NCBI GenBank assembly: GCA_949775045.1
Contig: OX459110.1
Coordinates: forward strand, 11,441,741-11,505,740
Direction of reading: 5' to 3'
Length of the DNA: 64,000 bases
DNA from: Metridium senile
Lineage: Eukaryota > Cnidaria > Anthozoa > Actiniaria > Metridiidae
Part shown: positions 1 through 64,000 of the stretch, piece by piece
Position numbering within the stretch: position 1 is the first letter of the stretch
Layout: every line of letters starts with the position of its first letter
Notes under the pieces: model-generated
What the model saw: the letters and a program-made list of their open reading frames with translations, nothing else
Databases searched by the model: none
Told to the model about the DNA's origin: nothing
Position numbers and translations under genes: made by a program

Positions 1-372
1 ATAACAATTTCATATCAAAATTTGTATTTTGCAAGAGCTCCAGCTATTGAAACAATATATTTCTTTGGCCTACATACACAACATCTGTCACAAAGTCAAA
101 GTAATTTTCACCTCCAAACTACCACATCTGGTACGTCTTTGAATGTAAATGACTTGCAGAAGCAATAACACCAATCTAATGATGGACCAATTTACTTCGT
201 TTTTATTAGATCGCGAAGGAAGTTTGTTTGCATGTTACGATGAAAAAAAAAATGTTAAAAAAAAGTTTTTAAAATTGATATTATTTGTGCAGGCGCCACA
301 GAAGTGTAAAGTATTTAATTTAATTTATTTGTTTATTTTTTCTTTTTGACATTATTATTCTTTATTATTTCT

Positions 373-465
373 TGTTTACTTCGACGAAGGGCTAAAGCTC
401 GAAACTTCAGTAAAGTTAAGTCAACATTTTTTACGGTGTTACAAATTTCATTGTATTATTATCCT
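373..465 (+). repeat. Decayed hammerhead-type dispersed repeat, family F copy 1
   Basis: This copy contains the family hairpin GGGCTAAAGCTC followed by GAAAC, then the shared tail with ACGGTGTTACAAATTTCATT. Relatives lie at 37.96, 41.73, 49.67, 53.79 and 56.5 kb. In ribozyme terms the 5' core is altered (TCGACGA where CTGACGA is expected) and the cleavage triplet reads TTC, so this copy should be inactive. The rest of positions 1-891 is AT-rich and shows no gene. Confidence 0.6.
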
Positions 466-891
466 TTATTATTCAGTATTATTCTTTTATTTCTTGATGT
501 TCAGGTTTCTCTTTTTTTTTCTTGCCTTATCTGAAGGAAAGAAAACTTGAATATGCATGCGTTTTTAATTGAAATTCTTAGAAACAATAACAGTGTCGAA
601 ACCGTCATTAAATGTGCCTTGTAAAAAAATATATGTATTTACGTTTAAAAATTTATGTTTTCTTTTGTCTTTTGTAAATGGTAAGCATTTCCTAAAGTAA
701 ACCGAAAGACAAAAAAGTGTTGTTTTGGATACTTTTAGTAGGTAGATTTGTGTTTGACGACATTATTCAACACACTTTATGATCCATTTGTCAAATGTTT
801 TTTTTTTATAAAATTGAATGTTTTTTTTTTCTTTTGTTAAAAATGATTACGGAGGTAAATTGTGTATTGTTATATATCTTTCCTATTAGTT

Positions 892-1412
892 TCCAAATTT
901 GCCCAGCAATTAACATTAAAACGAATTCCTTTGAGCGCCGCTTTTGAGTCTCACATGTGGGCGGAGCTCGAAATTGTAGTATTAATTGGGCGTACTTCTA
1001 TAGGTGTTTTTGGATGGAATATATATAAAAGAAACGTTATGGAAAATAAAATATGCATTGTTGTCGTTAATTGATACTGGTTTTAAAATTGCCCAGCAAT
1101 TTAGGTTTAAATGAATTACTTTTAGCGTTGCATTTGAGTCTCACATGTGGGCGGAGGTCCAAATGGTAGCCGGTTAATTGGGAGTACCTCTATAGGTGTT
1201 CTTGAATGGGATATATATCAATGAAACGTAATGGAAAATAAAATGTGTATTATTATCGTTGATATTTGTTTCCAAATTTTCTCTGCAATACATGAGGTAC
1301 TTTGAGCGCCATATGTTACTGGGAGGTCGAAATGGTAGTGATAATTCGGGGGAAGAGGGGGGGGGGGGCTTTCGGTAGGTGTTTTTGAATGGAACATATA
1401 TAAATGAAACAA
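892..1412. repeat. Tandem repeat, three copies of about 140-190 bp
   Basis: Three head-to-tail copies start near 892, 1088 and 1270. Shared landmarks are TTGAGCGCC, a segment with GTGGGCGGAG, and a downstream TATATATAAA-like block followed by GAAACGT. The copies diverge by substitutions and small deletions and the third is shortest. Short ORFs across them look fortuitous. Positions 1413-1941 hold nothing I recognise. Confidence 0.7.
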
Positions 1413-1944
1413 ACTTGTACGTAGGGAAGAAAAAAGAAATTTAAGCAGCAGGAATAAATGTTGATAAATTTAACAAGATAACAATGATAACTATAACTGA
1501 TGACTTTAAATAGTATATATTAATCAATGGTGACGGAAGATGAAAATCATTGGAGTGGCAGTTAACACCTTACAGACACGAATTTCTTGCGCTCGATACT
1601 AGAAAAAAAGAGAGTCTGAAGCGCAGTAGGCTATCCAAATAGGTTTTTTCGATTCAAAAACTTTGAGGGGTGGGGCGGGGTCATGTACCCATTGCTTCTG
1701 TTGCTTCTGATCATATATTTGTGGCTTTGTCGTACACGAAGTTAGCCTGAAACTGTTATCTGTAGAAAGGGATCGTGTACGACTGCACGATTTCTAATAC
1801 ATATAATAACACATAATAGTACATAATACATCTACAATTTGTAGGCCTATGCGGTTTTTAAACACCACGTTGCTTTAATTAAAGTTTCCATGACAGTGCC
1901 TTTGAATTAACTGTTCTCCTATCGCCTCTAGCTCTACATATACA

Positions 1945-2250
1945 CCGGGATATACACCTATTTCAAAAATCGTTGTCGCAATCAAAGTTACAGTCCACAC
2001 TCTGAAGGATGTTAGTATTTCTCTACTCTTGGTATCGCTTTATTCATAGCTTATTTTGGTTGTACGTGTTTTTGTTATATGAACATAACAAATTATTGTT
2101 GTAGGGGAAGATTATGAAGCAAATATTTCTAAAAAAGCGCGTAATAAATCACACATTCAATTCATATTGGCGACATCCTTTGCAGGCTTCAGAGTGTGGA
2201 CTGTAGCTTCGGCTGCGACAACGATTTTTGACATTTTAAATAGGTGTAGT
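1945..2250. mobile_element. Inverted-repeat (MITE-like) element
   Basis: About 65 bp at the left end, starting TACACCTATTTCAAAAATCG, returns as its reverse complement at the right end (ending near AAATAGGTGTA). Both arms also share the TCCACACTCTGAAG block. The interior of roughly 170 bp is AT-rich and non-coding. This layout fits a non-autonomous DNA transposon. Positions 2251-3404 contain no gene I can support. Confidence 0.65.
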
Positions 2251-3404
2251 TAACAACATACATACATACTTAAACCTACTCTAGTAGAAGGGCACCTCAC
2301 CTAAATTATTTTCTATGAATAGCGAGGAATATTATTATAATAGTACATATACATATATTTTTTCAAATTATTATTATTGATAATAACTATGCTCTGTAGT
2401 ACCGACAAAACCTAATTGCACATTGTTGTTTAAGACTAAGACATTCTCCTTTTTCGGTGTTATCGTTATAATATATTAAGATGAAAATTGGTTCTGGCGC
2501 GGTTTTGTTTGAGTCATTATACCCCCATATGTAATTACATATATAAAACTAATCATACGGTCTATTTTTCGGCATGTCTTTTAAATTTTAAAAAAAACGT
2601 AACCTCATTACTGACTCAGGTGACTTAAGGCATGGGTCTGACAGCAAAAATGCCAAAAATACCGAGAAAAATTATGTAAAAAACCTGAAACGTCCTAGAC
2701 AAACTTTTATTAGTTAAGGTTGTTCCCCAAATTGAGACAGTTCTTTTGAAATATTTGGTGACCATGGCAACTGGTCACGTGACCTGCAAAAGCGTGACAA
2801 ACGAGCTATTTTCTTTGAGGTCTCGGCACACGGTGGAAATCGATTTGTTCGTTTTAGTATGTGTTTTATAAGGTTGAGTATGGGGTGCAGAAGACTTTTA
2901 CAACGAGGATGGCTGTCCAAGTTATTTAGATTTTGAGATAATGAGAAATATCAAATTACACAATCGCAAAAGTCATACTTTAAATTATTATATCTATCCA
3001 TCCTCGTTTGAATAATTTGAGTATCACTTGGCTATGTTGAAATCACCATTTAGTTTCCCAATTTTTATTCGCTTTCCTATAATGCAAAAGCCATTTTAAA
3101 AATAAATAAATGTGAGGTCAAAGGTCACGGTTTTGTCGCCATGGAGACCAAATGTTGTTAAGGTAAATAAGAATGCCAACAGATAATCACATTTAGTAAA
3201 TTTAGACTGCTTCGGTAAAACGGTTAAAAGATAGACCACCCCTCTAGGTTTTTCATCTGCCATATTGACATTGGAAATAACCCATGCCTTAACATGCTTG
3301 AGGAACCGATCTTATTTCGAGCATAACTTTATTAGCATAAAATTATCAAGGTTATTAATCGTGGATATCAGATAAGTAGAATTGTTTTTTCTTTTGTTGT
3401 ATGG

Positions 3405-3457
3405 TTTGGACCGCGACGTTTCGACTGCTACTGCTAGTCTTCATCAGACAGTGGGTA
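3405..3457 (-). ncRNA. Hammerhead ribozyme motif with intact core
   Basis: Read on the - strand: CTGATGA (3447-3441), a stem II hairpin closed by GACT and AGTC, GAAA (3422-3419), then C and the cleavage triplet GTC (3417-3415). The bases outside the core, ACTGT before and GCGGT after, can pair as stem I if G-U pairs are allowed. The stem III side is only the palindrome ACGT, so efficient cleavage would probably need a dimer. This is the short-stem-III form known from Penelope-like elements and retrozymes. Motif and geometry are seen; activity is inferred. Confidence 0.65.
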
Positions 3458-4836
3458 TAGACAGCAATGAGGTTAGGTGTTATTTAGCAGGTTCATTTGA
3501 GGATCGTTTTGCGTTGTGATAGGTTTCGCTTACTTTGAGTGCTTACTTTTATTAGTACATATATAAAGTCCTTATAAGGCCAACTCTTTACTCAGTTAAT
3601 ATCTATAATATCTATATATTATATATAGACCCCGTATAGACCCCGTAACTTCATTAGCATACATCAAACCGGATATCATATGGGCTGGGTTTGTAACATA
3701 TTCATACACGGTTCTTTGCTACATAGAACTTTTAAAAAAACGTTAACGTTATCGTGTTCGAAACGTACGAAATTAAAAATTATAGAAGCTATTTGTAACT
3801 AGAAGCTGAGTTAGAAATACAGGATTTGAAACAGAGTACGTGCGATCTTCACATGATACGTGCAGTCATACATGTATATTCATGCAATTATATTGTCGTT
3901 TCCCATGATCCCTCTTGGTCTCAGCTTCTATAAGCTCTCATACAGAAGTCCAGTAAATACAATCTTGAGACAAGATATTCAGTGAATGCGTTTCTCAAGT
4001 CATACGCGCTCTTCCCATAATCCCTCTCGGTTTCAACTTCTACAAGTTCTATCAAAAGTGTCTCTCAACTTGAAGTTGTCTTCGAAAACTCGTTATTTTA
4101 TAATATATTAATTTGCATTTCATAAACGAAATTATAACCGTGGGGATGGTTTCAATCAGCTAAAATTCCGTCCTAATTTACATAGACTTTTACCGGAATT
4201 TTCTATAAAAAAACCCTGAAAAATAGGTTGGTTCATTTAAATCGTTCAATAAACTCGTGGATAGTATTTGATCATGTCTAACCACTTGGCTATGCCTCTA
4301 CGCCTTGTGGTTTTAAACCTGAGAAGACTGACAAACCTACGCGAAGAGAACATTGTTGAGAACGTTGTATTTGAGCAGAGCTTTTTCCAATCTTCATTAG
4401 CATATGTCAAAGTAGTTTTAAACCTGATAAAACAATACTACTCGAAATAGCACATATAACGTTGTATTTGAGCAGAGCGCTGTCGTAGTCTTCATTAGCA
4501 TATGTCAAAGTTAAAACTCCGCCCATTCTTTGTGCGAGGGTTGACTCTAATGACGGAGATGCGCCATTACGTTGTCCCAGTACCCAATCCCATCGCCTGA
4601 CTAGAATAATCGTATTTGACTCAATACAATAGAATCGATTACAAAGCGGAAGAAAATTACGAAATCAATTAATATTGGGGACACTGTAATTACGTAGACT
4701 GGCCTTTATTAAGCTTCTTAGTTGACTGTCTTGCTGTTACTCTTGCAGATCTTCCAGCACTCAAAGCAGTAAGAACCGTAAAGTATTTATCTAGCTGAGG
4801 ACTTCCTGAGTTGGTTGAAGAGCCCAATACAGACAG
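3458..4836. other. Intergenic, two small tandem duplications
   Basis: No gene is supported here. A segment at 3903-3960 (CCATGATCCCTCTTGG onward) is repeated in diverged form near 4013-4070. A second segment, containing TTTGAGCAGAGC and CTTCATTAGCATATGTCAAAG, occurs near 4361-4411 and again near 4451-4512. The stretch directly precedes the secreted-peptide gene and could hold its upstream regulatory DNA, but I see no defined site. Confidence 0.5.
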
Positions 4837-4839
4837 AAG

Positions 4840-4847
4840 CTATAAAG
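4840..4847 (+). promoter_or_regulatory. Possible TATA box of the cysteine-rich peptide gene
   Basis: CTATAAAG lies about 45-50 bases before the ATG at 4892. A start about 25-30 bases downstream would give a very short leader of about 20-30 bases. No CCAAT box is obvious. This is sequence-based only; other AT-rich matches exist nearby. Confidence 0.35.
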
Positions 4848-4891
4848 AAATATAAGAGAAATAGAAATACACGATAGCAGAACGAAACAAG

Positions 4892-7800
4892 ATGTTTAGC
4901 AAGAAAGCATTGATTGTAATTGCGATTGCAAGTTTTGTCATAATCAATGTAGAAGCAACTCGATACGTAAGCGATGAATATGGTAGGTAAAACTTCTCAT
5001 TTCTTCTTCTCATTTCATTATTTAAAATGGTTTGAAATGGTTTAAACAAATTTATTGAAAAAAAAAACATTGAAAAAGAGATAAGCAAAACAAATGTAAA
5101 AAAAAATAGTTTCAATACGTAAGCGATAACTATGGTAGGTAACCCATCTCATTTCTTCTTCTCATTTTTCATTAAACTTTATTTAAAATGTTTTGAAATG
5201 GTTTAAACATTGAATAATGAGATAACAAATGTGAAAACAAACATTTAGTTTCGATACATAAGCAATGACCATGGTAGTTAAACCTTTTCAATGCTCATTC
5301 TCATAACATATATCTTTACTTCAAATGTTTTGAAGTAGTTTATCGAATTAAAAATAATTTCTTGAAAGAAAAGAAAAACAGTTGAAAAAAAAAATTAATA
5401 AAAAAAAAGTTTTATTTATGCTCCACTTTTTCCCTCTTCACGGTTAATAGTTTTGAAAAAAAACCCTGTGCTATTGATCCCTTCATGATCTTAAATTTGT
5501 AATCCAATTAAGCCTAACTTTACAACTTTAAGTAAAAAAAAAACAAAACATTTTTGTCTTTGTGATCTTTCCAAAACACCTTTCGAAATTATTATTTCAA
5601 TTTAAATTAGCACGCAAAACCACATAACGTGTGAGCTCACCGGTACGAAAGAAGAATTTCTATCATTTTCATACATGAAAGTTTAAACGACTAATATTCT
5701 TGTATGGGAATAGGTTGAAAGTCAAATAAATCGTTCATTAAGTGCTATATTGGTTTGCCGATTAAGGGTGAACGGTTTTCACTGAAGAACTTCATAAATT
5801 TATGAATTACATTGCAAACAATTGGTGACAATAGATCTGAGTCATCTCATTACAATAACTTGTTTCTAAACGATCCAAAACATGTACAAAATGATAAAAA
5901 AATGTTTACAAATAAAGGAAAACATACAAAGCAAAAGTTAGAAAAACATTTAAAATATGACCTATTTTACAAAGAATGAAGGGTAGTTTTTAAACGCAAA
6001 AACAACTGCTAATACATTGCGCATCCTTTGTCTTTTAATTTGTTTTTTTTAATGATCTCGAAACAAAATTCAAAACGATAAGAATTATGTTTACAAAAAC
6101 GGCGGAAAAAATTCCGAAAAAAAAATTAGAAAAACAAAAAACATCCAACTTATTTTAAATTCAAGGGCATGGCGGCTTTTATGAACGCAAAAAAATGCTT
6201 CAACAAGTTTTTTTCTATAGCTTAATGAACGAAATTAGGTTCAAAATTACAGAACATGCTCTACAACATTAAAAATGCCCAAAATACAAATATTTGGACC
6301 CTTTTTAAGTAAAGAAAAAAAAATTAATCAAATTGCTTGCATTGAATTTGTCAATGAAGCAAAATCAAAAATTTCCAATCGATTTGAAAAACAATTAACA
6401 AATGGGATCTAGAAAATACATACAGAATTACGAAACAAATTTACCAATATCAGATAAATATCAAAAAAAAAGAATAGAATAGAATTTGAGATAATAACCC
6501 TGGCACACACACATTTTGAGCATAACGTTTCCGCATAGCGTTTCCGCGGTCCCCTGCACAGGACTCAGATGCTACATTAACATGGTAATTAAATTTTCCA
6601 AAACATTTACAGAATAATAAAAAGAAGAAATTACAAATAATAAAAAGTACGTTTGTAACTTTTGAACATATCGTTCAACAATATCAATCCTGAAGCGTGT
6701 GTGTTTCCCAGAACAAAAACAGAATTTTTCAAAACAATTGTTTTCATTCAAAGGTGTCCTAAAAACATATTTTAATTATAAGGTTGACAGCGTATGTGAC
6801 CTAAAGATTTTTCTAGAAAAATCTATTTTAAATTGCTGTTTGTCACCTGTATTTGGTTAATCCTAAATGTTTGGTATTACTTTTTACTCATATATTTTTA
6901 TTGGTAGCTTATTAAAGTCGTTTGTTTGTCAACCATATTACGTCCAATGATGTTAACTCTTTGATAAGGTTAATTCTAAACGTTTGGTATTGCTTTTTAC
7001 CCATATATCCTAATGTCAGCGATGATATGACATTATTTGTAGCTTATTAAAGTTGTTTGTTTGTCGACCATATTAAGTCAATCCAGAATTATTGGAATAT
7101 CTTAAATCCAGTGGTGATTTGACTTTAGGGGTAGCTTATTAAAATTGTTTGTTGTTAACTTGACTATATGATAAGCCTGAATTTTTTGGTATCATCGGAT
7201 TTACTCAAATGTGATGATATGACATTATTGGTAGCTTATTAAAGTCGTTTGTTTGTCGACCATATTAAGTCAATCCAGAATTATTGGAATATCTTAAATC
7301 CAGTGGTGATTTGACTTTAGGGGTAGCTTATTAAAATTGTTTGTTGTTAACTTGACTATATGATAAGCCTGAATTTTTTGATATCATGATTTACTCAAAT
7401 ATGATGATATGACATTATTGGTAGCTTATTAAAGTCGTTGTTTGTCGATCATATTAGGTTAATCCAGATCTAGAATTATTGGGATATCTTAAATCCAGTG
7501 ATCGTTTGACATTAGGGATAGCTTATTAAAATTGTTACTTTGTTAACTTGACTATTTGATAATCCTGAATTTTTTGATATGATGATTTACTCAAATGTCT
7601 TAAATCCAATGATAAAATGACATTACTGGTAGAATATTAAAGTCGTTTGTTTGTCAACCATATTAGGTTAATCCAGAATTATTGGGATATCTTAAATCCA
7701 GTGATCGTTCGACATTAGGGATAGCTTATTAAAATTGTTACTTTGTTAACTTGACTATTTGATAATCCTGAATTTTTTGATATTATCATTAACTCAATAG

Positions 7801-10800
7801 TATGGAATTTTTAAAACGAAATAACCAATTCACGACGTTTCGGGATTATCAAGTGAAAAGTGTTTTTGAGCTTTGTACGTGTTCTAATATAAAGTCAACT
7901 GATGAATTTGATTTGTTAATAATGTTTAGGTCCATGGCCAATGATGGTTTAAAATTAGGGTCAGCTTATTAAAAATGTTTGACAACTATATTACATGTCT
8001 TACATTGATCCTAAATTATTGGTATTGTAATTTACTCAAATATGTTGTGTTCAGTTTCAAAAATTAGTGGCAGCTTATTAAAGTTTTTTTTTTGTCAACT
8101 ATATTACATTAATCCTAAATTATTGGAATTAAAATTTACTCAAATATCTTATGTCACGTTCCATAAATTAGTGGCAGCTTATTAAAGTATTTTTTGTCAA
8201 CTATATTACATTAATCCTAAATTATTGGTATTGTAATTTACACAAATATCTTATGTTCAGTTCCATAAAATTAGTGGCAACATATTAAAGTTTTTTTTTT
8301 GTCAAGTATATTACATTAATCCTAAATTATTGGAATTGCAATTTACTCAAATATCTTATGTCAAGTTCCATGAATTAGTGGCAGCTTTATAAAGTAGGAT
8401 TTTTGTCAACTATATAAGGTTAATCTTCATATTGGTATTATGATTTCCTTAAATATCTCAAATTCCGTGAGTTGACAATACCACAGCCTGAACGTGTAAC
8501 GTGGGAGACACCAACGGGGTTCTTTAACTTACAGTACGACCAGAGAAACCGAGGTTAAAAACGAATATATGATATAGCATGTGTTTGCTCTTGGCTCGAG
8601 TTTTCAGATATTTGACGGTCCATACGGGACGTTATTGCCCGCTTTTTAACCAATAAAAGCGCGCGTTTTAAGATTGCAATAATAACTAGTAAAGCTGCAA
8701 TATGACACCAAGAAGTGTTATCATTTTTTGGTAAAAATTCGATGAGTCATAATATGACTATGTTTCGATTTTCCGCCATCTTTATTTTGCTTCAAGGAGT
8801 CTTCGCAAAAGGCAAGTCAATGTGAAATAAATTGGTTAAAGTAACCGATAAAAGACCTTAAATTAACAGGAACTGTGTAGATCGACTCCATGCTGGTAAT
8901 AATAAAAGAAGAGATATTTCAATGAAAGGCAAGCTCGAGCAAGCGTTCCAAACACCTGCAGTAGCTAGATAAATCGATTAGTTAAGATAGCTACGACACA
9001 GATGTTCCCATCACTTGTATTCATAAAACTATATCTTCAAAACAAAACAATGCAATTCCACAATAATATAACGTATACATGGTGTTATTTTCTGAGAATT
9101 AAATTTTCAAGACACGTACTAAGAAAAAGATTAAAAAAAACAACATTTTTATATATACATTTCCATAAATTCAATTGGACATCTTTACATAAAACTATAT
9201 ATGTTCAAAAAATAATACAATTCCATAATAATATAATGTATACATAGTGTTTTGATTCTGAGAATTCTATTTTCAAGACTTATACTCTAAGAAAAAGATA
9301 AAAAAATATTAAAAAAATATAGAATAAAACCATTTATATATACATACGTTTCCATAAATTAAACTGAAAAAGTTTACATTTACTAATAAAACTATATGAC
9401 TAAAAATAGAAAAATGTTTGCACACAAGTTAACATATAGAAGTGTTAACATGGATTATAAAAAGTGTTTCATTATCAGTGATTCTTAGAACTTAATAGAA
9501 CCTTATGAGTGAGAAGCATTTTCTCTATCAAAAGACAAAAAATAATTAATGTAGCTAGACATGAATAATATGATCAAAAAATTGATAAAATGATCAATGA
9601 TCACATGTAAAGACCAACGCGTATTAATTAAATTTTACTTTGGTAAACGCTAATGCATTTTTGGAAATCGTTTGTTTTCTATAAATCTATAAATTTAGCA
9701 CTAAGTTCGATGGCTTTGTTGCTAACTCTAATATTAAGCATGAAGATGAGTTTTGACATTATTCTATTGTAACGCATTTTGTACATTTAAAACAATCAAT
9801 TCCCTTCTTGCATGACAGCGCTTCCGCATGAACTTTATATGGTGCACAATGAAAGTAGCCTGCCATCAACTACAATAGTTCTTTCAAATTAATTTATTTG
9901 ACAAATTAGATTTGCTGAGGAAAGAATACCATTCAATTTCGATGTAAGAAAGAAATTTCAATTGATTTATAACGCCGGATCTTGAATAGCTTATCAATTA
10001 AGGAACGAGGGAGCAGATGCAATTTTGCATTAAGCAATGTGGAACATGAAACGAAATTTTAACAAGATAGATTTGCATATCAAGAAACAAATTAACCATG
10101 TGTAAACGATAAAAATTATTAAAAAGAAAAGATGGGATAATAAAGATGGTCTTGTAATGTTATCCTTTTGGAAAATATTTATTTAAAATATTAAAATGGA
10201 TTAAACAATATTTTTTGGAGTTGGCATATATTAAAAGTAACAAAATTAATCAAAATGAAAACAAAAGTATTCAAATAGAAACATGGGCTAATAAAGATTA
10301 TCTTGTGATGTTGTATTTTCGGAAAAAATTAATGAAAAAAAATATAATCGCTAATTAGCTTCACAAAACATATTTCAAATTGATGAGGTTCTTCATTTTT
10401 GAACCGAAATTGGATAATATCAATGGATGTGATAACTTGGTTTTATTGACATAACTTTTGAAAACGAATATTAACAAATTAATAAATAAATAGAATGTGC
10501 AAACATAAACGGCCACAATCTACTCGTTATTTTTGTAACAAAACAATATTACAGCTGGCCGAAATTCAATGAATTGTTTTGTAGATGATATAATTAAGTA
10601 GAGTTATGTTCAGTTATGACTTTGTATATACATTCTAAGGTAAAATAATTCTGTTTTTGTCAATGTCATCAATGTAATACTTACGCAAAATATACCTTTT
10701 AATTGGAAATGCTTTGATGTAGTACTTTGAAAGACAAGATAAACTATTCACTTCTTCTGCTAAAAGAACAAAAACATAAAAAAGCATTTCACTGAACATT

Positions 10801-12071
10801 TTCTAGAATTCAAAGATTAATTTTCAAAGATAAAACAAGTTTTTAAACTTACGTTTCTGTTAATATTGGTGTCATTTTGTTTCAATTTTCGGTGGACAAA
10901 ATGGACGCCTTGAATCTGGGCACTGACGCACGCGCGCGCGCGTCAGAAAAGGCGGGAAAATAGAGAATGCCACAGGAAGCCCATAGATCATCTTCGATTA
11001 TGTTTTCTTCTTCCTTTTTACGCTTTTTATTAGTTTTTATTGATCTCTGAAATATTGTTTTGCATATCTTATTAATATTTATTTTAATTTGGTAACTTTT
11101 ATATTTGCCTTTATTAATATGAATATTTATACCATTTTATGTTTTTGAAGAAAACACTATTTGTCGCACGATCTTGTGTACAATTCGTAATTAATAGGTA
11201 CGAATTATCTTTTGAAAGTTTTCAAAATTGGACGAGCCTATTAGCAAGTCCAATTTGATAACTTTCAAAACATAATGAGTATCTATTAATTACGAAGAAC
11301 GTGTTATTTTTTATTTATAATATACTGAAAAACTAATTGGTACTCTGCAGAGTACAATATACAATTCAATTACTCTTCTCAGCTCGTCCAATTGAAATCA
11401 AGTAATTTTGTACAGTATATTATAACTACTATATCTCAATTTATTCTATATTTGAATTATTTTTCATTTACGGTCTTTCAGCGAGAGCATTACTAGCAAA
11501 GTACGCAAAGCGAGAGTACGAAGCAGCAAGGAGATATGGCTATGATGTTAACGCCAAAAGAGCTGTTCCAGTAGAAGGCTGTAACGCTTGCTGTTCTGCA
11601 TGGTGGTGAGGAAATAATAATCATAATAATCATAATAATCATAATAATGTTATAGTGAGGAAACTCCAACCGTGAACACTTCGAGTTTTTTTGGTACTTT
11701 TTTTCGATTCATTTGAAACACTTAGTGTATTTGAACTCACTGTTTTGAGGGGAAACAAAAGTAAAAAAAGTGGTAGCCATCTTGAATTAGCAAACGGGGG
11801 GAGTACTCCCTTTGTCCAAGTGGTAGGGGTGATCGGCGGAGGGGAGGGGAGGGGGGGGGGGGGGGTCGCGTTAAAACAAAGAAGTGTTAGGAATGTTGGA
11901 TGAACAAGTAATGGATGCTAAATCAGTATTAAATTATTCATTGAAGCTCATCCAATTTGGCTGCCATGTTGTCACACGCACAACAATATTGCATACTGCT
12001 AACACTCTATCATTATTATTTTCAGGTGTAGCATGGTGAATAGTGAAACTTGTCACTGCGACAAGAGATAA
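4892..12071 (+). CDS. Short secreted cysteine-rich propeptide (three exons)
   Basis: Exons at 4892-4982, 11482-11605 and 12026-12071 join in frame (phase 1, then phase 2) to about 86 residues. Exon 1 encodes a signal peptide of about 22 residues: a basic start, then a hydrophobic run (IVIAIASFVIINVEA). Exon 2 encodes a charged Tyr/Arg/Ala-rich pro-region ending in Lys-Arg, a convertase site. The mature part spans exons 2 and 3 and has six Cys in about 20 residues, spaced C-x2-CC-x4-C-x7-C-x-C, followed by a basic C-terminus. Splice sites are ATG|GTAGGT, TTTCAG, GTGAGG and TTTTCAG. The Lys-Arg-processed cysteine-rich plan is shared by peptide toxins, antimicrobial peptides and neuropeptides. 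I recognise no family, so function is open. The first intron is 6.5 kb, very long for so small a gene. A clear polyadenylation signal was not found just after the stop. Confidence 0.72.
4961..5340 (+). repeat. Tandem duplication of an exon end plus splice donor
   Basis: The last 20 or so bases of exon 1 with its donor (from CGATACGTAAGCG to GGTAGGTAA) recur near 5116 and 5251, with about 100 bases of following intron sharing TCTCATTTCTTCTTCTC and TTTTGAAATGGTTTAAAC. The second copy keeps the donor-like GTAGGTAA; the third reads GTAGTTAA. The extra copies carry no ATG and are decoy or relic splice sites inside intron 1. Confidence 0.65.
5341..6860. other. AT-rich intron 1 sequence
   Basis: Very AT-rich with many A-runs. 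No coding exon, tRNA or inverted element was recognised on either strand. Confidence 0.5.
6870..8440. repeat. Degenerate tandem array, unit about 100 bp
   Basis: About fourteen diverged units lie within intron 1 of the cysteine-rich peptide gene. Each unit carries GTAGCTTATTAAAGT or a variant, a TTTGTCAAC segment, and a block like ATCCTAAATTATTGGTATT with ACTCAAATATCTTA. Between 7060 and 7400 a higher-order period of about 200 bp is visible. No open frame runs through it. Confidence 0.75.
8645..8660 (+). promoter_or_regulatory. CCAAT/TATA-like element before the 8754 leader exon
   Basis: AACCAATAAAAGCG combines a CCAAT box with a weak TATA-like AATAAAAG about 100 bases before the ATG at 8754. 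It could drive an alternative start. An 11-codon upstream ORF lies between this element and the leader ATG. Confidence 0.25.
8754..8811 (+). CDS. Possible alternative first exon encoding a signal peptide
   Basis: The exon reads MTMFRFSAIFILLQGVFAK and then one base, G, before GCAAGT. This is a classical signal peptide (short basic start, hydrophobic core, VFA cleavage motif). The donor would be the minor GC type (AAAG|GCAAGT). The reading phase at its end is 1, the phase that the 11482 exon of the cysteine-rich peptide gene accepts, so it could give the same propeptide a second leader. A second ATG two codons in may also be used. Without splicing it is a 23-residue ORF ending at a TGA. It could instead be the relic first exon of another gene. 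No transcript evidence is available. Confidence 0.4.
9018..9400. repeat. Tandem repeat, about two and a half copies of 170 bp
   Basis: Shared landmarks are CATAAAACTATAT, CAATTCCA(C/T)AATAATATAA, GTATACAT, TTTTCAAGAC, and TTTCCATAAATT. The repeat keeps a fortuitous + strand ORF open across copy 1 and part of copy 2. It lies within intron 1 of the peptide gene. Confidence 0.65.
9401..11170. other. AT-rich intron 1 sequence with one CG-rich spot
   Basis: Nothing is coding here. At 10925-10945 a run of alternating CG (ACGCGCGCGCGCG) is followed at about 10951 by GGCGGGAAAA, an E2F-type site. The spot stands out against the AT-rich surroundings. Confidence 0.4.
11178..11303. mobile_element. Short palindromic element (MITE-like)
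   Basis: Arms of about 48 bp start CGTAATTAATAGGTACG on the left and return inverted at the right end (ATTAATTACG). Both arms contain CTTTTGAAAGTTTTCAAA-like and TTGGAC segments. It sits about 180 bp before exon 2 of the peptide gene. Confidence 0.55.
11605..12025 (+). other. Intron 2 of the peptide gene
   Basis: A 420 bp intron. It holds an AATAATCAT run at 11617-11648 and a G-tract at 11843-11866. A segment near 11655-11700 (GTGAGGAAACTCCAACCGTG) resembles 63697-63740, and CCAAGTGGTAGGGGTGATCG near 11816 recurs at about 48756. A dispersed repeat is therefore present. Confidence 0.45.
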
Positions 12072-13060
12072 GCACCAAAGCCAACATATATATTCTTGCA
12101 AAAAATATAGTTATGTTAATTGATTATTGTATAATATTTAACTGAATTACAGTAATGAGTACAGAAAACATTATATATCTCCATTGTTGATCAGATCTCA
12201 CTCATTAAAAACATCATTGCCCACTAGAAAAAGTAATTTCACTTCAAGACAGTTTAAAAATTGTGTATAGAAGTTTAATTAGCCAAGCTAGGTTTCTTTA
12301 CTTCCACAATACAAATACTATAATGTATAATACGTGTGAGGGATGCAAAATAGAGCGTGAGCTCAATGCAGCCTGTATATTGCATGTGGTCAAGAAGGGA
12401 AAAGCATGTGCTAACAATGGTAGTTTGATAAACATTTTACATCTAAGGATGTATAATGATTTCTGAATAAGCAATTGATTATAAACAGCTTCCTCTATAG
12501 AGCTTTTAACTGACAGTTATATACTTTCAGTTTCCCTTATAATTGTAAAAGTCTGCAGAAACATCTGGCTAATCTGTCAACAAGTAAAAGCTCTGCAGGG
12601 GATAGAAGCACTAAATATTTTGAAAAATGTTAATTAGTTTTAACTAAAATTATCCATGCATTAATCAAACGTCATGTAGACTAACTAAAATACAACGATA
12701 ACTAAGAACGCTAATAAACGGCAATTACCACTGATATACCGTTGTCTTTAATGGAATGGAATGGGATGGGATGGGATGGGATTGGATGGGATGGGATGAG
12801 TTAATGGATCGGAAGAGTTAATGGATCACTGAATAAGTGAAAAAATCTACGAATGAATGAATAAATAAATAAATAAATAAATAAATGGATGAATGAATGA
12901 CTGACATGAATTAACTTTTTCAATTCCATTTTATTTATTGCGGGTATTAATCTAACTCGTTGTTGCCATTTCTATCATGATTCATTCCGATTATTTATCA
13001 TTGGATTGTTTAAAAGAAACATTTATGGTATAAATACTCGTTTACAAAAGATTCACAATT
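12072..13060. other. Intergenic between the peptide gene and the acidic protein gene
   Basis: No gene recognised. Simple repeats are TGGGA-type at 12751-12800 and AATA-type at 12858-12886. The two flanking genes are convergent, so both 3' ends fall here. Confidence 0.5.
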
Positions 13061-13078
13061 TACACATATTATCAGAAT

Positions 13079-13084
13079 TTTATT
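13079..13084 (-). terminator. Polyadenylation signal of the acidic repeat protein gene
   Basis: AATAAA on the - strand lies about 113 bases after the TAA at 13199-13197, a usual distance for a short 3' UTR. A second AATAAA-like site follows near 12930. Confidence 0.45.
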
Positions 13085-13196
13085 GAACTTATTAAACTAG
13101 CTTACATTGCGCAATTATCAATGAGACATTTTCTAATATTTAATTTCATAAACCATGTACATGTTGGTCTTTAACAATTGCAGTGATGTCGATGGA

Positions 13197-16100
13197 TTAT
13201 CCAGCACCTATAATGAAACAAATTATGCATGAGTCTTATAATGAAATATAACTTTTCAAAATACATATTGGTAAAATGGCAGGGGCATATTGAGTAGAAG
13301 ATTTGCGTAAATTGTGAAGCAAAGTTTGAGCGTCATTTAACTATTAAAAAGGTTAATTAGAAGGTGCAAAAACAATATGCATGGGTTTTTTCAGCAGCGT
13401 TGCCTTCAATAATCAACTTCAAAGTGGAACACCTCTATATACCGGACCCTCCGTCAATTCCGGAATTTTTCCGGCACGTGTCGTTTGGTCCCTAGTCCTC
13501 AATAAAACCGAACCCCAGATAATTTTAATGGGCTGTCCCGTATATAGAGGGGTTTCATTGTACTATGATTCATTACAAACCTTTTTTTCGAGCAGCAAGT
13601 CTCACAGAAAGCTGCTATTCTCTCTTCTTCGTAGGCGTTTTCCATGTTTTTCCCTTGATTCAAGTCAGTATTTCCTCTCATATCACCATCATCTTCATCA
13701 TCAAATGCATGTATTTCGTCATCATTCAATGCACTCATCGGTTCGATTAAAGGTTCGATAATGTTCTTTTTGTTCATTTGCGAGCTTTTGGAACCTCCTC
13801 TAGAATGACTGATCCTTCTTATATTGATGACATCATCTGCATTATCATTATCAGCATTAGCATCTTCAGTGAAATGAGGCTCAATCAAAGGTTTAACAAA
13901 TCTTTTGTTCGTTAGTTCACTTCTATAACTTTCTTCAGAATTGAAAGGAGGGCTTATGTTTCTTATTTTGATGCCGTCACTTGAATCATCGTTATCATTT
14001 GCGAGAGTTTCGAGGTCCATATCATCAGTTACTTCCCCATTTCTTCTCCTTGCGCTCATTCGCTCCAAACTGGCAAGCAACCGCTTTTTCCTTTCATGAT
14101 CGCTCTCTTTAACATCATTTTCGTTAAGGAATACTAGTCGTGGTTTCTCGATATCAGATTCATATGAGTCTATGTGGCCAACAGGTAAATCTATGCGTTG
14201 TTGTTCGTGTTGTATTCCTTGTGTTTCATCTATTCTTACTACTCCATTCATCGATTCATGTGTGTGATCTTCGTCACCGATGCTATCTTGAGTCTCTATA
14301 ACTGAAGGGAATGTTTCTCCTCTGTATTCCTCATTCTCGGATGGGGATTTAAGATTTTCAGATTTTTCTAGATCTTCATTCCTTGATGGATGATTTTCGT
14401 GAAATTCCCACCTTTTGCCATGGTGGACTAGTACTGGTGAATAGAATTCATAGTACCCTTCCTCTCCAGCTTTCTTATCTTCTTCCAGGGAATTTTCTTC
14501 TTGTTCTTCTTTCCATTTATCGTGATCTTTTTTATCTGATTCTCGTAAATCTTTATGTAACTGTCCTAGTTCGTGCACTTTTAAATTTTCAACTTGTGGA
14601 TGTTCTTTTTCGCGAACTACTAGCTCATGCCCTTTTTCGATGCCATGTTCCACATCGTCTTCATTTTGTCCGTGGGTTTCATGTTTGTGATTTTGTCGCT
14701 CCTCTTCCTTCTTCATATTCTCCTTCACATTTTCAAAGTGTTCCTCTCTTTCTTCTTCTTTATCGTGTTTGTGATTATCTTCTCCTCTTTCTTCTAGGCG
14801 TTCTTCATGCTCTTGTCCTTGCCCGATATAATTCTGTTCCCTGTTTCGACTTTCTATGTTTTTGTGATTTTCATGCTCCTGTTCCTTGTTCGTATTTTCC
14901 TTTGCATTTTCAAAGTATTCGTTCCTTTCTTCTTCTTCATTGTGTTTGTGATTTTCCTGCTCTCTTTCTCGTTCAGGCAGCTCTTCTGGCTTTTGTTCTT
15001 CTTCGTAGTGTTGTTCTTCGATATCATCTTCATTCAATGATTCCAGCGTCACTTCACGTTCTGTCTTGTCATTTTTGCTTGAATCTTGAACATCTTGCTT
15101 CTTTTCGTCTAGAGCAGAAGGATCAACATCTTCCAACTCATTCTTCTTTTCCAGTGGATGTGAATCTTCTTTCTCGACTAAATGATGATACGTTCGTTGT
15201 TCTTCCTTTTGCTTTTCTGTCGGATCAAGTTCTTGTAACTTCTCTTCGCGTTCTTTATTATGATGGCCATGCCCAGATTCAATTTGGTGCTCATAACTTG
15301 ATTTGTGAGAGTAATTATTTTTCTTGGATCCTTCCTCGTGAGATTGTCGATGCGTCTCATGTTCTTCTTCTTTTTCGCCTTCTTCTGGTAGATGAGGCTC
15401 ACGCAATATTTCCTTGTGGTGATTATAACCTTGAAGCTCGTTAGATTCTCCAAGGTTTTGATTAAAAGAATCATAGTTTTCTTCCTTTTTCTCGTGGTGA
15501 GCTGGAGGAGCAACCTTTCTTTCTTCTTCTTCTGGAGGGTGAATTTCTCGTAACATTTCTTTGTTCTCCCTTTCTCCCTTTTTTGTTTGTTTGTGTTCGT
15601 GGTTTTTCACGCCTTCATTTTCCTGCTTTTTCTCGTGGTGAGCTGGAGGAGCAACCTTTTTTTCTTCGTCTTCTTCTGGAGGGTGAATTTCTCTTAACAT
15701 TTCTTTGTAATCGCCATGTTTCTCCTTCTTTTTCTGTTCGTGTTCGTGGTGTTCCACACCTCTATTTTCCTGCTTTTTCTCGTGGTGAGCTGGGGGATGC
15801 ACCTCTCTTTCTTCTTCTTCGTCTTCTTCTGGAGGATGAATTTCTCTTAACATTTCTTTGTAATCGCCATGTTTCTCCTTCTTTTTCTGTTCGTGTTCGT
15901 GGTGTTCCAAGCCTTCGTTTTCCTGCTTTTTCTCGTGGTGAGCTGGGGGATGCACCTCTCTTTCTTCTTCTTCGTCTTCTTCTGGAGGATGAATTTCTTG
16001 TAACATTTCTTTGTAATCGCCATGTTTCTCCTTCTTTGTTTGTTCGTGTTTGTGGTGTTCCACGCCTTCGTTTTCCTGCTTTTTCTCGTGGTGAGCTGGG

Positions 16101-19100
16101 GGATGCACCTCTCTTTCTTCTTCTTCGTCTTCTTCTGGAGGATGAATTTCTTGTAACATTTCTTTGTAATCGCCATGTTTCTCCTTCTTTGTTTGTTCGT
16201 GTTCGTGGTGTTCCACGCCTTCATTTTCCTGCTTTTTCTCGTGGTGAGCTGGAGGATGAACCTCCCTTTCTTCTCCCTCGTCTTCTTCTCGAGGATGGAG
16301 CTCACGCAAAACTTCTTCGTGACTCTTTTTTGGTATTTCCTCGCTTTTCTTGTGACTAAGTTGATGAGCTTCGTCTTTTTGAATCTTCTTGATATGTACA
16401 ATAAACTCCCTTTTCTTGTTTTCTTTGTTATTTCTTTTTTCATTTCCTTCTTGTTCTCCCTTTTCGTCGACTTTCTTTTCTTTTTTGATTGGTGGATACA
16501 AATGACGCAGTTCTTCCTCAAAGTGGGACGGGTCATGTGACTTGTCATGTGACTTGCCATGTGACTTACCATGTGACCGTTGTTTAAGCAATTCTTCAAG
16601 CTCGTGCTCTGCATCTGGTTGGAGTTCTTGTTCATCGCTCACACTGCCCCGGCCTGTGTCGAGGATATTCTTGTTAAGCATTTCATTTAAAATGCGATCC
16701 ATCGTCCCTAAAAACAAATCGGCAAAATATATCAATAAAATTAACCATATAGGATATGATCGTTCTATCTTAAGACGATTGTAAGATTGATTATTGAAGA
16801 AAAAACTGTAATAGTTGTAAAATAATTATAATAATAGTTAGTTAAAACAGTTTGTAAAAGCTACAACTTACAAGGGAAATAAACATATCGAGAAAAAGGT
16901 TTGATTATCTATCACGTATATCATGAATAGAAATAAATAAATTTACACATAAACAAGAGAGTTTTTGTCTTCGAATTCTCGTGTGTCACATTTATTGTGT
17001 CACTCTTTAATTGGAAATTGTTTGTGTTATTTTTTTTTCTGTTATAAGTTCCCAATATCGTGTGTCACATTTATTGTGACATTCTTTAATTGTAAATTTT
17101 GTTTGTAATTTTGTGAGTTTTATTTGTTGAAGACATGTTATCAACAAAAACTAGAGATTTATTCTTCACTGAGATATTTCGTTCCATGGTGCCCTCCCAC
17201 TCACGAAAAGGCACTAACTCCCTTCATAGTAAGTTGGAACAGGTGATTGAGCAGTACGTCCAGTATCTATAGATCGAATCGTGGTATGATGACATCTTAT
17301 TGTTCTTTGACTAGCTAGCCTCGTGTTCACGTCGGAACAAATAGATTTTTCACATGTATGAGAGACTAGTCAGTCAAGAACAATAGTTATATTCAAATTG
17401 TTCGCCATTTTTCGATTCGGAGTATACGGTTGAATTCAATTTAAAATAATAAACTTTATAGGGTGACGATAAGCATAAATCGTTAGATTTTCATCGTGTA
17501 TAATTAAAAAAATACGTTGATTAATTGAAAATAGTTTATTTTTGAAAGCCGGGTAACAGACTCTATTTCACGCCCGAACGTTAGGGCAGATGACCCAAAT
17601 GTTGCCATAATAACAAATCTTAACATTTTTTAGATTAAAAAAAAAGTTCATATCTGCTTTATCGTTGATATTTTTGTTCCTTATCTATTTTGAGTAACTT
17701 CTAATAGAACTAATTCGTTATATTTGAGTAAAAGATTAAATTATTATGCGAACTAAGAACAGTGGTTTAATAACTAAACTTCCGACCAATAAAGTATGTT
17801 GATAGTCTTAGTAATTGAAAGTATTCACTTTTCTTGATTGCAATTCATATTTCGCCCTCAACATTTTCAATTCCGGAAACTGCGACAAGGGAAGATGTTT
17901 ACGAGATAATAATTCCTATTCTTTTTAGACTTGAGTTATTTTGCATGTTTGTAAATAATTAATGATTTACAGTAATTTTTTTTAGCCTTGATCCTCAGGG
18001 TGTATATATATTCCAAAACAACATTGCATTTCAATAACAAATTAAAAACTACAGAATCAAAATTTCTGTGAATTTGAATACATATTATGTCAAAAAGTTA
18101 CTAACAAGTTTTTTTTTATTATTATAATTCTTTTTCGTTGAATTTGAAGTTGCACCTGTACTAAGTTAAATCTCGATAATACAAAATAGATTTAGAAGAG
18201 ACCATCTTTTTCTTTGAAACCTATTTTGATCGATTCTAAATTTGTACAGATATTGGTTTTTTTTTCCAAAAAATTCATAATATGTGGATTCTATCAGCTG
18301 TGATTTTTTGTGTATATCTTTTAATTTATTTCTGTACCCGCATATCGAAAACTATAGATACGCAGATACACTGTCCTCATTTCAAATGTATTTTATAAAT
18401 AATGAAATTCATATCTTTATTTTTTCAGTTCCTCAAGCCTTAATATTTTATGTTCACATACATACATCCCATAGTAGATTTTTTCATTTAGACCAAAGTT
18501 CAATTAAACTGTTATTTGATTTGCTGTAATTTTAGCACTGAAAAATCATCAAAGTTTCGTTCCCGTCAATTTGATTAAGCCGAGTATGCTGTTTTCAAAG
18601 TTTAACATCGAACTATCTGTAATAAATCCCAAGAGCATTGCTTTAATTCATTTGTAAGATGCTGTCTTTAATATTTTAGTATTTGCGTTCACGCAATTAT
18701 TTGTAGATAAATTAAGCGAAGGTAAATTAATGAATGGACAAAATCACACTTAGAAAACAACCGCAAACGTAAAGTATTTTAACATTTTTTTATTTTTTTT
18801 TCAAGTCGCTAAACATACTAAGGGAATTTAGCAGAGGAATTTCAATGAAGAAGTAAAAAAATAAAGCTAAAAACCGAATTGGCGAACTGGCAGAAAACTA
18901 CGTTGTAATCATTTAAACACAGCCCATTGCCTTAACCCTCGCCAACAGTATTTAGTACTGAGATGATTTGATATTTAATTCTATATATATATATTTGTGT
19001 GCTTTTCTTGGTTGTTTTGAAAATACGGCGAAAAAGTACAAATAAATGGTGAAAAGAAGATAAGAATCATGTTATACGTCTATTTAACATACTATTTAAC

Positions 19101-19481
19101 AGAAGAATCCATAAAAGGAGAGAAGAAAGAGAGAGAGAGAGATAAAGGGAAAAAAATGAAAAATAATTCAAATAATTGAGTAAAAACTGGGAAACAAAAA
19201 TACAGTACAGGAGTCAGTTATAAGAATGCTAAAAAAGGATTGTCCGTTGGATGACTTCTCATATACAGTAGATAAAAATCATACACTGCAATTCTCCATT
19301 CTAAGTCACTCTCATAGTGTAGACAACTCTCTGCATTATTCGTACAAACCCACTTTGGTCATTAAATATTTTACGAATGTTACTCACTTTTTTGTAGTTT
19401 CGTAGGCAAAGCTGATCCATCACCAATCAAAGTTATTGTAAGAAAGGCGAAAAAGATCACACCATGTACGGTGGACGCCAT
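13197..19481 (-). CDS. Secreted Glu/His/Lys-rich repeat protein, granin/prohormone-like (three exons)
   Basis: Exons at 19481-19388, 16707-13606 and 13207-13197 give 1068 residues with frame-consistent junctions (both introns phase 1). Exon 1 encodes a signal peptide (MASTVHGVIFFAFLTITLIG). The first junction creates Lys-Arg just before TMDRILNEML. Exon 2 encodes a highly charged chain with His-rich stretches, about five to six 51-residue repeats at 15520-16300 (EIHPPEEDEEEE, VHPPAHHEKK, EHHEHEQ, KHGDYKEML), and many KK, KR and RR pairs. The C-terminus ends in IAAFC plus AG. Splice sites are strong: donor AAAAAA|GTGAGT, acceptor GTTTTTAG, donor GTGAGA and acceptor TTTCATTATAG. Acidic, dibasic-rich secreted proteins of this kind include granins and multi-peptide neuropeptide precursors. 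No family signature proves either, and a secreted matrix or metal-binding role (His-rich) is possible. Confidence 0.8.
13424..13563. mobile_element. MITE in intron 2 of the acidic protein gene
   Basis: Inverted ends of about 26 bp: the left begins near AAGTGGAACACCTCTATATA and the right ends TATAGAGGGGTTTCATTGTA. The unspliced reading frame of the large exon runs into this element, which supports the splice donor at 13605 as the true exon end. Confidence 0.6.
15520..16300 (-). repeat. In-frame 153 bp coding minisatellite
   Basis: The unit is 153 bases (51 codons), with near-identical copies stepping from about 16280 down to about 15520; the last copies are shorter or diverged. The length is a multiple of three, so copy-number changes preserve the frame. 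Opposite-strand ORFs here are shadows of the repeat. Confidence 0.85.
16708..19387 (-). other. Intron 1 of the acidic protein gene
   Basis: A 2.7 kb AT-rich intron. A 78 bp segment with CGTGTGTCACATTTATTGTG is tandemly duplicated at about 16979 and 17058. A short inverted pair (TATTGTTCTTTGACTAG near 17308 and its complement near 17370-17390) looks like a small element. No further coding exon with matching phase was recognised. Confidence 0.5.
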
Positions 19482-19555
19482 GTTTATTCTGACGCTACCT
19501 AACGGACGACAATTAAGCGATGGTGAAGCGTTATAATGGCTAACAATGATGGCAC

Positions 19556-19618
19556 TTAAATATAATGGAGCTAGGTCACGTGACCCGGAGTCATGTGCTA
19601 CTTGGTGCGTCACGTGAT
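19556..19618 (-). promoter_or_regulatory. TATA box and two CACGTG boxes of the acidic protein gene
   Basis: On the - strand TATATTTAA (19564-19556) lies about 75 bases before the ATG at 19481. Just upstream are GTCACGTGAC (19584-19575), a perfect CLEAR-type palindrome bound by TFEB/MITF/USF-class bHLH-zip factors, and a second CACGTG in a TCACGTGA context at about 19618-19609. The spacing of the two boxes is about 34 bp. The sites are seen; binding is inferred. Confidence 0.55.
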
Positions 19619-19842
19619 TCAGTTCTTGAGTTACTGTTTCGACTTTGGGCGGCTTTAATAAGTATTAAAGTAAGCAAGTAAATAAGTTTGAAGCTAGGCA
19701 ACAAATTTAGATTTTGCAATTTAAATTCGTGCTGTTTAAATACGTTTTTTTGTCGATAATTTTGAGTTTATCTAATCGGTATAAATCAAAATCGGTGGTA
19801 AAAATTATTGATACGTATCAAGTCAAAATAAAAATTATGCAA

Positions 19843-20420
19843 CTTCGTTACCAATAGCTATTCATAGATCCACAATTGGCTTGAGTGAACATGAAACAAT
19901 TGCGCAGTATTCCCACTGGAATATAGAATGTCAAACAATTTCAGAAAGAAATACCGCATTAACTGTTAATTTTTCTTAACGTACTCTTAGAATATATAAA
20001 TTCCAAGACAGAACGAGTTAAGGACTGGGTACTAGTTTTCCTAATTAATGTAATTAAGAAATGAACCTGATAATAAAAAAGAGCAGATCAAGATATGTAA
20101 GATTCCTGAGATTTGTTGCTTTTGGTTGGATATTGAGTGAGTTACAGCCATTCAAAACTGCCCAAAATCAGGTGTCCTTCCAAACCATACATTTCCTTCT
20201 ATTTTTAGGCATTTTTATGAGGCTGTATCTTGGTCAGAATACGTACAACCAAATGCAACTAAACTCAGGAATCTAACATATCTTGATGTGCTCTCTTTAA
20301 TTATGAGGTTTGTTTCTTAATTACATTAATTAGGCAAACTAGTACCCAGTCCACTACTCGTTTTGTTACTGGCCAATGGATAGTGGATCTATGAATTATA
20401 GCTGTTATTAAAGTTTTATG
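19843..20420. mobile_element. Inverted-repeat element with two nested arm pairs
   Basis: Outer arms: CAATAGCTATTCATAGATCC at the left and its diverged complement (GGATCTATGAATTATAGCTG) at the right. Inner arms of about 50 bp near 20010 and 20320 contain ACTGGGTACTAG and CTAATTAATGTAATTAAG, with complements on the other side. The layout suggests a foldback or MITE element, possibly one inserted in another. The interior ORF of 71 codons is not convincing as a gene. Confidence 0.6.
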
Positions 20421-21035
20421 CAAATGTTTTCAAACAATAGATTCAAGTCACGGCTCTCGGGCAAAAACAAAAACCTCAACTTGAATCCATGTGTTCAAAA
20501 TCATTTGAACTGTAACAACGGCTATTATGTTTTCAAGTTGTGTCGGCAAAGATTTAGCTTAGCCAAAAATTCCAAGAGAAGTGATATAACCCAGCGACTG
20601 AATGGTCATATGATAGCTTCTACCCTGCATTCCTCTGCAGGTGTTTTTCATTTTCATAAATTGGGATCCCTGTGTCCGATTCTAGTGCTCAGTTTTTCTC
20701 GCTTTTACCACAGCAAGCCCAAGCTATAGAATATAAATGAAGAACGTTTTGTGATGATCAGACTGTAATTTTATGTCTGACCTACATTTGTACTTAAAAA
20801 GCCAGTTAGATATTGATTTATTGAGATATACCGAAGTCCTTTGCGCATGCGAGACTAGCCTGTTTATTAGACGCCACAAACATTTTATTTGCACAAAAGG
20901 AGTTAAACTTTCAACCTTTTCCTCTCTTCCTTTTTTCCCTACACTTTTCCTTATTCTCTTAATTCTTCTTCTTCGTTTGTCGTTATTTCTAAATACTAAT
21001 ATTCTGAAAAAATTAAAAATGTTTAAAAAGGAATG
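20421..21035. other. No recognised feature
   Basis: ORFs on both strands are present but show no codon pattern, splice context or domain that I can support. Confidence 0.4.
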
Positions 21036-21109
21036 CACCCCGGGTGGGACTCGAACCCACAACCTTTGAATTAGAAGTCCAACGCGCTAATCCATTGCGC
21101 CACCGGGGC
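21036..21109 (-). tRNA. tRNA-Arg (anticodon TCT)
   Basis: The - strand folds into a full cloverleaf: acceptor stem GCCCCGG with CCGGGGT and discriminator G, A box TGGCGCAATGG, anticodon loop ACTTCTAA (anticodon TCT), and B box GGTTCGAGTCC. It has no intron, although tRNA-Arg(TCT) genes in many animals do. A T-run follows within a short distance, consistent with Pol III termination. Confidence 0.93.
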
Positions 21110-21814
21110 ATTCACATAAAAGATCAACAATTTTTACTGTTTTGTTCTTACGTACACTTGCTTTATTATGAAAAGTTAGCCAATGTTAATATATTTAATA
21201 TTACACTTCAAAATATTTTAGTACCATTTGCGTTGCTATTGGCTACGAAAATGACGTAAAACAACCAGTTTTCAGCAGGTTAAACAGGTTTGTAAACACC
21301 ATAAAAGGGCAACTGGTATTGTTGATTGGTCAAAAAGTAAACAATTCAAATCAAATCAAATTATATTAAATTTTCTTTACAAATCAGGGAACAAACATAG
21401 AGAGACTGTACTTTGATAGTATTAATACTGTGCGTCTCGCCGTACCGTAGTCACTTAAAAAACATTTGATGAATTTTGACATTATTTTGACAGTAAATCA
21501 CTAGGTTGAATTGAACACTTAAACCCTTCTACCAATTAAAAACCAGCAAGAAATGATGATGTAACCATATGAATTATGGATTAAACACAAATATATTTCC
21601 ATCCGACCTGTCTCGAAGGGTTTTTTTACCATTTGGGCGCTTATCCAATCTCAGCCAATCAAAACGCAGGATTCGCCTGCGAAGCGCTTCAATTAAGTTA
21701 AGAAGAAAGGGGAATTGTGCTCCTTCACCCGATACACCAACCCCTTATAATTATGAGTGGGGTGGTTGAAGTGCGCGCCTAAACTAACGGCCCGTGTATT
21801 ATAGTTCATTAAAA
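21110..21814. other. No recognised feature
   Basis: AT-rich intergenic DNA. A 66-codon ORF near 21.6 kb has no supporting context. Confidence 0.4.
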
Positions 21815-22690
21815 TGCGTTATGTTAGATTAGCACACATTACATAGTAAATGGTAGCCCATTGTAAAACGCATGGAGACGGTGTCAAATGTAAATAAGCA
21901 CATGCTTAGTAAATGATAGTTACTTGTAAAGCGCATTGGACGATGTGAAATGCGCTATGTAAGCACATATTACCATAGTTAATATGATATTACATATTAC
22001 ATAGTAAATAATGATTAATTGCAAAGCGCGTGGAAATGATAGAGTGATTTTCACATGACCGTTAAAGAATAGGCAAACTAATCTTTAACACTAGTATTAA
22101 ACCGACTTAACCCATTGTTTCTTTTGTTGTTTATCAACTACCACAAACTAAATGGTCTATTTTCTTGCACGGTCATATGAAAATCACTCTGTGAAATGCG
22201 CTATATATTATATAAGCATACATAACATAGTGAAGGGCATTTACAAAACGATGTAACATTTGCGCTATATATAATCACAAATTATATTAAATCCCGCCTA
22301 CCCCCATCCTGCAGTCTTTTAGGCGTCTGATCAGCACACATTACATGTACATAGTAAATGATAGTTCATTGTAAAGCGAGTGGGGATGATATGAAATAGG
22401 CTTTAGAAGCACATATTACATACTAGTAAATAATAGCTAATTGTAAAACGATTTGAAATGATGTGAAATGCGCTATATAAAACACACATAAATAGTAAAT
22501 TATATATTAAGAAAGTGATGACGAGAAGCCATTTTTTAAACATGTTTACTAAATTATATAGTTAAATGTATAACGCATCGAGAAAATGTGGAATGCGCTA
22601 AATATATAAGCGCACATTACATAGTAAATGATAGTTAATTGTAAGGGCCATTTCAAAAGACGACGTCATGTTTGCGCTATATATAATCCT
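21815..22690. repeat. Degenerate tandem array, unit about 70-80 bp
   Basis: Repeated landmarks are ACATAGTAAATGATAGTTA, TTGTAAAGCG, and GAAATGCGCTATATAAGCACA. About ten diverged copies are present, interrupted by a separate inverted-repeat element at 22041-22190. A C-tract follows at 22707-22722. Confidence 0.7.
22041..22190. mobile_element. MITE inserted in the tandem array
   Basis: Ends are AGAGTGATTTTCACATGACCG and, inverted, CGGTCATATGAAAATCACTCT (21 bp with one mismatch). Length 150 bp, non-coding. The array continues on both sides, so the element is younger than the array. Confidence 0.75.
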
Positions 22691-22837
22691 CCTATTAAAT
22701 TCCTCCTATCCCCCCCCCCCCCTCCCCTGTGGTCTATTAGTCTCTTTCAAGTTTATAGCAACCGTACGTGTATGTAATCTGACAAGAGACACTGACAGTA
22801 CACAAGTAAAATAAACAAACAGTCGCGTTTCCCTAAA

Positions 22838-22843
22838 TTTTAT
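22838..22843 (-). terminator. Possible polyadenylation signal of the LamG gene
   Basis: AATAAA on the - strand lies about 395 bases after the stop codon at 23239. No nearer canonical signal was noticed. Confidence 0.3.
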
Positions 22844-23238
22844 TTTTTGTAAGTAACTATACTAAACCCCCTTTGAAAGTGACAAATAAATTTACATTAA
22901 TGCAATCGATAATTGATTGGTCTAATCGATAATGTTTCGTCTATGAATCGCTAGCTATGTAAGTCAGTCTGTACATAAGAACAATGATAGTTCTTTCTTC
23001 GGAATGCGGGCATTCGTCTTATAGCGAAAAAAATACAGATTTACAAATAATCCGAAGATCGACATTTACAAGTTTGTTTTGTACGCTGTGCCGGGGCGTT
23101 AGCATCCATTGATACAATGGGCTCTAAAAACACGCCTCTCTCTCTTCACATACAAAAAGCTATGACCTCGATTCTTAATTTAAGAACAGTCTTTACAAGA
23201 TCGAACGTTCTCGAACGACCAAGATGGTTCTAGAAGAT

Positions 23239-26964
<3,726 letters not shown>

Positions 26965-28841
26965 CTTGACTGAACACAAGAGGAAAGAAATCAGTGGATA
27001 TCATAGAAATCATAAGCAATGAGGAAGTACAATATAGTTATACTGAGTACCTCTTTTTGATAAAATCATTTAGGACTTAAAACAATTCAGTTTGCAATAT
27101 AAAATGAATGATTGCAGCGACTCGAGGGTACAAACTGATCAGCCAAGATAATGAAAATCACAAGAAAGCAGGTAGCACTGGCCAAGAGAACACTGGGATA
27201 AAATGACCACCTCCTTTCATTGTGATCCTCTAAGATTAAAATATCGTTTCCAACTTGAAATATATATTTTTTAGCTTCCTTGACATAAGATGATAATTAT
27301 TTTACGATCCTCAAAACGTTTTCCGAGGCAAAGACGGCAGAGCTTATTATCAAGTCATCGGTAATCAATCTAAGGACTCCAATCTTTGCCTGAACAACTT
27401 TTAAATCAAGATCTCGAGGTTTAAATTAAGTTAATAAGTTAGAAGAGGAAATCAAAGGGAATATTAAACTTACCCAAGTGTTTGAAAAACACGTTTAAAA
27501 ATCGAGAAAGCCGTAAGTGACTTTCCGAAGTTACTGTAGGACGTTATTGACGTGCTCACTCAGTAAGTCTTATTTCATGGGTTGACACATTCCTATGCTA
27601 TGATCCATGGTACTACCAGGTAGGTACCAGTCCACTAACGTCTAATATCGACAAAACTTCAAAAACACATTTTCAAATAGCGACGCTTCAAATCCTAGAA
27701 AAGGAGCAACTTTTTCAACACTTTTTTTAAAAAACGCGGATATTTTGGTGAATAATGTTTTTAATTAAGGGGAAAAGGTTATTTGTAGGTTGATTTTGAT
27801 CAGTTTTTCAGTAAATAAAGTTCACCGTCGGCACCTGCTGGAATCAAATCTATCCTAAGACGGTCGTTTAGGTTCATTAAACTCTTAAGATAAATAAGTT
27901 CTCTCGAGTGGACTTTATTATCGAAATGAGCCAAGCTTTAGTGAATTAAACCACTCAAAAAACTGGCTAATTGGGTTAAATTGCGAAGTTTTTTTTAATA
28001 GAGGAACTAGTTCAAAAGGTTTCCAAGATGAAGTCGTCGTTCGGAGATGTTTTGTCAAAAATGGCGGACATCAAATATTCATGATCATGGTGGTCGTTGT
28101 GTTCTTGTTAAAACATAGGGAAAAGGTCAAATAAAAAAATACTTAGCAAACGCTCTTACGACAATGGCATCGTGTTAAAGGTGTTGGGGGCCAATTAATC
28201 AGACCAAAGCCCGTGATAGGGTTGCAAACCATTTTCTGCGGACAAAAATGGCGGGAAAATGGTAAAACAATAGCGCTTCAAAGATCAATCAACACGCGCC
28301 GCACAAGGAAAAGCGGTTATCTACGAAAGTTTATGGAAAAAAAAAAAAAAAAAAATAAGGATCCACGAGTTAATATACCTCCCATTTCTGACGCGAGCTG
28401 AACAAGTTACTTTAATTGATAAAAATGTTGTAATTCACGAGTTAACAAAATATGCTTACTGCCTGCATCATGACAATAATCATTTCCAAAGTGCATGATA
28501 TAAGAAAGGCAAAAAACGTCATATCACTAGTAAAGTGAGTTTTGATTAGAAACAAATAAAGTCAAAATATATGCTAGGCATTTTGGAAGCAAAGAAAATG
28601 AAATAGAAAATGGTTTTGCCGGCTAGATGATTAAATGAGCAAAATCCGAAGACAAGTATATTAGATCCACCTTCATTACAGTCTACTCGTCGCCTGATGA
28701 AGACTAGCAGTAGCTGTCCAAACGTTGCAGTCTAGCCTATGTACAGCTGCCTTCGTGTGACAAATGAACATCATATTATTTAAAGGAATTATTATCATAT
28801 ATTTACTAATACTGGTAAGAAAAATAACAAACATGTGACCT
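26965..28841. other. Intergenic upstream of the LamG gene
   Basis: No further gene is supported. Three ATGGCGG-containing spots (28063, 28248 and, farther on, 29848 on the - strand) are YY1-like. A decayed hammerhead-type motif lies at 28683-28732. An A-run is at 28337-28355. Confidence 0.4.
28683..28732 (+). ncRNA. Decayed hammerhead motif, same stem II as the 3.4 kb copy
   Basis: CTGATGA is intact, followed by the GACTAGCAGTAGC hairpin, but the second core block reads CAAA instead of GAAA and the cleavage triplet is GTT. Only weak stem I pairing is possible. Probably inactive, but clearly from the same family as 3405-3457 (-). Confidence 0.5.
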
Positions 28842-28874
28842 AGCTGATGTCTAGTCCAAAGCCTTCATTACATT

Positions 28875-29855
28875 CCTGAAATAGAAGATAGTATAATATT
28901 AATGTCTTATTGTAGTAGATAAAATTATTAGGCCAGAACACAAGAACACAAACAGGGATGAGGGAGGGAGGATGGGAGGGAGAAAAGGAGAGAGGGAGGA
29001 AGCAGGGAAGCTACAAAGGAAATAAGGGATAAATAAAGGAAAGAAGTAGCAAGGAAGGGAGGAAGGGAGCTACAGAAGAAGAAAGGATGGAAGAAGACAC
29101 GGAGCTAGGGAGCTAAGGAGCTAGGGACGAAGCCAGAAAGGAAGAAAGAAATGTAGGAAGTGAGGAAGGAAAGTATAGAGGAAGAAATGATGGAAGGAAA
29201 AAAGGGAGATAAGGAGGAAGCCAGAAAGAGAGGAACAGGGTAGGAAGGCAGGAAGGAATGAAGAAAGGAAGCAAGGAGAATGATAGAACAAAATAGGAAG
29301 GTAAGGAAAGATAGAGGAGGGAGAGGAGGACAGACAGAAGAGATGGAGGAAGAAACAAAGGAAGGGGCAAGGACATGTAGGGACATGCAGGGAAGGGGGA
29401 AAGAAGATAGTCAGTAAAGAGATATAGAATATAAAACAGGGAATTGTAGAAGTAAGAAATGGGAACAGAGGGGATAAATATAAGGTTAGTGTTAACACAG
29501 GAAACCCACACAATACAGTATCACAAAGTCAAAATCTATCGAATTCATCTCATACATATTGAAAACAATAATGTTCAAATATGTCAAATGACTTCAGTGC
29601 TATGAACATTTTTTGTTTAAATGATATAGTGAAAACGTCTGCTGTGCAGTGTATCCGGGAGTGTATAACCTGAGGTATTTGTGTGTAAGTGAATTATTTT
29701 ACCGCAAATGTATATATTTTAAAAACATATTAAAAAAGAAAATTTTAAATAGAATATAAACGTACTTACCCGACCATAATCTGCTTCAAATAGTCGCTAT
29801 TTGTTGTGTAAATGAAGTAAAATTGTAAGCGTACGAAATCGCCGCCATCTTGAAA
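28875..29855 (-). other. Possible non-coding or leader exon pair starting at a YY1-type site
   Basis: On the - strand AAGATGGCGGCG (about 29850) is a canonical YY1-type start element. A strong donor, CGG|GTAAGTACG, ends a candidate exon at 29770, and a good acceptor (TCTTCTATTTCAG) precedes 28875. The only ORFs are a 20-codon one from the YY1 ATG and a 10-codon spliced one. This could be a 5' leader, a small RNA host or noise. The presumed intron contains the purine tract. Confidence 0.22.
28955..29410 (+). repeat. Long polypurine tract (GGAA/GGGA-rich)
   Basis: About 450 bases are overwhelmingly A and G on the + strand, with units such as GGAAGGAAGG and GAGGGAGGA. The Ser/Pro/Leu-rich - strand ORFs over it are products of the polypyrimidine complement. 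Such mirror-rich tracts can form triplex DNA. Confidence 0.85.
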
Positions 29856-30101
29856 AAAATCTGGATTTCACAATTTCTTTAAAATATGCAAAAGGAACTT
29901 TAAATAGAAATAGAAACATTACCGGTGCTTAATTTGTGTCTTAAAATATGTTTTTCTGCAATAAAAATTAACTTAAATTATAAAATAGATGTAAACGAAT
30001 GTTTTGAAGTCAGAACCATGAAAAACGTGTGCAAACCAGTGAAGCGAATGAACGATGAAAACAAAACAATACGGATTTTAGCACCAGTTTATTCAGTATT
30101 T

Positions 30102-30173
30102 GGCTCAGTGGTCTAGTGGTATGATTCTCGCTTCGGGTGCGAGAGGTCAGGGGTTCGATTCCCCTCTGAGCCC
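30102..30173 (+). tRNA. tRNA-Pro (anticodon CGG)
   Basis: Full cloverleaf: acceptor stem GGCTCAG/CTGAGCC with discriminator C, A box TGGTCTAGTGG, anticodon arm CTCGCTTCGGGTGCGAG (anticodon CGG), and B box GGTTCGATTCC. T-runs follow from 30187. No intron. Confidence 0.94.
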
Positions 30174-30294
30174 TAATTTTCTGTATTTCTTCTTTTTTCT
30201 CTCAAAAGTTTGATATTCTGGTATTTTTAACTGCCAAAATAATAAGCAAGTGCTGTTGTTATAATAAAAGGACTTATTTTTTTTATGTTAATAT

Positions 30295-30494
30295 CACAGG
30301 TAGCCCAAGCAATTCACTTTCAGTAGAGATATGGGAGGAAAAAAATCGTATTTTTTATGGAAATATTTGAATATTTGATTTGAACATATTTCAATCCTGT
30401 GTTGTTGTTAAATTTATTTGGTGTCATTCTGGGTAGTTTTTGAACGTTTTAGAGCATTTTTTTCTGTAAAAGTGAATTGCTTGGGCTGCCTGTG
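30295..30494. mobile_element. CACAGG-type MITE between the tRNA-Pro genes
   Basis: Ends CACAGGTAGCCCAAGCAATT and, inverted, AATTGCTTGGGCTGCCTGTG. It has the same terminal motif as the elements at 45949 and 46955. The flanking 7-mers do not match here, so the target duplication has decayed. Confidence 0.75.
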
Positions 30495-30799
30495 CTTGTA
30501 TATGTAAATTTTTATTAATTCTAAGTTTATTCTAAATTTTGATTTTTTTTTAAATAATTTTAGAGGGCCATTAGATAATTATTTTGTTTTTAATTATTCC
30601 GTGTAACCCTCTGTTAGATAAAGAGTTTATTATATTATTTATATACTAAGTTTAACAAATAAAACGAATTGCTTAAGAAATACTCCTAAAAAGATAAAAG
30701 AAGGAAGAATTTTACAAAGAAAAATCCCTACAACTAAAAAAAATGTATAGTAAAAAATGTTAGTGGTAAACGGTAAAAACAAAAAATAAAAAAAGGTTA

Positions 30800-30871
30800 G
30801 GGCTCAGAGGGGAATCGAACCCCTGGCCTCTCGCACCCAAAGCGAGAATCATACCACTAGACCACTGAGCC
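30800..30871 (-). tRNA. tRNA-Pro (anticodon TGG)
   Basis: The - strand folds like the gene at 30102, with anticodon arm CTCGCTTTGGGTGCGAG (anticodon TGG). The acceptor stem and B box are identical to the CGG gene apart from a GGCC change in the variable/T-stem region. The two genes converge with 626 bases between them, so they probably arose by local inverted duplication followed by an anticodon change. Confidence 0.94.
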
Positions 30872-31658
30872 ATCCATAAAATTTAAAGGGAAAACTTAAT
30901 TACTTATTGCGTATTGCCTTATCAGATCTCTTTAGTAAAGCCTTTTCATTTCAAATTCTAAGTTAAAACCGTTTTAGAAATGTCTAAATAATTAAATTGA
31001 CAAAATACATCTCATAAAATCCATAAATGTCGGTAATTCGTTATGAAACAGAAGAGTAGTGCCCAGGCTCTTTCCCATGCAGTTGCTGCCACAGAAGTTT
31101 CAAATTTTCATGAAAAGAAAAAATTGTCTAATACAATCCTTTATTTAAAAAAATATATATTTAAATAAAAAATGTAAGAATATTAAAACATCAAAGCACT
31201 CATTTGTAAAATATATAAGTTATATTTTATTTAAAAAAATATATTTCTAGACAAATATCTATTTCTTTTGTAAATATATTTGTAACACAATCATTTTTAT
31301 TATGTTCTCTAAACTGTAACATCTAGTATACTATTTTTTGGTTCCTACATTTGTTACTTTTCAAAATGCTTCTTTGTACAAACAAACCATCAGTTAGATT
31401 AATTATTTATTTGTATTTATTATATCCCATTTTTTTAATTATATCAAAGTAAACGCAGTGAAAAAATGTTGTTACATGTATAGTTGTGTATTCCTTATTT
31501 AATCATTAATCAGTCTACAGTGAAATCACTTCAACCAGGGCCACTAAAACAAAATTATCCAATCAAAAATATGAACAATAGAATCTCTACAAATGTATGA
31601 CTATTAAGAATTCCCATTTAATGTGAATGGAATAGATAAAGATCAAATAACAAGCATT
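30872..31658. other. No recognised feature
   Basis: AT-rich DNA with no supported gene or element. Confidence 0.4.
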
Positions 31659-31852
31659 AGTATATACACAATTCACAACCTCATAAGAACGTCAATCTCA
31701 TTGGTTCGCTATCTCGGGATATTAGACCATATCTACCGCTGAAGCTTGTGCGTCTTGTCACGCTTTTCTAATATTATGCAATACATTTTTATTTTATTTA
31801 ATATTTTTTATTTCTTTATTTTTTTGTTCGGTTGTGAATTGTATATACTATT
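31659..31852. mobile_element. MITE with 21 bp inverted ends
   Basis: Left end GTATATACACAATTCACAACC; right end GGTTGTGAATTGTATATAC. The interior holds GGGATATTAGACC and an AT-rich tail. Length about 194 bp. Confidence 0.65.
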
Positions 31853-32048
31853 AAAAAATTCATGAATAATTAATGAGACATTTTCAAAAGAAATCATGAC
31901 CATGACGAGTGTTGTAAATCTGATACAACACTAGTGTTGTATATCCTGATTTGCATAAGTTTTAACTGGTAATTGTACGGCAAAATCTATTTTAATCTTG
32001 AAAATGTTGGTAAAATATGAAAGAGCTAACCTAGACATTTTTTAAGTA

Positions 32049-32152
32049 GTTTACAACATTCGCGTCCGTGTTGTATCGGCGATACAATCGCGCGCCTTCG
32101 GCTTGCGATTGTATCTGCCGATACAACACGGCCGCTCATGTTGTAAACACTA
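32049..32152. repeat. Hairpin-forming inverted repeat
   Basis: Arms of about 50 bp around a TTC centre at about 32098. The left has GTTTACAACATTCGCG, TGTTGTATCGGCGATACAAT; the right has the complement with a few mismatches. It is GC-richer than its surroundings. It could be a small element or a structured RNA if transcribed. Confidence 0.65.
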
Positions 32153-32289
32153 CAAACAATTATTCACCTCAGGCTAACTGGTTATCAGACAAATATTTAT
32201 AGACTATATAGACTGTAAGAATACTCTACAAGTTTTTTAGTTTGATCTTAAAAATATATACTTCAATGTTTCTTTTGGTGGCCCCTGGT

Positions 32290-32410
32290 AGAGCCGCACT
32301 GTTATTGTTAGCCTGCATGGTGGCTCTTAGGATTGGGTTTATTCATTCTACCCACCTCTCTCCCCGATCCCCAAGAGCTGCCACACAGGCTATGTTATTG
32401 TAAAAATTCA
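32290..32410. mobile_element. Small inverted-repeat element
   Basis: Arms of about 30 bp: TTATTGTTAGCCTGCATGG with GGCTCTTAGGAT on the left, and the inverted form AGAGCTGCCACACAGGCTATG on the right. Interior about 40 bp. Confidence 0.5.
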
Positions 32411-32689
32411 AACAACTGAATGACAACAACCGCAACAGGTTGGTTTAAAAGATTCAAGTATACAATATCAATATCATTTGTAGAGTATTGTGCTAAATGT
32501 TTCCTAAGAATACATGTAAAAGTCATAAATCTGTGAAATAACTAATACATACATTGTAACTATAGGCAATAAAATGAATTTTGTAAGACCCTAAAAATGA
32601 TGCTTACTATATCAAACTTTTAAACTTTAAGTACCATTTTTTTTTTACAGTTTTACATTTTTTTATCATTTTATTGTATACCTTCGATT

Positions 32690-32835
32690 TTGAACACCGC
32701 GACATAAGCATATATAAGCAACATATGCAGACTCAGTGAACCATTCCTTGAAAAGGTGTGAGAACAGACATGTGCTAGTAATGAGCAAGTCTCAACTGCA
32801 TATGTTGCTTATGCTTACCCGGTATGTCACTAGTG
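32690..32835. mobile_element. Small inverted-repeat element
   Basis: CGACATAAGCATATATAAGC and GCAACATATGCAG at the left match, inverted, CTGCATATGTTGC and TTATGCTTACCCGG at the right. Non-coding. Confidence 0.5.
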
Positions 32836-32993
32836 TGAACCGGGTTTTAGTTTCCATCTAACCATATAAACTATGTATGGCTCCAATCTTATCCACAGGT
32901 GTTTACAACATATTGGTAGTAGATGATAAAATAATATTTAGGTTGACAGATATGTAGTGTGCATTCTTTGTGTAATAATTACAGTGTATATCA

Positions 32994-33352
32994 GAGCATG
33001 AGGGGACTGGGGCTGAGTGCAAAAATTAATCTAATTAAAAAATGATCCCCATCACAAAATAAAACATACAAACATTAGTTTTATTATGTTTGGATAAATA
33101 CTTACTGAATTGTAAGCTTCTAAAACTCCCAAAAATAAGAGAGAATGTATGGGGTTTAAGGACAGCGTCCCCAAAAACCATACATTCTCTCTTACTTTTA
33201 CGATTTGTTTAAAGCCCATCAATCAGTTAGTATTTGCCCAATCATTCTAAAACGTGATAAACTTGATAATTTTAGTGTTGTCTTTCATATGATGGGTTTT
33301 GTTTCTTAATTAGATTTATATTTCTACACTTGTTCTCAGTCCCCTCATGAAT
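32994..33352. mobile_element. Inverted-repeat element with an inner hairpin
   Basis: Outer ends: GCATGAGGGGACTGGGGCTG and, inverted, CTCAGTCCCCTCATG. Inner arms at 33137-33160 and 33175-33203 (TAAGAGAGAATGTATGG and its complement) surround GGACAGCGTCCCC, itself a small hairpin. It lies about 45 bases beyond the zinc-finger gene stop and may contribute that gene's 3' end. Confidence 0.55.
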
Positions 33353-33395
33353 TCCAGAAAGGCGAATAGTGATCATTTACCCCTTATAAATATGA

Positions 33396-36300
33396 TTACA
33401 CAACTATTTCATGCTTAACATTCATATGCTTGCTTAAATCACTCTTGTATATAAATGATTCATCGCAAATCCGACATGGGATAATATGTTTCTCAATAAA
33501 GTGATCATGAAATGTTTCCAAAGATTTGAATGTCAGTCTGCATTTCTTGCATTTGACTCTTCCACGACAATGAATGCACAGTTTAGGAAGGTGCCGTAAG
33601 ATCTCTTGTTCTCCTAGCATCTTTGGTATCGTAAATGTTTTACTGCAGTTTTCACAGTTGTGGATCACAAAGCACTTGTGAGTGCTTAAGTGGATGGACA
33701 GACGGCCACTATTGAGGAAGATCTTTGGACATTCACTACACTTGATGCCATTGGTTGTAGTATGCTTTTGCCTGTGATGTCTGGCATCTCTCAAGCTGTT
33801 TATATGCACACCGCATGAATAGCAAGGCCTGAATGACTTGTTGTCTGTTTGAGTAGATGATTCTGTGAAACAAATTTTGACTGCAGGCTTTTTAACTGCA
33901 GGCTTTTTAACTGCTGGTTTTTTATCTTCCGTTTTTTCGCCCCCAAAGACTTTCACTGTATGAACCTGACTTTCTGAAATCTTTGCAAGAGCTCCTGCTG
34001 GCATTGGAAGACTGGGGCGAGGTGATTTTGCCACAACAACTAGCTGACTTACGTAAAACTCAATATTATTGTTAATAAGTTTGAAATCTCCAAAGTATAC
34101 TTTGGATCCTGCTACTGGAAGTTTCAATGGTTTGGGTAGTTGAACCGTGACAATGTTTTCTTTAAAAGGATGGTAAGTCATGGTATTTTCGTTGCTTTTT
34201 GAAAGTGCTGACAGACCCTTAGGCATAAGGCTGACCATCCCACGATCCCATTCAAATGATAGCACAAGTCTTCTGTGATTCTTGATATAACTGTTGCTCT
34301 GTACAACAATTGGTGGGTACTTGAAGACAAACACTTCTTCTTGTTTATAGGGAATGGTAGTATTCAAGATCTTAGCAATGACTTGTCGCTCACTATACAT
34401 AGGAACTGCAAGGAAAGAACAAGCACCATTCTCCATCTCAACACAAACAGGAACAAGTTTATGAAAGTTGCTCAAAGAGGTTGAGTTACCACCATTACTT
34501 GAGGTAACAATTCGCCAAGATAAATCTACAAAACTTGCATGGACTTCAGTTAGGCTTTCAGGGCAGTTGTGATGATGTGGCAGCAGAACAACTCTCTCAT
34601 TTACAGGTTGAACATATTTAACACTTGAGTTCACTTGTTCTACATCAGCTTGGGTGTATTCAATATTTACAGGGGATACTTCTTTCACAAATTCATTAGG
34701 ATTTTCATCAGCTGAAGTGTAGGATTCTTCAGAAGCAGTTGATGTCCTGGAAGAGGTGCTCTCCATAGGAGATGAACAGGTGGAACTCACTGGTGAGTTG
34801 GAGTAACTAGACTTGGGATATTCCAAGACAATATTTGATTCAATATCTTTAAGCCGATTCTTTTTCTGGATGTCTAGTTCACCGAGCACATCAATTAACC
34901 AAGCGGCTGTCTGCACAGACAAGTCCCCAATAACTGATTGTTTGCCAGTTGAGTCTTTCAAAGCCTCAGCTATTGCATCAACGTTTTTCACAGTTTCATT
35001 ACATTTAGATAATGATGATTTGGTATTTTTGTGAGTAAAAAACACGGCTCCGGATGAAAGATTGCCATCTGAGACAAACTTAATGGTTGGTGTTGGAAGA
35101 TCATCACACCAATCATCGGTCATCTTGTTGGATTGATCACTAAGTGTAGATGGTGAAGGAGGCTGAGATGGTATCACAGGAAGACTAACCATTGTCGGCA
35201 GGTCATTTGGTAACAGAAATTTCCTTGGTCTACTCGTTGGCTTTCTGATGGTAGTATGACACTTTTTTCTGGTGGTAGTATGACACTCTGTAGAAGTTCC
35301 AACCGAAGAAGTTCTCTTGTTAGTTGGCAAAATGTCTCTGGGAACAGCAATTTCGCTTGATTCTTTCAGCATGCTGTCATTTAAAGACATGGCAGCTGAG
35401 GATGTACATGTAGCTTGACTTACTCTGTTTGAACATGAAGGTAAAGATGGTAGAGTGTGTTCTAACAAGCTGAAACGTTGTTGAATCCCAACACTCATTT
35501 CTTCAGATGTTTTTGAAGGGAGGGTATCATGAGCAATGTTTTTTCTTTTCATGGGTCTTCCTCTTCCTCTTTTAATTTTAAGTTTGGTACTTCCTTCAGT
35601 GTCATTAGATGCATCTTCCACTAATTCTGATATTAAAGAGGGATTATCAACAGTATCATTGTGGTGCTCTTCAGAACCTAACACATCTACTACCACTGTT
35701 TCATCAGAATTATCACCTATAATGCCATTGTCATTTAAAGAACTTGCTAAAAACTCTGCTTTATCTACAGAACATTCAGTGGTGACATCATTTTTAGTTC
35801 CTGATTCTACCACATTTGTTGAAAGATCTTTTGATGTTTGTGTCTCTACAGAGCAATCATTTGAGACTTCATTATTATTTTCAGAAACAACAGGAGCCTC
35901 CATTGACTTTTTTTGCAGCAACCAAGGCATTTGCTTTCGAGGTCTACCTCTTCCTCGTTTCGGTCTGTCTTTTGCTTTTTTCTTCTTCCTCTTCTTCTTT
36001 GGAGGTTTCTTCTCTGTATCTGGCATCTCAAAATGAAAAACTTTAAGAGTAGTGACCTTACCGCTTCTCAATATGTGGTTATTAACAACTATTCTTGATC
36101 TATTCTCTCCCTTCACAACATCGTTATCATGAACTTCTAGTTCCTTTCTAAGGTCTTTGCTTTCTGTTGTCATGACAACATCATGTGTTTCTATAGGTGT
36201 TGGTGCAGTCGTTGTCATAGACACTGTCATAATGCCATTTTGTGGTGCAACTGGACAATTCTGTGTTGCCATAGAAACTGTTGTTGGAACATTCTCTGTT

Positions 36301-39300
36301 GTCATGGAAACAGTTTTAGTAGTTTCTTTACTGTTTTGAAAGAATCTTTGAGTTGTGAACAAATTATCAATTGTTGGCATAGAAACAGTTTGTGTTTGAG
36401 TATTCTGTGCTGCTATGGGAACAGACATAGTTGCTACAGGAGCTTTTCTGGTCGCCACAGTAACATCCTTAGTTACCGATGTATCAAAATATCCCTGATT
36501 GTTGTTGCTAGGTGTATGTGTTTCTTTTAGTTTCTTCTGTTGTTGTATGGCATCTGTGTAGTTCTTTCGTTTCCTAGATGATACAAGTGGTATTGCCAAT
36601 TCTTTGATGATATCACTGAGACAGTACGATTTCTCTGCTAGCAGCTTTAAGGGGAAGTCTGCATCCACACTGAGTTCTTTGTCTCTTGCAGGTTCTGTCA
36701 AAATCACAAAAAATCAAATGTAAGTAGACATCATAAATTAGGAAAAACTACAATTATTATTTTTGAACAATTGTGATAAAATCATTTTAACACTGCTGAA
36801 ATTCTGCTACTAACCCCCTGAACCCCTCCCCCATCCCCCTTGGCAATGTTGAGGAGGGAGTCATTGTTTGGTGCTTGATGGTTGACCTATCAATGTGCTA
36901 TCGTTCTACACCAACATTGTTGTGGGTTGAAGGGGGTAATATTATTTATACTTACACAAAATACAGTGGTCAGAAATTACTAACATCATTGCATTGTGTC
37001 AACTACTTTTGACAAAGATTATAGCTTAAAATTCCTATCAATAAATATCAATTTAATATTTAAGATAAAGGAAATAAAGCTAATTCCACAGGCACATGTA
37101 ACATACAAAAACTTTCTATTAGTAAATCATTTTGATAATTGTGACCTTCATGTAAAAAATGTTTATTAGTGAAAAATTGAATAAGCAAATGAATGCAACA
37201 ATTTTTAGCTTTTTATTCATCTGAAAAAATGTTTATTAATGAAAAATTGAATAAGCAAATGAATGCAACAATTTTTAGCTTTTTATTCATCTGAATACTG
37301 TTACTGTATGTTGTTCGGCTTATTAGAGCATTAGATAGCATTTTAAAGATCCTTCAACTACTTTATAACTAGAAACAAATAATTGTGGGCTATCCCAGGT
37401 TGAGCATCTTGTTAAGATCTTGTAAGACCATCCAAGATCTTACTAAAACCTAGGCAAGCTAATGTCTTGGAAGGATCTTGAGAAGATCATAATAGCTTTT
37501 ATCGTAGATGAGCACAGCATTCCTGCGAACCAGCGGTATCGCCATGGGCGTAACATGGAAACGAGATTCATGGTACGCTCATGGTGATACCGCTGTTTTT
37601 TTGGATTCACATGCTCATCTACAATAAGAGCTACATTGTTGTATTAAATCTTGGCAGAAACTTGAAAATTCATGCAAGTTTTTTTCAGATTGAGGGCTAC
37701 ATGCCAAGATCTTGCCAGGATCTTACATGGATTGGTAAGATGTTCAATGTGGGATACTACATCGTGTAGTTTAGAGTGAATAAATAGAAAGGGTACCTTG
37801 TTGATTTCTAGAATTTTCTTTGATGCAGCATGGTATTATTGGTGAGTTGAAGCTGCAGCCTTTAGTCTTGGGACACTTGAAAACAAAACCAAATGAAGAT
37901 TAATGACAATTCATAATATCTACAGTTTAATACTACATTTATTTTCCCTTTACTCCAACAAAGGGCTAAAACTCGAAATGTCAGTAAAGTTAAGTCAACT
38001 TTTTTTACGGTGTTACAAATTTCATTATTAATAATTATTACCTATCGACTACATTTATTTCATTAATAATTCTAATCAAATAGGTAAACAAACTTATAAA
38101 ACTCTAATTATTATGCTAATTATTCATAACAAATTGACAAAAGAAATCACAATAGTGGAGGAAGTTGTATATCTCAACAAAAGTGACAAATTGCTATATA
38201 TTGCTATATTGTGGCCTTGAAAAACATTGCAAGGTTCTAAGAGAGTCAGTCTGTTCATCAATCCGCTAAATGAAAATGAGAAGTGTGGTCAATAAAAAAC
38301 TACGGGAAAACACCATAATATGACATCTAGATGATACAAGAAAATGCAACTAGCCAATCAGCGCGAAGCTAACAAGCTCAAGTTGTTAGCATAACCCATG
38401 ACAGGAAAAAATTGCGCACCAAAACCTGCCTCAGTAAAGTAGGGTACAAATCATTTTTTTCGGTCAGAAAAATCGAAACTAAAACTTTTAAAAATCAATA
38501 TGCAACAATATTTACAACATGATATCACCATTATCGTCAATAAAATAAAATCATTCTTGAAAATGTAAAGCATCAAATAAACTTTTTTTAATACGTCGTG
38601 GCTCCCCTCCCTCGAAATGATAATTGGTCAGTGCGGGTTTTGCATAGGTTTAGAAGCCATTAGGGACGACGGTCAACTTCACGACTTCAAAAGTTCATTG
38701 AATCGCGTTCAAGTCCATAATATCTCAAGAGAAGCCATTCTAAATCTTTTTCGTTAGTTCTCGTTTCTTCTAGAAGAACAAGTGATGCCAGCTGTGCAGC
38801 TCTGACAAGTTGAAATGAGTCGAAACAAAATTCGCAGTTATAAACACGACTCTGCGAACCGTGATGAAAGGAGCTCGACTAAAGCATGTATATATTATAT
38901 CAAGGTGCAAAGAAGTTTCACATGAACATTGCACTCTTAATCCGTTGTATATTTTCTTCTTTCAATATATTCAAAGACCTTTGACACGTACAGTGTACTG
39001 TTTTATGAAAATATCGAAATACATGTACATGCGAATGTTGGTTGAATGAACGGCGAGCTGGGGGTTTTCCCTTCGTTTTATTTATGTTTATATACAATGC
39101 CACATTACAAAAATGCACAGGCTCAAGGCTAACAACTTTGGTGAATTCATATGCAGGCCTGGTCGCAAATACATTACCTAGATTACATTAGCATGGCACT
39201 ATGCAAATGTCTTTTAAGACCATAGTATGATGGCTCAGTGCTCACCTTTCAAGATGACGGCCTCATTGTTAACCGGAACAGTTAAAAAAGTAAAGAATAG

Positions 39301-40863
39301 TATTTTACGTCGGAAGTCCCTTCAGCTGAGCTGATCTTCCAGAGATCTGATGGTGCACTCATTTTACTTCCCTCTCTCCATCAGTGCTCCGTTTTACAGG
39401 TATTTAAAAAAGCTACACGGAAAGAGGAGAAGTTGAAACAAGGATGCGAGGTCACTGGGAATCGAACTTGAAAGCCTGTATAAGTAAGTGTTTCATTCTT
39501 GCTATAAAAAGTCTACTTTACTTAACTATAATGTTAACGTTTAATTAACTTACAAAGCAGTTGTGTGTTGTCCATCGCTGTAGTCCTGTTATCTTGTTTT
39601 GGTAGTACAAAGCTTCATTTGATTTGGAGAGAACCACTTTCCATTTAGACTCTTCTCCTTCCATAAGGAAACTAGCAACAGGTTTGATCAACAGATAGTC
39701 TATAAAATATAAGAAACAATCAACATAAATAAAAAACTTGATTACATAAATACACAAATAAAGTTAAATATAAGGTAGAGGTAAATATATTAATAGATTA
39801 GTCATCTTGGATTGAGATAAACAGTATGTTATTCATTTGTCTCACAAATGTCAAAGGTTTAAAACTGTGATGTTTTGAATGTTACTGTTAGACATCTTCA
39901 AATATTGAACAAGTTGCAACGTCAAATATGGCAACAACAAAAAAAACACAAGCAAGCTTATAAAAAAATACTGCTCGACATTTGAGAACAGGTAAAAATT
40001 CAAGGAAACTTATTTAGCCCTGTAAACATATACACGTACCAAACGGTCCATCACTCAAGCAGTTTTTTGATCTTTTGTTTAATTGGCATGACCATACATT
40101 ACATTTCTGTTGGAACATATACATTTAGTTTCTTTTAATGAAATATTCATTTTAAACATTATTGTAAATTTAAGAATGGTATATACATAATTGTCATCAT
40201 GAACATACACGCTTTGAAAGTAAATACATCCTTGAACATGATATAAATTTTCAAAATAACATGAATTCACACAATGTTACTTTATTTATTCTTATTTCTA
40301 ATATTAAATTTTCTGATCTAAAACCTCGTTGACAGTGCCTTTTATTCTACACAAATTGAAGTTTTAACTATTTTACATTCACGCCGAATAGCAGTTTGTT
40401 AGGTTTTTCCCCCTTGGATGAATTTCAGCTGGGTTTACAAGCTGCAAAAGTAAACCACATCCATGCATGCAACCCAAACACTCGTTTAATTCGTAAAAAC
40501 TCTAGAATAAAGACAAATCTAAAGCAGATAGCACTCAACTATCAAACAAGTGCTTATAGAAGCTTTGATCAGTGATTCGAATGGAGACGACTACTCATTC
40601 TAGAATACATGATCGGTTGTAATTGTAAATTGCAAATGCTCACCATGTGTAAGCGTCATGCCATGTCAATATCCATCTGCTCGAATAATAACGATTTTCG
40701 CGCAACATATTCAGTTATTTTATAAACCAAATGAGCTATATATCTAACTTACCTCATAAGCTATAGTTCCAAGTAAATAGAAGACGTGTTTTAGCAATAA
40801 AACAGCAACATTGTCGTGTTTTTTGCAGCAGCGTTTCTCAGCAGCATCAGACTCAGCATACTT
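33396..40863 (-). CDS. WW-like, AT-hook and C2H2 zinc-finger nuclear protein (5' incomplete)
   Basis: Exons at 40863-40753, 40106-40040, 39699-39554, 37875-37797 and 36694-33396 join in one frame (phases 0, 1, 0, 1), giving 1233 residues from the first exon seen. That exon has an in-frame stop and no ATG just upstream, so a start exon is missing. N-terminal part: Cys pairs (KRCCKKH, KCNVWSC), then a WW-like segment with two Trp 22 residues apart (KWKVV...LYYQNKITGLQRW) but without the usual final Pro. The large exon has two AT-hooks (RPKRGRGRPRKQ, KRGRGRPMKRK), long Ser/Thr-rich linkers, a more globular middle, and a triple KKPAV. At the C-terminus are at least four C-x2-C-x11/12-H-x3-5-H fingers plus an irregular Cys cluster, the last ending HMNVKH. 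The family tells us DNA or chromatin binding in the nucleus; the targets are unknown. I do not recognise an orthologue. Confidence 0.82.
37155..37303. repeat. 71 bp tandem duplication in a zinc-finger gene intron
   Basis: Two nearly identical copies (AAAAAATGTTTATTAGTG, AATGCAACAATTTTTAGC) lie head to tail, starting near 37155 and 37226. They lie in the intron between the small exon and the large exon. Confidence 0.8.
37484..37640. mobile_element. Inverted-repeat element in a zinc-finger gene intron
   Basis: Outer arms TTTTATCGTAGATGAGCA and its complement (TGCTCATCTACAATAAG), and inner arms CAGCGGTATCGCCATGG and its complement, form a hairpin of about 150 bp. A 62-codon ORF over the right arm is fortuitous. 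Confidence 0.6.
37876..39553. other. Zinc-finger gene intron of 1.7 kb
   Basis: Apart from the family F repeat, no supported feature. A 36-codon + strand ORF starts at 38816 (MSRNKIRSYKH...) in fair context, but it lies inside this intron and I do not call it a gene. Confidence 0.35.
37957..38040 (+). repeat. Decayed hammerhead-type dispersed repeat, family F copy 2
   Basis: The flanks CTTTACT and AGTAAAG still pair perfectly as stem I around GGGCTAAAACTC, but the core is altered (CCAACAA and an ATGTC cleavage side). The ACGGTGTTACAAATTTCATT tail is present. Probably inactive. Confidence 0.6.
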
Positions 40864-41152
40864 CTGAACCAGTTAGCTACCAGGCCTTCGGAATGTTTGC
40901 ACACAGGAAGCCCAACGAAGAGTTTTCAAAAATTCACTTATTTAAAATACTCCTAATGGTGTCGGTATTTTGGGAGAAACATTTGCAATATAATTATACA
41001 TGTGTTGTATAGTAACATTAATGGTCCTGTGATGTTTTTGACGTTAGATCTCTGTAAGAAATATTTTGTGATTATCATCATTTTTTTTTCTTATTTCGTT
41101 TGTTTATTTTTTGTTTGTTCATTCATTCATTCACTTAATTACTTACTTACTT

Positions 41153-41546
41153 ACTGACTTACTGACTTACTGACTTACTGACTTACTGACTTACTGACTT
41201 ACTGACTTACTGACTTACTGACTTACTGACTTACTGACTTACTGACTTACTGACTTACTGACTTACTGACTTACTGACTTACTGACTTACTGACTTACTG
41301 ACTTACTGACTTACTGACTTACTGACTTACTGACTTACTGACTTACTGACTTACTGACTTACTGACTTACTGACTTACTGACTTACTGACTTACTGACTT
41401 ACTGACTTACTGACTTACTGACTTACTGACTTACTGACTTACTGACTTACTGACTTACTGACTTACTGACTTACTGACTTACTGACTTACTGACTTACTG
41501 ACTTACTGACTTACTGACTTACTGACTTACTGACTTACTGACTTAC
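41153..41546. repeat. 8 bp satellite (ACTTACTG)n, about 49 units
   Basis: A nearly pure octamer run. On the - strand each unit reads CAGTAAGT, which contains GTAAGT, the core of a 5' splice site. It lies about 300 bp upstream of the first exon seen for the zinc-finger gene. Confidence 0.95.
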
Positions 41547-41727
41547 ATAATGCTTTTCTTAGGCTCAATCATTATTAAAGATCAAAGCCCGAAATGTCAA
41601 TAAGGTTTTTTGTTTTTTTTTTTCATTTTAAAAATACGGTGTGTACACGGTTAACTTCGGTTACGCCGCATACAATTGCTTTCTTAGAAAACACTGACGC
41701 AGTTTTATAAATTTTCATACATGCTTT

Positions 41728-41900
41728 TACTCTGTAGAAAAGCTAAAGCTCGAAACGTCCGTAAACAGTAGTTAATTTAACACTTTTTACGGTGTTACAA
41801 TTTTATTCTATTACCTATCACTTATATCAAACACTGACGCAGCCTATACTAGTTTACTCGCTAGTTTCCATTTATATTTTCATACTATTTTTTTTTTTTT
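41728..41900 (+). repeat. Decayed hammerhead-type repeat, family F copy 3, with full tail
   Basis: The cleavage side GAAACGTC is intact; the 5' core reads CTGTAGA. The tail continues through ACGGTGTTAC, TATCAAACACTGACGCAGCC and TAGTTTACTCGCTAGTTTCC, giving the longest version of the family unit. A poorer, truncated relative precedes it at 41565-41610. Confidence 0.6.
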
Positions 41901-43490
41901 TTTTGTTTCATTTCAACCACAAACTCAAAAACATCTAAGATACCATGCTAATGACTTGGTTTACTGGTCAGCTAAACTAATCTTGACTCTAAGATTAACC
42001 AATCAGAGTCAAGCATTTAATTGGAGGATCGGCTTTTCTATAAAGTGTATAAATCACTTGATTTTATCATTTGGGGCTTTTAATCTCCAGTACAGAAGCG
42101 ACCTTCAAATCGCTCTATCCGGCAAATATCTGGATTTAAAAAGTTGGAATAAGGTAAGACAATTTCAAAGTTCTTAGTAAGCGAGTAGTTATGCTGCTTG
42201 TTTTATCTTCAGTGTCAGATTCAATGTCAAACAGTTTATTTACCTGTTTGTGTTGTAAGCCTTTGGGGAAAGTTTGAAATGTTTGAATTAGTTTTGTATA
42301 CGCAAAGCACGTGTAAGTTTATGCTCTACCCACTGAGCTTGGATTACCCTGAGAGGCATCGGTCTCGTCACTCGAGAAAAACACACTCTCCTTGTCAGGC
42401 TAGCTTATGTTACACTGACGCAAACATTTTCAATATCTCAAAGTCAGTCTTTCTACAAAAATGCACGTCAGTGCAAGAGAAAATGATATTTTATTAAGCT
42501 TTACTAGCTGAACTGGACCACTTCAGATTCCTCTTATTTTTTTGTCAAATAATCAATGAATTTCTAAGTTTTACTGAGTAATGAGTAATGCAACCACTAT
42601 ACCATGATCAAGTGATCCGATTGATCAGCTCTTCGAAAACAATATTAATTAACTTTCTGGCTGATCAATTTTGACAGATGCTATTAAGAACTATAGTGTA
42701 CTATTGCATTTTTTTGCTAATATGATCAAGTGTTCGATACCGAGCCGGCTTCGAAAACAGAAAGCACATAATCTACTTTCTGAATTAATTTTTAATAATT
42801 TTGTCAGATGATCAAGTTGGTGTTGTATTGCACTATTAAAGCTTAGTAGTAATGTACCATCGATTAATTAATAATAGATCAAGTGTTCGATTGATCAAGT
42901 CTTCCAATTCTTGTCAAATACAAAAGTTGAGTAATAAATTTTATCACATGACATGAAATGATCGTTATTTTCTACTGCACTATTTCTTAAGAATCTTCAA
43001 TCGGTTATGTAACAAATTCGGAATGTTCGAAAGATGTTATGTCTTCGATTACTCATCAATTAAGTGTCTTAAGTCCATTTGATTTAAAATATTTTAATAA
43101 CCTCTAAGAATAGATTCCAGATTAAGTCAATTATCGAGTCTAAAGGAATGCATATATGATTATCCTTTGAAACCTATATTGATGCATGCAAGTAGATCAT
43201 GTCAGAAAGACCAGAGGTGTATGTGCAGCACTTAAAATTAATTGATCCCAGGGGGCCTACTCAAAACAGCTCTTAAAGATATGATTTCTTTGAAAACTAT
43301 TGATGCATGCAGATCAATCATGTCAGATCAGACAGACCGGCCAGAAATGTAGGTCATTCGTCCTGCAGCACTTCATCCTACTAGGACTTAGGGTAAAAAT
43401 ATCGGGTATGCTCGTCAAAAACACCTGTTAAAAATACCCGAAAATGTCAATTAAAACGGGCGTGGTGCCGATGATATTTAATCCCTAAGA
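41901..43490. other. Mostly featureless; a promoter-like spot near 42.0 kb
   Basis: CCAAT (about 41998-42003) and TATAAAG (42039-42045) precede a strong donor AAG|GTAAGA at 42153, with an acceptor (TTTTATCTTCAG) only 59 bases on. The ORF across this pair is open, but a reversed tRNA A-box-like relic (plus strand GCTCTACCCACTGAGC, about 42321) lies in it and the product looks non-coding. Farther on, TGATCAAGTG and TTCGATTGATCA are repeated several times (42.6-42.9 kb). Confidence 0.3.
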
Positions 43491-43495
43491 TATAT

Positions 43496-43618
43496 CTCAC
43501 GTACCCTGCGAGCAGACGTTCCTTTCTCTTTATACCTAGAATGAAATATTTAGTTTCTTTCCTCGTCGATCGAGGTAAGAGAGAAAGAAATCTCTGCTCG
43601 CAGCCGGTATATCTCACG
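43496..43618. mobile_element. Hairpin element with CTGCGAGCAGA ends
   Basis: GTACCCTGCGAGCAGACG with TTTCTCTTT on the left matches, inverted, AGAGAAAGAAATCTCTGCTCGCAG on the right, with TCGTCGATCGAGG near the centre. It resembles a repeat I associate with anthozoan genomes. Confidence 0.55.
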
Positions 43619-43924
43619 AAAAATAAAACGGAAAAAAAAATTAACACGCGGAAATCGACGGGTTTTTCCTTTTTCGATACCGAAAAGATACCAGGAAATG
43701 TCGAAATTCCACATTTCAATCACCCTAAGAAAATACCAAATCACAGACGTTTACCCATAAGAGGTATGACCAGTGTACCCGTCACCGCTTTAATCCCCAA
43801 TCGCCCTGATGCGTTATAAGACGCATGCTTTTGGGGAGCACACTTCAATGACATCCGCGTTTGCGTGTTGATCAATTATAAATACGTTAAATCAAATTTT
43901 ATCAAAGAAAACTTGCTTGCTGTG

Positions 43925-44003
43925 ATGTGTTGTGTTAATGTGTTGTGTTGCGTGTTAATGTGTTGTGTTGTGTTGTGTTGTGTTGCGTTGTGTTGTGTTG
44001 ACT
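43925..44003. repeat. (TGTGT)n-type simple repeat
   Basis: Runs of GTTGTGTTGTGTTG with occasional GCG variants. Confidence 0.8.
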
Positions 44004-44759
44004 ATAAACAGTAACTGCACACGGTGCTTTTTCAATTCCTAATTTTCTTAAAATTGTGGTTCCGATAATAACATAAAAATATTTACAATGTATGCGAATA
44101 TATTATCAGTGGCCAAATTTTTACGCGTTGCGCTGTAAGGTTTCTGGAGATGATAATGACAATTTGACCAATTTCAAGCAGATGTTTAAAGTACTAGACC
44201 CCAGTCCCGCGCGGACCGTTGCCGTGTTTTTTGACAAGAAAAATAAATTCGGTCGCTTATAACTCGCCTATTAGTACGGTGACCCCCAATTTTTTTTCGC
44301 TTTTCACATTGCTCATATGATAATCTTTTTGAATCTTAAAAACAATTATATCGTTTTCGAGAGCATTTCATAGTAATTTTGACTTTTGTAGGATCATGAC
44401 CACAAAAAATGACTCTGGTAATACTTTGAATCGTTCATTAAATAGCCAAATCTTTGGCTTTCCAAAGGCTAGAAGATATGATAACAATAGTAAAAGACCT
44501 ATTTTTTGAGAATCTGTCGTAATATTTGAGTAAAGATATTGCTGGTTATTGTAGTAATTTTATTTCTAACGAATTTAGTGAGCATATTTTGGAACCAGAT
44601 TAGGCAAAAAAGTGCCTTACACCACCCCTCACAGTTCTAAAACGAAGACGGGGATGCCCCTTTTTTATTTCAATTTTGAGCTCTACCTATGTCATATTTT
44701 ATGTGGAAAAAGTTTAAAAAAATTCTATCGAAGGAATCTATGAGTCCCGAACTACCTTA

Positions 44760-45400
44760 AAAACTTATACGTGAATAAGCTAAATATGAAACGTGCAGGC
44801 TGAATCTTAAAGCCAGTAAATATGTCGCCAAGTTCGAGGGCTTTCAATTCATTAATATAATATTTGTTTACTTGCTAAAGTCATTTTCAGCCAATTATGG
44901 AAAAAAAAGTCCATATAGTCGTAAACAATTTTTACAAACTTTGATCTATAATCAAAACCTATATAATACGTGAATAAGCTGAATGAAACCTGCAGGCATA
45001 CAATCTTAGCCAGCAAATATGTCGCTTAAATAAATATTAATACAATATATGCTCGTAACATGGTATATTTTGAACCTATTGATCCCGGATCATTTCTGAA
45101 TTTTTAATCCCTGAGCCCGATTTTTTCCCAAACGTTTAATCCTTGATCCCCGAATCAGACTCAATATTTCCCATTGATCCTCGATCCCAGCCCTTCGCGC
45201 GCGATCCCTGAGCACTGGCCTCTGATCCCTGATCTGGGCCTAATTTTTGAGCTTGATCCTATAAAAGTCATTTTCATTCAGCCAATTATGATAATAAAAG
45301 GTCCATAGTCATAATCAAAACCTATATACGTGAATAAGCTGAATGAAACCTGCAGGCATACAATCTTAAAGCCAGTAAATATGTCGCCAAGTTCGAGGGC
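44760..45400. repeat. Dispersed triplicated segment and GATCC-rich block
   Basis: A segment with ACGTGAATAAGCT, AACCTGCAGGC (or variant) and GCCAGTAAATATGTCGCC recurs near 44768, 44967 and 45330. Between copies two and three, 45080-45250 carries many TGATCCC/GATCCCTGA units. No coding potential. Confidence 0.6.
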
Positions 45401-45948
45401 TTAAATAAATATTAGCGATGATGATTTATAGAATACGTGAGGATATCGTAAGCTTGATTGGTATCGTTTACGCTTTATTACTGCAACTCCATTACTACAG
45501 TACGGGATGTGGAAGTATAATATGTTGAACAGTAAATATGGCGCCTTCGCTTTGTGGGTTCTATATTGGTTGATTGATATAGATGGGATAATGTGATGAT
45601 CAGAAGTAATAGAATATGATTACAGTTTCTAAGAGAATTTAATTGGACTCCCAGTGGCTGTTTATAAACATTCCAAAAAATAATTAAACTGAGTGATGGT
45701 TCCTTTTTATGAAACAGTATTATTCAGTCTTTAGTGGGCCGGGCTTTCAATTTCAGTTTTATATTTCAGTTTATTTGAATCGCATGTCAAAGATTAACTT
45801 AAAGTGCCTATATCACCCACACGGTATTTAGTTTTTGAAAATCCTTTACAAAAAGCAAATAAATAACTGCTTATTTTCCCTAATGTTTTACTTATCTCAA
45901 GATGGTGTTCCTATGATGACGTCATAGACTCGGACAGGGTCTTCAGAT
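45401..45948. other. No recognised feature
   Basis: AT-rich intergenic DNA with no supported gene. Confidence 0.4.
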
Positions 45949-46192
45949 CACAGGCAGCCCAAGCAAATCACTTGTATTCAGTGGATTTGTTTTAATTTTT
46001 TTTTTTTCTAGTAATATATTTACTAGTGGGGGAGAAATTATAAATATGGCTTAAAACTAGCTAAAAATCATCCAAAAAGTATTTAAATACATCACAACAA
46101 CTACAGACAAAGTTTAGTAACATTTTATTGAAAAAAAAAAATAAATTAAAAAAAATCCACTGAATACAAGTGATTTGCTTGGGCTGCCTGTG
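45949..46192. mobile_element. CACAGG-type MITE with 7 bp target duplication
   Basis: Ends CACAGGCAGCCCAAGCAAAT and inverted ATTTGCTTGGGCTGCCTGTG. It is flanked on both sides by TTCAGAT (45942-45948 and 46193-46199). Length 244 bp. Same family as 30295 and 46955. Confidence 0.85.
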
Positions 46193-46302
46193 TTCAGATA
46201 CTGAAATAAAGTCAACGGAAAATGAAAACTCCATTTTTTTTTTTTTCAACTCAAAGAAGCTTGCGCGCGTACAACATTCAAATGCGCGTGCCACAACCAT
46301 AA

Positions 46303-46352
46303 CCACCATCACTGATGAAGGTCCATGATGATAGACCGAAACGTCTGATACT
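46303..46352 (+). ncRNA. Hammerhead ribozyme motif with intact core
   Basis: CTGATGA (46312-46318), stem II GGTC/GACC with a 10-base loop, GAAA (46338-46341), C, then GTC (46343-46345). Stem I pairs ATCA just before the core with TGAT just after the cleavage site. All invariant bases are present. Stem III is the minimal ACGT palindrome, which favours a dimer. The region after the cleavage site is repeated at 46612. Confidence 0.68.
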
Positions 46353-46668
46353 TTCAAGTTTTCAAGTCAGAGACAAAACGTAAAAAATAATAAGCTTTAA
46401 ATATATGATAGATAGATTTGATCTAGACCCTAAAATTTTAGGTGATATAAGAGCTAGCACTTTAATCAATGAATAATGGAATGAACGAACAAATCATATT
46501 TGAATTCTAAATGGATGGATCTATATATATAGCTGCATGAAAAAATAAATAGCTGTAAAAAATGAATGAGCGATTGAGTGAATGAACAAACAAATGATTA
46601 AATAAATGAATTCTGAAACGTCTGATACTTTAAAGTTTTCAAGTCAGAGACAAAACGCAAAAAAAAAT
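46334..46668 (+). repeat. Direct repeat of the ribozyme 3' flank, spacing about 278 bp
   Basis: GAAACGTCTGATACTTT with TTTTCAAGTCAGAGACAAAACG occurs at 46338 and again near 46616. The second copy lacks the upstream CTGATGA block. Tandem monomers of a few hundred bases sharing a hammerhead are typical of retrozymes and Penelope-type insertions. Confidence 0.65.
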
Positions 46669-46954
46669 AAAAAAAAAATAAATGAATAATGAAGGATTCT
46701 ATTGCAGGTAACCTAGCCTATAATATTGAAGTATCACCCATAAACAAAATCGATAATGAGATGCATGTCTCCATTTTGTCTGGTTCGCTTAATTTTAATT
46801 AAAATTTTGAATAAAGTGTGCAAAATATTAGGTTAGCCCGAGGGTCAATATGGTGTGACTCCTCCTCCTTTCAGTACATATGCGCCTTGTGTCAAACAGT
46901 ACAGCGGTGCTAGATAACGTGAAACTGAAGTAGATAGATAAACCTTTATTTAAG

Positions 46955-47225
46955 CACAGGAAGCCCAAGCTCATCACTTGTGATCTTTTACAGTAAATGT
47001 ATGGAGTCGCGAGATATCCTTTCGCTGTGACTCAAATATACAATATTAAAAACGTTTTTTTACGTAGATAGTTGTGTATAATTGTTTTCAAGTCTGTGAC
47101 CGACTAGTTTTAGCTCAATTAGAGCGATTTTGATTATTGTATATTTGAGGCACAGCGAAAGGATATCTCTCGACTCCATACATTTACTGTAAAAGATCAC
47201 AAGTGATGAGCTTGGGCTCCCTGTG
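46955..47225. mobile_element. CACAGG-type MITE with about 90 bp arms and 7 bp target duplication
   Basis: Ends CACAGGAAGCCCAAGCTCAT and inverted ATGAGCTTGGGCTCCCTGTG. The arms stay complementary for about 90 bases (GTAAATGTATGGAGTCGCGA, ATATCCTTTCGCTGTG). Flanks are ATTTAAG on both sides (46948-46954 and 47226-47232). Confidence 0.88.
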
Positions 47226-47499
47226 ATTTAAGCAGGTTAATCCATTGAGAATACTAGGTATTCTGTTATTAACAGGAGCCCTAAAATAATAACAATATAT
47301 ACAAAACTAAATAATTATTATATGCTATATCTATGAAATATGGTTAAAAGCTAGACTCTATTTATGATAAATATCAAACTATTGAAAATTTAAACGTACT
47401 ATGAATATTCATATGTAAAAAAAGTAAAGATTATTTCAATATAATAGAGTATTACAACTGCAATTAGCAGCTATAACACGTCAAGTCATGCAATATAAA

Positions 47500-47684
47500 G
47501 GCCCGAGCAAACGCACGCAACATTGTTGGCCAACATTGTTGCGATACGGTTTGTTGAACACGAGAACAAAAGAAATATTGGATGAGTTTCATCAAACATC
47601 ATCTAACAGGGTGTTTAAACGGGCCCAACATGTTGGAGCAACCATGTTGGTCCAACAATGTTGCGTGCGTTTGCACGGGCCTTA
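47500..47684. mobile_element. MITE with AAGGCCCG ends
   Basis: Left AAGGCCCGAGCAAACGCACG with CAACATTGTTGG; right, inverted, CGTGCGTTTGCACGGGCCTT. A 65-codon ORF spans it by chance. The terminal style matches elements I associate with anthozoan genomes. Confidence 0.7.
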
Positions 47685-47734
47685 ATGTTTAAAAAAATTC
47701 TAATTTACATAACGGAATACAGCTAACGCTATTT

Positions 47735-48200
47735 TCTAAAAACGTTGAATACTGAATAGTGCATTGCAAGATCCAAGAGCATTGTGGGTCTAACCAATTT
47801 GAAATAAAAAGCAAATATACAGTGATCTCATCCCTATACATGTATATCCCTATATAGAATTCACTAAAAATAAAATAAATATAAATTACCAAAATGCATT
47901 TCGGTCTTGGAATGACCTATTCAGCGTATTATACTACTATTTCAAAAAACGTAGAATACTGAATACTGCATACTGAATAGTCCAAGACCTAAATGCATTC
48001 TGGGGCATTTAATATTGTTTAAAGTAAAGTAAATAATACTTAGTTATTATATTCTTAGTGCTTTCCCGTTCAAAACAATATACGAGCTAGTTATGGGGAG
48101 TAAATATCGCTGCATATTCTATTGATTTTAAATTAATGAGACCCACAATGCCCTTTGGTCTTGGAATGCACTATTCAGTATTCAACGTTTTTGGAAACAG
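47735..48200. mobile_element. Inverted-repeat element with an internal partial copy
   Basis: Outer arms contain AACGTTGAATACTGAATAGTG and CATTGTGGGTCT, inverted at 48145-48200. A second, inner palindrome at 47893-48005 (GCATTTCGGTCTTGGAATG and its complement) is related to the arms. It looks like one element nested in or templated from another. Confidence 0.6.
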
Positions 48201-48332
48201 CTGTATATACGTACATACAGGCTCACGTGATCACATGACTGGTTTCCACTGTAGTTGAGGTTAAAGCCAAAGTCAAGTATTGTGTAATCTCAATCCAGAC
48301 TTCATCAAGCTAGTATGCATGAACGATCAACT

Positions 48333-48545
48333 CACATATACAGAAAAATCTCCAGTAATAAGTGAAAGGATTTTCAAGTCAAAAGAACTGTGCATTGCAT
48401 TACCTTGAAGAAAACTCCAGTTTGTCAGATACACTGTCACCATACAAGGCCTTACAGAAATATTTCCAGTTATAAGTGAAAGGACTTTCAAGTCGAAAGA
48501 ACTGCGCATTGCCTTGCCTTGAAGAAAAATCCAGTTTGCCAGATA
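48333..48545. repeat. Tandem duplication of about 127 bp
   Basis: Two copies share AAGTGAAAGGA(T/C)TTTCAAGTC, AACTG(T/C)GCATTGC and CTTGAAGAAAA(C/A)TCCAGTTTG. The - strand ORF over them repeats because of the duplication. Confidence 0.75.
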
Positions 48546-49671
48546 TACAAGATTTTTAAGTCGGCAAAAACGTGATATTATATTGAGATACTGGCTTAAT
48601 TAAAGCAACAGCTCCTTGCGTCTTTCAGAGATATACCATTCAGTTCGATGAGACTATACGATACATTGTTCAAATTACAGTACAAAAACGGGTTCCATTT
48701 GATGAATGGTATAGTTTTGTAGTACATAAAAGGTAAGATTTCATATTGTATTGTCCAAGTGGTAGCGGTGATCGGCGTACCTTTTTTTAGGTTAAAATAT
48801 TTCCTGTGTGCACCTTTTAGGGTCCTTTTAGGGTTCTTCTCAAAAGTCAGTTACGTAACATGATTCCGTACCTGTAAGGGTCATTTTTACTCTGCTTTGC
48901 CGACTAAAAGTAAGTTTGGCTGGCAAAATACCGCACATAACCGTACCTTTTAGGGGTTAATTGTACGTAATTTTATTGAAAAAGAAAGATAACGAGCGAA
49001 AAGAAGAGAAAAATAAAGCAAGTTATTCTTTGTGACAGAAACTTATCGTATCAAAAACTGTTTAAAATTTCTGATATAACTTACGCTCAAGGAATTTTTT
49101 TTTATTCATTTACGGTTTTTTTTACGTTCAAGGAATTAGTAAGAAACATTTCATGATAATTTCCATCGACATTAATCCTCTAACACAAAACAGCTCTAGT
49201 ATAGTTTGTTAATTGTAGACTTGCATAGTATTAGTATTAATAGCTTAAGATTTGTAGTCGTTGTGGTAATGGTAAAAAACTATGAATTCATCCCATCAAG
49301 AATACTTCCACGCAAAAGTGTTTAGCCGGGAAAACAAAGAAATATTATTTATTTATATCAACTATTAGTGTATTACATGACTCTAATACTTAGACAGTAC
49401 TTTAAGATCAGTAATAAATAATGAGTTTTAAAAAAGCGCCAAATTAAGTGCACGATTTACGACACGAAAAGTTACAGTTTAGAATATTGAAATAAGGGTT
49501 AAAATATTAAATTGTTTTGGACGAATTGCATGTTATTATTCATGTTATTATTTTCTGAAAAGTGTACTCCTTCAAAACCTCTAAAAATCAAGCAGTGAGT
49601 TGAAATGCATTAAGTGCTCATAATAAATTGTATGCAGTTTTATCTATTCGCTCAAGGGATGTGGGTTAAAC
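48546..49671. other. No recognised gene
   Basis: AT-rich. CCAAGTGGTAGCGGTGATCG near 48756 matches intron 2 of the peptide gene (11816), so a dispersed repeat is present. Confidence 0.4.
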
Positions 49672-49870
49672 AAAAGCGTCTCCGACGAAGGACTAAAGCT
49701 CGAATCGTCAAAAAGTCAGCATTTTTTACGGTGTTACAAATTTCATTATATTACCCGTATCGTTTATATCAAACACCGACGCAGCCTATACTAGTTTACT
49801 CACTAGTTTCCACTCACTCCGGGACGCCTATACTAGCTTACTCACTAGTTTCCACTCACTCCGGGACTCA
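49672..49870 (+). repeat. Decayed hammerhead-type repeat, family F copy 4
   Basis: The core is altered (CCGACGA, GAATCGTC). The tail reaches GACGCAGCCTATACTAG, and a 48 bp piece (CTATACTAG(T/C)TTACTCACTAG, CCACTCACTCCGGGAC) is duplicated in tandem. Positions 49871-50400 hold nothing recognised. Confidence 0.6.
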
Positions 49871-50409
49871 CTGTAATACTTTGAGAGAAGTACTTTAATG
49901 ATGAATGAAATACAACACGCACTTTTACACATATAGATACAAGCCTCACGAAACCATCAATAAACTGAAGATGAATAACAGCGGCGAGATCTTAACAGAA
50001 ATTAAAGAACTTTAAAGTTTGAAGTAACAAAATATTGATGTTTTTTATTGTAGACAGCCAATACATTTTGATATTTTAAGAAAACGTTCAAAAACTAGAA
50101 TAAAAAAACATGCTACTTAGTCAAAAATTTAATTAAAAGATCTGCATGAAGAGGAATTTATTTTTGTATCCTGATTTGAAGAAAAGGGATAATAATCTGT
50201 GTGATATATCTTTTATTGAAAACTAAGGTGTTATCTTGCACGGAAACAGACGGAAATTAGTACAATAGTCTATAAATCAGGAAATGAAGGAAATGAAGTG
50301 AAGTGAATATTCAAGTTTAATAACCTTCAAAGAAATAGCTAATCTATACGAGGCAAGTGTATCAGGAAACAATCATAGTATGGCAGTCAGAGTTCAATTT
50401 AGGTTGCGG

Positions 50410-51440
50410 ACATTCCAATGGTAATGATGATAATGTCTGACATTGGTGATGATGCTCATGATTAAGAAGATGATGGTTGTGGTAGTGCGTTGATAATGAT
50501 GGTGATGGTGGTGGTGATGGTAATGATGGGGTTGGTGGTGGTGGTAGTGTGATGGTAATGATGGGTTTGGTGCTAGTGTGATGGTAATGATGGGGTTTGT
50601 GGTGGTGGTGGCAGTGGCAGTGGCAGTGCTAGTGTGATGGTAATGATGGGGTTGGTGGTGGTGGTGGTGGTGCTAGTGTGATGGTAATTAATGATGGGAT
50701 TGGTGGTGGTGCTATAGTGTGATGGTAATGATGGGTTTGGTGGTGGTGGTGCTAGTGTGATGGTAATGATGGGTTTGGTGGTGGTGGTGCTAGTGTGATG
50801 GTAATGATGGGTTTGGTGGTGGTGGTGCTAGTGTGATGGTAATGATGGGGTTGGTGGTGGTGGTGCTAGTGTGATGGTAATGATGGGGTTGGTGGTGGTG
50901 GTGGTGTGATGGTAATGATGGGTTTGGTGGTGGCAGTGCTAGTGTGATGGTAATGATGGGTTTGGTGGTGGTGGTGCTAGTGTGATGGTAATGATGGGTT
51001 TGGTGGTGGTGGTTCTAGTGTGATGGGGTTGGTGGTGGTGGTGGTGGTGGTGCTAGTGTGATGGTAATGATGGGTTTGGTGGTGGCAGTGCTAGTGTGAT
51101 GGTAATGATGGGGTTGGGGTGGTGGTGTGATGGTAATGATGGGGTTGTTGGTGGTGATGATGGTGGTGTGATGGTGGGGGTTGGGGGTGGTGGTGGTGGT
51201 AGTGTGTGTTTGGGTAATCGTCGTTGGTGGTGGTGGTGGTAATAGTATTAGTGTGGTGGTGGTAGTAATAATATTAGTGTTATGATGGTGGTGCTAGTGT
51301 GATGGTAATGATGGTCATGGTCATGATGATGGACATGATGATAAAGATGGTAGTGATTATAAAATAATGATGATGATGTTCGTTGGGAAAAGTGATGATG
51401 ATTATGATGGTGGTGGCTGTGCTGATGACGACAATAATAA
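50410..51440. repeat. GGT/GAT-rich minisatellite, unit about 39 bp
   Basis: The repeated unit contains GCTAGTGTGATGGTAATGAT, GGGTTTGGTGGTGGTGGT. More than fifteen copies of variable length are present, and the ends grade into GAT and GGT triplets. Confidence 0.9.
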
Positions 51441-52506
51441 ATACAACTATAACAAGTTTCAATTACCTTTTTTAAGAAGAAAATTTATACCAATTTAAAG
51501 TTCAATTTATGTCAATTATTCAGCCTTTTCTAGTAACCATTTCTTTCACTTAAATAAACTACCTTTTTATATGATTAAAGTATGACGTCATCAATTATTA
51601 AAATTTGTTTTAGTTTTGTTTGCCATAGATATTGAGAGACCTAGTGGCCCTATAGTGAGCCAATATAAAATCATGAAATTTCTAAGATTAAGCGCCGCTC
51701 CTAAGGCACTAAAGCCAGTAGTACTTAGTCTTATCTTTTTGATGCAATTAGGATAACTTAAATTAATAAAGATTGAGTGTATACTTGAGCATGTGGATGG
51801 ATAAAGGGCTATAAGAAACCCCCGTGGTTTGTAGTTCTCGAACAATCCATCATGATGGATTTGTGGCGATATTTTTTGTGTTTTTTTCGATGCATTTCAG
51901 AAACAATTAAAACCAATTTTTGTAGGTGTAAGTTTTTAATTTATCTTTCAGTATTCCAATGTAGGAATGTTTCAAGTGGTTTTATTTTTTTATTATTATT
52001 TTTTATTTTATAATTTTGCGGCTTTGTATGTTTGTTTGTCAGTTGTGTGTTGTTGTAATTTAATTTATTTATATTTTTCCTTTTTTTCAATTACGATTAC
52101 GATTACGATTACTTTCGTTCAATCACTCGTTTGATCATTCATTCGTTCGATCATTGTACATTCATTTGTTCTTTCGTTCGATCGATCATTAGTTCTATTA
52201 TTTGTTAGATCATTTATTCCTTTGTTCTTTCTTTCTGTCTATCATTTGTTCTACGATCCAGTTACGTCCAATCATTCCTACGTGTATTCTTTCGATCTTC
52301 CTAGTTCGATTATTCGTTCGAATATTTTTAACTGGATCATTTGTTCTTTCGTTCGGTCGATCATTCGTTCTACTAATTTTCGTCCAATCATTCCTAAGTG
52401 TATTCTTTCGATCTTACGATTATTCGTTCGAATATTTTTAATTGGATCATTTGTTCTTTCGTTTATCTGGTTTGATAAAGTTCCTACTATAAGCCGATTC
52501 TTAAGG
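51441..52506. other. AT-rich, with a TCGTTCGATCATT simple repeat at 52090-52460
   Basis: No gene supported. The TTCGTTCGATCATT-type block and a duplicated CAATCATTCCTA(C/A)GTGTATTC segment (about 52267 and 52387) lie just before the exon candidate at 52507. Confidence 0.45.
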
Positions 52507-52621
52507 TTTTATCTACCATGACAAAAGACGGAGCTACCGAAACGAAAAGCTCCAGTCTTCCGATAAGCTGTTAACTGACAAGTGGCTTAAAGACACTCAA
52601 CGTGAGCCAGACAAATCCAAA
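52507..52621 (+). CDS. Weak internal coding exon candidate, unknown protein
   Basis: Only one frame stays open, encoding a hydrophilic stretch (YHDKRRSYRNEKLQSSDKLL and more), ending AAAG before GTATAG as a possible donor. The acceptor (GATTCTTAAG) is weak. Phase at the end (1) does not fit the candidate at 53389 (needs 2), so an exon between them would be required. About 38 open codons in AT-rich DNA is suggestive only. Confidence 0.22.
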
Positions 52622-52959
52622 GGTATAGTCTACAACTTCAACTATATATGATATAAATGATAAACAAAATATTTGCCATTTATGGTAGTTTAAAAAACGA
52701 AAAATGAAAATTTTGAATTAATTTTCAAAAACGACATTTATTCAGCTTTCAAAAAATAAATACTTTTACTGGAATATTTTACAAAGCTTGCGCATAATTT
52801 GAGTTTGTGTGCATGAGTAGAGGTCCCCAACCCCTCCTGATACCTTAAACTATTTATAATGTTTGTGACGACGGTTTTTTTTTTTTTGTGACGATGTTAA
52901 CTTGTGAGGATGTCTGAGCAAACAATGCATTTAAATCCCTAAGAACTGAGTAATTATGA

Positions 52960-53350
52960 ATTCTATGCAAACTCCTTTCAGAGTGAAAACCTTATGAAAT
53001 CCCTATGATAACACCAGGATATCAGTCCTTATGAAAATCCTATGTAAGAAAATCCCATGACAGCTTCATGAAAACCCTATGAAAACACCAGGATAGTCAG
53101 TCCTTATGAAAATCCTATGTAAGAAAACCCCATGGCAGCTTCATGAAAACCCTATGACAGCTTTAATGAAAACACTGTACCTATAGAAACCCTGTGCCAA
53201 AACCCAACCCCAAAACCCTAGTAAAACGTTTTCAGTGAAAACTCTGTTAAATCCCTATGAATGCCCTATAAAAACGTCGGGATAACCATGTCAAAACCCT
53301 ATTAAAAACCCTTTAAAAACTCTTATAAAAACCTATGAAATCCCTATGAA
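52960..53350. repeat. Minisatellite with CCCTATGAAA units
   Basis: Units such as AAAACCCTATGAAAACACC, CAGTCCTTATGAAAATCC, and CATG(A/G)CAGCTTCATGAAAACC recur with variable spacing. Confidence 0.8.
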
Positions 53351-53388
53351 AACCCTATGATATCTTAAGGCTTCGTCAATTAATTTGT

Positions 53389-53591
53389 TATAGCAACAGC
53401 AGCCGTAGTGAAGCCGAGATTGTTCCATTTCTCAAGGACATATTAATTTTGTTGGACACCTTGTATGAAACTCTAGAAACTTATTATAATTCGTATAAAT
53501 CAGGTGAAAGTGTTATTGTGACAGTTGTAAGTGGTGCCGGTGGGCCTCTCATTACTTTGAGAAATACTGATGACATTATTGTTGCCTCGTG
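53389..53591 (+). CDS. Coding exon candidate, unknown protein
   Basis: After an acceptor (TTTGTTATAG) a single frame stays open for 66 codons (start NSSRSEAEIVPFLKDILILL; later VIVTVVSGAGGPLITLRNTD), ending at a good donor GCCTC|GTGAGT, or at a TGA two bases later if it is a last exon. The alternation of hydrophobic and charged residues, and GAGGPLITL, look protein-like. I do not recognise a family. No neighbouring exon with matching phase was found, so this could be a relic. Confidence 0.35.
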
Positions 53592-53785
53592 AGTTAAGCT
53601 TTGTCCAGAGGAGGGTGTTCACGGCTCGCAAAGGATCATGGGCGAGAAACGAGTTTTCGCTTCAGTTGTGTTTGAATGTTGTCGCATGCGAAGCTCAGTG
53701 AAGCTCAAATGGACGATCGCGTACTTTGAATTTTGTCTACTTGTTTATTTGTTGTTGCTATATGTTGATATCTATTATTGCTTTT

Positions 53786-54005
53786 ACTCTGACGAAGGGC
53801 TAAAGCTCAACGTCAGTAAAGTTAACATTGTTTACGGTGTTACAAATTTCATTCTATTATACCTATCGTTTCTATCAAACACCGACGCAGCATATACTAG
53901 TTTACTCGCTAGTTCCCCTTTATAATTTAAACAGTCAGTTACTGATCGTTTATATTTAAAACACCGACGCAGCCTGTACTAGTTTACTCGCTAGTTTCCA
54001 TTTAC
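53786..54005 (+). repeat. Decayed hammerhead-type repeat, family F copy 5
   Basis: CTTTTACT and AGTAAAG give a perfect stem I and the CTGACGA block is intact, but two bases are lost at the second core block (GCTCAACGTC where GCTCGAAACGTC is expected). The full tail follows, with a second partial tail copy at 53945-54005. Confidence 0.65.
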
Positions 54006-54043
54006 CATTTAATAATAATAATAATAATAATGATAATAATAAC

Positions 54044-54102
<59 letters not shown>

Positions 54103-54157
54103 TAATAATATTATTAATAGTAATAATAATAATAATAATGATGATGATGATGATGAC

Positions 54158-54205
<48 letters not shown>
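54006..54205. repeat. (AAT)n and (GAT)n microsatellites
   Basis: ATA/AAT triplets to about 54135, then GAT triplets. The polySer/polyLeu ORF is an artefact. A hairpin (TATATAGCGCTATTTCC with GCTCATAGCGCTTTACA) follows at 54215-54262. Confidence 0.92.
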
Positions 54206-54585
54206 ATGATGAAGTGCCTCATTTATATAGCGCTATTTCCTAAGCTCATAGCGCTTTACAACTCTACAGTACCATTTCCATTGCTATGGCGGATCCGCTA
54301 TTGCCACATTTTGTTTTGCAGTTCTCAGTTAAATTTACAGTAATTTCCAATTGCAGAGATTGTAGGAATGAGTCACTCATATGTATAAAACATTAATCTA
54401 TTTCCCATCACCAGAAAGTTGAACCGTCACGCCCACGAACACAAATGTAAGTGTGTCGAATACTGGCTAAGGAGATTAGTCGGTAGCTAAACTATGATTT
54501 ATTTATTTATGATATTTTAGACAAGTAACTCGTTGACCAGTCGCAGCAATTTTGTGTTATGAAATGATTGTAAACGAGATTGTGC

Positions 54586-54727
54586 CGACTGACTGACTGA
54601 CTGACTGACTGACTGACTGACTGACTGACTGACTGACTGACTGACTGACTGACTGACTGACTGACTGACTGACTGACTGACTGACTGACTGACTGACTGA
54701 CTGACTGACTGACTGACTGACTGACTA
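54586..54727. repeat. (CTGA)n microsatellite, about 35 units
   Basis: A pure tetramer run. The Ser-Gln-Ser-Val ORFs on the - strand are artefacts. Confidence 0.95.
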
Positions 54728-54849
54728 TTCTCTTGAGAGATGAATAACATTTAAAACGTTGTTCGTGTATAGGACTGACGATATTGATGGTACAATGCTT
54801 GATCTTTTTGCTGTTGCTTTTAACAACAACAAAAACAACAAAATGCTTT

Positions 54850-55740
54850 ATCAACACTACCATCACAAACAACGTCGTTGTCATCATTATCACCACTACT
54901 ACCATCACAACCACCACCACTATCGTCGTTGTCATCATCATCACCACCACTACCATCACCACCACCACCACTATCGTCGTTGTCATCATCATCACCACGA
55001 CCATCACCACCACCACCACCATCGTCGTTGTCATCATCATCGCCACCACTACCATCACCACCACCACCACTATCGTCGTTGTAATCATCATCACCACGAC
55101 CATCACAACCACCACGACCATCGTCGTTGTCATCATCATCACCACCACGACCATCACAACCACCACCACTATCGTCGTTGTCATCATCATCACCACCACT
55201 ACCATCACAACCACCACCACCACCATCGTCGCTGTCATCATCATCACCACCACGACCATCCTTATTATCATCGGTCGTTCTCACCACCAATACTATCACA
55301 AACATATTATCAAAGCCATCACCCACAACAACACACATCGTCATCATCATCATCAGTGTCATCACCACCACTACCATCACAACCACAACCACCACCACCA
55401 CCACCACCATCGTTGTTGTCATCATCATCACCACCACGACAATCCTTATTATCATCGATCGTTCTCACCACCAATACTATCACCAACATTATCATCAAAG
55501 CCATCACTAACCAGCCACACCAACACCACATCGTCATCATCATCATCATTGTCATCACCACCACTACCATCACAACCACCACCACCACCATCGTCGTTCT
55601 CACCACCAATACTATCACCAACATTATCATCAAAGCCATCACCAACCAGCCACACCTGCACCACATCGTCATCATCATCATCACTATAATCATTATCATC
55701 ATCATCGTCGTCGTCTTCTTCTTCACTGGTTACCATCATC
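54850..55740. repeat. CAC/CAT-rich minisatellite, unit about 54 bp
   Basis: Units contain CACCACTATCGTCGTTGTCA, TCATCATCACCACCACTACC. Towards the right, a longer unit with TCGTTCTCACCACCAATAC and CATTATCATCAAAGCCATC recurs three times. Poly-His, poly-Val and poly-Asp ORFs on both strands are products of the repeat. Confidence 0.9.
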
Positions 55741-55788
55741 ATCAAATTAGCAAAAGCCAATCAGAAGCATTTCTGTCGCATCGCCAAC

Positions 55789-55972
55789 AGTTCCAAGATG
55801 GCGCCGCTCGGGAGAGTTGTTTTCCGTGTTAACCCTTGATAAATACATCCTTAAAATAACTTGACATTAAAAAGTTATAAGTTACTTGGACAATAAAAGG
55901 GATAAAAAAGAATAAAACAAAACTCAAATGTCTAAAAGTAACTTGTCTCGAGGCGCCATTTTGGAACAATCC
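55789..55972. mobile_element. Inverted pair of AAGATGGCGCC boxes
   Basis: TTCCAAGATGGCGCC on the left and GGCGCCATTTTGGAA on the right flank about 150 AT-rich bases. It could be the ends of a short element or a bidirectional YY1-like promoter; no gene follows on either side. Confidence 0.4.
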
Positions 55973-56344
55973 TTTGCGCGCTTCGAAGCGAGATCACCTT
56001 GAGCTTTAAATATTTTAGTCTTGATAACTATAATTTCTCTCGTTATTATTGTATTGCACTTTCGTTCATCCAAAGATGCATTAGTAGTCCGCCCCCTCAA
56101 GAAGAAAGATTGCCTTATGTCATTTCCATTCTTGCCATGTTGTCAGAAATCCCACAAGAGCTTTGAGGGGGCATTGACGTGCTCTCAAGACCCTCTTTAT
56201 TGAGTCATTTCTAAACAAAGAAAACGCTAAGGTTTAAGGGCTAGCTAAATGAGAACTATTTTCAACCACAATTTCCCGCTACGTGCTCTATTTCATGTAT
56301 TTCGTTAGTGATTTAAATAATTATTTAAGCTATTATGTGCACAT

Positions 56345-56561
56345 AGTCATCAATGGAAACTAGCGAGTAAACTAGTATAGGCTGCGTAGGTGTTTGATAT
56401 AAACGATAGGTAATAAAATGAAATTTGTAACACCGTAAAAAACGTAAACTTAACTTTACTTAAATGGAAACTAGCGAGTAAACTAGTATAGGCTGCGTCA
56501 GTGTTTGATATAAACGATAGGTAAAGTTTACTGATGTTTCGAACTTTAGCCCTTGTCTTAC
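56345..56561 (-). repeat. Decayed hammerhead-type repeat, family F copy 6, with duplicated tail
   Basis: On the - strand the GGGCTAAAG(T)TCGAAAC block lies at about 56550-56530, followed by two tandem tail copies (GGAAACTAGCGAGTAAACTAG on the + strand at 56355 and 56464). Confidence 0.6.
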
Positions 56562-56665
56562 AAGATAACAAAATGGGAAAGTATTTACATTGTAAGAACT
56601 AGAAATAAATTTGCAACTCAATAATGTGGCGACTCACTGTTAGAGCAGATTTCGTTTGACTATAT

Positions 56666-58799
56666 ATGAAAAGCTCACAGCACGAACACTGGTCAAGGCA
56701 AAGCAAGGCCAGACACGCTAAAAAAATCTAGAAAACATCACGGTCGTGTCAAGGCACAGACACTGCACTGGGCTTTTCACGCTCATACGGAATCTGCCCA
56801 ATTCTTGTTGTTCTTGTTGTCTCTATTATATTATTGTATTGTTCTTGTTATTAAGGCGGCTTCTCTCTAAAAAAAAATGCGAATAATCAGACATTTGAGA
56901 TAACAATAATAATGTTGCGCATTTTAACATGTTAAATATGATTAAATGCGCATATGAGACCATCGCATTTTAATGTTGATAGTGATGACAATGATATGAC
57001 AACGATTATGATGATGATGATCAATGGCTGACTGGTAATAATGATTGTAAAATAAGCAGTTTAGTTCACTATGTTAAATTAACGAGTGAAACAAACACAC
57101 ATGTAGACACAAGATGTTTGTTTAACTGTTGGGTGTGTTTACTTAATGAATTATTATATTTCATTTACAGGGCCATAAGCAACGCCATTAAACACCAGGA
57201 TACCTTTTACTGAAACCAAATGTAAGTACAAAACTAAATTAAAATACAAAAAATCCATATTTTCTTAGATGAATTTGAATTTTTTACTTCAAATTTCCCA
57301 TAATTTGTCTGTTATGTTGATGCGTTGTCATGGGGACATCGCATGTGATAGGGGAATGCAGGTTATATTTCTTTGGCCGCCCGTCAAATTTTGAACATTC
57401 AACTCGACAAGTCCAACGAAAAGCAAACATCCACAACGTTAGTGAGTATGTCTTTCTTTTTGGTGGTTTATAAGTCAGCGCATTTACTGCAACTGCTCTC
57501 CGACTAGCTTTAACTACAAACTGTTAAGTATGCAGTTAACCATAATAGCCTGCACATTATGACTTTTGAAACTAATTTCGGTGCAGAATAATCTAGTTTA
57601 ACCGTAATGATTTATCGTAAATTTTCAATCGTGAATTGTTCTTCCAAAAACATCGATGCAGCACTCGCTAGTTTTATTGTTAATACATCCATACATATGT
57701 ACATAAACTTTATTTGAATTCGAATTGCAGATTAGCTTTACACTAGTATCTTCGAATGTGAAAGAAACGTTAATGTAGTTAAAATATCGATCGTAAATCT
57801 CACTTTGATTGCTTTCTTAGAAAGGTTTCTGGTTTAATCGCCAGCTAACAATTTTTTTCGATTGTTTTTTTTTTAGAAGTAGCGATGTTGTCAAAACTAA
57901 TGCAAACACCAGTTATCGCACATTTTTCCAATTGTTTTTGTTATGCATATCGACGCAGATCACACTAGTGTACATCGTTTATAACTGCAAATGTTTCTCA
58001 GAAAAATCGAATCTCTTTTAATCACAAGTTTAAACGCTACTTATCGTCAACTTTGTTTCTTAGAAACATCGACGCAGCTCACATTAGTTTACAACGTTTA
58101 TAACTGCTTCTTCTATAAGTGTTTCTCAGAAAAATCGACTCTAGTTTAACCACAAGTTTAACCGCTACTTATCGTCACCCTTGTTTCTTAGAAACATCGA
58201 CGCAGCTCACACTAGTGTACATCGTTTATAACTGCAAATGTTTCTCAGAAAAATCGAATCACTTTTAATCACAAGTTTAAACGCTACTTAACGTCAACTT
58301 TGTTTCTTAGAAACATCGACGCAGCTCACATTAGTTTACAACGTTTATAACTGCTTCTTCTATAAGTGTTTCTCAGAAAAATCGACTCTAGTTTAACCAC
58401 AAGTTTAACCACTACTTATCGTCACCCTTGTTTCTTAGAAACATCGACGCAGCTCACACTAGTTTACAACGTTTATAACTGCAAATAATTTCTCAGAAAA
58501 TTTCTCTAGTTTAACCACAAGTTTACACGGTGCATTTTTGCTCCAATCAGTTATTTTCTCAGAAACAACACATCAGTATTTCAATCGTTTCGTAAACACA
58601 TCGACATCAATCGACTCCACAAGATTCATCACAAGTTTACTGCGCATTTTTGCTCCAATTCTTTTCTCAAAAACATTAGAGATAGTTCCAGTGGACGCGG
58701 TTCACCCTATCTTGACACGACCGTGATGTTTTCTAGATTTTTTTTAGTGCGCCTGGCCTTGCTTTGCCTTGACCAGTGTTCGTGCTGTGAGCTTTTCAT
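56666..58799. mobile_element. 2.1 kb element with 88 bp inverted ends
   Basis: The left arm (56666-56753: ATGAAAAGCTCACAGCACG, GGTCAAGGCAAAGCAAGG, AACATCACGGTCGTG) returns inverted at 58711-58799 with few changes. Inside are a GAT-rich stretch, an exon-like block (acceptor TTTCATTTACAG before 57170, donor AAAT|GTAAGTAC near 57222, no long ORF) and the tandem array at 57950-58530. No transposase frame was seen, so it would be non-autonomous, or two inverted short elements flanking unrelated DNA. Confidence 0.5.
57950..58530. repeat. Tandem array, unit about 120-130 bp
   Basis: Each unit has TTCTTAGAAACATCGACGCAG, CTCACACTAGTTTACAACG or a variant, GTTTATAACTGC, and TTTCTCAGAAAAATCGA. Units alternate in length, giving a higher-order period near 245 bp. 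The GACGCAGC...ACTAGTTTAC order recalls the tail of repeat family F. Confidence 0.75.
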
Positions 58800-58978
58800 T
58801 TTTTTCCTTATTATAATTTAAAAGAGGGAAAATTTAATCGATATTGACCTGCGTCGATTTTTTAAGAAAACAATTTGAGTAAAAATGGTGCATTTTTACT
58901 CAAATTGTTTTCTTAAAAAATCGACGCAGGTCAATATCGATTAAATTTTCCCTCTTTTGAATTATATACCAAGGAAAA
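58800..58978. repeat. Near-perfect palindrome, arms about 80 bp
   Basis: The core arms (GGGAAAATTTAATCGATATT, GACCTGCGTCGATTTTTTAA, GAAAACAATTTGAGTAAAAA) match their complement without visible mismatch around a GTG centre near 58890. The outer parts diverge a little. It directly abuts the right arm of the 2.1 kb element. A transcript would form a long hairpin. Confidence 0.85.
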
Positions 58979-59017
58979 CTGTGTAAAACACTTAATAAGG
59001 AAAATATAGGATTAAAA

Positions 59018-59070
59018 AAGTCGGACTATGTTTCGGTGTCATCATGCATGCTGAGGCCCTCGTCAGATTT
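59018..59070 (-). ncRNA. Hammerhead-like motif with two-pair stem III
   Basis: On the - strand: CTGACGA (59066-59060), a long stem-II region GGGCCTCAGC...ACACC, GAAA (59034-59031), then CATAGTC, which can form a two-pair stem III with an ATA loop before cleavage at GTC. The core bases are intact but stem I pairing is weak, so activity is doubtful. Confidence 0.45.
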
Positions 59071-59204
59071 AGATATTCAAAGTTGTGTGTATGATTATGA
59101 TCGTCGCGGAGAAATAAGCAATTTATGCAATTGCAATTATAGAAGCCCGAAAAAAAAAAATTCGGGACTTCAACTTCAAAGTTAAACCTGACTTTTGACT
59201 TTAG

Positions 59205-59520
59205 AATCAATGGAAACTTGCACGGAGTGTATAAACTAGTATAGTCTGCGTCGGTGTTTGATATAAACGATAGGTAATATAGTGAAATTTTGTAACACCG
59301 TAAAAAATAGAAATAGAAACTAGCGAGTAAACTAGTATAGGCTGCGTTGGTGTTTGATATAAACGATAGGTAATATAGTGAAATTTTGTAACACCGTAAA
59401 AAATAGAAATAGAAACTAGCGAGTAAACTAGTATAGGCTGCGTCGGTGTTTGATATAAACGATAGGTATTATAATGAAATTTGTAACACCAAAAAATGTT
59501 GACTTAACTTTATGACATTA
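59205..59520 (-). repeat. Three tandem family F tails, period about 96 bp
   Basis: + strand GAAACTAGCGAGTAAACTAG, TAGGCTGCGTCGGTGTTTGA, AAACGATAGGTAAT and TTTGTAACACCGTAAAAAAT recur starting near 59211, 59316 and 59412. The hammerhead part is absent. This shows the tail can amplify in tandem. Confidence 0.75.
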
Positions 59521-59866
59521 TTAAAGTTGACTAGTTCAATTTTCTTATTCAATACTTCCCTTGACCAATTTTTAATTATAATTTACTATATTTAATCGGA
59601 AATTCTCACACTTGGGTGCTAATGAATTTCTTTTTAATTTGAAGTCGTAAAAAACACTAATGAGGTTTTTTTTCTTTTTTTGATCGAGCTGATCATGAAT
59701 TCGAGCATATGGTAATGAACTTTGTATAATTACTGATTCACTGAAAGGCTATGTCTAGTTAATGACACTTTGCACTATGGCATAAAATGATACATATTGT
59801 CTCTGGCTATGCTCCAGAAAATAACATTTCACGCAGGGCAATTAGAGGGGAAATAACTCTGCATAT

Positions 59867-60115
59867 TTGATAATTAAAGATAGCTTTTCTTTGTATTCGT
59901 GTACAAATGAGGATCAATTCGAAATTATGTTCCTAAACGACACTAAACTTTAAAAGTTTTCAACTGAGTCTGCGGTATGTTTGTTTCGGAATTAACTGAA
60001 CTATTCATATTTGATAATTAAAGATAGCTTTTTTTGTATTCGAATAAATGAGGATCAATTCGAAATTATGTTCCTAAACGACACTGAACTGTAAAAGATT
60101 CCCACTGAGTCTGTT
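59867..60115. repeat. Tandem duplication of about 140 bp
   Basis: TATTTGATAATTAAAGATAG, GAGGATCAATTCGAAATTAT and GTTCCTAAACGACACT occur in both halves (starts near 59867 and 60007). Confidence 0.8.
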
Positions 60116-60439
60116 TTTTTCGGAATTAACTGAACTCTTCTTGTTTGTTTTATACTCGCTAGTTTATACGCTCTTATTCACTTTTCATATTTCTGATATT
60201 TGCCTTTAACTTTTGAAGCATGTTTTAGTGTTATAACCCTATTCAACACTAGGGCCACTAGTTCGTCGGTGCAAACTGTCATGATGTGTTACCCTCAAAT
60301 AAAGTTGTTTCTAACATATGTACTTTAAAAAAACACTTGCAAGATTTCCAATAATATATATATATGAATTAATTATAAAAGGTGGAATTTTTTTGAATAT
60401 TTTTGAATAATGCATTGCTATCTGAATCTGAGTGGTAAA

Positions 60440-60645
<206 letters not shown>

Positions 60646-60715
60646 TTTATTTTTTTCATAGTAATAGATAACTATGGTAGTGACAACATACTTGACTGGT
60701 TTTCTAGACAGATAC

Positions 60716-60815
60716 AAGTACCGGCCCTACTAATTGGGGAGACTCAGACATGCTATACACTCACTACCTTTACGTTAATATTTTATAGCACACAACTCTG
60801 CTCACGTGCACATCT
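60716..60815 (+). repeat. Dispersed repeat, paired with 62453-62543
   Basis: CCCTACTAATTGGGGAGACTC, CACTCACTACCT and GCACACAACTCTGCTCACGTG match, at roughly three-quarters identity, the segment at 62453-62543 (AATTGGAGAGACTCATGC, GACTCACTACCT, CACACAAATCTGCTCAC). The second copy lies about 300 bases after the LINE remnant and may be its 3' end or a SINE. Confidence 0.55.
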
Positions 60816-60832
60816 TTAAGGAAAAACCGGAT

Positions 60833-61142
60833 AGCCTGCATCCTCGGGAACCCAGGGGTATTCTTCTGTCGCTCGTTTCTCGCTTCCACAACATATACCC
60901 CTGGGAACGTAGTCTGTTGGAGCTTGTTCCGGAAGTCATTATTATGAACTTATGAACGACTTTCTTTGAATGGTTATCTTGATTTTCATTGGTCGACCTA
61001 ATAAGGTCGACCAATCAGGAAAGAGCTGAATTTTGACTTCCGGAACAAGCTCCAACAGACTACGTTCCCAGGGGTATATGTTGTGGAAGCGAGAAACGAG
61101 CGACAGAAGAATACCCCTGGGTTCCCGAGGATGGATAGCCTG
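60833..61142. mobile_element. Foldback element with about 115 bp arms
   Basis: Arms contain CATCCTCGGGAACCCAGGGG, CGCTCGTTTCTCGCTTCCAC, TATACCCCTGGGAACGTAG and CTTGTTCCGGAAGTCA, nearly identical in inverted orientation from about 61024 to 61140. The centre has GGTCGACCTAATAAGGTCGACC, also palindromic. High arm identity suggests a recent element. Confidence 0.8.
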
Positions 61143-61487
61143 GGGGAAAACCCTCGTGGCATAGTAGAGAAAAATCAATCAATCAATCAATTTTTATTGA
61201 GTAATGACAGATAAAGACAAAGTCTTTTTTTTTTTTCAATGTGGCCCATGGTACCCTAGGTACCAGAGGTTATTTTTTACTTGATTTGGCGTTTGTAAAT
61301 CTGACAAAAACAAGGAAATTACAGACAGTTCATCAAGGACCCGAAACCATCAATGAACACTCAATCTGACTCTATTCAATATCAAAGACCATCAAAACTA
61401 TTTTGAAAAATAGCCTACAAATCCAATGAGGTCAATTTTAACCTAGATTATTCAAATTTGTACTTATTTATCGTTAACTTGCAATAA

Positions 61488-61540
61488 ATTCACTCTTGAA
61501 AATGACGCCCGATGGCGTCGAAACGTCGAGTAAAAACCTT
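61488..61540 (+). ncRNA. Decayed hammerhead motif, third stem-II family
   Basis: ACTC before and GAGT after pair as stem I. The first core block reads TTGAAAA instead of CTGANGA. Stem II is a perfect GACGCC/GGCGTC hairpin with a CGAT loop, and GAAACGTC is intact. Probably inactive. Confidence 0.45.
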
Positions 61541-62051
61541 GTCGTTTTGAATTTTATTATGAAAATTACAGACTGTTGAAAAAAACCGGTTTTGGTATTC
61601 CAATACGGCGGCCGTGACGTCATGATCACATTTAAAACAATCAATATTCTGTAGACAGTGATTATCTATTTTAAACAATTTCAATTAACAATTTCCCGCT
61701 ACGTCGGCTCTATTTCATGTATTTCATTAGTGATTTGAATAATAATTCAAGTTATTATATATGTATACACATTCATATATTCAATTGACGTTGTCATTAG
61801 GAAAAGAATGAAAGGAAAAGGAAATAATGGATAATAAGTTTGAACATGGTTAATAATTAAATATTGCTTAAACGCATGTATAACACAATTTTCTTTATTA
61901 CATATACTTTGTCAAATTAATGAGAAATTTCAACAAAAAAAGTTCTGAAACTGGATTATTCAAAACGAAAAACTTGTGTCCTACAAACATTTCTCACCTG
62001 CATGATATCGATATACAATATATATACAAAGAATAGTAGTCAAAAAACAGC

Positions 62052-62153
62052 TTTGGTTATAGCGGTGCGGTGCTTTGGAATAATTTACCAGTCGGGTTAC
62101 GGCAAGAAAACACTATAAATAGTTTTAAAAGGGGCTGCAGTGAAGATTTTTGA
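62052..62153 (+). pseudogene. C-terminal remnant of a LINE reverse-transcriptase ORF
   Basis: The frame reads FGYSGAVLWNNLPVGLRQEN then TINSFKRGCSEDF and stop. The pattern (aromatic)-x-x-GAxLWNxLPxxLR...FK is the conserved C-terminal end of jockey/CR1/L2-type non-LTR ORF2 proteins. An in-frame TAG lies 4 codons upstream, so nothing more of the ORF survives. An AT-rich 3' region and an A-run at 62387-62404 follow, as expected of a 5'-truncated LINE. Confidence 0.75.
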
Positions 62154-62765
62154 TGTTTTTTAGATTTTAGATATTATTCTTTTGTACATATAAGTAGATA
62201 TAAGTAGAATATAGTTTTATTATTTCATAGTAATTTTGTAATTGTAATTTAAGGATAAATTAAGGCATATTATATTATTCCCAAAATAATTTGGTTGAAA
62301 ATTAAAATAGCTACGTGCTAGCACCACGCCTTAAAACTAAGTTTTATGTTTTATATACTTAATGGAGCAAAAAACGATAGCTTTTTAAAAAAAAAAAAAA
62401 AAAACTTTTTAATGTATTTAGCAAGCAGACTATACTAAGACTATTAAAATACTAAGTGCCCTAATAATTGGAGAGACTCATGCAGATTCTGACTCACTAC
62501 CTCTTTAATTATTTTGGCACACACAAATCTGCTCACATGTTTATTTTTTCATATACAGACCCCCGGCTGAGGTATGCAAAGTAGTCAAAATATGGTGATA
62601 ATAATTTCCTTAACGTCTTTCAAATACAAAACACAATCGAACTGAAAAATAATTAAAGACATCCTTCCTTTAGCTCTCCAACTAACACATTCTATTTAAC
62701 AATTATTCGCCCAAGGCGATGTGAATATTGGTTATTAATAACCGAGACAGAGTCAACGTTATTAT

Positions 62766-62945
62766 TACTCAGGCTACCCCGCATTACTCAGGCTACCCCG
62801 CAGGGATACCTGAGTCTAGGTTTACCTTTTCTATCTATGGGTCTATCGTTGTGCCGAGATTACACATGACATAATGCCACAGGTAAACCACCTATCAATT
62901 ACTAATCTATGACGTAGCCTGAGTAAACGCACTAAGTGCGTCTAG
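62766..62945. mobile_element. Small element with CTCAGGCTAC ends
   Basis: ATTACTCAGGCTACCCCGC is tandemly doubled at the left end, and GTAGCCTGAGTAA closes the right end in inverted orientation. GGTTTACC and GGTAAACC form a further inverted pair inside. Confidence 0.5.
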
Positions 62946-63100
62946 TTCACCGATATTCACTGAGGATGAGGTTGATAATTGTTTGAATATAAATACAAAC
63001 GTGATATTAAATTTCAAATTTAAAAATAACCAACCTATCTAGAAAAAAAACTGGTCATTTCTTGGATATTGTTCATTTTTTATTTCTAACATTAAAAGTG

Positions 63101-63170
63101 CGCGAAACGCTATAGGTGATTATCGAGAAATAGTTTGGATTTCTCAACCAATCACCGCGCGCAATTTTCT
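63101..63170. repeat. Short inverted repeat
   Basis: GTGCGCGAAACGCTATAGGTGATT pairs imperfectly with AATCACCGCGCGCA, and GAGAAAT with ATTTCTC. Non-coding. Confidence 0.4.
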
Positions 63171-63499
63171 AAAATGACTTGTGCATTTATACTAATGTCA
63201 ATTAATCATGCATGTTATTACAAAAACACGCCTAAAGACTCAGTTTCCCATACTGTGCATGATTGTTCTAGAATATTTAAACAATAGAGTAGTTGAATCG
63301 AGGGCATTATGCTGTGATAGTTGCCCGCGGAAACTGGATGTTCAGAAAAACAAATAGTAGCCCGAGAACGCAGTTCGTTGCTGCACGCATGATAAATTGG
63401 CACTAATGTCTGCATGCTAAATACATCAAGACAAGAAAAGTGATTTATTCTATTTTATGAAAAAGGTATCGTTTTTGCTCCTTTAAGTATAAATTTATT

Positions 63500-63575
63500 T
63501 ATTTAAGTATATATATATATATATATATATTTATTTAAGTATATATATATTTATATATTTATTTATTTAAGTATA
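63500..63575. repeat. (TA)n and TATTTAAG simple repeat
   Basis: TTTATTTAAGTATATATAT is repeated several times. Confidence 0.85.
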
Positions 63576-63776
63576 TTTTGGTCACTGAACGGGACTGTGA
63601 AAAGGTCTATGGCTTATTATATATATTTACATATAAGAAGTACTTATTCTAAGCACAGAATTGGTTTAACAAAACAAAATTTTGACAGTATACGTAGTGA
63701 GGACACTCGAACCGTGAACAATTGAGTTTTTTTGTTACAATTTTTATCCAATTGCAACAGCGAATAGATTAGGGGT

Positions 63777-63982
63777 GGACCATTTGACTTTTGAGGGGGG
63801 GGGGTGATTTGGTCCGTGCAGGAAATTTATGTTAGCCCGCTGGCATGCGCACGGAATTTATTTTATAGAAAAGCAAAGATTTCAGTGGCGATTTTGGCTT
63901 GCAGGATATTTTTTTCCGTCCTTCGGGCCGTGCAGGAAATTTATTTTCAAAATCTCTCCCCCCCTCAAAAGTTAAATGGTCG
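63777..63982. mobile_element. Inverted-repeat element with GGACCATTTGACTTTTGAGG ends
   Basis: Left GACCATTTGACTTTTGAGG and right CCTCAAAAGTTAAATGGTC are inverted. Inside, GTGCAGGAAATTTAT recurs (63816 and 63931). A closely similar repeat style occurs in anthozoan genomes, to my knowledge. Confidence 0.65.
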
Positions 63983-64000
63983 GCCTCTTAGAAATAAGAT

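Follow-up and report, generated by a model that had tools for sequence, protein, structure and literature searches.

The hammerhead motif in the window (the whole 64,000-nt stretch of DNA that was analysed) very probably belongs to a genomic copy from a Penelope-like element (PLE) family, truncated on its 5' side so that only the element's 3' end is present: the end of a GIY-YIG-type ORF, the hammerhead and a tail (Table 1). The initial annotation had proposed a mobile RNA unit of either retrozyme-like or Penelope-like kind. Dispersed 5'-truncated copies with fixed 3' ends, flank duplications, head-to-head pairs and upstream coding sequence support the second of these; the retrozyme or active mobile RNA reading is unsupported, the family having coding sequence 5' of the ribozyme. 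The window contains two 5'-truncated insertions and the retrozyme or tandem-unit reading therefore fails. Two short insertions can mimic a tandem ribozyme array, and what might be taken for an active mobile RNA unit becomes an ordinary PLE remnant.

Table 1. Coordinates of the PLE copies, hammerheads and putative target-site duplications in the window.
Feature	Position	Strand	Basis or remark
Last codons of endonuclease-type ORF	46263..46328	+	translations of the window and of longer copies
Minimal type I hammerhead, no stem III	46308-46349	+	predicted cut after 46345
PLE copy 1, 129 bp, 5'-truncated element 3' end (endonuclease ORF end, hammerhead, tail)	46263..46391	+	copy alignments and flanks
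Putative target-site duplication AAGCTT, left of copy 1	46257..46262	+	abuts copy end exactly
Putative target-site duplication AAGCTT, right of copy 1	46392..46397	+	abuts copy end exactly
Tail region past the cut site, 3' end common to copies	46346..46391	+	
PLE copy 2, 64 bp, tail-only insertion, homologous part 46615-46670	46612..46675	+	without CUGAUGA and stem II
Putative target-site duplication AAATAAATGAAT, left of copy 2	46600..46611	+	12 bp, low-complexity surroundings
Putative target-site duplication AAATAAATGAAT, right of copy 2	46676..46687	+	12 bp, low-complexity surroundings
Second minimal hammerhead, perfect core, other family, stem II GACU/AGUC	3415..3447	-	
Decayed relative of the 3447 hammerhead	28694..28726	+	89.7% identity over 39 nt
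Decayed third hammerhead family, 2 core mismatches, 6-bp stem II, 4-bp stem I	61496..61527	+	

A dispersed family with fixed 3' ends

We searched the window's own assembly (389 Mb, 169 contigs) for further copies. The segment 46270-46400 yielded at least 49 genome matches at E ≤ 0.001 (40 of 189 candidates scored), and the exact 23-nt tail word CAAGTCAGAGACAAAACGTAAAA yielded 60, as compared to 0 for the reversed control; an exact search for the tail word in viral contigs gave 0 matches. Thirty-eight loci with copies were fetched from the similarity search, followed by 36 more via the exact tail word. Copy alignments show a common 3' end and scattered 5' ends. The 3' ends fall into two classes ~30 nt apart: some copies end near ..AATTAATAA and others are extended, with the ~30-nt extension present in 23 of 69 tails under a strict pattern. 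We match this extension to the optional 30-40 bp tail of PLEs, which has been attributed to two reverse-transcription start sites (PMC11167929). In many copies the extension reads TCCTGACTGCAATTTCAG, which resembles a 3' splice site. Introns near the 5' end are known in PLEs.

Across 75 loci there are 24 pairs of neighbours within 800 bp; 21 of them are head-to-head and 3 direct, with 0 in tail-to-tail arrangement. A single locus (L080) accounts for two direct pairs and the window for the third. Opposed-tail loci (L014, L017, L019, L043, L044, L084) often carry the ~30-nt extension on one tail only, and such one-sided extension may tell which target strand primed first. Extension on one of two inverted pLTRs is described for rotifer Penelope elements in PMC3846280. 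Flanks were compared for 46 single copies, drawn from 89 tails after exclusion of the 21 head-to-head loci, L080, four repeat loci and near-end tails. Shared flanks of at least 8, 9 and 10 bp occur in 11, 9 and 6 of these copies, as against 4.9%, 0.8% and 0.2% of mismatched-pair controls, while at 6 bp or more there is little difference (26/46 versus 41% in controls). The family shows an optional tail, head-to-head neighbours and target-site duplication with 5' truncation, as PLEs do.

Alternatively, these copies might be an independent family of short non-autonomous elements that descends from a PLE and has master copies of its own, and not be by-products of truncation. This is very unlikely: many copies are very short, 51 of the 75 loci have a single tail and a subfamily (8/39 aligned copies) has a common change after GUC, all in its favour, but the starts are scattered and there is no common 5' end.

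Coding sequence upstream of the hammerhead

The PLE assignment also draws on coding sequence 5' of the hammerhead. In L048 a single frame, open from WYSLKDPK onward, reads across the hammerhead to a stop in loop II; its final codons are retained in the window, where the stop TGA (46326-46328) falls in loop II of the hammerhead. The ATG within CUGAUGA starts a frame of only 22 codons. Eight copies, extended by ~9 kb upstream, have up to ~330 nt in common with one another and then different ends. An open frame on the minus strand of L049 (145-405) contains YYGQTERSLTTRIKEH and GHEINFKDVKIID..RLFLEAW, and a Pfam search with this short piece gave no match. One longer, decayed element (L061, refetched as L091) carries endonuclease, RT-like and N-terminal pieces in order and in one orientation. 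Its endonuclease piece matches Pfam GIY-YIG with E = 0.0037 and 18.0 bits, below the curated cut-off of 22.6. The RT-like pieces, further upstream in the same orientation, include GSPVSELLADLVMEY and WWVRYVDD, which we take to be RT motifs, recognised by eye in one decayed copy; they match no RT family in Pfam. Because the Pfam match is sub-threshold and the RT motifs were judged unaided, the odds of the PLE reading are lowered.

Neither PDB nor protein-database searches with the element pieces returned a relative. With the L091 pieces as queries, tblastn found endonuclease coding beside many other fetched copies, and at E ≤ 0.001 listed nothing within the window. L091, the one long and decayed copy examined, has one tail and one hammerhead-like site, and no intact or pLTR-ORF-pLTR copy was seen.

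Two probably separate insertions in the window

The downstream repeat aligns 46338-46393 with 46615-46670 (53/56 nt identical) at a spacing of 277 bp, and not the 278 bp reported initially. A duplicated 3' flank therefore exists as claimed; it was said to start after the cut site, but it begins at GAAACGTC, 8 nt 5' of that site. The CUGAUGA and stem II are not repeated, only 7 of 26 positions being identical at the 277 offset. A putative target-site duplication accompanies each of the two copies (Table 1); the one at copy 1 is weak alone because 41% of the mismatched control pairs show 6-bp matches as well. For the second copy we favour a separate insertion over a further tandem unit.

The retrozyme alternative would have a tandem unit of ~277 bp whose transcript cleaves itself and becomes circular. 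We regard it as extremely unlikely. Although the direct-repeat spacing falls in the 150-450 bp range of metazoan retrozymes, copy 2 is without half of the ribozyme, the putative duplications are separate for each copy, direct neighbours make up only 3 of the 24 pairs, stem III is absent and coding sequence lies upstream. Metazoan retrozymes consist of tandem non-coding 150-450 bp units with a helix III hammerhead, and neither attribute was found here. We also considered a half-dimer, in which the core of copy 1 would cut the GUC of copy 2, and rejected it: the pairs exist and the fold is 9.15-10.09 kcal/mol uphill.

The hammerhead motif and its state across copies

The hammerhead motif in copy 1 is real, and its catalytic core is complete as first described. 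Stem I pairs AUCA (46308-46311) with UGAU (46346-46349) over 4 bp. The 5' half of the core is CUGAUGA (46312-46318) followed by A (46319), and stem II (GGUC 46320-46323 with GACC 46334-46337, 4 bp) closes a loop at 46324-46333. The 3' half consists of GAAAC (46338-46342) and GUC (46343-46345), and because these adjoin directly there is no stem III. All parts of the defining pattern CUGANGA...GAAA...UH, with stems I and II and helix III almost absent, are found at this site. For the exact spaced core the window has one occurrence, as compared to 0.01 expected. A strict descriptor (perfect core plus both stems) finds two window sites (46312-46345 on the plus strand and 3447-3415 on the minus strand) and none in 40 dinucleotide shuffles of the window; allowing up to 2 core mismatches gives 3 window sites versus 1 across all 40 shuffles combined.

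The covariance-model check proposed initially gave no support, Rfam returning zero hammerhead matches for the full 64 kb at gathering thresholds and zero for 46200-46800 relaxed to E ≤ 10. In isolation the 50-mer has a different fold as its predicted MFE structure, with unremarkable stability (z -1.12), and forcing the hammerhead pairs on window RNA costs 1.05-2.31 kcal/mol, varying with the stretch folded.

Among 39 aligned copies, CUGANGA is kept in 30, GAAA and UH in 32 and both halves in 26, so that genome copies partly conserve the core, as the initial reading required. Fifteen of the 39, the window copy among them, also keep 4/4 pairs in both stems. Another count (25/45 intact) covers only BLAST matches spanning the motif and leaves out 7 of the 8 copies of the subfamily noted above. 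This subfamily reads TATT after GUC and has 2-3 of 4 stem I pairs, which speaks against strict upkeep of the fold.

Co-option of the hammerhead by the host at the window site has next to no chance: in its favour, every core base and both 4-bp stems are kept here, as in the 15 copies just mentioned, but the outer fifth stem II pair present in most copies is lost (C-A), and nothing in the window distinguishes this copy from dispersed ones. Chance resemblance, to which the lack of an Rfam match might point, can be practically dismissed, since perfect core and stems occur in 0/40 shuffles and other families show the same core with different stems.

Insertion 5' ends around the predicted cut site

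The in vivo role of PLE hammerheads is called unknown in PMC7761336. Cleavage of the RNA ahead of copying should make insertion 5' ends cluster just after GUC. We considered a footprint in which copying halts either at the self-cleaved end, whose first nucleotide follows GUC, or on reaching the 3' boundary of stem II, and 5' ends gather at these places; if true, this footprint would be in vivo evidence, left open by the literature, of ribozyme folding and cutting during retrotransposition. We mapped the 5' ends of 60 exact-tail copies, 56 after removing repeat loci (L034, L057, L072, L086), with L079 and two L080 places that have a common left flank counted separately. The starts are scattered from about -285 to +14 around the predicted cut site. 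Two of the 56 start exactly after the cut (L055, L078) and 7 lie within 0..+4; 5 lie in -10..-6, four of them at -8, the stem II edge, and 6 in +10..+15. The second window copy, which is outside the 56-copy set, also starts at -8, and three short second copies in the first set (L014, L027, L045) start exactly at the position equivalent to 46346 by BLAST. An apparent start at 0 in L059 was judged an alignment artefact. There is no convincing cut-site peak in the 56 copies, and a pile-up is unproven because start density rises towards the 3' end anyway. We consider such a footprint unlikely at present. With dozens of very short insertions whose 5' ends can be mapped, the family offers material for a genome-wide test of PLE hammerhead cutting in vivo.

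Other hammerheads and neighbouring features

Beyond copy 1, the window contains one further perfect hammerhead and two decayed ones (Table 1). Applied to 240,294 bases of fetched loci, the descriptor gave 25 matches, 21 of them assigned to the window family by a stem filter; window-family copies are counted more than once here because the loci partly overlap. The remaining 4 comprise one window-family match (L022), one locus fetched twice (L021/L051) and L056, and the latter two loci therefore represent two more hammerhead families, with minimal hammerheads of different stems at L021:374 (-) and L056:119 (+). Many animal genomes contain thousands of minimal type I hammerheads, and the extra families in the window and loci fit this published abundance (PMC7761336). 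L043 has an inverted hammerhead-like pair (237-278 and 350-391), separate from its tail-family copy.

Hairpin-like elements at 45943-46198 and 46949-47231 flank the region, and their inverted arms measure 65 nt (94%) and 104 nt (93%). The ends of the two have ~27 nt in common (89% identity), suggesting a single family of miniature inverted-repeat transposons. On the minus strand, 33396-36713 is an open frame of 1105 codons that ends in a C2H2 zinc finger, and its protein has one database match at 100% and another at 42% over 52% of its length. A 1108-codon open frame at 13499-16825 (-) is highly charged and internally repetitive, and a Pfam search with it was without match. A peptide like SNTDAAYTSLLASF recurs in translations of 41776-42177, 49697-49873, 53593-53925 and 53960-54343 (+) and of 58992-59468 (-), which points to a DNA repeat, either dispersed or in tandem.

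Proposed mechanism

By analogy with the PLE of Anolis (PMC11167929), the element RNA would be copied at a nicked target, with reverse transcription beginning inside the tail. Such a start would fix the 3' ends, and an early end of copying would make the 5' ends vary. The frequent head-to-head pairs may reflect priming on both target strands, or self-priming, by the same analogy. The copies in the window, 129 and 64 bp long, would each stem from one such event.

The ribozyme in the PLE transcript would be expected to cut after GUC. Cutting would probably be poor for a single ribozyme because stem III is missing, and could improve when a second copy joins it in a dimer or when the element's protein is present. 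According to PMC11167929, the Anolis hammerhead cleaves only with the element's protein present, its mutation leaves insertion in vitro unaffected, and its cutting was not seen in RNA-seq. The sequence GAAACGUC contains the palindrome ACGU. In the dimer model, an ACGU palindrome lets two copies form a joint stem III. Cutting by the window hammerhead, and any role for it, is inferred.

Comparison with known systems

Minimal type I hammerheads of PLEs were reportedly described by Cervera and de la Pena in 2014 and by Lunse et al. in 2017. As portrayed in PMC7761336, they have, like the window family, CUGAUGA, stem II, GAAAC and GUC joined, a short stem I and no helix III, and occur as dispersed copies associated with PLE remains; the window family differs in having the upstream ORF's stop codon within loop II. 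The Poseidon PLE of Anolis carolinensis, PAc, likewise has stems I and II only and two 3' ends, and its GIY-YIG has a putative counterpart here; its ORF starts at stem II whereas the ORF of the window family ends in loop II (PMC11167929).

The Penelope elements of Adineta vaga share head-to-head inverted copies, an optional tail and target-site duplications with the window family, and are longer with recognisable pLTRs, whereas the copies here are mostly short stubs (PMC3846280). Metazoan non-LTR retrozymes resemble the family in their type I hammerhead, low-GC repeat and animal-type genome (PMC7229834); in contrast, the family here has no tandem units found, no stem III and protein-coding sequence upstream. 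A PLE remnant with a minimal hammerhead is an established kind of element, and the family described here adds to that kind.
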